This document shows, piece by piece, positions 1 to 55,541 of a stretch of 55,541 nt of DNA. A model generated the notes under the pieces. That model saw only the letters and a program-made list of their open reading frames with translations, made no database searches and had not been told where the DNA came from. Made by a program: the position numbers and the translations under genes. Origin of the DNA: Clostridiales bacterium (GTDB taxonomy: Bacteria > Bacillota > Desulfotomaculia > Desulfotomaculales > VENG01). The first letter of the stretch is position 1, and each line of letters opens with the position of its first letter. The DNA lies in the NCBI GenBank assembly GCA_016278505.1, contig JADQBQ010000022.1, positions 1-55,541 of the forward strand. The letters are read 5' to 3'.

Positions 1-2
1 TT

Positions 3-710
3 TTAATTTGCCGGTTTTACGTTGTGCCGGGTAAAAATAGATAGGTGTACTACATCAGGGTATGTGATTTTTATGTTTTGCTCTTCCCCTTTTACAACAT
101 AAACCTCACTCAGTCCGTAGCGCAAAATCAAACTACAATCATCAGTAAATTCACTGTCATAATCCCTTAATGAATTCCTATGGGCCTCCCTTATTACTCC
201 ACATTTGAAACCCTGTGGGGTTTGACCTCTCATCATGCAATCCCGATTAGGAATGGAATCTATGCACCTGTTGCTATTCACCTTAATAATTGTATCCGTT
301 GACGGAATTGCCACATCAACAGCATCATACTCTTCCAAAGCTGTTATACATTTACTTATTATCTCATAACTAACAAAGGGTCTAACAGAATCGTGAATGA
401 GGACATTATCATCTTCATTTTCTACAGCATTAATTCCAACAAATGAACTCTCTTTCCTACTTCGCCCACCGTTTAGAATTTTGCAAATCTTCTCATATTC
501 ATTTTTCAACACCATATCCTCAACCAACATATTATATAAAGGGTGTACTACTACAATAATTCGATCGATCATATCATGTTTCTCAAACTTATCTATGGTA
601 TGTTCCAATAGGGTTTTCCCTGCCACTTTAACAAACTGTTTAGGAACATGATACCCCATCCTATCCCCATTACCGGCGGCCAAAATTATAGCATAATTAA
701 TATTAGACAA
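3..710 (-). CDS. TarI/IspD-family cytidylyltransferase
   Basis: A 235-residue nucleotidyltransferase of the IspD/TarI family, which transfers CMP from CTP to a sugar-alcohol phosphate. Visible motifs are LAAGNGDRMG near residue 10 followed by PKQF (CTP and metal binding), HDSVRPF near 105, and RGQTPQGF near 160. HDSVRPF, the IPNR segment before RGQTPQ and the closing NIKIT segment resemble ribitol-5-phosphate cytidylyltransferase (TarI) more than housekeeping IspD. It is the last gene of the polysaccharide operon, and a CDP-alcohol phosphotransferase lies two genes upstream, so it plausibly makes the CDP-alcohol donor for that enzyme (inference). The start is a TTG behind GGGAG. The stop lies 3 bases from the window edge. 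An IspD role cannot be excluded. Confidence 0.85.
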   Translation of the reverse strand: MSNINYAIILAAGNGDRMGYHVPKQFVKVAGKTLLEHTIDKFEKHDMIDRIIVVVHPLYNMLVEDMVLKNEYEKICKILNGGRSRKESSFVGINAVENEDDNVLIHDSVRPFVSYEIISKCITALEEYDAVDVAIPSTDTIIKVNSNRCIDSIPNRDCMMRGQTPQGFKCGVIREAHRNSLRDYDSEFTDDCSLILRYGLSEVYVVKGEEQNIKITYPDVVHLSIFTRHNVKPAN

Positions 711-752
711 AAAACCACACTCCCAATTTTAAGCTTGTTCTATCACCCAAAG

Positions 753-2018
753 TTATAACCTGCTCATTTCTTTGCAAAGTGGCACAAAAACGCAAATAGA
801 AACAATTAATTGTGCCATAGTATACGCCTTAGCTATACCCACCAACCCATAGAGTCCCAGAAAATACCACCCCCCTATTAAAGCAATACTGGCAGTAAAC
901 ATAGCTTGCACAACAACGAATCCTAGTCTACGCTTCACCTGATTAACTGTCATAAAGGTAACATTAATACATTGGGGTAAAATACCAAAGGACAAATATC
1001 TAATAACATTAACACCATGCGTTGCATATTGTTCACCGAAACAACTTAGCAACCTTTCGCTTAAAAGATTCAGAATCACAACGCCAAATACACCTAATAG
1101 CAAAGAAAAAGCAAGTGCTTTTTTAACATTTTCTTTGAACCTATCAATATCATAGGCACCTTCACTTAACAAGGACTGCCCAACGCCAACAGGAACAATC
1201 CCCAAAACCATCGTAATTGTCCATGCAATCCAAAAATAACCGCTATATTCCGCACCTATTCTGTTCAAAACCATAATTGGGTATATATATTGCATGGAAA
1301 CATTAAACAGATTAACAAGATAATTTCCAAAGGAATACGGCATAATACCCAAAATAAATTTAAACGAACTCGGGAAACGAGGATAAAACCCCAAAAACAC
1401 CTTAGGCAGGAAAAAAACCCATGCGTACACACATCCAAAAAAAATAGCTATTCCGGTCCCAACAAATATGCCGACACCATTTAAAAATGGAAATATAAAA
1501 ACAGGAATGGGTATCTTAGCCACACTACTTATAACATTTTTTAATACAACATATTGAGCAGACCTTCCTCCAATAAGTGAATTATCTGTCAGTATTGAAA
1601 ACAAAGTAATTATTGAACATCCCAAAAACACAACAATCATCCAAGGACTGTCTGTTATGAAGTTCAGATTTGGTGACCAATATTCAATACTCGCAATGTA
1701 AATGCTTGCTCCTATAATATTTACAATACCTGACAAAAAAAAAGCGCCATTAATTAGATCGTTAGCGTTCTCTTTCTCACATGGCAAAAATCTCATTAAT
1801 CCGATACCAAGACCCAAATTCGATAGATTAGCTAAGAAACCGACAGTGGCTACTAAGGCTGAACCAATACCCACATCGTACGCCGTAAATTGATGGGCCA
1901 TTGTAATCCAGAACACAAAACCAAATAACGATACAATAAAATTGTTTGAGACAATAAAACCCGCATTACGATATAAGCTACCTAACCTTAAGGATAGAAC
2001 CTTTTGTTTTATATTCAT
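753..2018 (-). CDS. Wzx-type polysaccharide flippase
   Basis: A 421-residue, almost entirely hydrophobic protein with about a dozen membrane segments. Its early segment (GIGSALVATVGFLANLSNLG) and later proline/glycine-rich helices match the MATE/MOP oligosaccharide flippase superfamily. Such proteins move undecaprenyl-linked repeat units across the membrane. It sits between the CDP-alcohol phosphotransferase and the cytidylyltransferase genes on the same strand, with about 40-bp gaps, so it is very likely co-transcribed. The sequence is AT-rich compared with genes to the right of 9 kb, as is common for laterally exchanged polysaccharide loci. Substrate is not predictable from sequence. Confidence 0.82.
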   Translation of the reverse strand: MNIKQKVLSLRLGSLYRNAGFIVSNNFIVSLFGFVFWITMAHQFTAYDVGIGSALVATVGFLANLSNLGLGIGLMRFLPCEKENANDLINGAFFLSGIVNIIGASIYIASIEYWSPNLNFITDSPWMIVVFLGCSIITLFSILTDNSLIGGRSAQYVVLKNVISSVAKIPIPVFIFPFLNGVGIFVGTGIAIFFGCVYAWVFFLPKVFLGFYPRFPSSFKFILGIMPYSFGNYLVNLFNVSMQYIYPIMVLNRIGAEYSGYFWIAWTITMVLGIVPVGVGQSLLSEGAYDIDRFKENVKKALAFSLLLGVFGVVILNLLSERLLSCFGEQYATHGVNVIRYLSFGILPQCINVTFMTVNQVKRRLGFVVVQAMFTASIALIGGWYFLGLYGLVGIAKAYTMAQLIVSICVFVPLCKEMSRL

Positions 2019-2056
2019 TGAACAATCAACCTATTCTCAATTAGGATTAAATGCTG

Positions 2057-2824
2057 TCAAGACATCTTTTTAGAAGCGTCAATGATACACAAACTTGAAC
2101 CTACAAAGACTGATAAAAACAAGAATATATAAACCCAAGTACTAATTTGCAACATGTCTAGATATATTAATAACCTTAACAATCCGAAGATAAGACCAAT
2201 ACTAAACACATCTAAAACATAATAAACAATGTTACGCATAAAAGGAGTGATCAATGATGTTTTGACGTCACACCTCCCAAACGGATGTGAAGATGAGTAA
2301 TAGCCAAAATTATGCCTTGATTGCAAATCACACTCTCTCTCATATACTAAGGATTGATATAAGGTCCCAGACAGCCTTGAATACTGATGCATTATGAAAC
2401 TCCAGAAGGCCAGCACTAAAAACAACCAATCCCCACCGATTACCCACAAATAAGCACCAAAACTAGCAAAAACCAAAGGGTTAATAATGAAATGACCTAG
2501 GGTGTCAAAATACACCCCTTGCATACTCTGTTGATTCTTAAATCGTGCCAAATCACCGTCAATAGCGTCCAACAACATCCACCCAAAAATCAGTGCAATA
2601 CCCGTTACATAGCACTTCATCCCAGGTAGCATTAAGAAAAATGCTCCTAATATGCCTAAAAATATTGACATAATTGTGACCATGTTGGGTGTTACTTTTG
2701 TTTTTCCCAATATCGGTGTAAAGATTGCCGATATTTTTCTTGTTATTAACTTGCCATAAATCGATTCCCCTGGAAATGACATGACTTCCTTCTGCATCTT
2801 CTTAAAATCAGACTTTGCACTCAT
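2057..2824 (-). CDS. CDP-alcohol phosphatidyltransferase-family protein
   Basis: A 255-residue membrane protein carrying the CDP-alcohol phosphotransferase signature DxxDGxxAR-x8-GxxxD-xxxD in the form D86, D89-G90, A93-R94, G103, D107. The last position, normally the aspartate acting as catalytic base, is His111 (segment GVYFDTLGH). About six membrane helices follow. The enzyme transfers an alcohol-phosphate from a CDP-alcohol to an acceptor. With the TarI/IspD-like cytidylyltransferase downstream, the pair could decorate a surface glycan or make an unusual lipid (inference). Its ATG overlaps the upstream gene's stop (ATGA), indicating translational coupling. The His substitution may mark a subfamily rather than inactivation. 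Confidence 0.83.
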   Translation of the reverse strand: MSAKSDFKKMQKEVMSFPGESIYGKLITRKISAIFTPILGKTKVTPNMVTIMSIFLGILGAFFLMLPGMKCYVTGIALIFGWMLLDAIDGDLARFKNQQSMQGVYFDTLGHFIINPLVFASFGAYLWVIGGDWLFLVLAFWSFIMHQYSRLSGTLYQSLVYERECDLQSRHNFGYYSSSHPFGRCDVKTSLITPFMRNIVYYVLDVFSIGLIFGLLRLLIYLDMLQISTWVYIFLFLSVFVGSSLCIIDASKKMS

Positions 2825-4431
2825 GACAAATGCCCTCCACTCGTAAGCATATATACATTACCATTATGGTAAAAAAGGTTATTATTATCACTTGAAAGCA
2901 CTTTATTTGCATTTTTCTTATATCGCAAGTTAGATATGTACCTATCCCACCACATATCGTCAATTGAATCTAAGATGGAGTACTTTGTCTTATTTGTGGG
3001 TAAACTAACCTTATTGTTGGGTCTTATAATCTCTGTCCACGGTATCGGCCTAAATTTTTCAGGATATTTCGCCGTACCATAAACTGGATAACCGCCAAGG
3101 ATTATGGAGTTTATAGCTTTTCTTTCGAAAAAATCTTTTCCCGCAAGTGTTGTATGGGGACATAAATCAGTCTTTTCACTTCCGTAATGGATAAGGATGT
3201 GAAATGGCAGTGCAATCATCAGTAATAAAAGCAAAGCCAGTCGTGAGTATCTTTTTTTAAGAAGTCCAAGAGAAAATATCATAGTAAACATCAAAGATAA
3301 TAAATATACTCTAATAAGTAGTTCGCCACCATAACTATTTAAAAACGTGATAATGGGCAATGATACACCCATGAAAATCAACAATCTTTCTTTTTTCTCA
3401 TTTTTAACGACTAAACAACCCCATAAGCCCAATAAACCGAAACCAATGGCAAAACATATTTTAACGTAATTTAATATTTGCAATTCAGGAGCAACATTCA
3501 ACCTATCATCAATATTTGCTTTCCAAATTGAAGTTACATCGAAAAAGCTTTCGATAAATCCAGCTAAATGCGCATCAAAATAAACTACAGCTCCATAAAT
3601 CATCCATGCGCAAATTAATAACCCAATAATTAAAAATAATTTGAAGTTACTCTTCTTTCCGGCCAACAGTGATAAAAATAAAAACAACCAGGCAATAATT
3701 GCTGTCAATATATGAGATATTATTATTGCAAAACCTACTACGAGAACTAATAAGCGGTACCACGGCAAATTTTGCCTGAATTGATGACAACTAACCAATA
3801 AGCCAACAAATACTAACAACATACAATAAGCATAACTTTGCGCAGAATAGTAGTCTTGGTTTGTAATGTTTGCAATGAACAGTATTACACATGCAAGGAA
3901 TGGAGCACCTGGATAATTCATTTTTACACTTGAAAATTTATGTACAACATAAAAAACTATCGGGATTATAAAAATATTTAGAAACAAAGGATAATAAATC
4001 AATAACCTGTTCATGTCATTAAGTCCGGCTACCTTGATAAATGCTGTAGACAATATAAAAAAACCAGGCCAATTATGATACCAAAGATTCCAGTTACTCG
4101 GTTCTACGGTACCTTTTCTAATTATGAAGTCCGTAAATCCAAGAGTTTTAAAACCATATAAAAATCGCGGCGCTTTCTCTATAACAATTGGGCCTAACCA
4201 TATAAATAGCACAATTATCATTAACGAAATTGCCAACAACCAATAATTATTTCTAGAAATTAATAAGAAAATGGCCATAATTGCCAGTATGGGAGAAATG
4301 AAGACATAAGGATAGTATGAGGCAATCAAACCAAATCGGCCTATATTTGGCTCAACCGTTAACAGCCATCCGGCAAATATCAAAAGGGATATTATTAAGA
4401 AGCACTTCGCCAGTCTAACGTCTTTAGCCAT
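2821..4431 (-). CDS. Polytopic membrane protein, glycosyltransferase/polymerase-like
   Basis: A 536-residue protein with about twelve predicted membrane segments in the first 410 residues and a hydrophilic, probably extracytoplasmic tail of about 120 residues. Alternating hydrophobic helices, a Trp/Tyr-rich loop near residues 105-125 (WNLWYHNWPGFF) and the C-terminal soluble domain recall GT-C-type glycosyltransferases and O-antigen polymerases, but I see no decisive motif. It overlaps both neighbours (8 bp with the GT2 gene upstream, 4 bp with the CDP-alcohol enzyme downstream), so it is part of a tightly coupled operon. Most likely it acts on lipid-linked glycans after export; the exact family is not assigned. 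Confidence 0.72.
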   Translation of the reverse strand: MAKDVRLAKCFLIISLLIFAGWLLTVEPNIGRFGLIASYYPYVFISPILAIMAIFLLISRNNYWLLAISLMIIVLFIWLGPIVIEKAPRFLYGFKTLGFTDFIIRKGTVEPSNWNLWYHNWPGFFILSTAFIKVAGLNDMNRLLIYYPLFLNIFIIPIVFYVVHKFSSVKMNYPGAPFLACVILFIANITNQDYYSAQSYAYCMLLVFVGLLVSCHQFRQNLPWYRLLVLVVGFAIIISHILTAIIAWLFLFLSLLAGKKSNFKLFLIIGLLICAWMIYGAVVYFDAHLAGFIESFFDVTSIWKANIDDRLNVAPELQILNYVKICFAIGFGLLGLWGCLVVKNEKKERLLIFMGVSLPIITFLNSYGGELLIRVYLLSLMFTMIFSLGLLKKRYSRLALLLLLMIALPFHILIHYGSEKTDLCPHTTLAGKDFFERKAINSIILGGYPVYGTAKYPEKFRPIPWTEIIRPNNKVSLPTNKTKYSILDSIDDMWWDRYISNLRYKKNANKVLSSDNNNLFYHNGNVYMLTSGGHLS

Positions 4432-5371
4432 ATTTATACCTTTCCTGTTCCTTGTTTAAACGAGCACACTTACCCAAAATAAAGCCCCAACCAACCATGA
4501 ATAGAGAAATATTTAAATAACTTAATTGAAAAAGGTTATTTTTCAAATTGGTAACCTTAAATACGTTTAATATCCTCTTAGGTATAAAGTCAAATAACAT
4601 TAGCTTTAGAAAAGAATATTCTTCTCCCATTCTTTCTTTTCCTAACAATTTTGAGATAAGAGCTACAGAATATCCCGTTCCAAAAGAACGTTGTGTTATA
4701 TATGAAAAAGATAGTCGTGAATTTGGTATGTAATGCAAAACTATCGCATTTGGGTCATAAAGAATGCGTGCCCAAGGAATTTTATTTTTTAAACGGATAC
4801 AAAGCTGTGTTTCCTCTCCGGTGAGTTGGACATTTCCCACTCTACCCATCGAAGCATCGAAAAGACCAACTTTCTTAAACACCTCTTTCCGAAAGCTCAT
4901 ATTACACCCGATTAAATTTCTGACCTCAGATACTTTCTGTGGTTGTCCTTTATAGGTGCAACCTATTATCCAATACAACTCTTGAGGAAAATATGATTTT
5001 ATTTCATTCCCAGGTACCGCCCTACCACCCACGGCCATGACGTTAGGGTCTTTATAGTGTTGAACTAACTTGTTTAACCACTGATTATTTGACGCGACAG
5101 CATCATCATCTAAAAAGACAATAATATCACCATAAGCAACTTCCAAACCAATATTTCTGCTTGTCGATAAACCCCTTCGGCTCTTGTTTAGAATAACCCT
5201 TAATTGTCCTCCATATTTTTCATTAAGAGTCTTTAACAATTCATAGTTATTATCAACTACAACAATAATTTCAAAATTGGAATAACTTTGTCTTCGAACC
5301 GAATCGATTGCGGCTATTGTCTCTTTTAGCCTTTTTAAGGTATAAGTGCATATAATAACTGATGCTTTCAT
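4424..5371 (-). CDS. GT2-family glycosyltransferase
   Basis: A 315-residue GT-A fold glycosyltransferase of family 2. The N-terminus (SVIICTY) begins the nucleotide-binding strand, VVVDNN follows near residue 38, and the metal-binding motif is FLDDDA at 87-91. GCNMSFRKEVF and GEETQLCIRL are the acceptor-side motifs typical of rhamnosyl- and glucosyl-type GT2 enzymes. The C-terminus has a weak hydrophobic stretch that may touch the membrane. Its stop overlaps the start of the next gene by 8 bp. It probably adds one sugar to the glycan assembled by this locus; the sugar is unknown. Upstream lies the IS-truncated PHP gene, so the operon's original promoter region is disrupted here. Confidence 0.88.
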   Translation of the reverse strand: MKASVIICTYTLKRLKETIAAIDSVRRQSYSNFEIIVVVDNNYELLKTLNEKYGGQLRVILNKSRRGLSTSRNIGLEVAYGDIIVFLDDDAVASNNQWLNKLVQHYKDPNVMAVGGRAVPGNEIKSYFPQELYWIIGCTYKGQPQKVSEVRNLIGCNMSFRKEVFKKVGLFDASMGRVGNVQLTGEETQLCIRLKNKIPWARILYDPNAIVLHYIPNSRLSFSYITQRSFGTGYSVALISKLLGKERMGEEYSFLKLMLFDFIPKRILNVFKVTNLKNNLFQLSYLNISLFMVGWGFILGKCARLNKEQERYKYG

Positions 5372-5454
5372 TCTCTAATCACAGCCCTTAATCTTTTTTA
5401 TTAATGCCTTCGCAACCTACTGACCAAAAATGGCATATTTTTCAATTCACGGAA

Positions 5455-5622
5455 TCAAAGCAGACTTTCTTCCCTTTTTAACACCTGAATGGTATTGCCA
5501 TTTAAAACCAAATATCCCCTCCCTATTTCCATGTAAGTATGCGCATCGCTTCCAGTAGTACAGCCCTTATTTAATCCCATAGCTAAATAAAGAGCCTTGG
5601 GATTTTTCGCAAAGGAGTATAA
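5455..5622 (-). pseudogene. C-terminal remnant of a PHP-domain phosphoesterase
   Basis: About 55 codons remain, ending in a stop at the left edge. The readable segment contains TTGSDAH followed by an EIGRGY-like stretch, the last metal-binding region of PHP-domain phosphoesterases. Everything upstream is replaced by the IS3-type sequence that begins at about 5623, so the gene has lost its N-terminal part and start. PHP proteins in polysaccharide loci are often tyrosine-protein phosphatases that control chain length, but this remnant is too short to place. Confidence 0.65.
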
Positions 5623-5708
5623 TGGACCCAAGAAACGAGACAGGATTTGGCAAGGGATAAGCGACACCAACCAAGAAGCATATTAGGAACTGAAAGGAGC
5701 ATGTCCCA

Positions 5709-5984
5709 TGCCAAAAAAACAGGTGTCACCAGAACAAAAACTACAGATTGTCTTAGAAGCCCTAAAAGAGGAACGTCACATTGCCGATATTGCTTCTGAA
5801 TATGGAGTTCATTATAGCCGCCATACACCTTTGGAAGAAGGAATTGCTAGACGGTGCTGACAAAGTATATACCATTTCTAAGAATGCTAAGGCTACTGCC
5901 AAAGAAAAGAAGCAGCAGGAAGAAACCATCGAGAATCTATATGCTCAAGTTGGCCGTCTAACAACACAGTTAGATTGGCTTTAA
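5709..5984 (+). pseudogene. IS3 OrfA (helix-turn-helix transposase subunit), frameshifted
   Basis: The first frame from ATG 5709 reads MPKKQVSPEQKLQIVLEALK, the HTH_Tnp_1 start typical of IS3 OrfA, preceded by AAGGAG. It runs into a TGA near 5858 after a frame change. The reading resumes in another frame around 5826 with WKKELLDGADKVY and the coiled-coil segment QQEETIENLYAQVGRLTTQL, ending in a stop at 5984 where intact relatives continue into a lysine-rich tail. It is not functional. Confidence 0.8.
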
Positions 5985-6012
5985 AAAAAATCTGGGGGAA
6001 TTTTACCACGTG

Positions 6013-6486
6013 AATGAACGCAAAGCCATGGTAGAATGGGATAATAAAGATCCACACTTGACCATCAAGGCGCAGGACTCTTGTTGGTAAACCGTACCAG
6101 CCTATACAGAACGGCTCAAGAAGTATCGGAACTGGAAGTTCAGATAAAACATCTCATCGATAAGATTCATACGGATAAGCCATTTAAGGGGTCAAGAACC
6201 ATCAAGAATGATATCAATGAGAATGAACCTAGGCTTTAAGGTCAATCGCAAGCGTATTCAGCGCTATAATATGCGGGAAATGGGTATTCGAGTCATCTAC
6301 CCCGGCCCTAATTTGAGCAAGCGTAACAGGGCGCAATATGTCTACCCCTATCTGCTGCGGAATGTAAAGCCGGCTCACCCCAATCACGTCTGGGGAATTG
6401 ACATCACATATGTCGCCATGGAGGGCCGCTGGATGTACCTATATCTTGAAGATATTCACTCAAATACCAAGGTTCAACATCTATAG
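6013..6486 (+). pseudogene. IS3 OrfB (DDE transposase), frameshifted and truncated
   Basis: Reading begins at GTG 6013 (MNERKAMVEW), the normal start of this OrfB class, breaks near 6085, and is legible again from about 6208 (MRMNLGFKVNRKRIQRY) to NHVWGIDITYV, which contains the first catalytic aspartate. The frame ends at 6486, long before the second Asp and the Glu of the DDE triad. At least two frameshifts plus the 3' truncation make it inactive. Confidence 0.78.
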
Positions 6487-6922
6487 TTAGTGCGATGATT
6501 TATGGTTTTCTAATAACATTTTTCCACATCTTTCTATCTGCTATATACCTTAGGGAAGCTAAAATAAAACCTAGTGTTGGCCCTATATCTTTCATGAAAT
6601 TATATCATCTCATAGTCTGAAAATGGCACACATACTAGTTCACTTAAAAGCTCTTTATTCTCAACTAAGGTTAAAATTGTATCATCCGTCACTTCATAAA
6701 CTTAATCATATGATTGTTTTTTTAATATTTTCAATAAATAATTGACATATTCTGTCTTATTTCCCTTAGGATTTGGGTAAACAAAATGATTATTACAATA
6801 TGTGGAAAAAGACTGTTGCAAAATCCGTCTCTTTAGCGCATCGACTAAAAAACCTGCTTTACCTATGACCTAATAATTGCTAATGCACTACGCATTTGTG
6901 CATCTAAGACCAACACTTTCCA
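6487..6922. other. Gene-free stretch with decayed coding debris
   Basis: No intact gene is visible in these 436 bases. On the minus strand short open pieces with protein-like composition follow one another (about 6870-6705, 6700-6605 and 6590-6505) but are separated by stops and frame changes and match no family I recognise. Near 6800-6835 the text TTTTGCAACAGTCTTT resembles the terminal repeats of several transposon families, so part of this may be a second eroded insertion sequence. Confidence 0.5.
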
Positions 6923-7660
6923 TTAGCCATGGGTTCTAATCGCATCCTTTCTTAGCTTATGCACCAAAATCATCCCTAAAACCTTGCACAATACCGACAA
7001 TCCATGTTTTATAGGACTTCTTTTCAATGTACTATTATAAATTGTCGATATTGAAACTTCGCAAATTTTGATTTTATGTTTTGCAGCTATAAATTGCATC
7101 TCAGACTCAACAGAAAGCCCGGTTTCGTTAAACGTCATAAATTTTATTGCTTTAGAATTAAAAGCCCGAAAGCCGCTTTGGGAGTCTGAAACCTTAACTC
7201 CAGATCCCAAATTTGTCGCTACATTTAAAACACTTTGACCAATTTTACGATAAAAAGGGATTTTAGCACTATCCTCCAAAAACCTCGAACCAATAACCAT
7301 GTCAGCATTCTCATTAAGAACAGGCTTAAGTAGATTATCTATTTCAATGGGATCATGTTGCCCATCACCATCCAGGACTACTATAGCCTTAAAATCTAAA
7401 TCCTTAATGATATTAAAAGCTGTTGTAAGAGCTGCTCCTTTACCTTGATTCAGTGAATGCCTAACGACCATAGCCCCGGCAGATTCTGCTAATGCTGCCG
7501 TATTATCTGATGATCCATCGTCGACAACCAGCACAACATCAACATATTCTTTAGAAATTGTTACAACATCAAAAATATATTTCTGTTCATTAAAGCAAGG
7601 AATTATTGCTAATATTTTATTGGAGCAATTTTTAAATGAGTGTATTTTGATTTCATTCAT
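6923..7660 (-). CDS. GT2-family polyprenyl-phosphate glycosyltransferase (DPM1-like)
   Basis: About 245 residues from the ATG at 7660, which has GGGAAGAGG 7 bases upstream; an in-frame TTG 21 bases earlier is a poorer start. The sequence shows LAIIPCFNEQ at 17-26, VVDDGSSDNT near 46-54, NQGKGAALTT near 71 and the metal site LDGDGQHDP at 96-104, followed by MVIGSRF. This is the catalytic core of dolichyl/undecaprenyl-phosphate sugar transferases without the C-terminal membrane helices found in DPMS-GtrA types. It would make a lipid-linked sugar donor for extracytoplasmic GT-C enzymes, fitting the polytopic protein downstream (inference). IS debris now separates it from the rest of the operon. 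Confidence 0.85.
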   Translation of the reverse strand: MNEIKIHSFKNCSNKILAIIPCFNEQKYIFDVVTISKEYVDVVLVVDDGSSDNTAALAESAGAMVVRHSLNQGKGAALTTAFNIIKDLDFKAIVVLDGDGQHDPIEIDNLLKPVLNENADMVIGSRFLEDSAKIPFYRKIGQSVLNVATNLGSGVKVSDSQSGFRAFNSKAIKFMTFNETGLSVESEMQFIAAKHKIKICEVSISTIYNSTLKRSPIKHGLSVLCKVLGMILVHKLRKDAIRTHG

Positions 7661-7871
7661 GCCAAAACCTCTTCCCCACAATAACCATGATTATGTTAAT
7701 TACAAAAATATATTTTTAAACCACAACTAATGGACCTTACACAAAATTCCGAGTATATTTAGCAAACCGTGCAATTGCTAGCTATAATTTAGCAAGGATC
7801 TCTTCAAAACAAATTTGTCTACTATTTTTGACCGACAACATTCCACGTTAACAAGTCAAGTAGTTAACAAA

Positions 7872-8285
7872 TTATTCATCAATATCCTCAATTATTTCCA
7901 TTGCGAGATTCTCAAGCATCGTCAAAACTTTTCCACCCTGTTTCATTAGCTCTTCTACTTCATCGCTCGTAAATTTTTTTGCTTTATAGTCACTTTCAAC
8001 GCGCGCTGTCTGAAGTTTATGTAAGTACTTTCCAGCATCTCGCGGCAATATCCCAGTTTTTACGAAATTTTTATTTACGCGACCAATCACTGCACTATGT
8101 TTAGATGGGATTTTTTGTTCAAAAGTTAATACAGCTAGACATGCTCGGTATATGGCATAGTATATTCTATTCACCGTTGCTGGGTACTTGGCCCCTTTGT
8201 AACACCATAAGGCTTCGTCCCAGGATTCCCGTGCATTCATTATCTTTGCTTTAACTAGTTCCTTTTTTACATGTTTATTACTCAC
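7872..8285 (-). CDS. HEPN-domain protein (toxin partner of the MNT gene)
   Basis: A 137-residue helical protein of the HEPN/UPF0332 type: an N-terminal helix (ARESWDEALWCYKG), the family segment VNRIYYAIYRACLAV, the KHSAVIGRVNKNFVKTG segment and a closing helix rich in Lys/Glu. HEPN proteins of such pairs are usually RNases or targets of the partner nucleotidyltransferase. I do not see a clean R-x4-6-H catalytic motif, so the active residues are not assigned. Its start overlaps the stop of the upstream MNT gene (ATGA), the standard layout of HEPN/MNT modules. Expression presumably comes from the shared upstream region at about 8830-8870. Confidence 0.82.
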   Translation of the reverse strand: MSNKHVKKELVKAKIMNARESWDEALWCYKGAKYPATVNRIYYAIYRACLAVLTFEQKIPSKHSAVIGRVNKNFVKTGILPRDAGKYLHKLQTARVESDYKAKKFTSDEVEELMKQGGKVLTMLENLAMEIIEDIDE

Positions 8286-8635
8286 GCTATAACAACACCA
8301 TCACTCTGCACATTTTTATAAAAACCATCTGCACGGAATACCGGTGAATTAAACTCTTGCGAATCACAAGGTACTGCTATCACATCTTCATTTTCCTCTA
8401 TACTCAAGTTAAAAGCTTCTTCAATTATGATTTCACGCACGTTTGAATCTAGTTTGTTTACTACCACTAAAAGGTCAATATCTGAATCGGGTCCGGCAGT
8501 TCCCCGTGCATGTGAACCAAACAGTAGGACGCGCTCCAAAAGGACTCCTCTTTTCTTTAAGGCCTTAACATATTTTTCACCTATAGCAACGGCCTTTTGA
8601 TTAGCCTCGTGGTTTGCAGACTTCACGGCAGGCAC
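8282..8635 (-). CDS. MNT-type minimal nucleotidyltransferase (antitoxin)
   Basis: A 117-residue Pol-beta-superfamily minimal nucleotidyltransferase. The diagnostic motif GSHARGTAGPDSDIDLLVV at about 41-59 gives the GS helix and the two catalytic Asp residues; a third acidic position follows in the IAVPCDS region. In characterised HEPN/MNT systems this protein neutralises the HEPN toxin by adding AMP to it. The first possible start is GTG at 8635; a second GTG three codons later (8626) has GAGG at a better distance and may be the real one. It lies 18 bp downstream of a 57-residue small gene and overlaps the HEPN gene by 4 bp. Confidence 0.85.
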   Translation of the reverse strand: MPAVKSANHEANQKAVAIGEKYVKALKKRGVLLERVLLFGSHARGTAGPDSDIDLLVVVNKLDSNVREIIIEEAFNLSIEENEDVIAVPCDSQEFNSPVFRADGFYKNVQSDGVVIA

Positions 8636-8653
8636 CTCACAGTCAATTAAAAC

Positions 8654-8827
8654 TCAAAGAAAGTATTTTTTAACCTCTTTATGAGTAAGAACATTTCTCT
8701 CATCAGCCTGCTGTAGACTGTTACTTATTTTGCTTCTTACGTACAAACCATACATAATTTCGTCCCAGGTGACTTCTTTAGGCAAACTGTCAATTAGGCT
8801 TTTAGCTTCTTCTTTAGGCGTTACCAT
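8654..8827 (-). CDS. Small 57-residue antitoxin-like protein
   Basis: An ATG-started frame of 57 codons: KEEAKSLIDSLPKEVTWDEI, then an IMYGLYVRSKI segment and the end HKEVKKYFL. Sequences of this pattern (a charged helix, the TWDEIMY stretch, a final basic helix) are common as the small first gene of chromosomal toxin-antitoxin cassettes, usually next to a RelE-type toxin. Here it directly precedes the MNT and HEPN genes on the same strand (18-bp gap), making a three-gene module. It could be an orphan antitoxin, a transcriptional autorepressor of the module, or a third component. A start ATG, coding periodicity and operon position support it as a real gene. Confidence 0.68.
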   Translation of the reverse strand: MVTPKEEAKSLIDSLPKEVTWDEIMYGLYVRSKISNSLQQADERNVLTHKEVKKYFL

Positions 8828-8874
8828 AGACCCATACCCCTCAAAACCCTTTTACAATATTATACCCCAATATA

Positions 8875-8903
8875 TTTACAAATTGTGTTTAATAAGGTAA
8901 TAT
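8875..8903 (+). promoter_or_regulatory. Sigma-A-type promoter of the recombinase gene
   Basis: TTTACA (8875-8880), a 17-bp spacer and TAATAT (8898-8903) give a near-consensus promoter about 70 bp upstream of the recombinase start. The antitoxin operon diverges from the same region and has a TATAAT-like hexamer on the other strand at 8859-8864. Confidence 0.55.
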
Positions 8904-8968
8904 ATTATTATACCCAAACACCTGTTCTGTCAATTCAGGTTTTAACAACTAAATAAGGAGAGAAGTCT

Positions 8969-9811
8969 ATGTCTATGCAAATCCAAAGGAAGCTTGACTA
9001 TTTCTACATGGAGATGGAGTTTGCCGGTAAAAGCCCAAAAACTGTAGATACATATAAGTTTGCCATGAGGCATTTTAAAAATTTTTGCCGCATTAACAAG
9101 GTAAAGTTTGAAGAACTTACATTAAAACAGGGCAAGGTTTTTCGCAACTACCTGGCTCAGCAGGAGCTTAAACCGAATACCATCAATTTATGCATTTCTG
9201 CCCTGCGGACTTTTTATGATTATTTAGTTGATGAAGAAATTATTCTACGCAACCCGGTAAACACTGCCAAGCTGCGGGTAAAGATCCCGGAAACTCTGCC
9301 CGGCTTTTTGACCGAGCGCGAAAAGATGATTGTCTTAAACTATTTTAATGACCAGCCCAAACACGTGCGCCTGGCTTTTATGCTTATGCTCAGTGCCGGT
9401 CTGCGTATTGGCGAGTGTGCTTCACTACAGCCCCGGGATATTTTTGTCCAGGACAGTGCTTTTTTGGTATATGTAAGGGGCGGCAAGGGTGCTAAGGAAC
9501 GCCTGGCACCGATCACTGACCGGGAAACTGCTTTTGAGATAGTTAATTGGGCTGAAGAGAATAAATACAATGAAATTCTTTTTGGTCTGGCTTTTCATAC
9601 CCTGGAGTATCACGCCCGTAAGTGCCGCTTAACCACCGGGATAGATTTCCATCCTCACCGGCTGCGGCACACCTTTGCCACGGAGTTACTGCGCAAAGGC
9701 ATCGCCATCGATGTTGTTCAAGAGGCCCTGGGACACGCCAGTATCAAAACAACCCGGACTTACGCTAAAACATCCCCTACGGAAGTTATTAAACTCGCGA
9801 CTCATTTATAA
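8969..9811 (+). CDS. Tyrosine recombinase/integrase (XerC/XerD-like)
   Basis: 280 residues with the complete catalytic set of tyrosine recombinases: Arg146 in AGLRIGE, Lys173 in GGKG, His230-x-x-Arg233 in HPHRLRH, His256 in LGHAS and the nucleophile Tyr265 in TRTYAK. The N-terminal SAM-like DNA-binding domain covers about residues 5-90. AAGGAGAG lies 9 bases before the ATG. Length and architecture fit small Xer-type recombinases rather than phage integrases with long arm-binding domains. No att site or adjacent element is recognisable, so it may be an orphan XerA-like recombinase or the relic of a mobile element that brought the TA module (inference). Confidence 0.9.
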   Translation: MSMQIQRKLDYFYMEMEFAGKSPKTVDTYKFAMRHFKNFCRINKVKFEELTLKQGKVFRNYLAQQELKPNTINLCISALRTFYDYLVDEEIILRNPVNTAKLRVKIPETLPGFLTEREKMIVLNYFNDQPKHVRLAFMLMLSAGLRIGECASLQPRDIFVQDSAFLVYVRGGKGAKERLAPITDRETAFEIVNWAEENKYNEILFGLAFHTLEYHARKCRLTTGIDFHPHRLRHTFATELLRKGIAIDVVQEALGHASIKTTRTYAKTSPTEVIKLATHL

Positions 9812-9928
9812 CATAAGATCAATACAAACAGTTAATTCTAGGAAGATTAAAAAATTCCTGCCTAAATTTTGAAATTGATGGATATTTATGAAAGTTTTTT
9901 TAAAAAAAATAATTATTGCATGTGAAGC

Positions 9929-11161
9929 CTACCATGAGAAAACACTTTTGATACCCTTTTTCAATGCACTTCCGTGTTCGGCAACGTATACTGCCGCTTT
10001 AACGAATCCCCTAGTCCAAGGGCCGGCGTTAAAAAGCGGGCGTGCCAATATGGAAGGATAATCTATATCGCCGTACTTGCTAATGATATTTTGCCAGTAG
10101 GGCTTATTTAAGAACCTGAGCAAAAGGTCAATGTCACGATCACTGAAGTTTAAATAACTTTCACGGTGGCTGAGGCCGCACCGGATCTCCTGGGAAAATT
10201 CTTCGTTCCATAATAATTGGTAACGGGAAAGTGTTTTTTCGGATAAGTTATCTTCTTTTAATGCTTGGGCAGCCACTTGTGCACAAAGCTGAGCCCCTCG
10301 CATCCCCGGGTAAATGCCGCCTCCGGAAACCGGTTTAGTTTGCCATGCCGCATCCCCAACGAGCATGGCATTAGGGGCATATATTTTGGGCATCAGCCCC
10401 ATAGGTACGGTGCCCCCGGTATATTTAAGTATTTTGAAGCCCTTGAAATACTCCGGAAAGCTTTCTATGATGTGTTGGAAAAAATATCTGGGTGAATGGC
10501 CGGGCCTGGAAAAGGCGAAGCCTGTCCCTACCCGGCACATATTTTTATTTAACGGTATTAGCCAGCCAAACCAGCCTGGTGCCATATTGCGGCCGACAAA
10601 AATGTCTACTAGGTCATTTTCCTCCGGACGAGACAGCTCGACATCAGCCGCATACATTATTGCCCTAGGGCCCGTACAATTTAACCCGAGCCATTTGGCC
10701 ACCCTGGAATTAGCACCATCGGCGCCGATTATCAAACGAGCCTGGCAGCTAATCTCTTTACTGTCTGTCTGCACAAAGACCTGGAAGCCGCCGGCATTTT
10801 TTTTGAGTCCCTTGACCTTGGCACCGGTAAGCACGTCTGCCCCTGCATTTTGGGCCTGTATTGCCAGTTGACGGTCAAAGGCCGCGCGGTCCACTGCCAG
10901 GGCATGGACCTGCCCGGTTCTTATGTCAAGCATACCACCCAGGGGCGAGAGTACACGTGCTCCTGTTAATTGGTTAATGATAATGTTTTCAGAGACACCT
11001 GCCAGGTTAAGGGTGCGAGGGGAAATAAGCCCGGCGCACTGCACAGGCTCTCCTATTTCTTTGTGTTCTTCTAAAACCAGTGCATGGAAACCTTGGTTGG
11101 CCAGCATCTGGGCGGTAAAGACCCCGGACGGCCCTCCACCGACTACAATCACATCATACAT
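9929..11161 (-). CDS. FAD-dependent oxidoreductase, geranylgeranyl-reductase family
   Basis: 410 residues starting with the Rossmann dinucleotide-binding motif GGGPSG at 8-13, the GR2-type second FAD motif VGDAAWQTKPVSGGGIYPGM near 270-290, and the substrate-domain pattern of geranylgeranyl reductase/ChlP-like flavoproteins. Members reduce isoprenoid chains, including quinone tails or carotenoid/archaeal lipid precursors. It stands alone between a convergent recombinase and an unrelated lipoprotein-like gene, so the substrate cannot be read from context. Its 3' end lies about 120 bp from the convergent recombinase gene, with no clear terminator between. Confidence 0.85.
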   Translation of the reverse strand: MYDVIVVGGGPSGVFTAQMLANQGFHALVLEEHKEIGEPVQCAGLISPRTLNLAGVSENIIINQLTGARVLSPLGGMLDIRTGQVHALAVDRAAFDRQLAIQAQNAGADVLTGAKVKGLKKNAGGFQVFVQTDSKEISCQARLIIGADGANSRVAKWLGLNCTGPRAIMYAADVELSRPEENDLVDIFVGRNMAPGWFGWLIPLNKNMCRVGTGFAFSRPGHSPRYFFQHIIESFPEYFKGFKILKYTGGTVPMGLMPKIYAPNAMLVGDAAWQTKPVSGGGIYPGMRGAQLCAQVAAQALKEDNLSEKTLSRYQLLWNEEFSQEIRCGLSHRESYLNFSDRDIDLLLRFLNKPYWQNIISKYGDIDYPSILARPLFNAGPWTRGFVKAAVYVAEHGSALKKGIKSVFSW

Positions 11162-11390
11162 GGCTTAATCCTTCCAACTTGTTATGTTTTCCAGGACTAT
11201 GGTCCCAATGAAATAAGACTAATGAACCATTTTTCTCAAGAATCTCACCGGGTATAATTTAAGATGGGGGTTATGTCTGTAGTTTTGTTATATTGTTCAA
11301 ATTCTACACAACTTTTTATTGTCCTGCCCAATTAATGATAGATTTGGCTTGACTGACAATATTTCTCATAGATCGACATTGCATTCTTCC

Positions 11391-12068
11391 TCAATCGCCC
11401 ATGAACTTTAATCCATTTTTGATAAGTTGTGTTTTTCTATTGATCTTTTGACTACGGTATTCACTCTTAGCCTTTTCAACAATATTCAGGGGAAGGTTAG
11501 CCTTTAACAAATCCTGCTTCATTTGAGCCAGCAGGGCGTTAAACCTCCGGTCACATTCATCCTCTAAGGCATTTCCGGCCCCGAGGTATTTCTGGGCTAA
11601 TTTAATTACCGGCGGGTTCTCACCGTTTTGCTTATAAGTTCTGTATTCGTTCATCCCGCTTGCGGCCAGGTTATTTATCTTTGCGTCATACTCTTGCTTT
11701 AGGGCCAGGAATTTGGGCCGGTAGCGTTTTTCGATGTCGCTTACTGTGACTTCCCCTTTTTGCTCACCTGTATTTACACTATCAATCGATTTTGAGTGGG
11801 AGGAACTACCGTATTGGTCAGGGAGCGAAGAATCTTTGCTATTCTCGACTGGTTGTTTTTTTTGGCTTTTGGGTTCCGGGCTCTCTTGCCCCCCGTTATT
11901 ATGAGCTTCGTTTGCAGGTGGCATTTCTTTATTATCTGTTTTTTCTGTTTGCCGTACGGCCGAATTATCAGGTTCCTCGTAGGCAGGAGTAAGGGGATAA
12001 TAGATAACCCATAATGACATTAAACCGGCCACCAGGATCAATGTTGATGCAATCTTTATTTTTGTCAT
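11391..12068 (-). CDS. Membrane-anchored hypothetical protein
   Basis: About 225 residues from the ATG at 12068 (MTKIKIASTL), chosen because a hydrophobic signal-anchor (residues 7-25) follows directly; an upstream in-frame start at 12161 would put 31 non-typical residues in front. After the anchor comes a long low-complexity segment rich in Glu, Lys, Ser, Pro and Asn (about 30-105), then a helical C-terminal domain (about 110-220) with KRYRPKFLALKQEYDAKINN and regularly spaced charged residues suggesting a coiled coil or helical bundle. I recognise no family. Location is predicted outside the membrane, tethered at the N-terminus, and it neighbours S-layer genes, so a cell-envelope role is plausible (inference). 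Confidence 0.62.
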   Translation of the reverse strand: MTKIKIASTLILVAGLMSLWVIYYPLTPAYEEPDNSAVRQTEKTDNKEMPPANEAHNNGGQESPEPKSQKKQPVENSKDSSLPDQYGSSSHSKSIDSVNTGEQKGEVTVSDIEKRYRPKFLALKQEYDAKINNLAASGMNEYRTYKQNGENPPVIKLAQKYLGAGNALEDECDRRFNALLAQMKQDLLKANLPLNIVEKAKSEYRSQKINRKTQLIKNGLKFMGD

Positions 12069-12172
12069 ATTAACACCGTCTCTTAAAAGATTTTGAATAC
12101 TTTTTCTCCAAATAATTATCCATTCCTGCCAATTTAGACCAATACAGCTTTTGTACCGCATAATAACACAAA

Positions 12173-12213
12173 GGGGACAGGTACCTGTCCAAAAGCGGCA
12201 TGTACCTGTCCCC
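12173..12213. repeat. REP-like palindrome (GGGGACAGGTAC type)
   Basis: GGGGACAGGTAC (12173-12184) and its exact reverse complement GTACCTGTCCCC (12202-12213) enclose a 17-bp loop that itself repeats part of the arm. The same core occurs at 29484-29529 and in the loop of the hairpin at 45248-45306. A second hairpin with a T-run on the plus strand (AACACCAG/CTGGTGTT, 12214-12241) follows directly. Such palindromes are typical of REP sequences mobilised by RAYT-type Y1 transposases; none is in this window. Confidence 0.65.
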
Positions 12214-12264
12214 CAACACCAGTTAAACCCCCTGGTGTTTTTTTATTTTTACAACCTTAAATTA

Positions 12265-13869
12265 CTACGAAAAATTTACCGTAAGAGATACGTCTGTGGC
12301 ATTGCCGCTGTTATCGGTCAGCGTGCCGGTTAAGGTCATTGAATTGACTCCAAATAGCTCCTTCATATCTGCGATGGAAACTCCAATACTAACAATGAGA
12401 TCTATTGCTTCTACTGCAGTCGGCTCATTACCCTCTAAATCCTGGGGGGTTGAAATAAGATCCGAGACGAGATCTCTCAACTCTTCGGGGACTGAACTCA
12501 GGCTTAGGTTTAAGGTAGCATCTTCAGACGCGGTTACGGTGCCGCCGTTAATCATTTCTCCCTGCGGGATATCTATTTCACCTTTTCTCCCGTCCCTTAT
12601 TTCTATAGGGTATGTGTTGCTGTCAACGGAGATAGTTGCAGATACCAATTCGGGTTTGGTGTCGTCTTCCGGCGCACCCACTGGTCCGCCTCGCCCAACA
12701 CTAGGCGGGGTTTCCCCGGACGGCATTTCAAATACATCTACTTCTTGCCGGCCGGCAGACCCTACTTGCAGGTCGGAAGTTACTTCCACCGGATCATTTT
12801 CCCCTTCGGAACGCGCACGGACCGTGTATGTCCTGTCAGGCAGCACCGGAATCTTATATTCACCGTTATTGCCGGTATAGCAGTTAAAGGTAGGGTTAGT
12901 GGTGAATGATACCAGGGCATTCTCTATTCCCTTTCCGTTTTCATCCTGGAGAATACCTTCAATTATCGCTGCCGGCTGCAAGGTTAGATTAACTACAGAG
13001 GTTTCGTCCTTTGCTATTTTGACATTACTTTGGTATGCTACTTCTTTATCTGTACTGGCTGTTAAACCATACTCACCGGGTTCAAGCTCCAGTATATAGG
13101 TGCCGTCACTGCCGGTTGCAATCTCCGCCAACACCTCAAAACCATCAGCCGCGAACACTTTTATCCCTGCATTTGGTACAGCCTTGCCGTTCGAGATCAC
13201 TTTACCCCGGACACCGGTCTTGGAAAGCGGATTGTTTACGGGCTGTTCTGCGGGAGTTGTCCCTGGCCCGTATGCCAGCGCGCGGTCCAGAGAAACGACG
13301 GCTTCGGCGCGGGTGATGCCCCTTTGCGCCTGGAACATGTTATCTGGGAATCCTCCCATTAGACCGCTGGTTACGGCTGCTCCAATACTCCCGCGGGACC
13401 ATTGTGGGAAGCTGCCGGCGTCTTTAAAAATTTTAATACTTTCCACCGCGGGTTCCAGATCTAACAGTCTGACCAGGATACTGGCAACCTCCTGGCGCGA
13501 TATGGTCTTACCGGGACGGAATGTACCATCGTCATAGCCGCCGGTATACCCGGCAGCCGCGGCTGCATATACGTCGCCGGAGTACCATTTTTCCGGTTTG
13601 ACATCAGTGAAGGTAGTTGAACTGGTTTTTCCCTCTATGCCGAAGGCCCGGTTAACCAGTGTGACAAATTCAGCCCTGGTTACTTTGCCGTTGGGCTTGA
13701 AGGAACCGTCAGAGTACCCTCCAGCCAAGCCTTTGTCCGCCCATTCTTTTATTTGTTTTTCCGCCCAGTGCCCCTGCACGTCGGAAAAATCAGCGGCCAG
13801 GGCACTTGTGGCAAGCATAAAAACAAGGCACGTGGTTAAAAACAGTGTGGTTAAGCCTTTTTTATGCAT
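12265..13869 (-). CDS. Secreted SLH-domain protein with carboxypeptidase-regulatory-like domains
   Basis: About 534 residues from ATG 13869 (MHKKGLTTLFLTT), with GGGGGA about 10 bases upstream. A classical signal peptide ends in ALA before residue 26. Three SLH modules follow (about residues 26-200), each with the F-x-D-V start and the TRAE/SRQE helix; these bind pyruvylated secondary cell-wall polymers. Residues about 220-385 form two Ig-like CarboxypepD_reg repeats, and the remainder is a beta-rich region of unknown type with a Pro/Gly-rich linker. It is therefore a surface protein anchored by its N-terminus. It follows another SLH gene on the same strand but is separated from it by an intrinsic terminator, so it likely has its own promoter. 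Confidence 0.85.
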   Translation of the reverse strand: MHKKGLTTLFLTTCLVFMLATSALAADFSDVQGHWAEKQIKEWADKGLAGGYSDGSFKPNGKVTRAEFVTLVNRAFGIEGKTSSTTFTDVKPEKWYSGDVYAAAAAGYTGGYDDGTFRPGKTISRQEVASILVRLLDLEPAVESIKIFKDAGSFPQWSRGSIGAAVTSGLMGGFPDNMFQAQRGITRAEAVVSLDRALAYGPGTTPAEQPVNNPLSKTGVRGKVISNGKAVPNAGIKVFAADGFEVLAEIATGSDGTYILELEPGEYGLTASTDKEVAYQSNVKIAKDETSVVNLTLQPAAIIEGILQDENGKGIENALVSFTTNPTFNCYTGNNGEYKIPVLPDRTYTVRARSEGENDPVEVTSDLQVGSAGRQEVDVFEMPSGETPPSVGRGGPVGAPEDDTKPELVSATISVDSNTYPIEIRDGRKGEIDIPQGEMINGGTVTASEDATLNLSLSSVPEELRDLVSDLISTPQDLEGNEPTAVEAIDLIVSIGVSIADMKELFGVNSMTLTGTLTDNSGNATDVSLTVNFS

Positions 13870-14007
13870 TAAATTGCTATCCCCCTTATTTAAATTGTTT
13901 TTTAGTTGCATTTCTACCCTCCTTTAGGTATTGGTAAATGGAACTAATATATAGAATATTTTTCTTGAAAAGCATACTAAACCCTGCATGTTTTATCCAC
14001 TATGCGC

Positions 14008-14041
14008 AAAAAAAACCACTATCTGACGAAAGATAGTGGTT
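14008..14041 (-). terminator. Intrinsic terminator of the large SLH gene
   Basis: An 11-bp stem (AACCACTATCT/AGATAGTGGTT) with a 6-base loop, followed on the minus strand by eight T. It lies 14 bp after the stop of the 14055-16505 gene. The plus strand also has a T-run, so it could work both ways. Confidence 0.85.
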
Positions 14042-14054
14042 TTTTCCTTATTTC

Positions 14055-16505
14055 CTAGAGCTTATCAAATAGGCGGTATAGCATAACCGCAGCTTGCGCC
14101 CTGTTAGCCTTTTCCTCGGGTGCAAACTTTCCACCCGGCATACCGGAAACTATACCTTCCCTGACGGCCAGCGCAGCACCGTCGCGAGCCCAATCTGCTA
14201 TTTGCCCTTCGTCGGTGAAACTATCCAACTCACTGATATCACCAGGCTTAAATCCTTCGGCTGTCATAATCCTAGAGATAATAACTGCCATTTCCTGCCT
14301 GGTAATTTTACCGTTGGGATCAAATACGTCTGCTGCTTTTCCTGCTACAATATTATTAGCATAGGCTGTCGCCACAACATCCCGGTACCAGGCACCTTTG
14401 GCAACATCTTTAAAGGGCAGTTCAGAACCGTCGGATTCGGGCAAGGCCAATATTCTAACTACCAATGCCGAGAATTCCGCGCGAGTTATGTCCGCACCGG
14501 GGTCAAATGTTGAAGCCGTGCGACCGGCAACATAGCCCTTACCTGCCATGATTTCGATGGTGTCTTTTGCCCAGTCAAACTTGTTTAGATCGGCAAATGT
14601 TGTCCTCGATGTCTTGGCAAAATATTTACTGAAGTGCGATGTCTTGAACTTAACGGTACCGGTGACGGGGTCATACTTACCGCCCACCTTTTTAAGTTTA
14701 CCGTCGTCTGTCAGCAGGAATACCGATACCTCATTGGGATTTTCATTCTCTCCCAAGGTATACGGAATAGCTGCCTCTACCGGCTTTTTGAATTTACTTA
14801 CCTTTTCGCCGCCTACACTGGCATTTAAATCTACTACTACACTGTTAGACGGTATATCTTTTTTAACGCTTTCCGGAATATCCTTGCGATCTACCTTAGC
14901 AGCACCCAGGGATATATCTTTCCCTTTTGCCTCATCACCAAAAGCATCCGGCGATACAGTTATATTAGCCACTTCGGTCTTAACTTCCAGCGCATCGACT
15001 TTACTATCAGCCAAAGCATCCAGAGTACCGGCCGGAAGTGTAGTCTCCACCTGCTCTTTACCGGTGGCTGGAACCTCTATGGCTACTTTTGTTGTAATAT
15101 TTGCATTTTCCTTAAGGCCTGCTTCCTGCATACTTTCGGACATTTCTCTTGCTGCTTTCACAGCTGCTTGGGCCTTTTCTCTGATTCTTTCGGGATTTGC
15201 CACTGCAGAGGCTTTATCGCCCTCCACCGTAACTTCATCTCCACTTAGCTTGTCTGTTCCTGCTCTGTCTACTGCCTTTTGCGCTAGCTGCCCGGCCTTT
15301 TGGGCAAGAGTTTTAGCCTCTTGACCCTTGAGGGTCTCGTTTAAAGTAGCAATGGATTCTATCATCTTACCGGCAATATCCTGAGCCTTTTCTGCATCCA
15401 TCTTGTCCATGGCCTTTGATGCAGCGTCCATGGTCTTAGATGCAGCATCTGCAACCTTGTTCATGCCTTCTTCGGTAGTTACTTTGCCAGCGGTTTTAGC
15501 CAGGGAGCTAACTACCGTGGCTGCAGCATCTCCCACTTTTCCGGCTGCATCCGGGTCCTGTACACGGTCAGCGGCTTTTACCAGCGTTCCGGAAAATTCG
15601 GAAGCGGTATCTGCAACTTTCTCAGCCTCTTCGGATGTTTCTGCACTATCGGCTGCGCCATCCAGGCTGTCGGCAGCATGATCCGTGGAATCTGCAACTT
15701 CATCATCAGTAGCATCAGGATCGCTTACTGTGTCTTCGGCTTGATCAGCGGACTCGTCAGGGTCAGTAGGATCTGACACAGGACCACCGCCGCCACCGCC
15801 ACCTGGGCTGCTACCGCCATCATCAGAAGGCTCGTCGTATAAGCTAAGTTCCTGAAGAATTGATTTAAAGGTATCTAAATTATTGGTATCTAGCAAGTAT
15901 TGTCTTAGGTTTTCTACATTGGTGTAGTTTAAACCATACTTATTTGCAACTTCTTCCGAGACAGGAGAATTATCATTAAAAATCTTCTCAATATCTTCTC
16001 TAGGTATGGCCTCGTAAGGATCATAAGTCGAATTAGCTAGATCAACTGCCGTATTAATCAATTGTGTTTCTGTTACTCCGGCATCACTTAGCTTACCTAA
16101 TATTGTAGGATCAACCTCTTCTTTTACTGTATTGTAGAATGAAATAAGGCTTAACACATTACCGGAAACAAGACCATCAAAGTTGTCATTGATATAACTC
16201 TTTGCAGTAGTCATAACATCTGAGACATCTTGTTTACTTAAACCAAGATCTGCAATGGCAGTCCTTTGTTCAGGCTCCAATATGCTATTTAGAATGCTGT
16301 CGTTTTCTACAACACCTTGCGCTATGGTTACCGCTTCCAAAGCAAGATTCTTATTGCCGTCCAATGCTTGGAGTTTTTCTACCAAGTCAAGGGCAGCAGT
16401 TCCAAAATCATCTTCTGTCAAAGCCCCTGCTGCTCCTAAGCCTATTGTCAGTGCAAATAACAAGCTTAAAAGCAAGGCCATTATTTTTGATCTTTTTCCA
16501 ACCAA
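14055..16505 (-). CDS. Large SLH-domain surface protein with Ala-rich helical region
   Basis: About 816 residues. I choose TTG 16505 because GGAGGGG precedes it at the right distance and a signal peptide begins at once; an ATG 23 codons earlier would put extra residues before it. After the signal (cleavage near GAAGA-LT) come a helical domain of about 220 residues, a Ser/Gly-rich linker, then a 200-residue region extremely rich in Ala, Asp, Lys and Glu with heptad-like repeats (AADSLDGAADSAE, KTMDAASKAMDKMD), probably a long coiled rod. A beta domain follows, and three C-terminal SLH modules (about 640-816) anchor it to the wall. It is a likely S-layer-associated spacer or stalk protein. A hairpin lies upstream at 16560-16590. 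Confidence 0.85.
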   Translation of the reverse strand: MVGKRSKIMALLLSLLFALTIGLGAAGALTEDDFGTAALDLVEKLQALDGNKNLALEAVTIAQGVVENDSILNSILEPEQRTAIADLGLSKQDVSDVMTTAKSYINDNFDGLVSGNVLSLISFYNTVKEEVDPTILGKLSDAGVTETQLINTAVDLANSTYDPYEAIPREDIEKIFNDNSPVSEEVANKYGLNYTNVENLRQYLLDTNNLDTFKSILQELSLYDEPSDDGGSSPGGGGGGGPVSDPTDPDESADQAEDTVSDPDATDDEVADSTDHAADSLDGAADSAETSEEAEKVADTASEFSGTLVKAADRVQDPDAAGKVGDAAATVVSSLAKTAGKVTTEEGMNKVADAASKTMDAASKAMDKMDAEKAQDIAGKMIESIATLNETLKGQEAKTLAQKAGQLAQKAVDRAGTDKLSGDEVTVEGDKASAVANPERIREKAQAAVKAAREMSESMQEAGLKENANITTKVAIEVPATGKEQVETTLPAGTLDALADSKVDALEVKTEVANITVSPDAFGDEAKGKDISLGAAKVDRKDIPESVKKDIPSNSVVVDLNASVGGEKVSKFKKPVEAAIPYTLGENENPNEVSVFLLTDDGKLKKVGGKYDPVTGTVKFKTSHFSKYFAKTSRTTFADLNKFDWAKDTIEIMAGKGYVAGRTASTFDPGADITRAEFSALVVRILALPESDGSELPFKDVAKGAWYRDVVATAYANNIVAGKAADVFDPNGKITRQEMAVIISRIMTAEGFKPGDISELDSFTDEGQIADWARDGAALAVREGIVSGMPGGKFAPEEKANRAQAAVMLYRLFDKL

Positions 16506-16559
16506 TACTTCCCCTCCTTCCACTTCTATTGAAAACTTTAATAACTTATTTTTGTTAAG

Positions 16560-16590
16560 AAGCCCTGGAACCATGTGGCGTCCAGGGCTT
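16560..16590 (-). terminator. Hairpin between the poly-Thr gene and the SLH gene
   Basis: A 10-bp stem AAGCCCTGGA/TCCAGGGCTT with an 11-base loop. The following minus-strand text is only weakly T-rich (TTCTTAAC), so termination may be partial, letting some transcripts of the upstream operon enter the SLH gene. Confidence 0.45.
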
Positions 16591-16648
16591 CGAACGGCAA
16601 TATGTCAATACCTGAGCTGATAATTATGTCCACCCCGAGATGATGCAA

Positions 16649-16930
16649 TTAAACCAAAATTTGAACAACTTTATCGATAACAATAAACGAAAACACAAAC
16701 AGTAATGGAACAATACCGACATTTAATACCTTGTCCAACGCCGCTGCACCGGAACTGACTTGTAACTCACCACCGGAACTCACCGCTGCTCCTGCCAGTT
16801 CTTTAACAACTAGCAAAACAATCAACGAAATGACTGCCAACAAGCCGATTTCCGACACCATGGCCGCACCGGATGCTGTAGTGGTAGTGGTGGTAGTAGT
16901 GGTAGTAGTGGTGGTTACTGTAGAAATCAT
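16649..16930 (-). CDS. Small membrane protein with a 13-residue poly-threonine run
   Basis: 93 residues beginning MISTV and then 13 consecutive Thr (residues 6-18), encoded by mixed ACC/ACT codons plus one ACA. Two hydrophobic segments follow (about 27-45 and 72-92) separated by a short Gly/Ser-rich loop. The ATG has GGGGGGA at a good distance. I do not recognise a characterised family. It sits downstream of the CPBP protease and DUF1616 genes in the riboswitch-led operon, and upstream of a large SLH gene, so it is probably a small exported or membrane component that the protease could process (inference). The Thr run might be a glycosylation target. Confidence 0.72.
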   Translation of the reverse strand: MISTVTTTTTTTTTTTTTASGAAMVSEIGLLAVISLIVLLVVKELAGAAVSSGGELQVSSGAAALDKVLNVGIVPLLFVFSFIVIDKVVQILV

Positions 16931-16994
16931 AATATCCCCCCTTTCGACAAAAAGAAGTTATCTTAAAGTATAACACTGAAAGGAAAATATTTCA

Positions 16995-17840
16995 TTAAAA
17001 AATTGATGGACAAACAATATAAAGTGTGATATTTGTCATACCGTGCGCCAGGGTCAGACCCACAATTGACTTTTGTTTCCTATAAATTACGGTAAATAAT
17101 ACGGCAACTCCGAAAACAAAGGCCACGTCCAAAACGGACACGTGAGTAATGTGCAGCACCGCAAAGATGAAACTTACAAAAATCAAGGCGAATTTGTCTC
17201 CCACAGCTTTAACCGCGGTCTCATACATTATGGCACGGAAAATAAATTCTTCCAGTAACCCTGTACATATTATCAATACCAGGGCGGGAAACCAAATTTG
17301 CGCAAAGGTCAACGAAGTAACCATGGGCTCGGGCTGCAAAATAGTGTATTCTATGTATCCCAAGGGAAAACCGATGCACATGATCAAAAACTGCATGGGC
17401 AGGTTATTTAAATTTAACCCCAATTCATATGGCTTAAACCCAAGTACTCTGGTAATACCAATGGCAGATGCAAATAAAGGAGCACTGATAACTACATACC
17501 ATAGAATGGGTGGAATTTCATTAAGGGGCATGGAAAGGCTCATGATCCTCGTCAAAGGTGCCAGTACCAGTGCTAAAAGTAGAAAGTGATTTTCCTTTTT
17601 ATAGGCAAATGCAGCATGGCCGAGGAGTGCACCGAGCAGTAAAATATGCAAGAAAATCCCCAGTTTTACGTTTTGGTAAGCTACAACTATTTCCGCTGCC
17701 GTAATCCCAATGCCATAAAGCCAATAGACCCCTGTATTTGTGTCCCATTGTAGTTTCGGGCTTTTTTTTCTATTTCGCCTTTTCCTTCGCGGTAATAAAA
17801 CCGGTGTCTGCTGATGTTGGGGATCTACTATCTCATTCAT
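16995..17840 (-). CDS. CPBP-family intramembrane metalloprotease (Abi/CAAX-protease type)
   Basis: 281 residues with about eight membrane helices after a basic, proline-containing N-terminus. Catalytic motifs are complete: EE197-198 with Arg202 (EEFIFR), FAVLH ending in His230, and a third His at 266 in LAHGMTN. CPBP proteases cleave within the membrane; in bacteria many are linked to bacteriocin immunity or maturation of exported peptides. Its start overlaps the DUF1616 gene by 8 bp and the poly-Thr membrane protein follows 64 bp downstream, suggesting a functional set. The riboswitch upstream of the operon would put it under cyclic dinucleotide control. Confidence 0.86.
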   Translation of the reverse strand: MNEIVDPQHQQTPVLLPRRKRRNRKKSPKLQWDTNTGVYWLYGIGITAAEIVVAYQNVKLGIFLHILLLGALLGHAAFAYKKENHFLLLALVLAPLTRIMSLSMPLNEIPPILWYVVISAPLFASAIGITRVLGFKPYELGLNLNNLPMQFLIMCIGFPLGYIEYTILQPEPMVTSLTFAQIWFPALVLIICTGLLEEFIFRAIMYETAVKAVGDKFALIFVSFIFAVLHITHVSVLDVAFVFGVAVLFTVIYRKQKSIVGLTLAHGMTNITLYIVCPSIF

Positions 17841-18729
17841 TCTGTATCACGTCCACCCATAGATGAAGTTTGCGGTAAGGCTCCTTATCACCCTCCCGGT
17901 ACAATAAAAACTCCACCTTTAAATTCTTATGCGGTTGATTAGCTCTAAAGGTAATGGGCTTTTCCCACTTTTCTTCATGAGCCAGTGCTATGGGATATAG
18001 TTTTTTCTTCAAGCTACCACCCATGCGCACCTCAACACTGTAATCTATCTCCCTGTACTCGTGGTTAACCACTCCTAAAATAACTTTGCCTGGTTCACCG
18101 GTCTTTAGCTCCCGGGGATAACCCTCAGCCATACCTCCAGGCCCCAGGATATAAAATTCTGTAAATTTTTCTCCCACTTTAGGGGTGGTCACCACGTAAA
18201 CTATGGAACCCACGGCAAAGAGAATAGCGAATACAAGTGCTACGGAAAGGACTTTATCCAAACGGGAAAGCTTTCCCCATTGGGGAGGATTAATTTCAAG
18301 GGATAGTTCAAAGCGGTCCTCTCTCTTGATCCTCTTTCTGCGGTAATCGGCAATGACCGACATGGCGGTTATAAAAACAACAAGGGAAACAAGAATGGGG
18401 TACAGCCTTATTCCCCATGGGGTGTAATTCAAGCCCAACCCAATTAGAGGAACCACGGCAATACTAAGGCCGAAACTCAGGGCAACACGTTCTATGCCAT
18501 CCAGGTCACTTTTACCGGGAAACAAAGCGGCAATAAGTGTGTAACCAGGAAAAAAAAGTACAAAAGGAAGCCCCAATAAAACACGTAAAAATTGGATCTG
18601 GGTAAAACTGATCACTAAAATTAGTACGACAGAGAGGCCTATGATAAAAAGGAATTCGTTTTTCGCTGCAAACCTCAGAGATAAATCCCCCTTTGCCGAT
18701 CGATATGTCCGAACAAAAAACTCGACCAT
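17833..18729 (-). CDS. DUF1616-domain membrane protein
   Basis: 298 residues. Four membrane helices in the first half (FLFIIGLSVVLILVI, then LGLPFVLFFPGYTLIAALFP, the hallmark of DUF1616), a short cytoplasmic loop, one more helix near 155-175, and an extracytoplasmic beta-sandwich-like domain of about 120 residues (YSVEVRMGG and HLWVDV segments). The biochemical role of DUF1616 is unknown; it often neighbours archaeal and bacterial cell-surface genes. The ATG at 18729 has no good Shine-Dalgarno, and two other ATGs in different frames lie within 20 bases upstream, inside a small hairpin, suggesting translation-level control by the upstream riboswitch. Confidence 0.8.
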   Translation of the reverse strand: MVEFFVRTYRSAKGDLSLRFAAKNEFLFIIGLSVVLILVISFTQIQFLRVLLGLPFVLFFPGYTLIAALFPGKSDLDGIERVALSFGLSIAVVPLIGLGLNYTPWGIRLYPILVSLVVFITAMSVIADYRRKRIKREDRFELSLEINPPQWGKLSRLDKVLSVALVFAILFAVGSIVYVVTTPKVGEKFTEFYILGPGGMAEGYPRELKTGEPGKVILGVVNHEYREIDYSVEVRMGGSLKKKLYPIALAHEEKWEKPITFRANQPHKNLKVEFLLYREGDKEPYRKLHLWVDVIQNE

Positions 18730-18764
18730 GCATCAACCATGGCCGCTTTTTATTAATAGAATGT

Positions 18765-18850
18765 ATTCAAGCAACCTGGCGACCATAGCTATATAGCCTT
18801 AGGCCCATGGCTTTGCGCCCCCATCTTTCGATCGGTTTGCCCATTTATAT
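18765..18850 (-). promoter_or_regulatory. Cyclic di-GMP-I (GEMM) riboswitch
   Basis: The minus strand carries the full GEMM-I core in order: GGGCAAACC, stem GAUC-GAAA-GAU, GGGGGCGCAAAGCC, then CCUAAG and UAUGG (the two halves of the 11-nt GAAA-tetraloop receptor), and GCCAGGUUGC at the 3' side. Tetraloop and receptor are thus both present, as in the Vibrio Vc2 aptamer. It ends about 35 bases before the DUF1616 start. No T-run terminator lies between, so the expression platform is probably translational (start-region hairpin CCATG/CATGG). Ligand could be c-di-GMP or, in the GEMM-Ib variant, cGAMP. Confidence 0.88.
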
Positions 18851-18903
18851 CCAGTTCCTAATCTTTCGACATTGTCTTTGGGTTATCCTGCTAATGGTTC
18901 AAT

Positions 18904-18939
18904 AAAAAGTGCCAATCATCATAAAACATGATTGGCACT
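18904..18939 (-). terminator. Intrinsic terminator of the TRAP operon
   Basis: A 12-bp perfect stem AGTGCCAATCAT/ATGATTGGCACT with an 8-base loop and a T-run on the minus strand, 34 bp after the dctM stop. It also isolates the riboswitch unit from read-through. Confidence 0.9.
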
Positions 18940-18972
18940 AAATAATCTTTAAAATCCTATGATTTTTATTAC

Positions 18973-20382
18973 CTAAAACAGTAAATTAGGCAGCCATAAG
19001 CTAATAGCGGGCACGTAGGTAATCAATATCAAGCATATTATTACCGCAATCAGCCAGGGCAGGGCAGCCTTGGTGACGTCCATCAAGGGCATCCCGGTGA
19101 GGCCGCTGGCCACATACAGGTTCAGCCCTACCGGTGGTGTAACCATCCCCACCTCCATGTTGACGGTCATGATGATACCCAGGTGAATGGGATCAATGCC
19201 CAACTGCATAGCCACGGGGAACAGTATGGGCGCCAAAATGGTAATCATAGCTGTGGGCTCCATAAACTGTCCGGCAACAAATAACAGCACGTTGATAATA
19301 ACCAGGAACATAATAGTTCCTACATTCCAGGCCACGATCCACTCAGCAATGGCATGCGGAATACGCTCCAGGGTCAAAATATGAGCAAACAGCATGGCCA
19401 TGGTAATGATGAAGAATAGCATGGATGTGGTTTTAGCGGAATCAATAAGAATCTTGGGAAAATCCTTTATCTTTAAATCCTTGTGGATGAACAGTCCTAC
19501 TACTACACCGATCACGCAGGCTATAGCCGCAGACTCGGTGGGGGTAAAAACACCAGCATAAATACCGCCGATAACAATAACCGGCAGGGTAAGACTCCAG
19601 AATGCTTCCTTAGTCGCGGCAATACGATCCTTAGCAGTTGCCTTCTCTGCCTTTTGATAATCGTTTTTTCTGGCGATAATAAAACTTACAAAAGCAAGGG
19701 AGGATGCCAGTAAAATACCGGGTACAATTCCGGCCATAAATAGCTTTCCCACCGACTGGTCCACTGTAACAGCATACACAATCAGTGGAATACTGGGCGG
19801 AATCAAAATACCCAGGGACCCTGCCGTGGCAATTGATCCCACGGCATAAGGCTTGGAATAGCCGTGGTTTACCATGGCCGGGATCATGATGCCACCGATG
19901 GCAACCACCGTTGCCGGGGAAGAACCGGAAATAGCGGCAAAAAGGGCACAGGCGAAGATACCGGCTATGGACAGCCCGCCTGGAATATGACCAACCCAGG
20001 CGTTGGTAAGATTAATCAAGCGCTTGGCCACACCACCGGAAGTAAAAATATTACCGGCCAGTACAAAGAAAGGAATAGCCATCAGCGGGAATTTATCCAG
20101 GCCCGCGAATAGTCTCCCGGCTAAATCCGGTAAAGGATCGGTGGTAAAGAAAAAGATCGAAACAAATGATGCTATGCCCAAAGAAACAGCAATGGGCAAC
20201 CCGGATAATAAACAAGTAAATAATATGGCAAAAACAGCCAGACCCATATTCTGGATTTGAAAGGCATACACTACACCGACAAGACACAAACCGATTAAAA
20301 CAATGGACAGGGCTCTGCCCTTAGGTGAGCCGGGCTGTTCTTGATTAGCTACCTTGTTTTCAGTGACGCTTGCTGTTTTCAT
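18973..20382 (-). CDS. dctM: TRAP transporter large permease (DctM family)
   Basis: 469 residues with about twelve membrane helices, the large DctM-type subunit that forms the Na+-coupled translocation path. Family segments include GLPIAVSLGIASFVSIFFF, SGSSPATVVAIG near 150 and the TPTESAAIA motif near 275. It follows dctQ with TAATG overlap and precedes an intrinsic terminator. The first 25 residues before the first helix are hydrophilic, as usual. The substrate is probably a C4-dicarboxylate or related organic acid, judged from the DctSR-like regulators next door; TRAP substrates cannot be read from the permease. Confidence 0.93.
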   Translation of the reverse strand: MKTASVTENKVANQEQPGSPKGRALSIVLIGLCLVGVVYAFQIQNMGLAVFAILFTCLLSGLPIAVSLGIASFVSIFFFTTDPLPDLAGRLFAGLDKFPLMAIPFFVLAGNIFTSGGVAKRLINLTNAWVGHIPGGLSIAGIFACALFAAISGSSPATVVAIGGIMIPAMVNHGYSKPYAVGSIATAGSLGILIPPSIPLIVYAVTVDQSVGKLFMAGIVPGILLASSLAFVSFIIARKNDYQKAEKATAKDRIAATKEAFWSLTLPVIVIGGIYAGVFTPTESAAIACVIGVVVGLFIHKDLKIKDFPKILIDSAKTTSMLFFIITMAMLFAHILTLERIPHAIAEWIVAWNVGTIMFLVIINVLLFVAGQFMEPTAMITILAPILFPVAMQLGIDPIHLGIIMTVNMEVGMVTPPVGLNLYVASGLTGMPLMDVTKAALPWLIAVIICLILITYVPAISLWLPNLLF

Positions 20383-20888
20383 TAGAGCCCACCCTCTTCC
20401 TCTGCAAAAATCTCTGCTGCCGGTGTTCTAATTTCTTTTACAGCCTCTTCGGCAAATCTGAAGGTCATCAGTCCGAAGGCAACTGGAATAATAGCTTTGG
20501 GAATATACATGGGAATTTCCAGTTCCGGCGTAACCTGCCCGAAGGCAATTAGTATCTGTACATGCTGATACCCAAGTATGGTGAATTCAAGGCAAAACAG
20601 GGCACTTAGGATTAGGGCGGTTACACTGGCCACCTTTTGCAGTTTAAAAGGAAAATTTTTACGAAGGATATCCACCCCGATATGGGTTTTAGCCCTAACA
20701 CCTATAGCCCCGCCCACCAGACCGGTAAAAATCAAAAGATAAACCACCAGCTCCTGGGTAAAACCCAGGCTGGATCCAAATCCGTAGCGTAAAACCACCT
20801 CAATAAAAGTCAATATGGTGGCAATAATTAAAGCAACGGATACCAGTATTTCTTCCATCCGGCTTATAATTATGTTAAGAAAGTTCAT
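20382..20888 (-). CDS. dctQ: TRAP transporter small permease (DctQ family)
   Basis: About 168 residues from ATG 20888 (MNFLNIIISRMEE), which has GGGGAG 7 bases upstream; an ATG five codons earlier overlaps that site. Four membrane helices and the FTQELVVYLLIFTGLVGGA segment with the following KTHIGVD are the DctQ signature. It scaffolds the large permease and the binding protein. Coupled to dctM by TAATG. The C-terminus is acidic (AEEEGG). Confidence 0.9.
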   Translation of the reverse strand: MNFLNIIISRMEEILVSVALIIATILTFIEVVLRYGFGSSLGFTQELVVYLLIFTGLVGGAIGVRAKTHIGVDILRKNFPFKLQKVASVTALILSALFCLEFTILGYQHVQILIAFGQVTPELEIPMYIPKAIIPVAFGLMTFRFAEEAVKEIRTPAAEIFAEEEGGL

Positions 20889-20936
20889 GCTGCCACTCCC
20901 CATTTTAACTGGTGCGTTGGCAATATTTCCGGCAAA

Positions 20937-20959
20937 AAGGGGGCTTAGAAAGCCCCCTT
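20937..20959 (-). terminator. Attenuating hairpin between dctP and dctQ
   Basis: Perfect 10-bp stem AAGGGGGCTT/AAGCCCCCTT, loop of 3, followed on the minus strand by TTTTTG. It lies 9 bp after the dctP stop. Such internal terminators let the binding protein be made in excess over the permeases. Confidence 0.82.
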
Positions 20960-20968
20960 GCGGCGGTC

Positions 20969-22006
20969 TTATTGTTCACGCAACTCTAATACTGCATCAA
21001 TAAGTTCTGCTCCTACTTCTTCCCTAAACTGATCGTAAACACCACTGGTGGCTTCCATCCATGCCTGCTTCTCTTCTTCTGTCATGGTGTGGATTTCTTC
21101 CAGCGTGCCGTCGGCCTTGATTTTGTCCAGATTTTCCTGGTTCAGGCGCTGGCCGTTTTCACGCACCCACTGGGTGGTCTCGTCCAGGGCTTTTTCCACC
21201 TGGGTACGAACGTCTTCCGGCATTCCTTCCCAGAATTCGGAGTTGGTAATAACGGCATAGCCCAGGTAACCGTGGTTACTGAGGGTCATGTACTTTTGTA
21301 CTTCGTGGAACTTCTTGGAGTAAATATTGGACAGTGTGTTTTCCTGCCCATCGATAACACCTTGCTCCAGGGCGCTGTAAACTTCACTAAAGGGCATAGG
21401 AATTGGGTTTGCACTCAGTGCTTCAAATTGTGCTTCCAAAACCTTACTGGACATTACCCTGAACTTCTGTCCTTCAAAGTCTTTAGGCATATAGAGCGGG
21501 TGCTCATCCAGAGTCATTTGCTTAAAGCCGTTATCCCACATTGCCAGTCCGAGAAGTTTTTCTTCTTTTAACATAGTAAATAGTTTGCCGCCAATTTCTT
21601 CACTTTCCATGGCAGTCTGAACTGCTTTTACATCAGGAAAGGCAAAGGGAAAATCAAAAATTTGCCACTGTGGGAACAGCTTGGATACCTTGGAGGTAGC
21701 CGGTGCTGCCATTTGGACGTTGTTCTGCTGTACGGCTGCCAGCACTTCGTTGTCATCATACAACTGAGAGTTCGGGAATACCTGGACATCTACTTTGCCC
21801 TCGGTATACTCTTCAGCTTTTTCTTCAAACATTTGAGCAGCTTGCCCTTTGGGCGTATTTTCAGCTACCACGTGAGAGAATTTAATTACTATCGGGCCGT
21901 CTCCGGACCCTTCTCCCCCTGCATCTCCGCCACGGGCGCCGCCGCAACCTGCCAACAGCCCGAGAGCCAATAAAACAACCATAGTTAAGGTTAAAAATCT
22001 CTTCAT
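20969..22006 (-). CDS. dctP: TRAP transporter substrate-binding lipoprotein (DctP family)
   Basis: 345 residues. A lipoprotein signal (lipobox LLAGC, Cys21) and a Gly-rich spacer precede the mature domain, which starts IVIKFSHVVAENTPKGQAA, the usual DctP opening. The family segments VQVFPNSQLY, RVMSSKVLEAQF (containing the conserved Arg that salt-bridges the carboxylate) and DGQENTLSNIY are present. It captures the organic acid outside the membrane for DctQM. Start ATG has GGGGAGG upstream. Its close relative at 22144-23190 lies directly upstream. Confidence 0.94.
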   Translation of the reverse strand: MKRFLTLTMVVLLALGLLAGCGGARGGDAGGEGSGDGPIVIKFSHVVAENTPKGQAAQMFEEKAEEYTEGKVDVQVFPNSQLYDDNEVLAAVQQNNVQMAAPATSKVSKLFPQWQIFDFPFAFPDVKAVQTAMESEEIGGKLFTMLKEEKLLGLAMWDNGFKQMTLDEHPLYMPKDFEGQKFRVMSSKVLEAQFEALSANPIPMPFSEVYSALEQGVIDGQENTLSNIYSKKFHEVQKYMTLSNHGYLGYAVITNSEFWEGMPEDVRTQVEKALDETTQWVRENGQRLNQENLDKIKADGTLEEIHTMTEEEKQAWMEATSGVYDQFREEVGAELIDAVLELREQ

Positions 22007-22143
22007 AAAACAACCTCCCCAGTCTTTTTTTGAAAATTCATATCCTTCTCACAAATAAGCACACTCGCCCGGGACTAATCAAATGGGGGGTGTATCACCT
22101 CCGTTCCTAAAATGAAATGACTATTCTTTTCAGCCCGGCAAAC

Positions 22144-23190
22144 TTATAAAACAGGCCGCCGGTCATGGTGATCAAGCTGCTTGAGAGCGTTTAAGAGGTC
22201 TCTTCCTACATAAGAGGCGTAACGCCGGTAGACAGGCTTAAACCTTTCCACCCACTCTTCTCTTTCCTCTGCCGTTTGCACGTGAATCTTCATCTGTCCG
22301 CTATCAACCAGGCGCTTAAAATCCTTATTGTTTAATTCCTCAGCTTTAGAACGCTCCCACAGGGTAACTTCAGCCATTGTTTCCTCCAAAATTTGCTGTA
22401 TATCGGCCGGTAAACCAGCCCAAAAATCCGCATTCGCCAAAACTACGTAGCCCAGGTAACCGTGATTGGATACCGTGAGGTAGGGCTGAACTTTGTAAAA
22501 CTTTTTAGCATAAATATTAGATATGGTATTTTCCTGACCGTCAACTTGACGTGTTTGCAGCGCTCGGTAAAGTTCACTAAAAACCAGGGGTAAAGGCACT
22601 GCCTCCACAGCACGAAACTGCGCTTTTAATACCTGGCTGTTAATCATCACCCGAAAAATAAGCCCTTCGGTGTCTGCCGGGTAAATAATTTTTCTTTTAC
22701 TGTTAGTTAGTTGTTTAAAACCATTATCCCAAAAAGAGAGGGCCTTTATATTTTTTTCTTCCAGGTCTTGACACAGCTCCTGCCATATTTCTCCTTCCAC
22801 AGCCCGGTGAACTTGATGCCTGTTACGAAAGGCATAGGGCAGGTCAAAAAGCTGCCAGCGGGGAAACATTTCACCCAGCTTGGACGTGGTGGGGGCAATT
22901 AACTGAACAGCACCTGACCGAAGGGCCTCTAATTCCTCTCCGTCCTTGTAAAGTGTGGAATTAGGAAAAACTTGGACCTCTACCCTGCCCCCGGTCCTCT
23001 GTTCCACTAATTGAGCAAAACGTTTTGCAGCCAGGCCTTTGGGGGTATTTTGGGGCACCACGTGGGAAAAGCGAATAACAATTTTTTCCTCCGGACTGTA
23101 CTGCTCTTTGTCGACAACCCGCTGTCCGCATCCCACGGCAAAGAAAGCCAGCAACACTATAAGTATGGCTACGGCTAACCGGGATGTCAT
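22144..23190 (-). CDS. Second DctP-like lipoprotein, likely sensory partner
   Basis: 348 residues with lipobox FAVGC (Cys21) and the same DctP layout: IVIRFSHVVPQNTPKGLAA, VEVQVFPNSTLYKDGE, FRVMINSQVLKAQF, DGQENTISNIYAKKFY. It is clearly paralogous to the dctP gene just downstream. It is not accompanied by its own permeases but stands between dctP and the DctR/DctS-like pair. In Bacillus subtilis a DctP-type binding protein (DctB) acts with DctS and DctR as a sensor, so this copy may do the same (inference from context). Alternatively it is a second binding protein feeding the same permease. Confidence 0.85.
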   Translation of the reverse strand: MTSRLAVAILIVLLAFFAVGCGQRVVDKEQYSPEEKIVIRFSHVVPQNTPKGLAAKRFAQLVEQRTGGRVEVQVFPNSTLYKDGEELEALRSGAVQLIAPTTSKLGEMFPRWQLFDLPYAFRNRHQVHRAVEGEIWQELCQDLEEKNIKALSFWDNGFKQLTNSKRKIIYPADTEGLIFRVMINSQVLKAQFRAVEAVPLPLVFSELYRALQTRQVDGQENTISNIYAKKFYKVQPYLTVSNHGYLGYVVLANADFWAGLPADIQQILEETMAEVTLWERSKAEELNNKDFKRLVDSGQMKIHVQTAEEREEWVERFKPVYRRYASYVGRDLLNALKQLDHHDRRPVL

Positions 23191-23359
23191 GTGAATACTC
23201 CTCTCATTGGTAAGGGACTGTTGGAAAAACTCTATAACTTAATTGTTAGAATTTAAAAAATATTGTACAATTATATCAATACTAAAACAACAATTTGTCC
23301 TTAATGAATATATAAAACCGCTTTTGGTCTTTTTGTTCGTGGCGTGCGTATACAGGATA

Positions 23360-24034
23360 CTAGATTACGCGGTAACGATTAATAGGCCTTCCCACTCCCC
23401 CGTATTGGACTTCCAGCGACACCTTACCCATATTTTCCAGGTACTCCAGGTAACGGCGGGCAGTGACCCGGGCCATTCCTAGTTTCTCGCTGACCTCATA
23501 TGCCGACACAGCCCGGTTTGATTTAATTAAGAACAATAGAACCTGCTTTAACGTTACCTCACTTAGTCCCTTGGGAATATTTTCTTTAGTGTCATCATGT
23601 ACAAAGCGTGACCAGGCCAGCTCGTCCAATTCCTGCTGACTAATATCATCCTTGCTTTTAAGGCGGGAATGCATAGCTGCATAATACTGCAGGGCACTTT
23701 GCAGCCTATCAAACTTAAAAGGTTTAATAATATAGTCCACTGCACCAAAGCGAAACACCCTGCGCACAGTTTCCGCATCCCGGGCCGCAGTTACCATAAT
23801 AACATCGGTGGGAAGCTGCCTGCGGCGCATTTCCTCCAGGGTTGCCACCCCGTCCATATCCGGCAGGTAAATATCCAAAAGGACCAATTGAGGGCGATAC
23901 TTTTGTACCATCAATACGGCTTCTTTGCCTGTCCCCGCAGCACCAACCACACTAAACCCCGCCACGGCACTGACAAAGCCGGTATTTACTTCCACAACCA
24001 TGGGGTCATCTTCTACTATAAGTACATCCACCAT
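23360..24034 (-). CDS. CitB/DctR-family response regulator
   Basis: 224 residues from ATG 24034 (MVDVLIVEDD), with GGAGGG 6 bases upstream; in-frame codons further upstream lack a ribosome site. Receiver domain with the acidic pocket ED8-D10 region, phospho-acceptor Asp54 (LLDIYLPDMDG) and Lys near 104 (IIKPFKF). The C-terminal domain (about 150-224) is a winged helix of the CitB/DcuR type with MARVTARRYLEYLE as recognition helix. It would activate the TRAP genes when the kinase senses the acid. It follows the kinase gene by about 50 bp. Confidence 0.9.
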   Translation of the reverse strand: MVDVLIVEDDPMVVEVNTGFVSAVAGFSVVGAAGTGKEAVLMVQKYRPQLVLLDIYLPDMDGVATLEEMRRRQLPTDVIMVTAARDAETVRRVFRFGAVDYIIKPFKFDRLQSALQYYAAMHSRLKSKDDISQQELDELAWSRFVHDDTKENIPKGLSEVTLKQVLLFLIKSNRAVSAYEVSEKLGMARVTARRYLEYLENMGKVSLEVQYGGVGRPINRYRVI

Positions 24035-24085
24035 GCTTTTCCCTCCAACTTCTAACTGCGGACACCTAATTTTTGACACTTAAAT

Positions 24086-25684
24086 TCAAACCTGCTCGCT
24101 TTGCCCGGGTATATAAACCATAAAGGTGGTTTCACCGCCGGGAGGGCTTTTCACTTCCACCCTACCATTTACCTGGTTAATGTTTCTTTGCACCAGGTAA
24201 AGTCCCAGCCCGCGTGATTTGCTTTTATTGGTAGTAAAGCCTTGCTCAAATATTTTTTCTCTTACTTCAGAGCTGATGCCCGGTCCTGTGTCCCGTACCT
24301 CAAGTTCGAGACCCGCTTGATCACCGGCAATGGAAAAATACACCCGGCGCTTGCCGTCTTCAACCCTGGACACTGCGTCCAGAGCATTTTCCAACAGGTT
24401 TCCTATCACCACCACAAGTAAGCTTATGTCCACACCGCGGGGAATTTCTTTTAACTGTGAGTGGCGATCAATTATCAGCTCAGCGCGAAGTTCCTTGGCC
24501 CTACCGTATTTGCCCAATAGAAGACCGGCCAGGCTGTAGTCTTTAATGTTTCGGGTCAGAAAATGGGTAAGTTCCTGCTGTTCCTCGGTTATGTTAAATA
24601 TATAATCCAGGGCGTCCTGGTAGCGTTCCAGCTGAATAAGCCCGGCAATGGTATGCAGCTTATTCATATTCTCGTGGTTTTGCACCCTCAGGGCCTCAAC
24701 GAAAGCTTTTACACCGGTGAGCTCTTCCGCCAGCCGGTTTAATTCTGTTTTATCCCTGAATGTGGCCACGGCGCCAACTATGGTATGATCGCGGCGAATG
24801 GGTACCCGGTTGGAGAGAATAGTAACCCCGTTAATAATTCTTTCCACATTTTTTTCGGGCTGCCCGGTATGCAATACTCTTACCAGCCTGGTACCCGGAC
24901 CGAACTTCTGAACCGGCTGCCCGATTACAGATTCATCCACACCGAATATACGCCTGGCTTCGTCATTGATAATTGTTATCCTGGAGTCGGCATCAATGGC
25001 CACTATACCTTCCCCCATGGCCTCAAAAATGGCCACCCTTTCTTTCAAAAGGCGCACTATTTCCTCGGGCTCCAGGCTGAACATGGCCTGTTTAACATTA
25101 CGGGCCAAGAAAAGGGAACCCACTAGTCCCACTACAAGACCAAGCCCCAGAGTAAGGTAAATTTCTATGCGCACGGACTTTAGCAGGGCAAATATGGTAG
25201 GAGTGAGCACACCCACTACCACTACCCCTACCTGCCGGTTACCCTCATCAACCTTGACGGGTGTAAAGGCCCTCACCGAAGGACCCAGAACACCTTCTGC
25301 CCTGGAAATATATTCGTTGTTGGCCAGCGCAGGGCCCAGGTCAGTCCCGGTAAATTCTCCCCCTATACGGTCTTCCACCGGGTGGGAATAGCGGGTTGCT
25401 TCCATGTCCAGGATCACTATATATTCAACTCCGGTTGATAGGCGGGTCTTTTCTGCAATGGGCTGTATTATTTTTTCGCCACCCGGCTTGCCCACATTTT
25501 CTTGAATGGCGGTCATTTGGGCCAGTGTACGGGCAATGGCCATTGTCCGCTTACCTCTTTCGTTTTCCATTAAAACTGAAATACGGTGTACTTCAATAAC
25601 GGTTCCAATGGCCACGGCTATAAAAACCAGGGCGAAGGACAGAAGGGCTATTTTAGTACCTAGTTTAAGCCGCGGCAAGGCCAC
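24086..25684 (-). CDS. DctS/DcuS/CitA-family sensor histidine kinase
   Basis: 532 residues. First membrane helix about 10-30, an extracytoplasmic Cache (PDC) domain about 35-165 with the YIVILDMEATRYSHP and IGGEFTG motifs of CitA/DcuS carboxylate sensors, a second helix about 172-195, a PAS domain (AIFEAMGEGIVAID, about 218-310), the DHp helix with His337 (LRVQNHENMNKLH), and a HATPase domain with N-box NLLENALDAV and G-boxes DTGPGIS and RGLGLYLV. Start is GTG 25684 behind AAGGGAG. An 8-bp tandem repeat lies just upstream of that ribosome site. It likely controls the adjacent dctPQM genes. Confidence 0.92.
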   Translation of the reverse strand: MALPRLKLGTKIALLSFALVFIAVAIGTVIEVHRISVLMENERGKRTMAIARTLAQMTAIQENVGKPGGEKIIQPIAEKTRLSTGVEYIVILDMEATRYSHPVEDRIGGEFTGTDLGPALANNEYISRAEGVLGPSVRAFTPVKVDEGNRQVGVVVVGVLTPTIFALLKSVRIEIYLTLGLGLVVGLVGSLFLARNVKQAMFSLEPEEIVRLLKERVAIFEAMGEGIVAIDADSRITIINDEARRIFGVDESVIGQPVQKFGPGTRLVRVLHTGQPEKNVERIINGVTILSNRVPIRRDHTIVGAVATFRDKTELNRLAEELTGVKAFVEALRVQNHENMNKLHTIAGLIQLERYQDALDYIFNITEEQQELTHFLTRNIKDYSLAGLLLGKYGRAKELRAELIIDRHSQLKEIPRGVDISLLVVVIGNLLENALDAVSRVEDGKRRVYFSIAGDQAGLELEVRDTGPGISSEVREKIFEQGFTTNKSKSRGLGLYLVQRNINQVNGRVEVKSPPGGETTFMVYIPGQSEQV

Positions 25685-25702
25685 GTTAGTCAGCTCCCTT
25701 GG

Positions 25703-25730
25703 GTTAGTTGGTTAGTTGGTTAGTTGGTTA
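25703..25730. repeat. 8-bp tandem repeat GTTAGTTG, 3.5 copies
   Basis: Three perfect copies plus half a copy, immediately upstream of the dctS-like ribosome binding site. Such short tandem repeats change copy number by slippage and could alter leader length or structure. Confidence 0.85.
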
Positions 25731-25798
25731 GGCGTTAAAAAATGATTTGCTTATAATGTTTCGACAATTTACGGGAATATCCCTCCTGCAAAAGGCCA

Positions 25799-25826
25799 GG
25801 CAAGTGGGGACGGTTCTTGACTTGCC
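25799..25826. repeat. REP-like hairpin (GGGGACGGTTCTTG type), copy 1
   Basis: GGCAAGT and ACTTGCC enclose GGGGACGGTTCTTG. Further copies are at 26134, 45215 and 48014 with the same asymmetrical core and differing stem lengths. Confidence 0.75.
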
Positions 25827-25981
25827 CTTCTTTTATAGGCAATATGGGGTCGGTATTTCTTTGGGGTCTTTAATTTGACGGGATTTAGGAGGATTAGGCG
25901 GGATTGGGTTTGCTGAGGGCTGAATGAAAATTTGCCGAAAGGAACGGTAAATTGTGGTATAATAATGGACCGGCGGAAGTA

Positions 25982-26081
25982 ATTAAAAACCCTTGAAGTT
26001 GTAGCCATCAACTTCAAGGGCCGTAAATGAAACCCCGACAGACGAGGCACCAACGCCGTATTTCCAGTATTCCTTTATTTA
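25982..26081 (-). ncRNA. Candidate short RNA or leader of about 100 nt
   Basis: Defined by a near-perfect promoter (26088-26116) and an intrinsic terminator: a 12-bp perfect stem CCCTTGAAGTTG/CAACTTCAAGGG (25990-26020, loop of 7) followed by TTTTTAATT on the minus strand. Between them is a GC-richer segment with two small hairpins (GGC-GUUGGU-GCC and CCUCG-UCUGU-CGGGG) and no convincing open reading frame. The next gene downstream is the dctS-like kinase about 300 bp away with repeats between, so it may be a free sRNA or a riboswitch-like leader. I could not match it to any riboswitch class I know. Confidence 0.6.
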
Positions 26082-26087
26082 AAATTC

Positions 26088-26116
26088 ATAATACCTTAGT
26101 ATTTTTAAACTGTCAA
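26088..26116 (-). promoter_or_regulatory. Strong sigma-A promoter of the candidate RNA
   Basis: On the minus strand TTGACA (26116-26111), a spacer of exactly 17 bp, and TATTAT (26093-26088). Predicted transcription start is about 26081. Confidence 0.75.
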
Positions 26117-26133
26117 CATAATAGATAGTACCA

Positions 26134-26166
26134 GTGGGGACAAGTGGGGACGGTTCTTGACTTGCC
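26134..26166. repeat. REP-like hairpin (GGGGACGGTTCTTG type), copy 2
   Basis: Contains a partially duplicated GTGGGGACAA followed by the full core and ACTTGCCC. It lies about 20 bp upstream of the candidate RNA promoter. Confidence 0.75.
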
Positions 26167-26256
26167 CTTTTCATAAGCAATATGGGGGCGTACCTCAAGC
26201 TTATTAACTTATTTTTGCAAGATAACAAGCTGTAACATGCAAGATCTTTGAAGGTA

Positions 26257-26475
26257 TTTCTTTGGGGTCTTTTTTTTGGACAGGATTACAGGATTTGTAG
26301 GATGCTTTGGGGTCAACGCTTTGAGGTCTTTAAAAGCTTTTTAGAATTATTATAAGTCTGATTAAAAAGTTTCGTTTTGCCCCGATTTAGGTTTTTTTTT
26401 TAAATAATCCTGTTGATCCTGTTAATCCTGTCAAAAAATTGTTTTCCCCAAAAGCCCCACATGCAATGCCTTTAA
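26257..26475 (-). repeat. Dispersed GGAT-element, full copy (inverted)
   Basis: One of four copies that align end to end. Read on the minus strand it starts GGCATTGCATGTGGGGCTTT, continues with an AAACAATTTTTT run, then three CAGGAT units (GACAGGATTAACAGGATCA), an AT-rich centre, then AAAGACCTCAAAGC, TGACCCCAAAGCATCC and three ATCCTG units. The two ends are imperfect inverted repeats, so the whole can fold into a hairpin. It follows directly after the stop of the enoate reductase gene. A weaker CGGGAT-type half element is at 25857-25906. Confidence 0.8.
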
Positions 26476-26513
26476 TCCTTGGCTCTTAAAAATCCCATAC
26501 ATCCCGAAGAATT

Positions 26514-28538
26514 CTAATGCCCAGGCACACTAACCCCGAATTCCAGGCCCGGGGATATCCTGGTACCGAACATTATACTGCGCCTCAGGCCGGTTCCTTG
26601 GGTCAACCTCCCCTCTATATCCAGAGCCAGCTTAACACCTTCATAAATAGCCTCCGTAGCGCGGCGGGGTTCTCGCGCATCCCCGATTACAAAAACCGGG
26701 AAGCCCATATCCCTTAACCTTTCAGACATCTTCTCCACCGGAGTGGAACCCACGGCCAGTACTACGGTATCCACATCTATTTCTCTGCGCCCCCCAGCGT
26801 TAGAAACCACTACACCTCTCTCGGAAATTTCATCTACCGGAGTATTGGTAAGTATGTCCACCCCGTATCTGCCCAGGCGCTGCATCAGGAAGGCTTTTCT
26901 GGCCGGTCCTTCGTCTTTGCCCACCGTATCATCCATTTCCAGGACCATGACCCTTCGCCCGCGCTCGGCAAGAAAGTCAGCAGTTTCCAGGCCGGTGGCC
27001 CCGCCCCCGATAACGGCGATTTGATGGCCCACGGATACTTTTTGCTCCAGTACCTCTTCCGCAGTTACCACCCCGGGTCGCTGTACACCCGGAATGCGTG
27101 GTATAAGGGGCATAGAACCGGTGGCTACCACCACCGCATCCGGGTTCTCCCCAGCCACAATTTCCGGGGTAACCCTGGTACTCAACCTTACATGGACTCC
27201 CACCTTGGGCAGCATATATGACATATACTCACAGTAACCTTTTATTTCATCTTTCTTGGGCGGATAGGATCCCACCAGGAAAGCTCCACCCAACCGGGCA
27301 TCGCTTTCGTAAAGACTTACGCGATGTCCTCTGCGGGCTGCGGTATAGGCCATTTCCATTCCACCGGGTCCTCCGCCGATAACCATTATTTTACGGGGTG
27401 ATACCACGGGCTTTAATTCGAATTGGCGCTCCCGGCCGCAGGCAGGGTTTAAAATGCAGGTGGCGTGTTTCCCCTCCACCAGTAACCTGTCTACACACCC
27501 CTGGTTGCAGGCTATACATTTTTTTATTTCCTTTTCCCGGCCTTCCCGGGCTTTAATGGCAAATTCCGGGTCAGTAAGAAGTCCCCTGCCAATGGCTACA
27601 AAATCGGCCCTCCCCTTGGCCAGAACTTCCTCCGCTAATTCAGGATTATTTATCCTGTCCACCGCTACAACCGGTACATCCACTTCTTCTTTAACGGCGC
27701 CCGCTGCCCAGACGTTAAAGCCCCTGTCCTTATCCATGGGTGGCACCACCCAGTGCAGGGTCTCATAATTACCCACTGAAACATGCAGGCAATCAACACC
27801 CCTGGATACCAACATAGGCGCTATCTGTTTACTCATTTCAATGGTCAGCCCGCCTTCCACGTATTCCTCTCCACTCATGCGGAAAATAATGGGATAATCC
27901 TTGCCGCACTTTTGTTTAATATTATCAATTATTTCCAGGGCAAAGCGGGCCCGGTTGTTAAAAGTACCACCATATTCATCACTGCGCTTGTTGGAATAAG
28001 GTGACATAAATTGCGCCACCAGATAACCGTGGGCCCCGTGTATTTCCACGCAGTCAAACCCGGCTGTTTTTGCCCGAACAGCCGCATCCCCGAAGGCTTC
28101 AACCAGTTCTTTTATTTCCGGCACGGTAAGCTCTCTGGGGTGTTCCTGGCAAACAGGACAGGGAATAGAGGAAGGGGCGACGATTTCCATGCCGGTCTGG
28201 GCACTGTTTATCTGCCGGCCGGCATGCCAGAGCTGTATGCAGGCCCTGGCCCCGTTCATCCTAATTGCATCGGCCAGTTCTTTCATTCCTGGAATAAACC
28301 GGTCATCATAGAGGGAAAAGGACATCCCCTTGGTTGTGGGGTGAACCGCAGCAATTTCCACCGTAACCATGCCGGTACCGCCCCTGGCCCGGGTGGCATA
28401 ATATTCTATAGCCTGTTCAATAACCTCCCCTTCCGGCCCGTGCATACCGGTACCCATAGCGGGCATGATGATACGATTTTTCACTTCCATACTCCCTATT
28501 CTGCCGGGAGTAAAAAGGTACTGAAACCGGGTATCCAT
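26514..28538 (-). CDS. NADH:flavin oxidoreductase / 2-enoate reductase family (OYE-Fe-S-FAD)
   Basis: 674 residues in the three-part layout of 2,4-dienoyl-CoA reductase, 2-enoate reductase and BaiCD enzymes: an N-terminal FMN-binding TIM barrel of the old yellow enzyme type (YLFTPGRIGSMEVKNRI; HGAHGYLVAQF; SNKRSDEYGG), a 4Fe-4S site with CIACNQGC and downstream Cys residues near 340-370, and a C-terminal FAD/NAD(P) domain with two GxGxxG motifs (VIGGGPGGMEMAY near 386, VIGGGATGLETADF near 510). It reduces activated C=C bonds using NAD(P)H or reduced ferredoxin. AAGGAGG precedes the ATG. It is monocistronic here; the substrate is unknown. Confidence 0.93.
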   Translation of the reverse strand: MDTRFQYLFTPGRIGSMEVKNRIIMPAMGTGMHGPEGEVIEQAIEYYATRARGGTGMVTVEIAAVHPTTKGMSFSLYDDRFIPGMKELADAIRMNGARACIQLWHAGRQINSAQTGMEIVAPSSIPCPVCQEHPRELTVPEIKELVEAFGDAAVRAKTAGFDCVEIHGAHGYLVAQFMSPYSNKRSDEYGGTFNNRARFALEIIDNIKQKCGKDYPIIFRMSGEEYVEGGLTIEMSKQIAPMLVSRGVDCLHVSVGNYETLHWVVPPMDKDRGFNVWAAGAVKEEVDVPVVAVDRINNPELAEEVLAKGRADFVAIGRGLLTDPEFAIKAREGREKEIKKCIACNQGCVDRLLVEGKHATCILNPACGRERQFELKPVVSPRKIMVIGGGPGGMEMAYTAARRGHRVSLYESDARLGGAFLVGSYPPKKDEIKGYCEYMSYMLPKVGVHVRLSTRVTPEIVAGENPDAVVVATGSMPLIPRIPGVQRPGVVTAEEVLEQKVSVGHQIAVIGGGATGLETADFLAERGRRVMVLEMDDTVGKDEGPARKAFLMQRLGRYGVDILTNTPVDEISERGVVVSNAGGRREIDVDTVVLAVGSTPVEKMSERLRDMGFPVFVIGDAREPRRATEAIYEGVKLALDIEGRLTQGTGLRRSIMFGTRISPGLEFGVSVPGH

Positions 28539-28698
28539 AATGGCATTTCCTCCTTGCTATTATCATTTTTACTATAATTCCTCACTTTAGTTTCCTCCCG
28601 GTGGAGAAGGATATACCTACAAAAATAAAATAACGGGAACAAAGATAAAACACTCTCGTCTATAAGTACAAAATGATAATAAGGGAGTTGTTTACAAA

Positions 28699-29457
28699 AT
28701 GAAACAAAGAAAACTTATAGCAGTTTTTATGTGCCTGGCAATACTTTTGACAGGTGCCACTGTGGCCCAGGCCGCGGAAGAGCAGCAAAATGTTATTGAG
28801 GTTCACGGTGAGGGGATAGTTGATGCAGCCCCGGACCGGGCGGATTTAAGCTTGGCCATAGTCACTGAGAACACGGACGCCGGGCAAGTTCAAGCTGAAA
28901 ACGCCGAAAAGAGCGCCCGGGTTATAAAGGCACTCCAGCAAAAAGGCATATCGGAATCGGATATTCAAACCCAGAACTATCAACTGTCACCAAGGTATGC
29001 CCAGCCTCCAAAACCGGTAGAACCGGTGCGGCCAGTGCAATCAGCCATTAAAGAAGCGGCACCAAGAATTGTCGGGTACACGGTACGCCATCAAATCAGG
29101 GTCAGTGTGAAAGACATTAATTTGGTGGGAGAACTAATGGACCTGGCGGTCAAAAACGGAGCTAACCAGATATCCAACGTGTCCTTTTCGGTTTCGGATT
29201 CGTTGAATTATAAGAAGCAGGCTTTACGCCAGGCGGTTGCGGATGCCCGTGCCAAGGCGGAAGTATTGGCGGGTGCCTTGGGTAAGACCATTACCGGGGT
29301 GCAGTCTGCCGGGGGTTCATGGCATGAGTCCAACCCGGGCCCCATGTATTATAAAGAAATGGCCATGGGTGCCGGCGGCAGCGCTATGGATACAGCCATT
29401 GCTACCGGTATGGCTCAGGTAAGGGCCAGCGCAAATATTACTTACTTGATTAAGTAG
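28699..29457 (+). CDS. SIMPL-domain (DUF541) exported protein
   Basis: 252 residues: a signal peptide (MKQRKLIAVFMCLAILLTG, cleaved after the AQA at about 26) and one SIMPL/DUF541 domain, beginning IEVHGEGIVDAAPDRADLSL and ending with VRASANITYLIK. A Pro-rich loop (PKPVEPVRPV) is inserted near 100. Members are periplasmic or surface proteins related to BP26 and YggE, associated with stress and with outer surface oligomers; the biochemical function is unsettled. AAGGGAG is upstream of the ATG. It is divergent from the enoate reductase, sharing a 160-bp intergenic region. Confidence 0.88.
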   Translation: MKQRKLIAVFMCLAILLTGATVAQAAEEQQNVIEVHGEGIVDAAPDRADLSLAIVTENTDAGQVQAENAEKSARVIKALQQKGISESDIQTQNYQLSPRYAQPPKPVEPVRPVQSAIKEAAPRIVGYTVRHQIRVSVKDINLVGELMDLAVKNGANQISNVSFSVSDSLNYKKQALRQAVADARAKAEVLAGALGKTITGVQSAGGSWHESNPGPMYYKEMAMGAGGSAMDTAIATGMAQVRASANITYLIK

Positions 29458-29483
29458 AAGGAATAGAGTACACGATTAATTTA

Positions 29484-29529
29484 GGGGACAGGCTCCTTTT
29501 TTCGCTTTAAACAAAAGGTGCCTGTCCCC
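29484..29529. repeat. REP-like palindrome (GGGGACAGGC type)
   Basis: GGGGACAGGC and GCCTGTCCCC enclose a T-rich 26-base loop containing the sub-stem CCTTTT/AAAAGG. With the T-run after it on the plus strand it also serves as the terminator of the SIMPL gene. Confidence 0.75.
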
Positions 29530-29565
29530 TTTTGTTTTCGAGAAAAAGACAAAAGAGTGTTTTAA

Positions 29566-29897
29566 GACGGGATTTCAGGATTTTTAAAAGATTTGCATGT
29601 TGAAATCTGGGGTCTATTTTTTGACGGGATTACAGGATTTGCAGGATTTTTCATGTGCGAATGGCAGAGTTAGGCAGATGGTTTATCTTATTGCTTTCTG
29701 TAAATATTTTTATACAGTTATTTAAAGCCCTTAATTAATCAAGGCACCTGCTTCAAAAAACATATCTACACGTTTAGCTATCCTATCCCGTGTGATCCCG
29801 TTAATCCCGTCAAAATAAAAGCCCAAAAGAATTGCCCAAATCTTGTCTTAATTGTTTTAAATCTTTATCCCGTGATCCTGTAATCCTGTCTAAAAAA
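29566..29897. repeat. GGAT-element cluster between SIMPL and DUF362 genes
   Basis: Two forward units (29566-29585, 29622-29651; GACGGGATTACAGGATTTG type) followed, after an AT-rich centre of about 130 bp, by two reversed units (29784-29815 ATCCCG type, 29866-29897 ATCCTG type). This leaves no gene in 29458-30050. Confidence 0.8.
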
Positions 29898-30050
29898 CAT
29901 CCCCGGAGAAATGCCCCAAATCACCTTTACCCTTTCCCCTGCTCAAAATTCCTGGTATCATGGAAAAAATGTGTAATTAAAATGCATATATTTTATATGG
30001 CCAAGCAAACTTAAATATCACTGAATACTATTAAAGAAGGAGTGTTTTTG

Positions 30051-31223
30051 TTGTCCAAAGCAAAAGTTTATTTTGCCAGCGTGAGGGCTCATGCCTTTGA
30101 TTATGACTACGGTATGGTGGGGAAATTTGAAGAAATATTAAACCAGGTAGACCTGGGTAATTACGTGGAAGAAGATGACTATGTTGCCCTGAAGATGCAT
30201 CTGGGCTCGCACGGAGCCTACCGCACGGTACGCCCCGTGTTTTTACGCAAACTGGTGGATGCCGTACGTGATCAAAAGGGACAACCCTTTATATGCGACA
30301 CAGTGCGCATACCCGGCCTCGAATATCTGAGAACCGCCAATAGAAACGGTATCAATGAGCTGTCCACCGGGGCACCGGTACTTATGGCCGACGGGATTTT
30401 CGGGATGGATTCGGTAACGGTTAAGACCGGCCCCATTTTAGGGGAAATAGGGGTGGCCTCGGCCATGCACGATGCCCCGTCAATGATCGTAGTTTCCCAC
30501 TGTAAAGGTCATATTGCCAGCGGGTACGGAGGTGCCATCAAGAACCTGGGCATGGGCGGCATTGCCTTTAAGGATCGGAAAGGAAATGCACAGCGGGGGA
30601 AAATGCACTTTTTGCAAAACGCCGAACTTACCTGGGACGAGGAAAAATGCAGCCAGTGCCTGCAGTGTATAAATGCCTGCCCGCACGAGGGCATAGCCTT
30701 CGACGAAGGGAACAAGCTCAATATTTACTCGGAAAAATGTGCGCGCTGCGGTCGTTGTGCCCGGGTTTGCCCGGAAGCGGCACTTATACTGCCTCAAAAT
30801 GATGAGATGTTCCAGGGTGTTCTGGCGGAAGCTGCCGGAGCGGTACTAAGTACATTTGGTAAAAACAAAGTGCTGTATGTTAATTTCATCACTGATATTC
30901 ATCCCGAGTGTGACTGTATGCCCATGGCTGATTCTGCTTTGGTGTCCGATGTGGGGGTATTGGTTTCGGATGATATAGTGGCCATCGAAAAGGCTACTTT
31001 GGATTTGATTGGCGAGGCGCAGGTTTTACAGAATTCCAAGGCCGGGGATAAGGATATTACTGAAGCCGGAAATATTTTTGAGAAGGTTCACGGTAAAGAT
31101 CCTTATATGCAGGTGAAGGCTGCGGCAAAGGCGGGGCTGGGTACGATGGAGTATGAGCTAAAGACTATTGAGTGCAAGCCCAAACCGGACGGCAGCACCG
31201 AGCCTAGGATGTTTGGACATTGA
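30051..31223 (+). CDS. DUF362-domain protein with two 4Fe-4S clusters
   Basis: About 390 residues; TTG 30051 is chosen because AAGGAG ends 8 bases before it, while a GTG at 30042 overlaps that site. The N-terminal DUF362 part has the DYVALKMHLGSHG and SHCKGHIASGYGGAIKNLGMG motifs; a bacterial 2[4Fe-4S] ferredoxin domain follows with CSQCLQCINACP and CARCGRCARVCPEAA (about 200-245); the rest returns to DUF362 (FITDIHPECDCMPMAD). Members are probably iron-sulfur electron carriers or assembly proteins; the exact role is unknown. It appears monocistronic, flanked by dispersed repeats. Confidence 0.9.
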   Translation: MSKAKVYFASVRAHAFDYDYGMVGKFEEILNQVDLGNYVEEDDYVALKMHLGSHGAYRTVRPVFLRKLVDAVRDQKGQPFICDTVRIPGLEYLRTANRNGINELSTGAPVLMADGIFGMDSVTVKTGPILGEIGVASAMHDAPSMIVVSHCKGHIASGYGGAIKNLGMGGIAFKDRKGNAQRGKMHFLQNAELTWDEEKCSQCLQCINACPHEGIAFDEGNKLNIYSEKCARCGRCARVCPEAALILPQNDEMFQGVLAEAAGAVLSTFGKNKVLYVNFITDIHPECDCMPMADSALVSDVGVLVSDDIVAIEKATLDLIGEAQVLQNSKAGDKDITEAGNIFEKVHGKDPYMQVKAAAKAGLGTMEYELKTIECKPKPDGSTEPRMFGH

Positions 31224-31237
31224 CAATGAGGAAAGAA

Positions 31238-31712
31238 AAGATTTGCATGTTGTACTCTCGGGTCGGTTTTTTGACATGATAACAGGATTGCAGGATTTTT
31301 TTGAAAAATTTGCATGTTGGCCTCTGGGGTCGGTTTTTTTGACGGGATTAACGGGATTGATGGGATTTTTAAAACATGTTTAATTTAGACCTAGTAATAA
31401 AATATGGTATTCGACAAGACATATAATTGGCGCATAAACAAAAGGCATTTTTGACAGGATTACAGGATTGGCAGGATTTTTGGAAAGTTCATATGTCGAT
31501 TGCTTTGCTGTAAAAGAGTCCATACTAATTGTTTGAACGAAATCTCTTTATAGTAATTAAAAGAACTTTGATAGTAACTAGAAATTACTTAAGAAAGTAG
31601 CAATCCCTATCCCGAGAATCCCGTTAATCCCGTCAAATTAAAGACCCTAAAGGAATACCCTAAAATGCTTTAATGTTTTAAATCCTTCTCTTAATCCTGT
31701 AATCCTGTCCAA
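31238..31712. repeat. GGAT-element cluster downstream of the DUF362 gene
   Basis: Three forward units (31273-31300, 31341-31372, 31452-31482) then two reversed units (31609-31636, 31692-31712). The first two forward units belong to a longer module of about 70 bp starting TTTGCATGTTGG, then TCTGGGGTCGG and a T-run before GACGGGATTAACGGGATT. The middle (31485-31600) is AT-rich and without a gene. Confidence 0.8.
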
Positions 31713-31756
31713 AAAAGGACCCTAGAGGAATACCCTAAATTATTTAAAGCTCTAAA

Positions 31757-31996
31757 CTACATTGCCGTGAAGCCTATTGGGCGCTCCGGTTTTTCTTCTT
31801 TTTCCAGCCGGCCCAGGATGTATTCCTCCCGTGCTTCGGACTGATTATAATAAACAGCCAAAAAAACATGCTCCTCTTTTAAAAGCTTATTCGCCTCATC
31901 CAGGGAATAAACTTTCACCAGCTCTGCAATCCCCTTTTTCTGTCCATCTCCACCTACCACAATGTTCTTTTCGGCAGAACCCGAAGAACAACTCAC
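31757..31996 (-). CDS. Small hypothetical protein
   Basis: 79 residues from GTG 31996, with GGGGGGAG 7 bases before it, a convincing translation start. The sequence starts MSCSSGSAEKN, contains the helical segment SLDEANKLLKEEHVFLAVYY and an acidic/basic end (ILGRLEKEEKPERP). I recognise no domain. Two early Cys lie at positions 3 and possibly elsewhere only by chance. It stands alone between a repeat cluster and the NUDIX gene on the other strand. Confidence 0.62.
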   Translation of the reverse strand: MSCSSGSAEKNIVVGGDGQKKGIAELVKVYSLDEANKLLKEEHVFLAVYYNQSEAREEYILGRLEKEEKPERPIGFTAM

Positions 31997-32177
31997 AGTT
32001 ATCTCCCCCCTTTGTTTTTTTACTAGTGTTCAATATATTATTGTACCAGGAATATTTTTATTTTCCAGATCCAAGTAGAATAAAAATAACCCTGTAATAT
32101 GCTTTTTATTTGCAGGATAGCACAGGTAAATGCAGAAGTAACTTCAAACCGATAACGGGAGGTAGCATATTATTAGC

Positions 32178-32849
32178 ATGAATGACTTCTATGAACACTT
32201 AGCCAACAGGCAGCCGGGCCTGATGGATATAAATGAGTACTTTATTTCCGCCGTACTCCTTCCCATCGTCAAAGTGGAAGGGCAAAACCACATTCTTTTC
32301 GAGGTAAGGCCAAAGCATCTGGACCGCCAGCCCGGGGAAATTTGCTTTCCCGGCGGTAAGGTGGAAGAGGGAGAAACCCCGAAAGAAACAGCCATACGGG
32401 AAACCGGCGAAGAACTGGGCATAAACGCAGGTGAAGTAGAGGTAATAGGGCCCCTGGACTTCCTGGTTGCCCCACTGGGCACGGTAATTTACCCCTTCGC
32501 GGGGAAAATTACCAGCCCCGAAAACATCACCCCCGACCCGGGAGAAGTAGAAAAGGTATTTACCATTCCACTGGATTTCTTTTTAAATAATGCTCCCAAC
32601 CAAACGGAAGGCGAAGTGGCCATAAGGTACGGAGACGGCTTCCCTCTGGAAAAAGTGCCGCCGGGCTATGGTCCCGGCTGGAAAAAACGCTGGGCCTTTT
32701 CGGTATATTATTACCAGTACGGCGAATACTTTATCTGGGGCATGACCAGCAAAATATTGCTTAACTTTATCAATATTATCAAAAGGAAGCGGACAAGGTG
32801 CGCACCCTTGATGGAACAATCCGGGTCCACCAAGGTAATGCAGGATTGA
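32178..32849 (+). CDS. NUDIX hydrolase, CoA-pyrophosphatase-like
   Basis: 223 residues. The Nudix box is intact: Gly60, Glu66, Arg74-Glu75, Glu78-Glu79, Gly81 (GGKVEEGETPKETAIRETGE then ELGI). Directly upstream, the RPKHLDRQPGEICFPGG stretch is the second motif that separates CoA and nucleoside-diphosphate pyrophosphatases of the NudL/YeaB group. It would cleave CoA or a related nucleotide to a phosphopantetheine product plus 3',5'-ADP. The C-terminal 30 residues are basic and poorly conserved in type. GGGAGG lies about 16 bases upstream of the ATG, so a slightly later start is possible. Confidence 0.88.
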   Translation: MNDFYEHLANRQPGLMDINEYFISAVLLPIVKVEGQNHILFEVRPKHLDRQPGEICFPGGKVEEGETPKETAIRETGEELGINAGEVEVIGPLDFLVAPLGTVIYPFAGKITSPENITPDPGEVEKVFTIPLDFFLNNAPNQTEGEVAIRYGDGFPLEKVPPGYGPGWKKRWAFSVYYYQYGEYFIWGMTSKILLNFINIIKRKRTRCAPLMEQSGSTKVMQD

Positions 32850-32880
32850 AGAAATATTTTAGGCAGGAGTTTTTTTAAAG

Positions 32881-33563
32881 ATTGCATGTTGGGCTCTGGG
32901 GTCAGTTTTTTTTGACGGGATTAACGGGATTTTGGGGATCTTTTTTAAAACATTTCTATATTGCTGCGGCAGGTAATGGTGATGTTGCGAGAGATTATAG
33001 TTAACGCTATAAACTAAAAGGCATTTTTGACAGGATTACAGGATTAGTAGGATTTTAAAGAGCAGTTCATAAGCTTTTTAAAGATTTGCATGTTGGGCTC
33101 TGGGGTCAACTTTTTGACGGGATTGACGGGATTTATGGGATCTTTTTAAAAGGCTTTGCATGTGGGGCTTTGGGGAAAACATTTGGGGTATTTCTTTAGG
33201 GTCGTTTTCTGACAGGATTTACAGGATTGGCAGGATTTTTCTTGAGCAGGATCACTACTTTGAGAGCGTAGATAATTCTATCCGTCATTGCATAAAGAAA
33301 AACCATTGCCAGATAAACTTGATTGCGTCTGTAAATCCTGTAAAAAATTGGTTGGCCCGCAAAGTACGACCCCAAATGTTTTTTAAGACCCCAAAGCACT
33401 ACCCTAAAGCATCCTGCAAATCCTGTAATCCTGTCAAAGAAAAAAGACCCATAAGCCATGACCCAAACAATACTTTTAAGCAAGGAAGCAAGAGGACTAT
33501 TCTAAACACTATCTTTAATCCCTTATCTTTACTCCCTTATCCTGCAAATCCTGTAATCCTGTC
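32881..33563. repeat. GGAT-element cluster between NUDIX and malic enzyme genes
   Basis: Four forward units (32914-32940, 33029-33056, 33115-33142, 33209-33240) then three reversed ones (33325-33346 weak, 33410-33435, 33538-33563). The stretch 33146-33435 is a full, longer copy of the element aligned at 26257, 37223 and 41253, including the tail AAGACCCCAAAGCACTACCC. No gene is seen in 32850-33597. Confidence 0.82.
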
Positions 33564-33597
33564 TAATGTTATTGCCTTTTCTTTTTTTATCTAATTT

Positions 33598-35052
33598 CTA
33601 GGTCATAGTATCTTTGATGGTACTGTATAAAAGACCGCCCTTGTTAGCTTCCTCGTACAGGTACCTGCGGGAAACCCCCGTAAATTTTGCCGCTTCTGCT
33701 ACCGCCCGGGCCACGGCTGGAGAGACCCCTTCATTAAATACAGACGGTATTATATTTTCCGCCGAAAGCTGATCGCCGGTAATGAATTCCCCCAGTGCCC
33801 AGGCTGCCGCCAGGCACATTTCGTCATTTATAGTGCGGGCGTGGCAGTCAAGCGCCCCCCTGAACATACCTGGAAAGGCCAGTACATTATTGATCTGGTT
33901 AGGATAGTCGGAGCGCCCGGTGGCAATGACACCGGCAATATCGTAAATCTCTTCCGGGTTCACTTCCGGCTCCGGGTTGGCCAGTGCAAATATTACGGGT
34001 TTATCTGCCATTTTTAAGATGTCCTCCCGGTTTAGAAGGCCCGGCGCGGAAACGCCGATGAAAACATTAGCCCCGGCAATTACTTCTTTCAGACTGCCGT
34101 GCCGGCAGCTCTCATTAGTGTTTTCCGCCAGCCATTTTTTATAATTTGTCCCGGGAGGCTGGTCGCTGGCAATAGCCCCTTTGCTGTCACAAACAATGAT
34201 ATCCTTCGCCCCGGCGCTTAACAAGATTTTGGTTATAGCCGCCCCGGCAGCGCCTGCACCGCTCATAACTACCTTTACATTATCCAGGCGCCTGTCCACT
34301 ACCTTGAGCGCATTTATAAGCCCGGCCAGGGTCACGATGGCTGTGCCGTGCTGATCATCGTGAAAAACCGGTATATCCAAAAGATTTCTCAACTTTCCTT
34401 CAATTTCAAAACACTTGGGTGCAGCTATATCCTCCAGGTTGATACCCCCAAAGGACGGGGCAACTGCCACCACACTACTAATTATTTGTTCTGTTTCCTG
34501 CACGCTCAAGCAAAGAGGAATGGCATCTATGTTGGCAAATTTTTTAAATAGTACAGATTTGCCTTCCATTACCGGCAGCGCGGCCTCGGGTCCGATATTC
34601 CCCAGCCCCAGTACCGCTGAGCCGTCTGTTACTATGGCCACTGAATTACCTTTCATGGTCAGCCTGTGGGCCAATTCGGGCTCCCTGGCAATAACCTCTG
34701 AAACCTTGGCCACCCCGGGGGTATAAACAAGGGACAAATCCTCCCGGCTAGCTACATCCCGTTTGGACTTTATCTCAATTTTACCGCCCAGGTGCTTTAG
34801 GAAAACACGGTCTTTTACCCTGATCACCTCAACCCCGGTCATACCGTCCAATACCTTTACCAGATCTCCTATGTCATCCCGATTGTTTAACCGGACCATT
34901 AACTCTCTAACAACGTGATTTGAAGCGGCAGAAACAAGGTCAATGGAACCCAGGCTGCCTCCTTCTTCAGCTATTACCCCAAGTACCCTGGCCAGTGTCC
35001 CGGGCCGGTTGGATAGTTTTAATTGTAAAATAACGTTTAAAGACATTACCAT
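33598..35052 (-). CDS. NAD-dependent malic enzyme with N-terminal ACT domain
   Basis: About 484 residues. The N-terminal 75 residues form an ACT domain (LSNRPGTLARVLGVIAEEGG), an allosteric amino-acid binding module. The catalytic part has YTPGVAKVSE (catalytic Tyr), the metal-binding Asp in VFHDDQHGTAIV, the NAD motif SGAGAAGAAI and FALANPEPE. It decarboxylates malate to pyruvate, or is read in the reverse direction under some conditions. GGAGG lies 10 bases before ATG 35052; a GTG two codons earlier is only 4 bases away from it. This anaerobic branch of malic enzymes with ACT is common in Clostridia. The C-terminus lies next to a repeat cluster. Confidence 0.92.
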   Translation of the reverse strand: MVMSLNVILQLKLSNRPGTLARVLGVIAEEGGSLGSIDLVSAASNHVVRELMVRLNNRDDIGDLVKVLDGMTGVEVIRVKDRVFLKHLGGKIEIKSKRDVASREDLSLVYTPGVAKVSEVIAREPELAHRLTMKGNSVAIVTDGSAVLGLGNIGPEAALPVMEGKSVLFKKFANIDAIPLCLSVQETEQIISSVVAVAPSFGGINLEDIAAPKCFEIEGKLRNLLDIPVFHDDQHGTAIVTLAGLINALKVVDRRLDNVKVVMSGAGAAGAAITKILLSAGAKDIIVCDSKGAIASDQPPGTNYKKWLAENTNESCRHGSLKEVIAGANVFIGVSAPGLLNREDILKMADKPVIFALANPEPEVNPEEIYDIAGVIATGRSDYPNQINNVLAFPGMFRGALDCHARTINDEMCLAAAWALGEFITGDQLSAENIIPSVFNEGVSPAVARAVAEAAKFTGVSRRYLYEEANKGGLLYSTIKDTMT

Positions 35053-35090
35053 AATCACAAGGCCTCCGTTTTAATATCATTTCCTGCCAT

Positions 35091-35318
35091 TCAGCCTTCA
35101 TTCATTCTGGCTTGCATCCGCCTGACTGCCTCTATGTGACGGCAGGCAAAATTTGGGTTACTCCGGGACCTGAACCTGAAGGTGCAGCATTCACAGGTGC
35201 TGTCTGTGGCCCTGAGTTCATATCGACAGTCATAGTCTGTGACTACCGCCTCGTTTTCATCAATAAAAAATACAACTAAATCACCGGCGTAATATGGTTC
35301 GCCTATCTTTACTGTCAC
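35091..35318 (-). CDS. Small SWIM-type zinc-finger protein
   Basis: About 75 residues from GTG 35318; a GTG three codons further upstream is possible. The C-terminal half holds the CxC...CxH pattern of SWIM zinc fingers: STCECC, then NFACRHIEAVRRM. SWIM domains bind nucleic acids or partner proteins; this protein consists of little else besides a beta-rich N-terminal half (VFFIDENEAVVTDY). It follows closely upstream of the malic enzyme (39 bp) and may be co-transcribed with it. Function unknown. Confidence 0.66.
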   Translation of the reverse strand: MTVKIGEPYYAGDLVVFFIDENEAVVTDYDCRYELRATDSTCECCTFRFRSRSNPNFACRHIEAVRRMQARMNEG

Positions 35319-35470
35319 TAAAACCACCCTTTGTTTTGCTAAAAATGTTGTTATGCCTTACAATATTCTTCATGAATACCATACATCCTTTAGAAGCCTC
35401 TTTCAACATTATATTTTGGCAGACTCTGTATGTGTTAATTGGGATTGTGTTGGTTTGAGGGGGGAGTCAA

Positions 35471-36364
35471 TTGTCGTCTTTACTTGAATTAATGAATCCG
35501 GCCCAGGTCTGCCAAGCACTGGGCATAACACCAAACGGCGTTAGAAGATTATCCAGGGAAGGCTACCTGGAAGTAAAGGATATGGTCAGATTTAAAAACG
35601 GGGACATGAGTTTATTTAGCATAAAACAAGTCCATAGCTTGTTACCGGTTATGCCTCGTATAAAACAGGCTTGGGAAACACACGATAAGTCGCGGTTTGG
35701 CGCCCGCCGGGTCTCCAAGGCCCATGTGCACAGGCACAAATCATATAATAATCAAATAAACCATAAAGAAGAGTTCTTCATGGCTACTAATGCCCTGGCT
35801 GAGAAAACCGCACAGCTTATCAAAGCCTGTTACTATCTTTTTCATTTGAACCATTACGCGAAAGCAGGCAATCAATATCTATATGATTTAAAAGAATTGG
35901 TTTTGCAGACTTTTGTGGAACAATATACTAGTGATGACCTGGTAAAGGTAAGCTTTATTGAGGGAGACAACAAGGTGCTCCTTTGCCCCGGGTGCAAGGC
36001 CCGAGCCAAGGAGCGGGGCATGAGTTACCTGGAGTATTTGGATGCTGAAGGGGCCTGCCCGAGATGCACACGGGAATATAAGTACTACAGCCTGTATGAA
36101 TTTATTATTAGCTACGATGAATACCGCTTTTGCTTTCACACCCCGTATTCCACGGCCAAAAAATGGTTTAAAAATATCGGGCTGAGGCCCCCGCAGACAC
36201 ACAAACCTCAGCGGGAAGGAGCTTACACCTTCGGCAGGTCGGTCTACGAGTCCGAGGCCCAGGTGGTGGAATTGATAGAGGTGATTGAAGAACTGCAAAA
36301 TTTCCTGGCTAATTTTGGTGTTGAGGCTTTGATAGAGACTGGTATCCGGGGCTTTTGTGAATAG
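35471..36364 (+). CDS. MerR-like HTH protein with Cys4 zinc-ribbon segment
   Basis: 297 residues, TTG start at 35471 behind GGGGGGAG. Residues about 8-35 read as a MerR/excisionase-type helix-turn-helix (NPAQVCQALGITPNGVRRLS, then REGYL). A basic linker follows (about 70-95), then a helical domain, and CPGCKAR ... CPRCTREY near 175-205 forms a likely zinc ribbon. The end is helical (VVELIEVIEELQNFL). I do not recognise the full architecture. It is probably a DNA-binding regulator. It stands alone, downstream of a 140-bp leader and upstream of a large repeat cluster. Confidence 0.7.
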   Translation: MSSLLELMNPAQVCQALGITPNGVRRLSREGYLEVKDMVRFKNGDMSLFSIKQVHSLLPVMPRIKQAWETHDKSRFGARRVSKAHVHRHKSYNNQINHKEEFFMATNALAEKTAQLIKACYYLFHLNHYAKAGNQYLYDLKELVLQTFVEQYTSDDLVKVSFIEGDNKVLLCPGCKARAKERGMSYLEYLDAEGACPRCTREYKYYSLYEFIISYDEYRFCFHTPYSTAKKWFKNIGLRPPQTHKPQREGAYTFGRSVYESEAQVVELIEVIEELQNFLANFGVEALIETGIRGFCE

Positions 36365-36384
36365 AATTTTTTTTGGGTATTCCT

Positions 36385-36805
36385 TTGGGGTCCTTTTTTC
36401 TGACAGGATTACAGGATGGACAGGATAGGGATTTTAAGAGACATGGAAAAAATTCTGGGGGCATTTCTTTGGGGTCTTACAATTTTTGACGGGATTTACG
36501 GGATTACACGGGATAGGGACTGCTAAAGCCATGGACGTGTTTTCTAAGCTAATTCTGATTAAAAATAAAGACCTTTATAGTACCATAAAGTATTTTAAAA
36601 AAACAATTATATGTATATTTTCCATAGCACGGGCCCTCTGCTAGCCTTACGATTTGCTCTTTTAAAAAATCCTGCAAATCCTGTAATCCTGTCTAAATGC
36701 TTTTTTTATTGCGCTAAATCTAAATCTCCCCTAATATCACCATAATTGCGACTGCTAAAATTAAACATGTTTTAAAAAATCCCATACATCCCGTTAATCC
36801 CGTCA
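36385..36805. repeat. GGAT-element cluster upstream of the tRNA
   Basis: Forward units at 36402-36426 (CAGGAT type) and 36488-36514 (CGGGAT type), each preceded by CTTTGGGGTC; reversed units at 36668-36693 (ATCCTG) and 36779-36805 (ATCCCG). The last ends 31 bp from the mature 3' end of the tRNA. Confidence 0.82.
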
Positions 36806-36835
36806 AAAAATGACCCTAAAGCTACGACAAAGTTT

Positions 36836-36932
36836 TGGAGGGGAAAAGTCGGAATTGAACCGGACCCCGGCCTGGGTTACAAGCCGGCCAACGGGTTTGC
36901 AGCCCGCGGGGGGCACCAGCCCCGTTTTCCCC
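36836..36932 (-). tRNA. Selenocysteine-tRNA-like tRNA with Cys anticodon GCA
   Basis: 97 nt including an encoded CCA. Parts in order: acceptor GGGGAAAA/TTTTCCCC, 8 bp; D stem GGGGC/GCCCC with a 4-base loop TGGT; anticodon stem GCGGG/CCCGT, loop CTGCAAA, anticodon GCA (36898-36900), reading UGC/UGU; long variable arm, 8 bp CCGGCTTG/CAGGCCGG with loop TAACC; T arm with the canonical loop TTCAATT, stem GT-CGG/CCGAC with one unpaired C; discriminator U. The 8-bp acceptor, tight D loop and long variable arm are tRNA-Sec features. Anticodon GCA and U73 are cysteine identity elements, whereas tRNA-Sec has UCA and G73. No selA, selB or other sel gene is in the window. Confidence 0.85.
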
Positions 36933-37129
36933 ATCTACATTATTCTAAATACCATATTCTAAACACTATCATTGAATTCCTTTATGTTTGTTATTTAATT
37001 ATTTTATAACCAGCTCTTTGTCGTTAAAAAAAATTTATAACAAAAAAATACCCTCTCTCTACGAGCGAGCACGAATACCTAGTTGCTTTGATAAAAATCT
37101 GTCTTTAAGACCCCATAGCCTGACCTTTA

Positions 37130-37880
37130 AGCATCTGGTTAATCCTGTAATCCTGTCTAAAAAAAGACCCGTAAGCCTGACCCAAATTCTTTTGATCTTT
37201 TTTGGTTTTAATCTATCTTGACGGGATTAAAGGCTTTGTATGTGGGGCTTTGAGGTAAACAATTTTTTTTGACAGGATTAACAGGATCAACAGGATTTTT
37301 TTAAAAAATAAAAACTCAATCGAAAGTCTTTATCATCTAAACAAAGTTTTGGATAAGTCCAAAGTTCTAAAGCAAACATTTAAAAATGCTTTTAAAGACC
37401 CAAAAGCAATGACCCCAAAGCATCCCATTCAATCCCGTTAATCCCGTCTAAAAACAACCCTCAAGCACGACCCCGATTTCTTTTAATTCTTTTTTTTCTT
37501 TTCAAAGAGACCCCTAAGCCATCGACCCTTAAGCATCCGGTCAATCCTGTAATCCTGTCAAAAACCGACCCGCAAGCCTGACCCAAGCTCTTTTTAATCT
37601 TTTTTTGTTTTAATCTATCTTGACAAGGATTAAAGGCTTTGTATGTCGTGCTTTGGGGACAACATTAATTCTTTGACAGGATTACAGGATCTATAGGATT
37701 TTTAAAATATTCTTTAATGACCCTAAAGCATTGTCCCCAGAGCATCCCGGTCAATCCCGTTAATCCCGTCTAAAAACAACCCTCAAGCATGACCCAAATT
37801 TTTTTAATCTTTTTCCCAAAGCGACCCCTAAGCCATCGACCCCTTAGCATCCGGTCAATCCTGTAATCCTGTCTGAAAAA
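37130..37880. repeat. Dense GGAT-element array between the tRNA and fmdE-like gene
   Basis: Units in order: reversed 37132-37158, forward 37271-37300, reversed 37423-37449, reversed 37534-37561, forward 37675-37702, reversed 37743-37770, reversed 37849-37875. The stretch 37223-37449 is a full copy in plus orientation; its centre (CAATCGAAAGTCTTTATCA, then CTAAACA) matches the centre of the inverted copy at 41253-41466. The phrase TAAGCCATCGACCC is itself repeated at about 37515 and 37830. About 1 kb (36933-37930) holds no gene. Confidence 0.82.
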
Positions 37881-37930
37881 CGACCCGCAAGCCTGACCCA
37901 AGCTCTTTTCCAAATTCTTTTCCAAGCTCT

Positions 37931-38479
37931 CTACCAGCCCCGGCTATACTCCCCCGCGCAGGGGATGCATGCATATTTACCATCCTTCACCCGGGCCCGG
38001 GCCTCCATTACATTTTCACCGCACTGGGCACACTGCACCGACCTAAAAATCTTCGCCTTAGGGGGAAGCTCCATGTCCACAGTCTGAACATCCAACAAAT
38101 CCTCCGCCGGCATCTCTAGAATTTTCGCCATGCGTTCCTCACGGCTTAAATCTTCCTGCCCTCTCCACGCGCCATCCTTTACCGCCAGGCGCAGGGCCTT
38201 TTTGCTATTTCTACTGCCGAGAGTATAAACCTGCTTACCGTAATCCCGGTAAATAAGATTTCCTTTACCCAGCGTACACCCGGTAAGGAACATAATGGCG
38301 TCCACACCGCAGGCATCATTTTCCACAATGGCCACCAATTCTTCATCCTCATCCCGAATAGCGTCCATTTGTTTAAGGGCTGTTTCAGCTACCCGGTATC
38401 CAATGGCCAAGCCGGGGCAGGAATGCCCGTGAAAATCAACACATTTTTCCCAATTGGTCTTCTCCATACACATTTCCAT
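37931..38479 (-). CDS. FmdE-family protein with C-terminal zinc ribbon
   Basis: 182 residues. The opening CVDFHGHSCPGLAIGYR is the FmdE signature, and VENDACGVDAIMFLTGCTLGKGN follows in shorter form (VENDACGVDAIMF, then TGCTLGKGN), with the conserved Cys residues that bind metal. The end has CAQCGE ... CIPCAG, a zinc ribbon typical of the longer bacterial and archaeal FmdE proteins. The family is linked to molybdenum/tungsten formylmethanofuran dehydrogenase and to Mo-enzymes in anaerobes, but a biochemical role is not proven. GGGAG precedes the first ATG; one of two further in-frame ATGs may be used. It is preceded by a strong terminator, so it likely has its own promoter. Confidence 0.9.
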   Translation of the reverse strand: MEMCMEKTNWEKCVDFHGHSCPGLAIGYRVAETALKQMDAIRDEDEELVAIVENDACGVDAIMFLTGCTLGKGNLIYRDYGKQVYTLGSRNSKKALRLAVKDGAWRGQEDLSREERMAKILEMPAEDLLDVQTVDMELPPKAKIFRSVQCAQCGENVMEARARVKDGKYACIPCAGEYSRGW

Positions 38480-38519
38480 ATCACTCCCTATTGATTATAA
38501 AGGTGTTACCGGTGAAACA

Positions 38520-38575
38520 TAAAAAACCACGAAACTATAATCCTGTTTTCGTAACAAGATTATTACCTTCGTGGT
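38520..38575 (-). terminator. Long-stem intrinsic terminator after the nitrilase gene
   Basis: Outer stem ACCACGAA/TTCGTGGT (8 bp), inner stem ATAATC/GATTAT, then TTTTTT on the minus strand. It separates the nitrilase and FmdE genes. A TATAAT hexamer (38577-38582) sits just upstream of the stem but is too close to make an independent transcript with the complete hairpin. Confidence 0.8.
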
Positions 38576-38737
38576 AATTATAACAGTATAAATTTACGTT
38601 TGCACTTTTTATGTCTATAATGTTCATTTTACAAGCAATCATTTAAGGGGGGAGCTTCGAGCTACATTCTATATTTATAATATTCTCCTCGTCTTAAACA
38701 TTACCTGCTATTAAAAAATATTTTTCCTCTACAGATT

Positions 38738-39565
38738 TTATTTGAATAAATCCTTGTACAGCTCAGGTCTTCGTGCCTGGAGAAAAAAGCTGTTGCGCAT
38801 TGATTCTGATTCCTGCCGGCGGATGGTATTGATGAGTGTTGCATCCAAGCGATTAATTAAAAGCTCTTCCCGGTTATTGAAAGCCTCGCCCACCACATTT
38901 CCCTTAGGGTCGATTACCAGTGCGCCGCCGCAGAAGCTTTGCTTCTCGCTGCCCTGTCCCACCAGATTGCAGGAAGCAATAAAAACCGAATTGTCATAGG
39001 CCCGGGCTGCAAGATATTTGAGCCAAATACTCCTTCTGTCACCCACTATAGTGGGTGAGGCGTGGGGGGCAAAAATTATTTCCGCTCCCTGGAGAGATAA
39101 TATGGCACTTATCTCCGGAAAATGCAGTTCCCAGCATATTTCGATGGCAAAGCCGGTACTTTCAGTGTGGAATACGGGGAACTCACCGGCGGGAGTAAAA
39201 TAAGGCTTTTCACTCTTACCCAGGTGGGTTTTGCGATACTTCTGCAAAGTACCGTCCGGACCGGCCACTAAGTGAGTATTATAAGGCTTTTCTAAACCTG
39301 ATTCCTCTGCCATACCGGCCAATACAGTGAGGCCTGCCTCCCGTGCCATATCACTAACCGCCCGGGCACTGTCCCCCGGCACGGTTTCGGCAACGCGATG
39401 CACATTTCCCCGTTGGTAACCATGAATACAAAGTTCTGGAAAACAGATTATTTCCGCGCCCTGCTCGGCGGCCTCACCAATAAATTTTGACATTTTAGCC
39501 AGATTATCCTCAACCCGGCCAAAACGCGCTTCCATTTGAACCAGTGCAATAGTTGTATCCTTCAT
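38738..39565 (-). CDS. Carbon-nitrogen hydrolase (nitrilase superfamily)
   Basis: 275 residues with the complete catalytic triad: Glu44 in FPELCIHGY, Lys112 in YRKTHLG, Cys144 in EICWELHFPE. These enzymes cleave C-N bonds in amides, N-carbamoyl compounds or nitriles; the EICWELHF pattern around the Cys is of the amidase/carbamoylase type rather than a true nitrilase. It stands on its own, divergent from the coiled-coil/phosphodiester-glycosidase pair. The substrate is not predictable. Confidence 0.9.
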   Translation of the reverse strand: MKDTTIALVQMEARFGRVEDNLAKMSKFIGEAAEQGAEIICFPELCIHGYQRGNVHRVAETVPGDSARAVSDMAREAGLTVLAGMAEESGLEKPYNTHLVAGPDGTLQKYRKTHLGKSEKPYFTPAGEFPVFHTESTGFAIEICWELHFPEISAILSLQGAEIIFAPHASPTIVGDRRSIWLKYLAARAYDNSVFIASCNLVGQGSEKQSFCGGALVIDPKGNVVGEAFNNREELLINRLDATLINTIRRQESESMRNSFFLQARRPELYKDLFK

Positions 39566-39728
39566 GTCATATCTCCCTACTTACATGATTGCCAAATCAT
39601 CTTGATTATTTTCAACATAAAATTACCATATTCCTTTTGGCAACAAAAAACTGGTGAAATACGTCAAATTATACTGGCATATCCTATCACAGGAAGTGTA
39701 AAATAAATATGGAAAGGTGGTTGATAAA

Positions 39729-40115
39729 TTGACTTCTCCTGTGCCGGAAAAGAGAACAAGAGCAAGGAAAACAGCACCGCGCATGAACCTGCCGTTATTA
39801 ATCGTAGCCATCCTGGTTTGGGCCGGGTTGGTATACGGTGGCTTTTACATGGCTAAAGACTATGTCGATAATTCTATCCAAGAAGTCCAAGAAACAAATG
39901 CCATGAATGTAAAAGCACTGGATCAAAGGCTAACCAGCATTCAAAATGAGATGGAAGAGGTTAAAGCGGCATTGGCCCAGACTGATGAAACACTTACGAG
40001 CACTGACTCAACCAGAAAAGAGCTCAACCAAAAGATCGAGCAACTGGACAAGCAGTTAAAACAGCTGGAGAATAGCCTTAATATATTGAGGGAGTCCGGC
40101 GATGTGGAAAATTAA
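39729..40115 (+). CDS. Membrane-anchored coiled-coil protein
   Basis: About 128 residues from TTG 39729 (GGTGG 8 bases upstream); a GTG at 39717 is the alternative. A basic N-terminal stretch (KRTRARKTAPR) precedes one membrane helix (about 20-40, LPLLIVAILVWAGLVYGGF), and the rest is a strongly predicted coiled coil (QRLTSIQNEMEEVKAALAQ and LNQKIEQLDKQLKQLENSL). It is a bitopic protein with the coil outside. Its 3' end overlaps the following phosphodiester glycosidase gene, which itself has a coiled-coil segment after its signal, so the two proteins may pair by their coils (inference). Confidence 0.75.
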   Translation: MTSPVPEKRTRARKTAPRMNLPLLIVAILVWAGLVYGGFYMAKDYVDNSIQEVQETNAMNVKALDQRLTSIQNEMEEVKAALAQTDETLTSTDSTRKELNQKIEQLDKQLKQLENSLNILRESGDVEN

Positions 40116-41148
40116 TGTCTTTGCGGCTTTTTTATTGGCGCCTTTTTTAGGGGCCGCCATACTACTTTCTAACCTGTCAGCCTATGCCGGTGACCTGCTG
40201 CTGCCTTTAAAGGACATTAACACCCCGGTGGGTTCGGTGGAAGCAGAAATGCGTGCCATCCAGGAAAATGTTGGTTTTATTAGCCAGGCCATTGAAGAGC
40301 AGAAGCGGGTGTATGAGAAGCAAAAACGAATCCTTGAAGAACTTGCAGATAAGAGCAAGGAACAAAAAGAGCTTTCTGATGAAGTTTACGAGCAGATGAT
40401 ACTGGAAAGGCTTGGCCCTCCTATCGCTTCGCACCGGTCAGATCGCGTGGGAATAAAGATATTTTCCTTACAAGAGTTGGACTACCGGGGCTATATTGCT
40501 AAAGTCAAGATATTTGACCCCAGCGCTGTAAATGTAGTGCTGGCTGAAGACAAATGGGGAGAAAGCGAAACCACCAGCCAGGCCGTGGCCCGTACAGGAG
40601 CCATCCTGGGTATAAACGGTGGAGGGTTCTATCCTGTTTACCAGGACGGGCGCGAATACATATTACCCATCGGTAATACCATGATCGACGGTAAGTTTTT
40701 GAATGGTTTTTCGCCCTCACACGATAATTTATTCTTTGCCGGATTAACAAAACAGGGTGATCTGATGGGCGGAGTATTTAATAATAAGGAAAATTTGATG
40801 CAATTGAATCCCTGGCAGGGGGTAAGCTTTGTTCCGGTATTAATTAGGGATCGCAAGCCCATGAACATTCCCCAGAAATGGCAGTATGAGAAGCAGCCCC
40901 GTACTATCATAGGAGAGTATGGTAACGGTGATTTAATACTGATTGTGGTTGACGGGCGCCAGTCCAGTTGGAGCAGAGGTGTCACGCTGGAAAGGCTGCA
41001 GATTAAGCTGATCGAACTGGGAGTTATTGATGCCTACAATCTTGACGGCGGCGGCTCCAGTGCTTTCGTTTATAACGGAGAGGTGCTCAATCGTCCTTCA
41101 GACGGCCGGCAGCGTGCTGTGGCGACTAATATTGTGGTAATGCCCTAA
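40102..41148 (+). CDS. Exported phosphodiester glycosidase (NAGPA/DUF2233) protein
   Basis: 348 residues: signal sequence (about 1-29), a coiled-coil segment (about 50-95, KRVYEKQKRILEELADKSKE), then the NAGPA domain with the hallmark GINGGGFYP near 170, GNTMIDGK, VDGRQ near 290 and YNLDGGGSSAF near 315. NAGPA-type enzymes hydrolyse N-acetylglucosamine-1-phosphodiesters and are common in Gram-positive exopolysaccharide and teichoic-acid settings. It overlaps the coiled-coil gene by 14 bp, so both are made together at the cell surface. Confidence 0.9.
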   Translation: MWKINVFAAFLLAPFLGAAILLSNLSAYAGDLLLPLKDINTPVGSVEAEMRAIQENVGFISQAIEEQKRVYEKQKRILEELADKSKEQKELSDEVYEQMILERLGPPIASHRSDRVGIKIFSLQELDYRGYIAKVKIFDPSAVNVVLAEDKWGESETTSQAVARTGAILGINGGGFYPVYQDGREYILPIGNTMIDGKFLNGFSPSHDNLFFAGLTKQGDLMGGVFNNKENLMQLNPWQGVSFVPVLIRDRKPMNIPQKWQYEKQPRTIIGEYGNGDLILIVVDGRQSSWSRGVTLERLQIKLIELGVIDAYNLDGGGSSAFVYNGEVLNRPSDGRQRAVATNIVVMP

Positions 41149-41199
41149 GCAAAATGCGGAGGTTAGATGTTGGAAGTTGGGTCACGGCTTAAGGAGTCA

Positions 41200-41612
41200 A
41201 ATTTTTGACGGGATTTAAAAACAAAGAGAAATGAAAAGGCACAAACACATTAGACAGGATTACAGGATTTGCAGGATGCTTTAGGGTAGTGCTTTGGGGT
41301 CTAAAAAACATTTTTAAATTATTTGTTAATATATTGGACTGGTCCATAAGCTCTGTTTAGGTGATAAAGACTTTCGATTGTATTTTTCTATTTTTTTAAC
41401 AATCCTGTAGATCCTGTTATCCTGTCTAAAAAAATTGTTTACCCCAAAGCCCCACATACAAAGCCTTTTATCCCTCTTATCCCAGCAAATCTCACATAAA
41501 CCATATACACAAACTAGAATTAACATTTATTTTCGTAAAAATAAAAGACCCTTAAGTCACGACCCGCTCTTTTTTGTTTTTAATCCATCTCTTTATCCTG
41601 TAATCCTGTCAA
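41200..41612. repeat. GGAT-element cluster with a full inverted copy
   Basis: Forward units near 41206-41216 (partial) and 41253-41278, reversed units 41401-41427 and 41593-41612. Region 41253-41466 read on the minus strand aligns with 37223-37449 over nearly its whole length, including GGCTTTGTATGTGGGGCTTT at one end and CTACCCTAAAGCATCCTGC at the other. No gene in 41149-41660. Confidence 0.82.
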
Positions 41613-41660
41613 AAATAAGACCCCAAAGTCACGACATTCAATTTTTCCCGTCTTTTATAT

Positions 41661-42974
41661 TCAATCCCGCCCAACTTGTGCCCCCTGCAGCAGGCGAATT
41701 TTAGTAACCCTCAAACCGTCCACTTCTTCCACTTCCAGCACGGCGTCCGGGATTTGCACCCTGTCGCCTGTCTTGGGAGTCTTGCCCAGCTTTCCAAAGA
41801 CATACCCGCCCATAGTATCATAGTGCTTGTAGCCTTCTCCCAGGTCCAAGCGGAACTTCTCCACAAATTCATCCAGCAATACCATGCCGGCAATGGAATA
41901 ACTACCGTCCTCTAACTTCTTAATTTCCTGCGCTTCGTCGTCAAACTCATCTTGGATTTCTCCTACCAGCTCTTCCAGTACATTTTCCATAGTCACTATC
42001 CCGGCAGTCCCTCCGTACTCGTCAACAACTACCGCCATGTGCTGGCGCTGCCGCTGAAAATCTCTCAGCAGGCGGTCAATGTGCTGTCCTTCCGGTACAT
42101 ACATAATGTCCCTGCTAATCTCCTTCATGTCATTGCCGGAACGAGCCAGGCTAAATAGGTCCTTGATATGAATCATCCCTATCACGTGGTCAGTATCCCC
42201 GGCAATAAGGGGAAACCTGGTATGGCCGGAAGCCAGGGCTATTTTTACATTTTCTTCTATCTCTGTTTCCGTGGAGAGAAAGATCACGTCTGACCTGGGA
42301 ACTATTATTTCCCTGGCTATCCTCTTTTCAAAATCAAAAACGTTTTGCAGCAGTTCCTGTTCGCTTTCTTTCAGGTGGCCGCTTTTATAACTTTCGGAAA
42401 CCAGCATGCGCAGCTCTTCCTCTGTGTGGGCCAATTCCATGTCCCCGGCCGGCCGGGAACCCATCATCTTTACCAATAGATTCGCCATACCGTTCATGAC
42501 AATTATAGCGGGTAAAAACAGGCGGTAAAACATCCGCATGGGTACGGCAAGCATCAGAGAAATTTTCTCGGCGTTTTGAATAGCCAGGGATTTAGGAACC
42601 AGTTCTCCCAATATAACGTGAACAAGGGTAATTACCCCAAAGGCAATGGCAAAGGCAACGGTGTGCACCACGGTGGTACTAAAGCCCAGACCCGTCAGGG
42701 GACCTTCCACAAGGCGTGCTAAAACAGGCTCGCCCAGCCAGCCAAGACCAATGCTGGACAGGGTAATCCCCAGCTGTGACACTGAAAGATAGGTGTCTAA
42801 ATTTTTAACGCATGCCATGGCCATTACGGCCAATTTGTTCCCCTGCCGGGCAAGCTCATCCAACCTCGTGGGTCTCACTTTTACAAATGCAAACTCAGCG
42901 GCCACAAATATGGCGTTCATCAAGACTAGTAGCAGGGCAGCAAATATCTTGAGCAAGTATATTAAGTCAGTCAT
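41661..42974 (-). CDS. CNNM/CorC-like protein (DUF21-CBS-CBS-CorC_HlyC)
   Basis: 437 residues. N-terminal DUF21 membrane domain with about four helices (residues 1-190), two CBS domains (about 205-330; [13 protein letters not shown] and [16 protein letters not shown] mark them), and a C-terminal CorC_HlyC domain of the PCMH-like type ([13 protein letters not shown], then [17 protein letters not shown]). Such proteins are implicated in magnesium and cobalt efflux; the hemolysin label is historical. The start ATG has TAGGAGAT upstream. It converges with the phosphodiester glycosidase gene across a repeat cluster. Confidence 0.92.
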
Positions 42975-43154
42975 CTTATCTCCTATGTCGTAAATTTATT
43001 AAATTTTACCACAACCAGTAACCAGTGACCAATCCAAGAGTTTCTTCCTGACAAATAATTTTTGTCGAAGAAAGGAACTTATTATGCACTAAACGAATCT
43101 AATAATGTTAAGAAACTAAATTTTCGTGGTTAAAAAGGGAGGAAATATCGCAGC

Positions 43155-45215
43155 ATGCCGAAATCAAAACTGGCTTACGGGTTAATTGGCCTGGCAGTCC
43201 TGGTACTATTGGCGGTGATTGTCTACCGGGGGGCACCGGGTCTTTCATTTGCAGTGGGGGGAAATGATAACCAGGGACAGCAAACAGCAGGGAACAAAGA
43301 TCCCGGGGAAAAAGAACCCCAGATTACGCCTGAAGAAAGAGCCTTAAAGGTCGGGGCCAACGAACTGGGACAAGCACCTATTTTGATTTACCACAATATA
43401 GGTGAGCCAGGAGGACGCTGGACCAGGACACCGGAAAATTTCCGCCAGGATCTGGAAGGCCTTTATTCCAGGGGATATGTACTGGTTTCCATGACTGACT
43501 ACCTGAACAAAAACATAGATATTCCCGCAGGAAAATCACCGGCGGTGATCACCTTTGACGATAGCACGCCGGGACACTTCCGCCTGCTGAAAGACCGAAA
43601 CGGCGAATTAAAGATAGATCCCGATAGTGCCGTGGGCATATTAAAAGATTTCGAAGTACAACACCCTGAGTTTGGGCATGCTGCAACTTTTTATATTAAT
43701 GCTAATCCCTTCGGGGGTGAAGAGGGACAGGCCCAGTACTGGAAGAAAAAGCTGCAGATGCTTGATGAACAGGGATTTGAGATTGGTAATCATACCTACA
43801 GCCACGCGTACTTAAAAGACTTAACTAACCAAGAAGTGCAGGAAGAGATAGCAAGCCTGCAGGATCATATCCAGTCAGCGGTACCAGGTTACAAACCGAA
43901 CACCGTGGCCATCGTACAGGACGGTGTACCGGAACCTTACAGTCTATTGACCCAGGGGAAGAGCGGGGAAACGGAATATAAACATAAAGGGGTCTTGCTA
44001 TGGGCCTGGAGGGCGGAAAACTCTCCTTACCACCGCGATTTTGACCCTTACCGGATACAGCGGATTCAGGTATTTCAGGATCATGGTCAAAGCAGTCTGG
44101 TTAACTGGTTAAACAGAATTGATAATAACCGTTACGTCAGTGATGGTGATCCAGATATTGTTTCTATCCCTAAAGGCTGGGAAGAAGAATTCCCGGATGA
44201 ACATGACTACCAGGTGGTCACTTATGATAAAGAAGGAATGGAACGGACACCGGCAAAGGAAGAACAGGCCGATAACGCCAGAGGAGTACACGTAACCTAC
44301 TCTTATGCTTCCTCCCAGGAGAGGTGGCAGGACATTATTTCCCTGGTGGAGAACACGCAGCTAACTGCCATTCAATTGGACGTAAAAGATGAGTCCGGGC
44401 GGATGGGTTATGATTCAAACGTGGCCATGGCCAATGAGATCGAGGCAGACAATGATTGGCTGCCCATAAGGGACATGCTGGCAGACCTCCGGGATCGCGG
44501 AATTTATTCCGTGGCCCGGATTGTTGTCTCCCGCGACCCCGTACTGGCGCAAAACAAGCGGGAATACATGGTGAAATCGCAGAACGGCACGCCCCTGGGA
44601 GGCGGGGTTTGGGTAAACCCCCGCTCCAGGGATGTTTGGAAATATAATGTTGATTTGGCCAAAGAAGCTTATGAGCTGGGTTTCGATGAAGTACAGTTTG
44701 ATTATATCCGTTTCCCGGAAGGGAAAGCAGCGTGGAGCGCCAACTATGGAGAAGAAGATAAAAAACCGAAGGTAGAAGTAATTACCGACTTTTTCCGCTA
44801 CGCGCGGGAGGAAATAGGCTGGAATAAAAGGTTATCCGCCGCTGTATTCGGCTTTATTGGCTACGCCAAAGACGATTTGATGATAGGACAAAGACCGGAG
44901 CGCATGGGTCCTTACCTGGACTACATGTCCCCCATGGTTTACCCTTCGCACTACAGCCAGGGTAACTATGGGTATGCCAATCCCAACGCCAACCCTTATG
45001 GCATGGTGGACAAGTCTCTGGCCGACTTTGAACGCTTATTGCGCCCCACCGGATGCAAAATACGCCCGTGGCTGCAGTCCTTTACCTTGGGCGCCCCGCG
45101 CTACGGCAGAGAAGAAATACGGGCCCAGATCAATGCCACCGAAGACCACGGCATCAACACCTGGCTCCTCTGGAACGCAGGCGTCTATTACAGCGAAGAC
45201 TACATCACACCCTAG
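43155..45215 (+). CDS. Polysaccharide deacetylase - DUF4015 (putative glycoside hydrolase) fusion
   Basis: 686 residues. One N-terminal membrane anchor (about 7-25) and a low-complexity linker, then a polysaccharide-deacetylase (NodB) domain about 70-330 with the metal triad Asp135-Asp136 (TFDDS) and His213/His217 (HTYSH). From about 375 the DUF4015 GH-like TIM-barrel begins (GVHVTYSYASSQERW, QLDVKDESGRMGY, DEVQFDYIRFPEGK, MSPMVYPSHY). The fusion points to an exported enzyme that deacetylates and perhaps cleaves the same polymer, such as poly-N-acetylglucosamine or another wall glycan (inference). GGGAGG precedes the ATG. The REP copy at 45215 begins at its stop codon. Confidence 0.88.
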   Translation: MPKSKLAYGLIGLAVLVLLAVIVYRGAPGLSFAVGGNDNQGQQTAGNKDPGEKEPQITPEERALKVGANELGQAPILIYHNIGEPGGRWTRTPENFRQDLEGLYSRGYVLVSMTDYLNKNIDIPAGKSPAVITFDDSTPGHFRLLKDRNGELKIDPDSAVGILKDFEVQHPEFGHAATFYINANPFGGEEGQAQYWKKKLQMLDEQGFEIGNHTYSHAYLKDLTNQEVQEEIASLQDHIQSAVPGYKPNTVAIVQDGVPEPYSLLTQGKSGETEYKHKGVLLWAWRAENSPYHRDFDPYRIQRIQVFQDHGQSSLVNWLNRIDNNRYVSDGDPDIVSIPKGWEEEFPDEHDYQVVTYDKEGMERTPAKEEQADNARGVHVTYSYASSQERWQDIISLVENTQLTAIQLDVKDESGRMGYDSNVAMANEIEADNDWLPIRDMLADLRDRGIYSVARIVVSRDPVLAQNKREYMVKSQNGTPLGGGVWVNPRSRDVWKYNVDLAKEAYELGFDEVQFDYIRFPEGKAAWSANYGEEDKKPKVEVITDFFRYAREEIGWNKRLSAAVFGFIGYAKDDLMIGQRPERMGPYLDYMSPMVYPSHYSQGNYGYANPNANPYGMVDKSLADFERLLRPTGCKIRPWLQSFTLGAPRYGREEIRAQINATEDHGINTWLLWNAGVYYSEDYITP

Positions 45216-45240
45216 CAAGTGGGGACGGTTCTTGCCTTGC
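45215..45240. repeat. REP-like hairpin (GGGGACGGTTCTTG type), copy 3
   Basis: GCAAG and CTTGC enclose the core, with a duplicated CTTGC. It starts at the last base of the preceding stop codon. Confidence 0.75.
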
Positions 45241-45247
45241 TACCCTG

Positions 45248-45306
45248 CCACCTCAATAACTCAAGACTTTGGTGCCTGTCACCAATTTCTTGAGTTATTG
45301 AGGTGG
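45248..45306. terminator. Two-tier perfect hairpin between convergent genes
   Basis: A 19-bp perfect stem (CCACCTCAATAACTCAAGA and its reverse complement) carries an inner stem TTGGTG/CACCAA. No long T-run, but its position between converging genes suggests bidirectional termination; its inner core GGTGCCTGTCACC is of the REP type seen at 12173 and 29484. Confidence 0.7.
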
Positions 45307-45317
45307 GTTAAGATTTC

Positions 45318-48008
45318 CTATCTCCTTTCGCACTTCTCTTTCCCATCTAATAACTCCAGAATTTTTGGTGCCGGAGAAACATAGCCATCCTTCCAATCTA
45401 CCATACCCATGCGCCTTAATTCGGTAATCCGCAAATCAAACATTTTCCCTTCCCGGGTGACGCTAAGCAGTGACAGTGCCTGAACCACGACCCCGACGGG
45501 GACCGGGCCTACCTCCCGGTGCAAAAGATATGTAACCGCCACCAGGTGCCGGTCATAATTGTTTAATTGTTGCAGGGAAGCTAATCTTAATTTAGCGGCA
45601 ATGTCCGGTGCCCCGGAGGCGGCTTTTTCTACCAGTTTCCTTTGCCCTATTTTGGCTCCCAGGGCCCTGGCCTCAAGCCTTAATTCCGCCCTTCCCTCTT
45701 CCCTGCCACTACCGGAGCCCAGGGAAGTTTGACGAGACCCTGATTTTCCTTCCCGTTCCACACCCAGGGCTATTGCCATGAGCTCAAGAGCCGCTTCCTT
45801 GCTCAGATTATCGTTTCTTTCCCGGCACTGGGGAATGTGAATACAAGAAGGGCACCCCCCGCCACATGTACAAGAGCTAATGACCTCGTAGCACCGGTCG
45901 ATGATTTGTTCGATATTGTCCAAAGCACCTTCGGCCAGCCCCACTCCCCCTTCGTAGTTATCAAAGACATAGATCCTGGACCGTTCCGTGGACCGCAGGG
46001 TATCTACATCACTGCGCTCACACATTACCTGCCAGGGAATAACGATATGTAGAAGGTGCTCCAGAGTATGCAGGGCGGAATCCGACTTTTCCCAGGAAAG
46101 ATTATTTACCTGCACATCCAACCACAGCCCCGTGGTTTTGAGATTAACCGGAGATAGCCGCTGCTGTGGTCGTTGAAATTTTTTTTCTCCTTTTTGGGCG
46201 GTATTCACCAGCCAGTAGCCGTCCAGCTCTTTGTTTATTTCCAATTCTCCGGCCCCGGCGGTAAACCGGCCGTACTTTTTTTCCTTACCCGTCTGCCTCA
46301 GCTCCTTGGCCTCAATTAAAAGATGGGGCAGGGTTATATAATTGTTTAGGTTTTTGGGCAGCGGTTTTAAGTCGATGGTTTTAGCGCCCTCATCAACCCG
46401 GTCGACACTAAACCTGCGATCTTTAATAAACAAAATGGCCCCGGGAAAGGCCTCCCGCAAAACAGCGTCCCGGGTAAATTGTTCAAATACCTTTCCCTCC
46501 GGGCCCACAGCCCTAAAGGTTTCGCTTTCACCCCGTAGTCCGAAGCAAGCCACATTCCCTCTGGCACAATATTTTTTTGGCTCACGAGATACCAGCTCCA
46601 AATTTCCACGCCGGTGCAAAAACTTAACTACTTCGTAATAATATTCCTGGTCCCAAAAGGAACGGTCCTCTTTTTCAAGTGGTAACTCCCGCGCCGCCAT
46701 GAGGAGGTGTTCAGCCATAAACTCGGTCTTGTTGGGATCCACCACCGCTTTTTCAAAAGAGCGGCTGAAAAAATAATCGGGGTGACGAACCAAAAACAAG
46801 TCCAAAGGGTCTTCCCCGGCCATCAAAACAGCCACAGAATTCTGTTTGTTCCTGCCCACCCGCCCCCACTGCTGCCAGGTGGAGGAAATGCTGCCGGGAA
46901 AGCCTGCCAGTATGGCTACCGAAAGGTTTCCGATATCAATCCCAAGCTCCAGGGCGCTGGTGGTGATGCACCCCTTAAGGTCGCCGGAAAACAATCTTTC
47001 TTCGATCAACCGTCGGTCAGCCGGCGTATATGTTCCTTTATAGGGAGTTACCATGCCCTTAAAATGGGGGGAATCCTGCAATACCTTGCGATAACTGGAT
47101 TCCACAATTCGCCTGGAGCGGCCGAACATAATCACCCGCTGCCCGTCTTTAACGTACCGGCCGAGTGCCCGGGCGCCATCTAAATGGGTGAGGCGGCGGC
47201 GCAAGTCTCCATTATCATCCCGGTACCGGGGCGGCTCATAAAGAACCACCTGGCGATTCCCGGTGGGAGCGGTTTCCTTCTCCACAGCGCAACACTCATC
47301 GCCAATGAGATTGGCAGCGAACTCCTGGGGGTTACCAATGGTAGCGGTGCAAAGTATAAATACCGGATTTGCCTTGTAGTACTGGCACAAGCGGCGCAAG
47401 CGCCTCATTACATGACACACCGATGCTCCCAAAAGCCCTCTGAACACATGGGCCTCATCCAGCACCACATAAGAAAGGTTCTGAAAAAAAACACTCCAGT
47501 CTCTGTGCCGGGGAAGCATGGTGGCATGCATAAAATCCGGGGTGGATAAAACAATGTTGGAAGTTTCCAGCACTTCCTTGCGAATCTCCCAGGGCGTATC
47601 ACCATCACAAACCCGAACCTCCGGGCCGGGTCCGGGCCACTGAATCCGAGAAGTTAGTTCTACCATCGCTACCCTTTGATTCTGGGCCAGGGCTTTGGCC
47701 GGCGTTATGTAAAGAGCGGTGCCACTTGGGTTGTACAGCAAGCTGTTTAGAACGGGAATAGTATACACCAGGGATTTTCCGCTGGAGGTGCTGGTGGTGA
47801 CAATGGTATGCCGGCCGGACAATATGTGGCCCACAGCCTCGGCCTGGTGGGCATATAACCTTTTAATACCCTGCCGGGCCAGTGCCTCTAATATTTCCCT
47901 GCGTACTTGAGGCGGGTAAGCAGCATATTCACCCTTTCGGGCCTTTATATTTCGCACGGCTATAACGCCCTTAGGATCCAAACGGTGCGGCACAATATTC
48001 ACATCCAC
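45318..48008 (-). CDS. DEAD/DEAH-box helicase, MrfA/YprA-like
   Basis: 896 residues of the MrfA/YprA superfamily-2 helicase group. Walker A variant TSTSSGKS near 75, DEAH box VVLDEAHVFRG, motif VI GRVGRNKQ, and the C-terminal DUF1998 zinc cluster CTCGGGCPSCIHIPQC near 720. A further 150 C-terminal residues include a Ser/Gly/Arg-rich linker and a helical end. B. subtilis MrfA works with MrfB in mitomycin-type DNA damage repair; mrfB is not adjacent here. Start GTG 48008 has GGGAA directly upstream, and the edge of a REP hairpin lies 5 bases away. The N-terminus is shorter than in relatives I recall, so a lost or altered start is possible. Confidence 0.9.
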   Translation of the reverse strand: MDVNIVPHRLDPKGVIAVRNIKARKGEYAAYPPQVRREILEALARQGIKRLYAHQAEAVGHILSGRHTIVTTSTSSGKSLVYTIPVLNSLLYNPSGTALYITPAKALAQNQRVAMVELTSRIQWPGPGPEVRVCDGDTPWEIRKEVLETSNIVLSTPDFMHATMLPRHRDWSVFFQNLSYVVLDEAHVFRGLLGASVCHVMRRLRRLCQYYKANPVFILCTATIGNPQEFAANLIGDECCAVEKETAPTGNRQVVLYEPPRYRDDNGDLRRRLTHLDGARALGRYVKDGQRVIMFGRSRRIVESSYRKVLQDSPHFKGMVTPYKGTYTPADRRLIEERLFSGDLKGCITTSALELGIDIGNLSVAILAGFPGSISSTWQQWGRVGRNKQNSVAVLMAGEDPLDLFLVRHPDYFFSRSFEKAVVDPNKTEFMAEHLLMAARELPLEKEDRSFWDQEYYYEVVKFLHRRGNLELVSREPKKYCARGNVACFGLRGESETFRAVGPEGKVFEQFTRDAVLREAFPGAILFIKDRRFSVDRVDEGAKTIDLKPLPKNLNNYITLPHLLIEAKELRQTGKEKKYGRFTAGAGELEINKELDGYWLVNTAQKGEKKFQRPQQRLSPVNLKTTGLWLDVQVNNLSWEKSDSALHTLEHLLHIVIPWQVMCERSDVDTLRSTERSRIYVFDNYEGGVGLAEGALDNIEQIIDRCYEVISSCTCGGGCPSCIHIPQCRERNDNLSKEAALELMAIALGVEREGKSGSRQTSLGSGSGREEGRAELRLEARALGAKIGQRKLVEKAASGAPDIAAKLRLASLQQLNNYDRHLVAVTYLLHREVGPVPVGVVVQALSLLSVTREGKMFDLRITELRRMGMVDWKDGYVSPAPKILELLDGKEKCERR

Positions 48009-48013
48009 TTCCC

Positions 48014-48042
48014 GGGCAAGTGGGGACGGTTCTTGCTTGCCC
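48014..48042. repeat. REP-like hairpin (GGGGACGGTTCTTG type), copy 4, at the helicase start
   Basis: GGGCAAG/CTTGCCC encloses the core. The stem begins 5 bases upstream of the helicase start codon and abuts the GGGAA ribosome site, so it can affect translation. Confidence 0.75.
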
Positions 48043-48160
48043 TAAAATTAAAGCTTCTGGCTCCCTCAGATAACTTCCGTCTGCAATAAGATGGAATGTC
48101 CAGCTTGATCCCTTAAAGAAATTTTTCGAATATGGGTATTCATCCAATCACCCTATGAAA

Positions 48161-48466
48161 TCAAAAAAGTTGATCGTTCATAATAAAGTTATCTGTTTTT
48201 TCGTAACTCAAACGGTCCCTGGTTTCATGGACAAAGGCCAGTAATTCTTCAAACTCTTCATTTTCACGCTGCAGCCGCCGATGCACATCTTGTATTGTTT
48301 GCTCGTAACGCCGGTAAGCTTCGTCTGAAATAATATTGCGCTGAATCTCCTGCTCTATAATGAAAAACTTCTTGAGATGCCTTACACTCAATATGAATCC
48401 GGTATTCTCGAAATCATTACATAGTCCTTTTTCTAATTTAGCAGCTGGCACAATAAAATGCCCCAA
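48161..48466 (-). CDS. Hypothetical helical protein, possibly a gene remnant
   Basis: 101 residues if started at TTG 48466, which has no clear ribosome site. The composition is protein-like, with long charged helices (QTIQDVHRRLQRENEEFEE) and no recognisable domain. The same frame upstream reads KQHEFI before a stop, and an ATG in another frame reads MERMKTA then stops, suggesting a frameshift or a decayed start. I list it because the C-terminal two thirds look coding. Confidence 0.42.
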   Translation of the reverse strand: MGHFIVPAAKLEKGLCNDFENTGFILSVRHLKKFFIIEQEIQRNIISDEAYRRYEQTIQDVHRRLQRENEEFEELLAFVHETRDRLSYEKTDNFIMNDQLF

Positions 48467-48829
48467 TATAAATTCATGCTGTTTTCATTCTTTCCATCCT
48501 AACTCCTGGTAACCATTTTTAAACTCCACTGGAGCTCCTTGTTAGGATTGCTTTGGGTAAGAAAAGAAGATGGGCCACAAGGGGTACTCGGTTAACATCT
48601 AAATGTGGCAAGTCCTAGAGTGCAATGACTTAAAAGGGCAGTTCTGTTATAATATAATTAACCAGGAAATACCTTTGGCCGGATATTACATGATTATTCG
48701 AGAAGGTATTGCTGACCAGAGCAGGACATTATTAAACGGCTATGACGTAAAGTTATTACTATAAGAGGTTGCCCCGAGTTTTGCAATCAATAATTCGATT
48801 TAGCAAAGCATTTTTCAGTTGGAGGTCAT
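48467..48829. other. Intergenic region with a plausible plus-strand promoter
   Basis: 363 bases without a convincing gene. ATGACT (48625-48630), 17 bp, TATAAT (48648-48653) would drive transcription into the gene at 48830 with a leader of about 170 bases. A 24-codon ATG frame (48690-48764) inside it has no ribosome site. Confidence 0.5.
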
Positions 48830-49420
48830 ATGTATTGTAAAGTAATCCCGATCAAGCCTAAATCCCAACAGGCCGACAGGAAAAGATTAAAACGGTACCA
48901 AGAACGTGTCCAAAGCTTTCTTAAAGCAGATAATCAACTACCTTCAGTTATAAATGAATCAACCTGTCCGTCGGAGGAAGGGGGTCTTAATAAAATGAGT
49001 TATCCGGTAAATGTTGAGCGTTACTTAGAACTGACCAAAATTGAAGAAATTGCAAGCGAAATGATTAACAAAGGTTATAATATAAGCAAGGATCATAAAA
49101 TATCAAATCTTTCGTACGATCTTTTAGCAGAAAAAAATGGCGAAAAAATATTTATTGAAGTAAAGTCTGGAAAGGCCTTGCAAAATCACAGAGATCGGAT
49201 CAAGCAAATGGCTTCTACCGCAAAAAAAATTGAAAATGCTGTATTTAAATTAGTGGTGGTAAATCCTCCTCGCACAAAGTCTATTGAAATTGAAAACATT
49301 GAAAATATTCTTTACGAATGTTTTATTGAAAAATTACCTAGTGAGCTGGACCAACTATCGACTCATACACTGGTTAGTGGTCTTTCAAATGTTGAAATTA
49401 CAGATGTCAGTATACGGTAA
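48830..49420 (+). CDS. PD-(D/E)XK nuclease-like protein
   Basis: 196 residues, ATG behind GGAGGTC. The N-terminal 60 residues are basic and helical. From about 85 the segment NLSYDLLAEKNGEKIFIEVKSGK fits, in two parts, the Asp...Glu-x-Lys core of restriction-endonuclease-like folds (YDLLAEKNG, then IFIEVKSGK), followed by a helix with QMASTAKKIENAVF. Stand-alone proteins of this type are often anti-plasmid or anti-phage nucleases or Holliday-junction-like enzymes; no methyltransferase partner is adjacent. Function is not assigned beyond the fold. Confidence 0.68.
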   Translation: MYCKVIPIKPKSQQADRKRLKRYQERVQSFLKADNQLPSVINESTCPSEEGGLNKMSYPVNVERYLELTKIEEIASEMINKGYNISKDHKISNLSYDLLAEKNGEKIFIEVKSGKALQNHRDRIKQMASTAKKIENAVFKLVVVNPPRTKSIEIENIENILYECFIEKLPSELDQLSTHTLVSGLSNVEITDVSIR

Positions 49421-49442
49421 AGTTGCTTAAGTAGAGGAATAA

Positions 49443-49544
49443 CGATATCACGCGTTTAAAATTGCATATCCACACGATACATTCGATCAAGGACCTTTGT
49501 TTGCTCTCTATCGCTTTCAGGAAAGGTTCGAAAAAGTAAATTAG
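49443..49544 (+). pseudogene. Short C-terminal gene fragment
   Basis: About 33 codons with protein-like composition (FKIAYPHDTFDQGPLF, then ALYRFQERFEKVN) ending in TAG 49542-49544, with no start and no upstream coding continuation. I do not recognise the source. It lies just before the broken SDR gene. Confidence 0.35.
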
Positions 49545-49636
49545 GGGCATTGAGGTTAAGTGCTTGATGGTGTTATCTTCGCACAAGTATACCCGGGCTA
49601 TGGCCTGCAGCAGGGTTGTTTGGAGGGAATAAATTG

Positions 49637-50187
49637 ATGGAGCGTGTAGCAGTGATTACAGGTGCTACTAGGGGTATAGGAAATGGCCTCTTTCAACGAC
49701 TTGCTGGTAAAGGGTACAGTGTTGCAACTTTTTATCATAAAGATGAAGAATCTGCGAAGAGGTTCAAGCGGGATGCTATTATTTGGGGTGGAGTGTCAAA
49801 TTGAGCTCCTTGATATCAGTCAATTCGACGAGCTAGATGGTTTTGTGAAGCGTGTTTATGAAAAGTTTGGTAGAATAGACTATTTAGTGAATAACGTTGG
49901 AGTCGATGTTTTTAAAACTATATATGATACAAGTTTTGAGGAGTGGAAACTGTCTCAGGATATCTTACTAAACGCTCCGCTGTACTTATCAAAGTTAGTC
50001 CTGCCTGTCATGAGAGCGCAGCAATTTGGCCGGATAGTTAATATGGTTCCACGACGAAGAAATAGGGGGATCGGCGAATATTTTGTTTGATGCAACTGCC
50101 AATCATTATCTCCATACTGAAGACATAGCTGCGGTAGGATCCATAATTTCACATTTCCTTATTAAAGAATGTGAACTGATGCAGTAA
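49637..50187 (+). pseudogene. Broken short-chain dehydrogenase/reductase (FabG-like)
   Basis: ATG 49637 has GGAGGG upstream. The N-terminal frame reads RVAVITGATRGIGNGL, the SDR cofactor motif TGxxxGxG, then stops after a frameshift near 49790. A second frame continues with DISQFDELDGFVKR, VNNVGVDVFKTIYD (in place of the usual NNAG) and ends near 50090 after RIVNM. The YxxxK catalytic segment is missing. A third frame near 50080-50187 reads HTEDIAAVGSIISHF, the family C-terminus, with stop at 50187. At least two frameshifts and an internal deletion make it non-functional. Confidence 0.75.
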
Positions 50188-50299
50188 TAAATTCTGTCTG
50201 AAATCTTTATTTAGAAAAATTATCCATCAATTATTGTAACCCGATGGTTCCATTAATGGAAATTTAAGCTATTGATAAGCCTGTAAAGGATGTTTGCAC

Positions 50300-50836
50300 T
50301 TATTGTTTTATTGCAATTGCTTTAAAAAATGTATAGCAAAAAACTCCATCTGTTTCTGTTGTTCTGTATAAGCCCTTAATTCCTTCATCAAAGGTGTTTT
50401 CGTCAATCAGTTCGGCTTCAATAGAAGGTTCACGTATACCTTCTATCATTGCCGTGAAAGTATTCTTGGTGAAACCTTCGACAAGTCTAGGTTTACTTGC
50501 ATCAACATAAACCATTCGTGGAGATATCTGCATGGAACTGAAACCTACAGCGTTTAAGAGGGGATATAGTTCTCTACCTATGTTAGCATTACCGCCGGCT
50601 CTCTTTTGCAGCTCAATTTGGCACTGAATCGTTCTGTGTGCAGCATCATTGTCGGGATAAAAATAAGTGGATCCATGGTCTCCTTCGATAACAGTGATTG
50701 TACCGCCCGCTTTGAGAAGTTTTTTTAGGGAGCTTAGTGCCTCAGCCGGCCGTGCCAAATGTTCAAGAACAAAACAAACAAAGAGGTGGTCGAATGATTC
50801 CGGCTCAAATGCTAAGTTGAAGATGTCACCTTGGTA
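50300..50836 (-). pseudogene. 5'-truncated class I SAM-dependent methyltransferase
   Basis: About 178 codons. The readable start DIFNLAFEPESFDHLFVCF corresponds to motif II-III of Rossmann methyltransferases, then VLEHLARPAEALSSLKKLLK and GGTITVIEGDHG follow in frame. The SAM-binding GxGxG motif and everything before it are missing; the coding signal stops at about 50836 next to unrelated sequence. A start at ATG-like codon 50758 (MARPAE) would give only the C-terminal half. Hence a remnant. Confidence 0.68.
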
Positions 50837-51346
50837 GGTGTATTATGCTAATGTTCGTATTCTATAGTCAACTAGAACGAATGTCAATCCATCGGAGACC
50901 CAGGCCGTGCTGGACCGAAATCTGGCCGATCCGGAAGTCTATTCCCGCATGGCCAATGCTTACTGGGACAGCGTTATCGCCAGCCGGCCGGAAGCTGTTA
51001 CCGAAACTGCGTCTGCTGCGGAAAATCTTTCAGCTGCATTGCCCCCGCCACCGGCCGTTGAAAGAAAGCCGGAGTCTTTCCAGGAAAGCGCGTTGCACCA
51101 TAGGCGGTAGGCCATGCCATTGTCATACCCGTTTTCCCCCTCCAATACTTCGATCGCATTGGTTAAGGTTGATCTGCCTCCTCATATTTACCCAACTTGT
51201 TCTGAGCTTCTCCCTTTACTACAAGCCAGTGTGGGTTCTTGATATCGCCGGATTTTATAGCTTCGCCTTTAGAGATGGATTTTAGGGCGTCTTCGGGTAG
51301 ATTGGCCCTTACCTGGGCTTTGGAATTTGCAGTTCCTATTCTTTAT
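50837..51346. other. Gene debris of unknown origin
   Basis: No intact gene. On the plus strand 50886-51110 has a GC-rich open segment (TQAVLDRNLADPEVYSRMAN, then AYWDSVIASRPEAV) that looks like part of a coding region from a higher-GC source but has no start signal or ending domain. Its base composition differs from both neighbours. Confidence 0.4.
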
Positions 51347-51386
51347 AAAAGTAACCAGGGAATTTAGGGTTTCCCTGGTTACTTTT
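51347..51386 (-). terminator. Intrinsic terminator of the OmpR-type two-component operon
   Basis: A perfect 16-bp stem AAAAGTAACCAGGGAA/TTCCCTGGTTACTTTT with an 8-base loop, overlapping the end of the kinase gene's stop region by a base or two and carrying TTTT on the minus strand. Confidence 0.85.
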
Positions 51387-51387
51387 C

Positions 51388-53493
51388 TTACTTAGGCATT
51401 TTAATTATGGCCTTAAATAAATCCCCGTCTATTTCTATACTGAAGCTTCCTTTTTGAATTTCAACCAGACTTTTAGCTATGGATAATCCTAAGCCACTTC
51501 CCTGGCTGCTTCTGGATTCATCTCCCCTTTTAAAACGCTCCATCAGTTCCTCAGTAGAAATGTTAAGCTCGTAAGCGGAAATATTTTTGATTACCAGTTG
51601 AACTTCTCTGCCTAAATCTTCAATATCAATATATACCCTGGAGCCCTGCAAAGCATATTTAAAGGTATTGGACAAAAGATTTTCAATGGCTCTCCATAAC
51701 AGCTTCCCATCAGCAGTTAGAAGTACTCTCTCTTGAGGATAATTAACCTTAAAGTCCAGTTCCCGCTCTTGAATCTTATCATCTACTTCTCCTAAGCCCT
51801 GGGTTATCAAAGATACAATATCTATCTCTTCATAGTTTACGGGAATATTGCCACTGGAAGCCTTGGATGCTTCAAATAAGTCGTCGGTCAATACTTTTAG
51901 CCTCTGGGATTTTTGATCGATAACATTAAGGAATTCCTCCGCCTTGTGAGGGTCATCCTCCTTTCTTAATAAATCAACGTAGGTTATGATCGAGGTCAAT
52001 GGTGTCCGGATATCATGGGATACATTGGTGATTAATTCAGTTTTTAACCGTTCACTTTTCAGCTCATTGGCAACGGCTTTATTAAGGCCCTCTGTTATAG
52101 CATTGATATCGGCAGCCAGTTTGGCAAATTCGCCATTGCCGGTTATCTCTATTTTATGGTGGAGGTCTCCTCCCTTGACTTTTACTACCCCCTCGGTTAT
52201 TGCCTTGTATTCTTTGACCTTTTTAAACGCCAGCCAGATAGCTACTCCGATAGTTATGGGAAACATGAAAAAGGTCATGGCAACAATGGCCGGATAGCCA
52301 ATAACTATCAAAACAACCTTTACTGCAATACTACCGCTATTATAAATATCTTTAACAAAGGTAAAAAATTTCTGAAAAATGAGATAGGTTAGTGAATGCT
52401 TAATAAGGGTTCCGTTTTTGATGTGCTTAACTAAAGACAGCACTAATATTAAACCCAATGTACCAATTACCATAGTAATGGGTAAAACAGTTTGATATAA
52501 TTTGTCCTCAAAAAAGAGGCGATCCATTAAAAAGAGATCCATGGCTCCAAACCAAGCTAATATTAAAGCTATACAGAATACAATATTGAAATCATTATAG
52601 AGCCGGTCCACAAAGTTTAACTGAACCTCTTTAGCACCAAAGGACTTCCTGCCTATAATTATTAGGAGATAGATAAAGGCTATGATTAATCCCGCTGTAA
52701 AACCCAGCATTAAATTGATGCTATCTGTAATATATACCTTATTTTTCTCCCACTGGGCAATCCTGGGGTTTAAAAACTCCTCCGTAAAGGCGATATATAT
52801 AGCATCATTTTGATATAAATCTAATCTCTCAATACTATCTCTAATAATCCGGTAATAATTACTATTTTCCTTAACCTCTGCCGGAAAGAGCGTTTCCTCG
52901 GTTTTATCAAATATGAAATAGGCAGGATACGCCTTAAAGGCATCTTTAGCGGTGTCAGGAGTATTGGTGAATACGTTTTCACCATCACTGGCGAAATACA
53001 GAATACCTTGGGATTCCTCTAAGTTTCTTAAGGCAGCATTATATTGTTTGAGATCTTCAGCAATTAACTTTTCTTCTATCCGGGCGATTTTATCTGCATA
53101 GACTTCCTCGAATTTCTTATAGTTTTCCTCCTCGGGTAATCCGGGAAAATAGTACTTATTATAATTCTCCTCATCATCCTTAAATTCCCAAAACAAATTT
53201 TCTTTGGCGTTATTAATCTCTTCCTGGGTAATTGTTGCGCCTTTTTGGATATTTTCCTCACTCTTATAATCTTCTATTAAAGCTGTCAAGGTACTGACTA
53301 CTTCCCGGCTCTCCCCCATATATTGATGGCTGGCAAAATAGTTTTTTTCAAAAGCGACTTCAAAATCCCCTTGATGGAAAGCGACAATATTAATGAACGT
53401 TGTCAGTGCACCGGTAAAACAGGCTATGGTAATAATAAAAACTAATATTTTAGTTAGCATTGCATGGCTAAAATTTTTCCACTTTATATCCAA
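51388..53493 (-). CDS. Sensor histidine kinase
   Basis: 701 residues. First membrane helix about 12-34, a large extracytoplasmic region (about 35-255) rich in Glu/Lys/Asn, then several further helices (about 258-280, 300-320, 335-360, 385-420), a HAMP-like linker (FKKVKEYKAITEGVVKVKGG), the DHp motif VSHDIRTPLTSI with its phospho-acceptor His, and a HATPase domain with NLLSNTFKYA and GSGLGLSIAKS. The multi-helix middle resembles Firmicute kinases that sense membrane-active agents, but no specific family is clear. Overlaps the upstream regulator gene by 26 bp. Confidence 0.9.
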   Translation of the reverse strand: MDIKWKNFSHAMLTKILVFIITIACFTGALTTFINIVAFHQGDFEVAFEKNYFASHQYMGESREVVSTLTALIEDYKSEENIQKGATITQEEINNAKENLFWEFKDDEENYNKYYFPGLPEEENYKKFEEVYADKIARIEEKLIAEDLKQYNAALRNLEESQGILYFASDGENVFTNTPDTAKDAFKAYPAYFIFDKTEETLFPAEVKENSNYYRIIRDSIERLDLYQNDAIYIAFTEEFLNPRIAQWEKNKVYITDSINLMLGFTAGLIIAFIYLLIIIGRKSFGAKEVQLNFVDRLYNDFNIVFCIALILAWFGAMDLFLMDRLFFEDKLYQTVLPITMVIGTLGLILVLSLVKHIKNGTLIKHSLTYLIFQKFFTFVKDIYNSGSIAVKVVLIVIGYPAIVAMTFFMFPITIGVAIWLAFKKVKEYKAITEGVVKVKGGDLHHKIEITGNGEFAKLAADINAITEGLNKAVANELKSERLKTELITNVSHDIRTPLTSIITYVDLLRKEDDPHKAEEFLNVIDQKSQRLKVLTDDLFEASKASSGNIPVNYEEIDIVSLITQGLGEVDDKIQERELDFKVNYPQERVLLTADGKLLWRAIENLLSNTFKYALQGSRVYIDIEDLGREVQLVIKNISAYELNISTEELMERFKRGDESRSSQGSGLGLSIAKSLVEIQKGSFSIEIDGDLFKAIIKMPK

Positions 53494-54154
53494 TACCCCA
53501 CACCACCTTTAAATATTTTGGCTCTTTAGAATTTATCTCGATCTTTTCTCTTATTTTCCTGATGTGAACTGCTACTGTGTTTTCCGGATTAAAAGCAGTT
53601 TCCTGCCATACCCGTTCATATATTTCATGTATGGAAAATACTCTGCCTGCGTTGGCTGTCAGAAGCTTCAAAATCTTATATTGCACCGGAGTAAGTTTAA
53701 CCTCTTCTCCGTCGATAGTTACAATCTTACTCTCATCATCTATGACAAGTCCCCCCGTTTTATATACATTGCTTTTTGTTTCCAGGCTGCCTAATGTTGT
53801 ATACCTTCTCATTTGGGACTTAACCCTGGCAATTAACTCTAAGTGATTAAAGGGCTTGGTAACATAATCGTCTGCTCCCATGTTCAACCCCATTATTTTG
53901 TCAGTATCCTCAGATTTTGCCGAGAGCATGATGACCGGTATATTGTTCTTTTCTCTTAGCTTCATGGTAGCTCTTAAGCCATCCATTTGCGGCATCATAA
54001 TATCCATAATAATGAGATGTATTTCATTTTCTTCTACTATTTCCAACGCTTCTATTCCATTAGAAACTTTGTATACTTTATAGCCTTCGTTGCTTAAATA
54101 AATTGTTATCGCATCTAATATTTCCTTATCATCATCACAGACTAGTATATTCAA
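53468..54154 (-). CDS. OmpR/PhoB-family response regulator
   Basis: 228 residues: receiver with acidic pocket DDD7-9, Asp51 (IIMDIMMPQMDG) and Lys100 (DYVTKPF), then a winged helix (about 130-225) with VKLTPVQYKILKLL and the transactivation and recognition parts ENTVAVHIRKIREKI. Closest in style to VanR-type Firmicute regulators. It precedes its kinase on the same strand with overlap. Two direct repeats upstream (54234-54267) are candidates for autoregulatory binding sites. Confidence 0.92.
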   Translation of the reverse strand: MNILVCDDDKEILDAITIYLSNEGYKVYKVSNGIEALEIVEENEIHLIIMDIMMPQMDGLRATMKLREKNNIPVIMLSAKSEDTDKIMGLNMGADDYVTKPFNHLELIARVKSQMRRYTTLGSLETKSNVYKTGGLVIDDESKIVTIDGEEVKLTPVQYKILKLLTANAGRVFSIHEIYERVWQETAFNPENTVAVHIRKIREKIEINSKEPKYLKVVWGIGYKVEKF

Positions 54155-54233
54155 GACGAATCACCCCAGCATATAGATTTATACAAATTATACCACACCC
54201 TTTATTGTTTACTTCATGCTGATGCTATCAACT

Positions 54234-54273
54234 AAATCTTAAGATATACTCGACATAAATCTTAAGAACTTCT
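54234..54273. promoter_or_regulatory. Direct repeats AAATCTTAAGA, candidate response-regulator sites
   Basis: Two identical 11-mers at 54234-54244 and 54257-54267, start to start 23 bp, i.e. about two helical turns, followed by a related half site CTTCTTAA. They lie about 80-110 bp upstream of the regulator start. OmpR-family proteins bind such tandem repeats. Confidence 0.6.
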
Positions 54274-54281
54274 TAAAATTA

Positions 54282-54335
54282 AAAAACTGAGCTCGGAACC
54301 CCCCGATATATCCCGGGGGTTTCGAGCTCAGTTTT
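54282..54335. terminator. Large palindrome between divergent genes
   Basis: Outer arms AAAAACTGAGCTCG/CGAGCTCAGTTTTT (14 bp) and inner AACCCCC/GGGGGTT. Terminator-like on the plus strand (T-run) yet located upstream of both flanking genes, so it may end an unseen short transcript or insulate the two promoters. Confidence 0.65.
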
Positions 54336-54470
54336 TCTAAAGGCTATTTCTCACACCAACCGGATCATTGGTTCCGGGTCAGCCCCGGGAAAGGTTTGAC
54401 ACACCCTTCTTTTTAACATATAATTACATTAACTAATTTAGCTATTATAGCTATTATTGGAGGGGTGTTG

Positions 54471-55211
54471 ATGAAAGTCAACTCAACGGAACTACAGAAC
54501 AATTTCGGTAAATACCTGATGCTTGCGGCACAAGAAGAGATCATAATTACAAGAAACGGTATGGAAATAGCAAAACTGTCGGCCATCAGAGATGCAGTTT
54601 CAGACTGCGGCACGGTGTCTGGAATGGTAATGGAAAAGGTGGAAGCGTATAGTTTTTACGGCGGCAGAAAGGCATCCTATGAGGAGTTTCTGAAGCTGAC
54701 CGAAGATACCGAGGAAAGATACGAATATATAGATGGTGAAATATACCTGCTGGCTTCACCTAAAACAGCGCACCAGATAGCTTTAACCGAACTGTTTGTG
54801 ATTTTTTACAACTGGTTTCAGGGTAAAGAATGCATCCCCATGGTTGCCCCTTATGATATCACACTCAAGAGAAACCCGGAGGATATAAATGTTGTCCAGC
54901 CCGATATCATGGTCATCTGCGACCTTGAGGAAAAGCTGGATAAAAATGACTATTATCAGGGTGTCCCAGCTCTTGTGGTGGAGATTTTATCGGAGGGCAC
55001 GCGGAGCAAGGATTTGATCAAAAAGCTCGACCTTTACATGTCATGCGGCGTCAGGGAATATTGGATTGTCAACCCGATAAACAAGGAAGTTACCGTTCAT
55101 CTTTTTGCGGACAACGATATCAGCAACAATATCACTTTCAAAAAAGACGAAATCGCCCGATCCTGCATTTTTGAAGGACTGTCCGCGGAGCTTGACGGAA
55201 TCTTTAAGTAA
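54471..55211 (+). CDS. Phd/YefM antitoxin domain fused to Uma2-family endonuclease-like domain
   Basis: About 246 residues from ATG 54471 (GGAGGGG upstream). Residues 1-45 match the start of Phd/YefM antitoxins (NSTELQNNFGKYLMLAAQEE, ITRNGMEIAKL), a DNA- and toxin-binding module. From about 68 a Uma2/DUF820 domain begins (SYEEFLKLTEDTEERYEYID), with the PD-(D/E)XK-type residues Asp145 (VQPDIMV), Glu171 (VVEILS) and Lys180/184, and GVREYWIVNP. Uma2 proteins are widespread predicted nucleases without an agreed function; a fused antitoxin-type domain suggests targeting or self-control (inference). No separate toxin gene is adjacent. It is divergent from the two-component operon. Confidence 0.82.
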   Translation: MKVNSTELQNNFGKYLMLAAQEEIIITRNGMEIAKLSAIRDAVSDCGTVSGMVMEKVEAYSFYGGRKASYEEFLKLTEDTEERYEYIDGEIYLLASPKTAHQIALTELFVIFYNWFQGKECIPMVAPYDITLKRNPEDINVVQPDIMVICDLEEKLDKNDYYQGVPALVVEILSEGTRSKDLIKKLDLYMSCGVREYWIVNPINKEVTVHLFADNDISNNITFKKDEIARSCIFEGLSAELDGIFK

Positions 55212-55541
55212 GATAAAACGGAGCGTAGGGGTCAGGCTTGAATAATTCACTAACCAAATAAGTATTATTGAATTTGCCAGTAAAAATAAGAATCCATAAG
55301 ATATCCGGCATACGAAAGGAGATAGTCTACTGACAAAAGGCATTGCAGTGTAACAAATACATTGTTGGCATAAGAGTTAAAATTACTGTTAACAATGATA
55401 TCGAAAATAAAGTGAGGTGTAAGTAAGGGAACAGATTCATTTAGGAAATTGTCTGGAGCTTTGAGGAGGAATAAGTGAATAATTCAGTCGAGTAGAAACA
55501 GGCCTTTCCCAGCTTATCCACCAGTTTAGGTGCTGCCTATC
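55212..55541. other. Gene-poor window end
   Basis: No complete gene. Near 55470 GAGGAGG precedes GTG 55474, which reads MNNSVE and then meets an in-frame TAG; the same frame stays open to the window edge (KQAFPSLSTSLGAAY). It could be the damaged start of a gene that continues outside the window. Confidence 0.4.

Follow-up and report, generated by a model that had tools for sequence, protein, structure and literature searches.

The closest described relatives of the gene reported here are the selC* tRNAs-Cys, which were recovered from metagenomes (Mukai et al. 2017, Nucleic Acids Res., as summarized in the review PMC7609411) and which combine a Sec-like structure with U73, a GCA or UCA anticodon and a bulged T stem. 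According to this review, their hosts are anaerobic Firmicutes, Thermodesulfobacteria, Nitrospirae and Proteobacteria, and the T stem comprises 4 pairs and a bulged A51a, the bulge being dispensable for charging. The partner genes selB* or cysS* accompany selC* in some delta-proteobacteria only and do not define the family. Independently, YedE, YedF and a subfamily of LysR regulators are established selenium candidates (PMC5322559), among which tRNA-Cys is unmentioned. In the literature searched, a scope outside which the original 2017 NAR paper fell, no statement of a selC*-yedE/yedF neighbourhood was found.

Here, a gene of this group is described in the window, i.e. the whole stretch of 55,541 nucleotides analysed, which belongs to a genome of the class Desulfotomaculia (hereafter the window genome). 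The gene is real, functional-looking and of a rare, known kind. Two aspects are notable, namely that selC* is linked to selenium loci in several phyla and that the standard tRNA-Cys may have been lost here; that linkage and the missing canonical gene are the two results that go beyond the papers surveyed.

Structure of the tRNA gene

The gene occupies the minus strand and reads, from 36932 to 36836, GGGGAAAACGGGGCUGGUGCCCCCCGCGGGCUGCAAACCCGUUGGCCGGCUUGUAACCCAGGCCGGGGUCCGGUUCAAUUCCGACUUUUCCCCUCCA; its parts are listed in Table 1. ARAGORN called a tRNA-Cys(GCA) at 36840-36932, the sole tRNA in the window, and the Rfam tRNA-Sec model RF01852 matched the gene with 57.4 bits (gathering score 47, E 4.5e-9). 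The first-pass annotation had read the locus as a tRNA of Sec shape with Cys identity. This reading is confirmed by the score above threshold in the covariance check that it had proposed and by U73 and GCA, and the length of 97 nt, the 8-bp acceptor, the D arm, the 8-bp variable arm, the anticodon, the discriminator and CCA were all recovered from sequence, fold and ARAGORN. The minor tRNAs-Cys with a bulged T stem that it had mentioned correspond to the selC* group reviewed in PMC7609411. Regarding the T stem itself, the bulged C was correctly seen; the stem has 5 pairs plus the bulge and not 4.

The folding energy is mildly better than that of shuffled sequences (z -1.7), which is not decisive alone; a chance fold is ruled out because stem pairing is conserved among relatives (see below) rather than by folding energy. 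No consensus promoter or terminator stood out in the flanks of the gene.

Table 1. Positions of the tRNA gene, its structural parts and adjacent features in the window
Feature	Position	Strand	Evidence or remark
selC*-type tRNA-Cys(GCA) gene, 97 nt, CCA encoded	36836..36932	-	ARAGORN, RF01852, conserved in relatives
Acceptor stem (8 bp), 5' strand GGGGAAAA	36925..36932	-	partner 36840-36847, covariation
Acceptor stem (8 bp), 3' strand UUUUCCCC	36840..36847	-	pairing and covariation
D arm, 5-bp stem GGGGC/GCCCC, 4-nt loop UGGU	36910..36923	-	fold and covariation
Anticodon arm, 5-bp stem GCGGG/CCCGU, loop CUGCAAA	36891..36907	-	fold and covariation
Anticodon GCA, reads UGU/UGC	36898..36900	-	ARAGORN
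Long variable arm, 8-bp stem CCGGCUUG/CAGGCCGG, loop UAACC	36867..36887	-	fold
T arm GU(C)CGG/CCGAC, 5 pairs, bulged C (36862 or 36863) after second pair	36848..36865	-	fold, alignment of relatives
Discriminator U73 and encoded CCA	36836..36839	-	sequence; U73 in 42/45 loci
Dispersed repeats of GACAGGATTA(A)CAGGAT type, flanking the tRNA on either side, without a gene	36360..37910	.	
FmdE-domain protein with zinc finger	37931..38479	-	Pfam PF02663, PF01258; next upstream gene, same strand, ~1 kb off

Genomic surroundings

In the window, the tRNA gene stands alone within a dense cluster of short, dispersed repeats in both orientations, and no co-directional gene follows it closely. Its neighbours encode the FmdE-domain protein, a carbon-nitrogen hydrolase and a malic enzyme. 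No selenium gene adjoins it at this locus, and yedE is absent from the window genome. A functional link to the FmdE gene was considered and rejected, FmdE not being a conserved neighbour of selC*. The earlier suggestion that the gene may have been acquired, made from its position between repeats, is not supported: several families of the class carry such a gene, and the repeats around it are short, dispersed elements. Elsewhere in the window, a c-di-GMP-I riboswitch aptamer (18767-18851, minus strand, 76.5 bits) was detected upstream of the gene of a 298-aa membrane protein (17833-18729).

Conservation across relatives

When the GTDB contig collection was scanned for a GCA anticodon combined with a long variable arm, 88 loci matched; 45, loci from the window's class included, were analysed as homologous tRNAs. 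U73 is found in 42 of them and an encoded CCA in 41, while the anticodon loop CUGCAAA, which the search pattern demanded, is identical in every relative found. In 40 distinct relatives, 313 of the 320 acceptor-stem cells are paired, versus ca. 242 after shuffling, with GC, AU, CG and UA as alternatives and several pair types per position; the D and anticodon stems covary likewise. U73 and compensating stem changes are common to some 40 relatives, which belong to Bacillota, Nitrospirota and Deltaproteobacteria, so that the window tRNA is no pseudogene; the comparison of related genomes proposed in the first-pass annotation showed intact helices and a real, conserved gene.

Among Bacillota, the homologous tRNA occurs in Desulfofundulus, Desulfovirgula, Desulfoscipio, Carboxydothermus and Ammonifex, and further loci were found in many Nitrospirota and Deltaproteobacteria and in single MAGs of other phyla. 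The window's class has a selC*-type gene in 13 of its 113 genomes, spread over several families. The T-stem bulge has the same site in Desulfotomaculia, where it is a C in a stem of 5 pairs, and in Deltaproteobacteria, where it is an A in a stem of 4 pairs; the T stem of the Nitrospirota loci has no bulge.

Two further groups of tRNA genes were observed. Loci in Bacillota MAGs (L018, L023, L032 and L050) carry a selC*-like tRNA-Cys with U73 in a different gene context, in which the eighth acceptor pair is an A-G mismatch. A conserved tRNA-Sec-like gene with a GCA anticodon occurs in Cloacimonadota (L020, L025, L049, L057, L058, L080, L086 and L088); it has only about 6 clean acceptor pairs, ends in CUC(U/G)C(A/G)GCCA and not in U-CCA, and often adjoins a rubrerythrin-like gene.

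Selenium genes in the neighbourhood of selC*

A yedE, yedF, selB or selenium LysR gene lies within 1.5 kb in 24 of the 45 selC* loci versus 1 of 30 control loci taken as canonical tRNA-Cys, the loci being related and such counts not independent events. By its sequence, the one control locus with such a neighbour (L217) resembles a chance pattern match. A third set, composed of 30 tRNA loci of the window genome, gave selB-type matches in 6/30, mostly from one locus adjoining EF-Tu-type genes, which are relatives of SelB.

The co-directional gene located directly downstream of selC* differs between lineages: it is yedE in Desulfoscipio and Ammonifex, yedF in Nitrospirota, selB in Deltaproteobacteria and one Nitrospira, and a double-cubane reductase gene in Carboxydothermus. 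Five loci (L012, L022, L052, L089 and L093) have selB in this position. In Nitrospirota, a selenium-associated LysR regulator is encoded upstream. The ribosome site and start of the downstream selenium gene follow the 3' end of selC* by ca. 20-80 nt in relatives, and the neighbour families were confirmed by NCBIfam (TIGR04112, TIGR03527, TIGR00475, NF040772 and NF040786). The presence of yedE as such was rejected as a marker of selC*, yedE scoring above the cut-off in 88 of the 113 genomes of the class; only adjacency is informative.

Through this recurrent coupling, to the double-cubane reductase and the selenium LysR regulator as well as to yedE, yedF and selB, an orphan tRNA family becomes connected with the supply of selenium and acquires a testable role, in which cysteine decoding would be regulated together with selenium use. 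As a separate observation, genes for a double-cubane-cluster reductase and its activase were repeatedly found next to selC* and yedE/yedF (L014, L079, L082, L273 and L274), a context hinting that this reductase may have a selenium-linked role.

Search for a canonical tRNA-Cys in the window genome

The Rfam tRNA search returned 48 tRNAs in the window genome, none of which was called as Cys when ARAGORN was run on those loci. A strict pattern for the canonical tRNA-Cys matched 82 of the 113 genomes of the class; the other 12 selC* genomes were all among them, but the window genome was not. A relaxed pattern retrieved the canonical gene from 16 of 16 control relatives, among them several without a match to the strict pattern, and likewise found none in the window genome. 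Nearly all selC* genomes outside the class also possess the canonical gene. G139, G142 and G143 were considered as further genomes devoid of it and rejected as incomplete MAGs, in which 31, 14 and 16 tRNAs, respectively, were found.

In relatives, the common tRNA order is Asp-Phe-Gly-Cys. BLAST with this cluster from the nearest relative detected a cut tRNA-Asp and a tRNA-Gly at two contig ends, and no tRNA-Cys fragment at any contig end of the window genome. More specifically, contig 45 of the genome ends inside tRNA-Asp (L305:1-50) and contig 5 begins at tRNA-Gly (L211:1-89), tRNA-Phe presumably falling in the gap between the two. The site following tRNA-Gly, which is the place of tRNA-Cys in the nearest relative and in others, is on-contig and occupied by molybdopterin-oxidoreductase-like genes instead; beyond these, synteny is restored as far as tRNA-Leu(UAA). 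None of the canonical tRNA-Cys loci of 20 relatives adjoins rRNA genes, a common cause of assembly gaps; in some relatives the canonical gene sits elsewhere, indicating that it can move. Absence of the canonical gene is nevertheless unproven, and a copy that has moved may have escaped detection, because the assembly examined has no contig below 3,425 bases and because tRNA-Asp, -Phe, -Ile and one -Ala are likewise lacking or truncated.

On these data, the chances are about even that the window genome has lost its canonical tRNA-Cys, leaving selC* alone to decode every UGU/UGC codon in the proteome. In that case, nature would have exchanged a standard elongator tRNA for one whose acceptor branch has 13 pairs and whose kind occurs otherwise in selenium-metabolism operons. 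The extra, conditionally used tRNA-Cys envisaged in the first-pass annotation fits most relatives, in which the canonical gene is kept, and may be wrong here, where none was found.

Selenocysteine machinery and cysteinyl-tRNA synthetase

The genome check proposed earlier recovered an ordinary UGA-reading tRNA-Sec(UCA) at contig 35:25008-25101, one full-length SelB (C36) and, adjoining it, SelA, which was named from its N-terminal sequence. There is also one full-length CysRS (C46), with 2 private substitutions as compared to 0 to 13 in relatives. A CysRS adapted to selC* was therefore rejected in favour of an ordinary enzyme, as was a selB* or cysS* partner of the delta-proteobacterial sort, the genome having a single full SelB and a single full CysRS. 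Serylation and Sec synthesis need G73. The window tRNA has U73 and GCA in place of G73 and UCA, and the UCA gene is located elsewhere in the genome, so that it was not retained as a tRNA-Sec; insertion of Sec at Cys codons, one of the roles initially put forward, was discarded given U73 and the separate, complete set of intact tRNA-Sec(UCA), SelA and SelB.

The true tRNA-Sec(UCA) is itself an integration site, its 3' part being duplicated ca. 11 kb away (L001:1501-1598 and L005:1501-1598, at ca. 25.0 and 36.0 kb of contig 35); the intact copy is immediately followed by a tyrosine recombinase gene.

Proposed function and alternative explanations

The window gene quite probably encodes a selC*-type tRNA-Cys that is charged by CysRS and acts as an elongator reading UGU/UGC, possibly as the only tRNA-Cys. 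The tRNA would be transcribed and processed, and charging with cysteine by the ordinary CysRS is most likely because both main CysRS identity elements, U73 and the GCA anticodon, are present; EF-Tu would then carry Cys-selC* to the ribosome, where it would serve UGU/UGC codons. The original role was probably cysteine decoding co-regulated with selenium supply, since selC* sits in selenium-metabolism loci of other genomes, and where it precedes selenium genes it was probably expressed alongside the uptake and handling of selenium. The window genome has lost the selenium linkage and yedE, and the general decoding of cysteine may have passed to selC*. If it is the sole tRNA-Cys, general use follows by necessity, the organism encoding many Cys-containing proteins such as the iron-sulfur DUF362 protein at 30042-31223.

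A mild form of this explanation, overlapping with it and involving the same molecule and mechanism, is that selC* is not the sole tRNA-Cys but a minor, redundant one with no special role, the canonical gene being on an unassembled or discarded small contig. That the canonical gene is kept by each of the other 12 selC* genomes in the class, and by nearly all elsewhere, is in line with this, as are the contigs below ca. 3.4 kb that the assembly lacks and the other missing tRNAs. The usual canonical site is however on-contig and vacant, no canonical fragment occurs at any contig end, and the relatives' canonical loci (0/20) do not adjoin rRNA genes; we regard redundancy as a real possibility, falling somewhat short of an even chance. 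Delivery by SelB, of which the tRNA would be a ligand through its 8-bp acceptor, would instead place Cys at particular UGU/UGC codons preceding SECIS-like hairpins, as a selenium-free substitute for Sec. Such a role would suit the Sec-tRNA architecture, the selB gene directly downstream in five loci and the selB* pairing reported in PMC7609411, but it is improbable: UGU/UGC are read as Cys anyway, with no obvious gain for a GCA anticodon, the single SelB of the genome must serve tRNA-Sec, and selC*, if the only tRNA-Cys, must work with EF-Tu.

Less probable still is a regulatory RNA or processing signal, in which a tRNA-like leader would control or process a downstream selenium mRNA. While yedE, yedF, selB or the double-cubane gene starts shortly past the tRNA 3' end in relatives, the U73, CCA and anticodon conserved there suggest charging, which also makes the purely regulatory RNA considered in the first-pass annotation unlikely, and the window tRNA has no downstream gene of this sort. 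As for a tRNA pseudogene or chance fold, which the flanks without consensus promoter or terminator and the surrounding repeats might evoke, it has a very slim probability in view of the intact helices, the compensating changes across phyla and the Rfam score.

If selC* is indeed the sole tRNA-Cys of this organism, it would be essential and would constitute a natural test of whether a long Sec-type acceptor branch serves general translation with EF-Tu, as well as a ready-made scaffold for genetic-code engineering.

Comparison with known tRNA kinds

Canonical bacterial tRNA-Cys shares with the window tRNA the GCA anticodon in a CUGCAAA loop, U73 and CCA, and differs from it by a 7-bp instead of an 8-bp acceptor, a T stem devoid of bulge and a short loop where the window tRNA has an 8-bp variable arm; the 7/5 acceptor/T stems of the canonical kind are thus not found here. 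Bacterial tRNA-Sec (RF01852) has in common with it the long acceptor branch, the short D loop and the long variable arm, and the Rfam threshold is passed, but GCA replaces UCA, U73 replaces G73 and a separate true tRNA-Sec exists in the genome. The allo-tRNAs, which are 8/4 and 9/3 tRNA-Ser-like molecules (PMC7609411), resemble it in their unusual acceptor/T-arm split and long variable arm, yet carry serine identity elements where the window tRNA has cysteine identity. Finally, the selC* tRNAs-Cys match it in the 8-bp acceptor, the tRNA-Sec-like D arm, the long variable arm, U73, GCA and the bulged T stem. The differences are a bulged C with 5 pairs, at the same place as the bulged A51a with 4 pairs described for that group, the absence from the window genome of the delta-proteobacterial partners selB* and cysS*, and a canonical tRNA-Cys not found beside selC*. 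The window gene either belongs to the selC* tRNA-Cys group or is a close variant of it, and does not represent a new kind of molecule.
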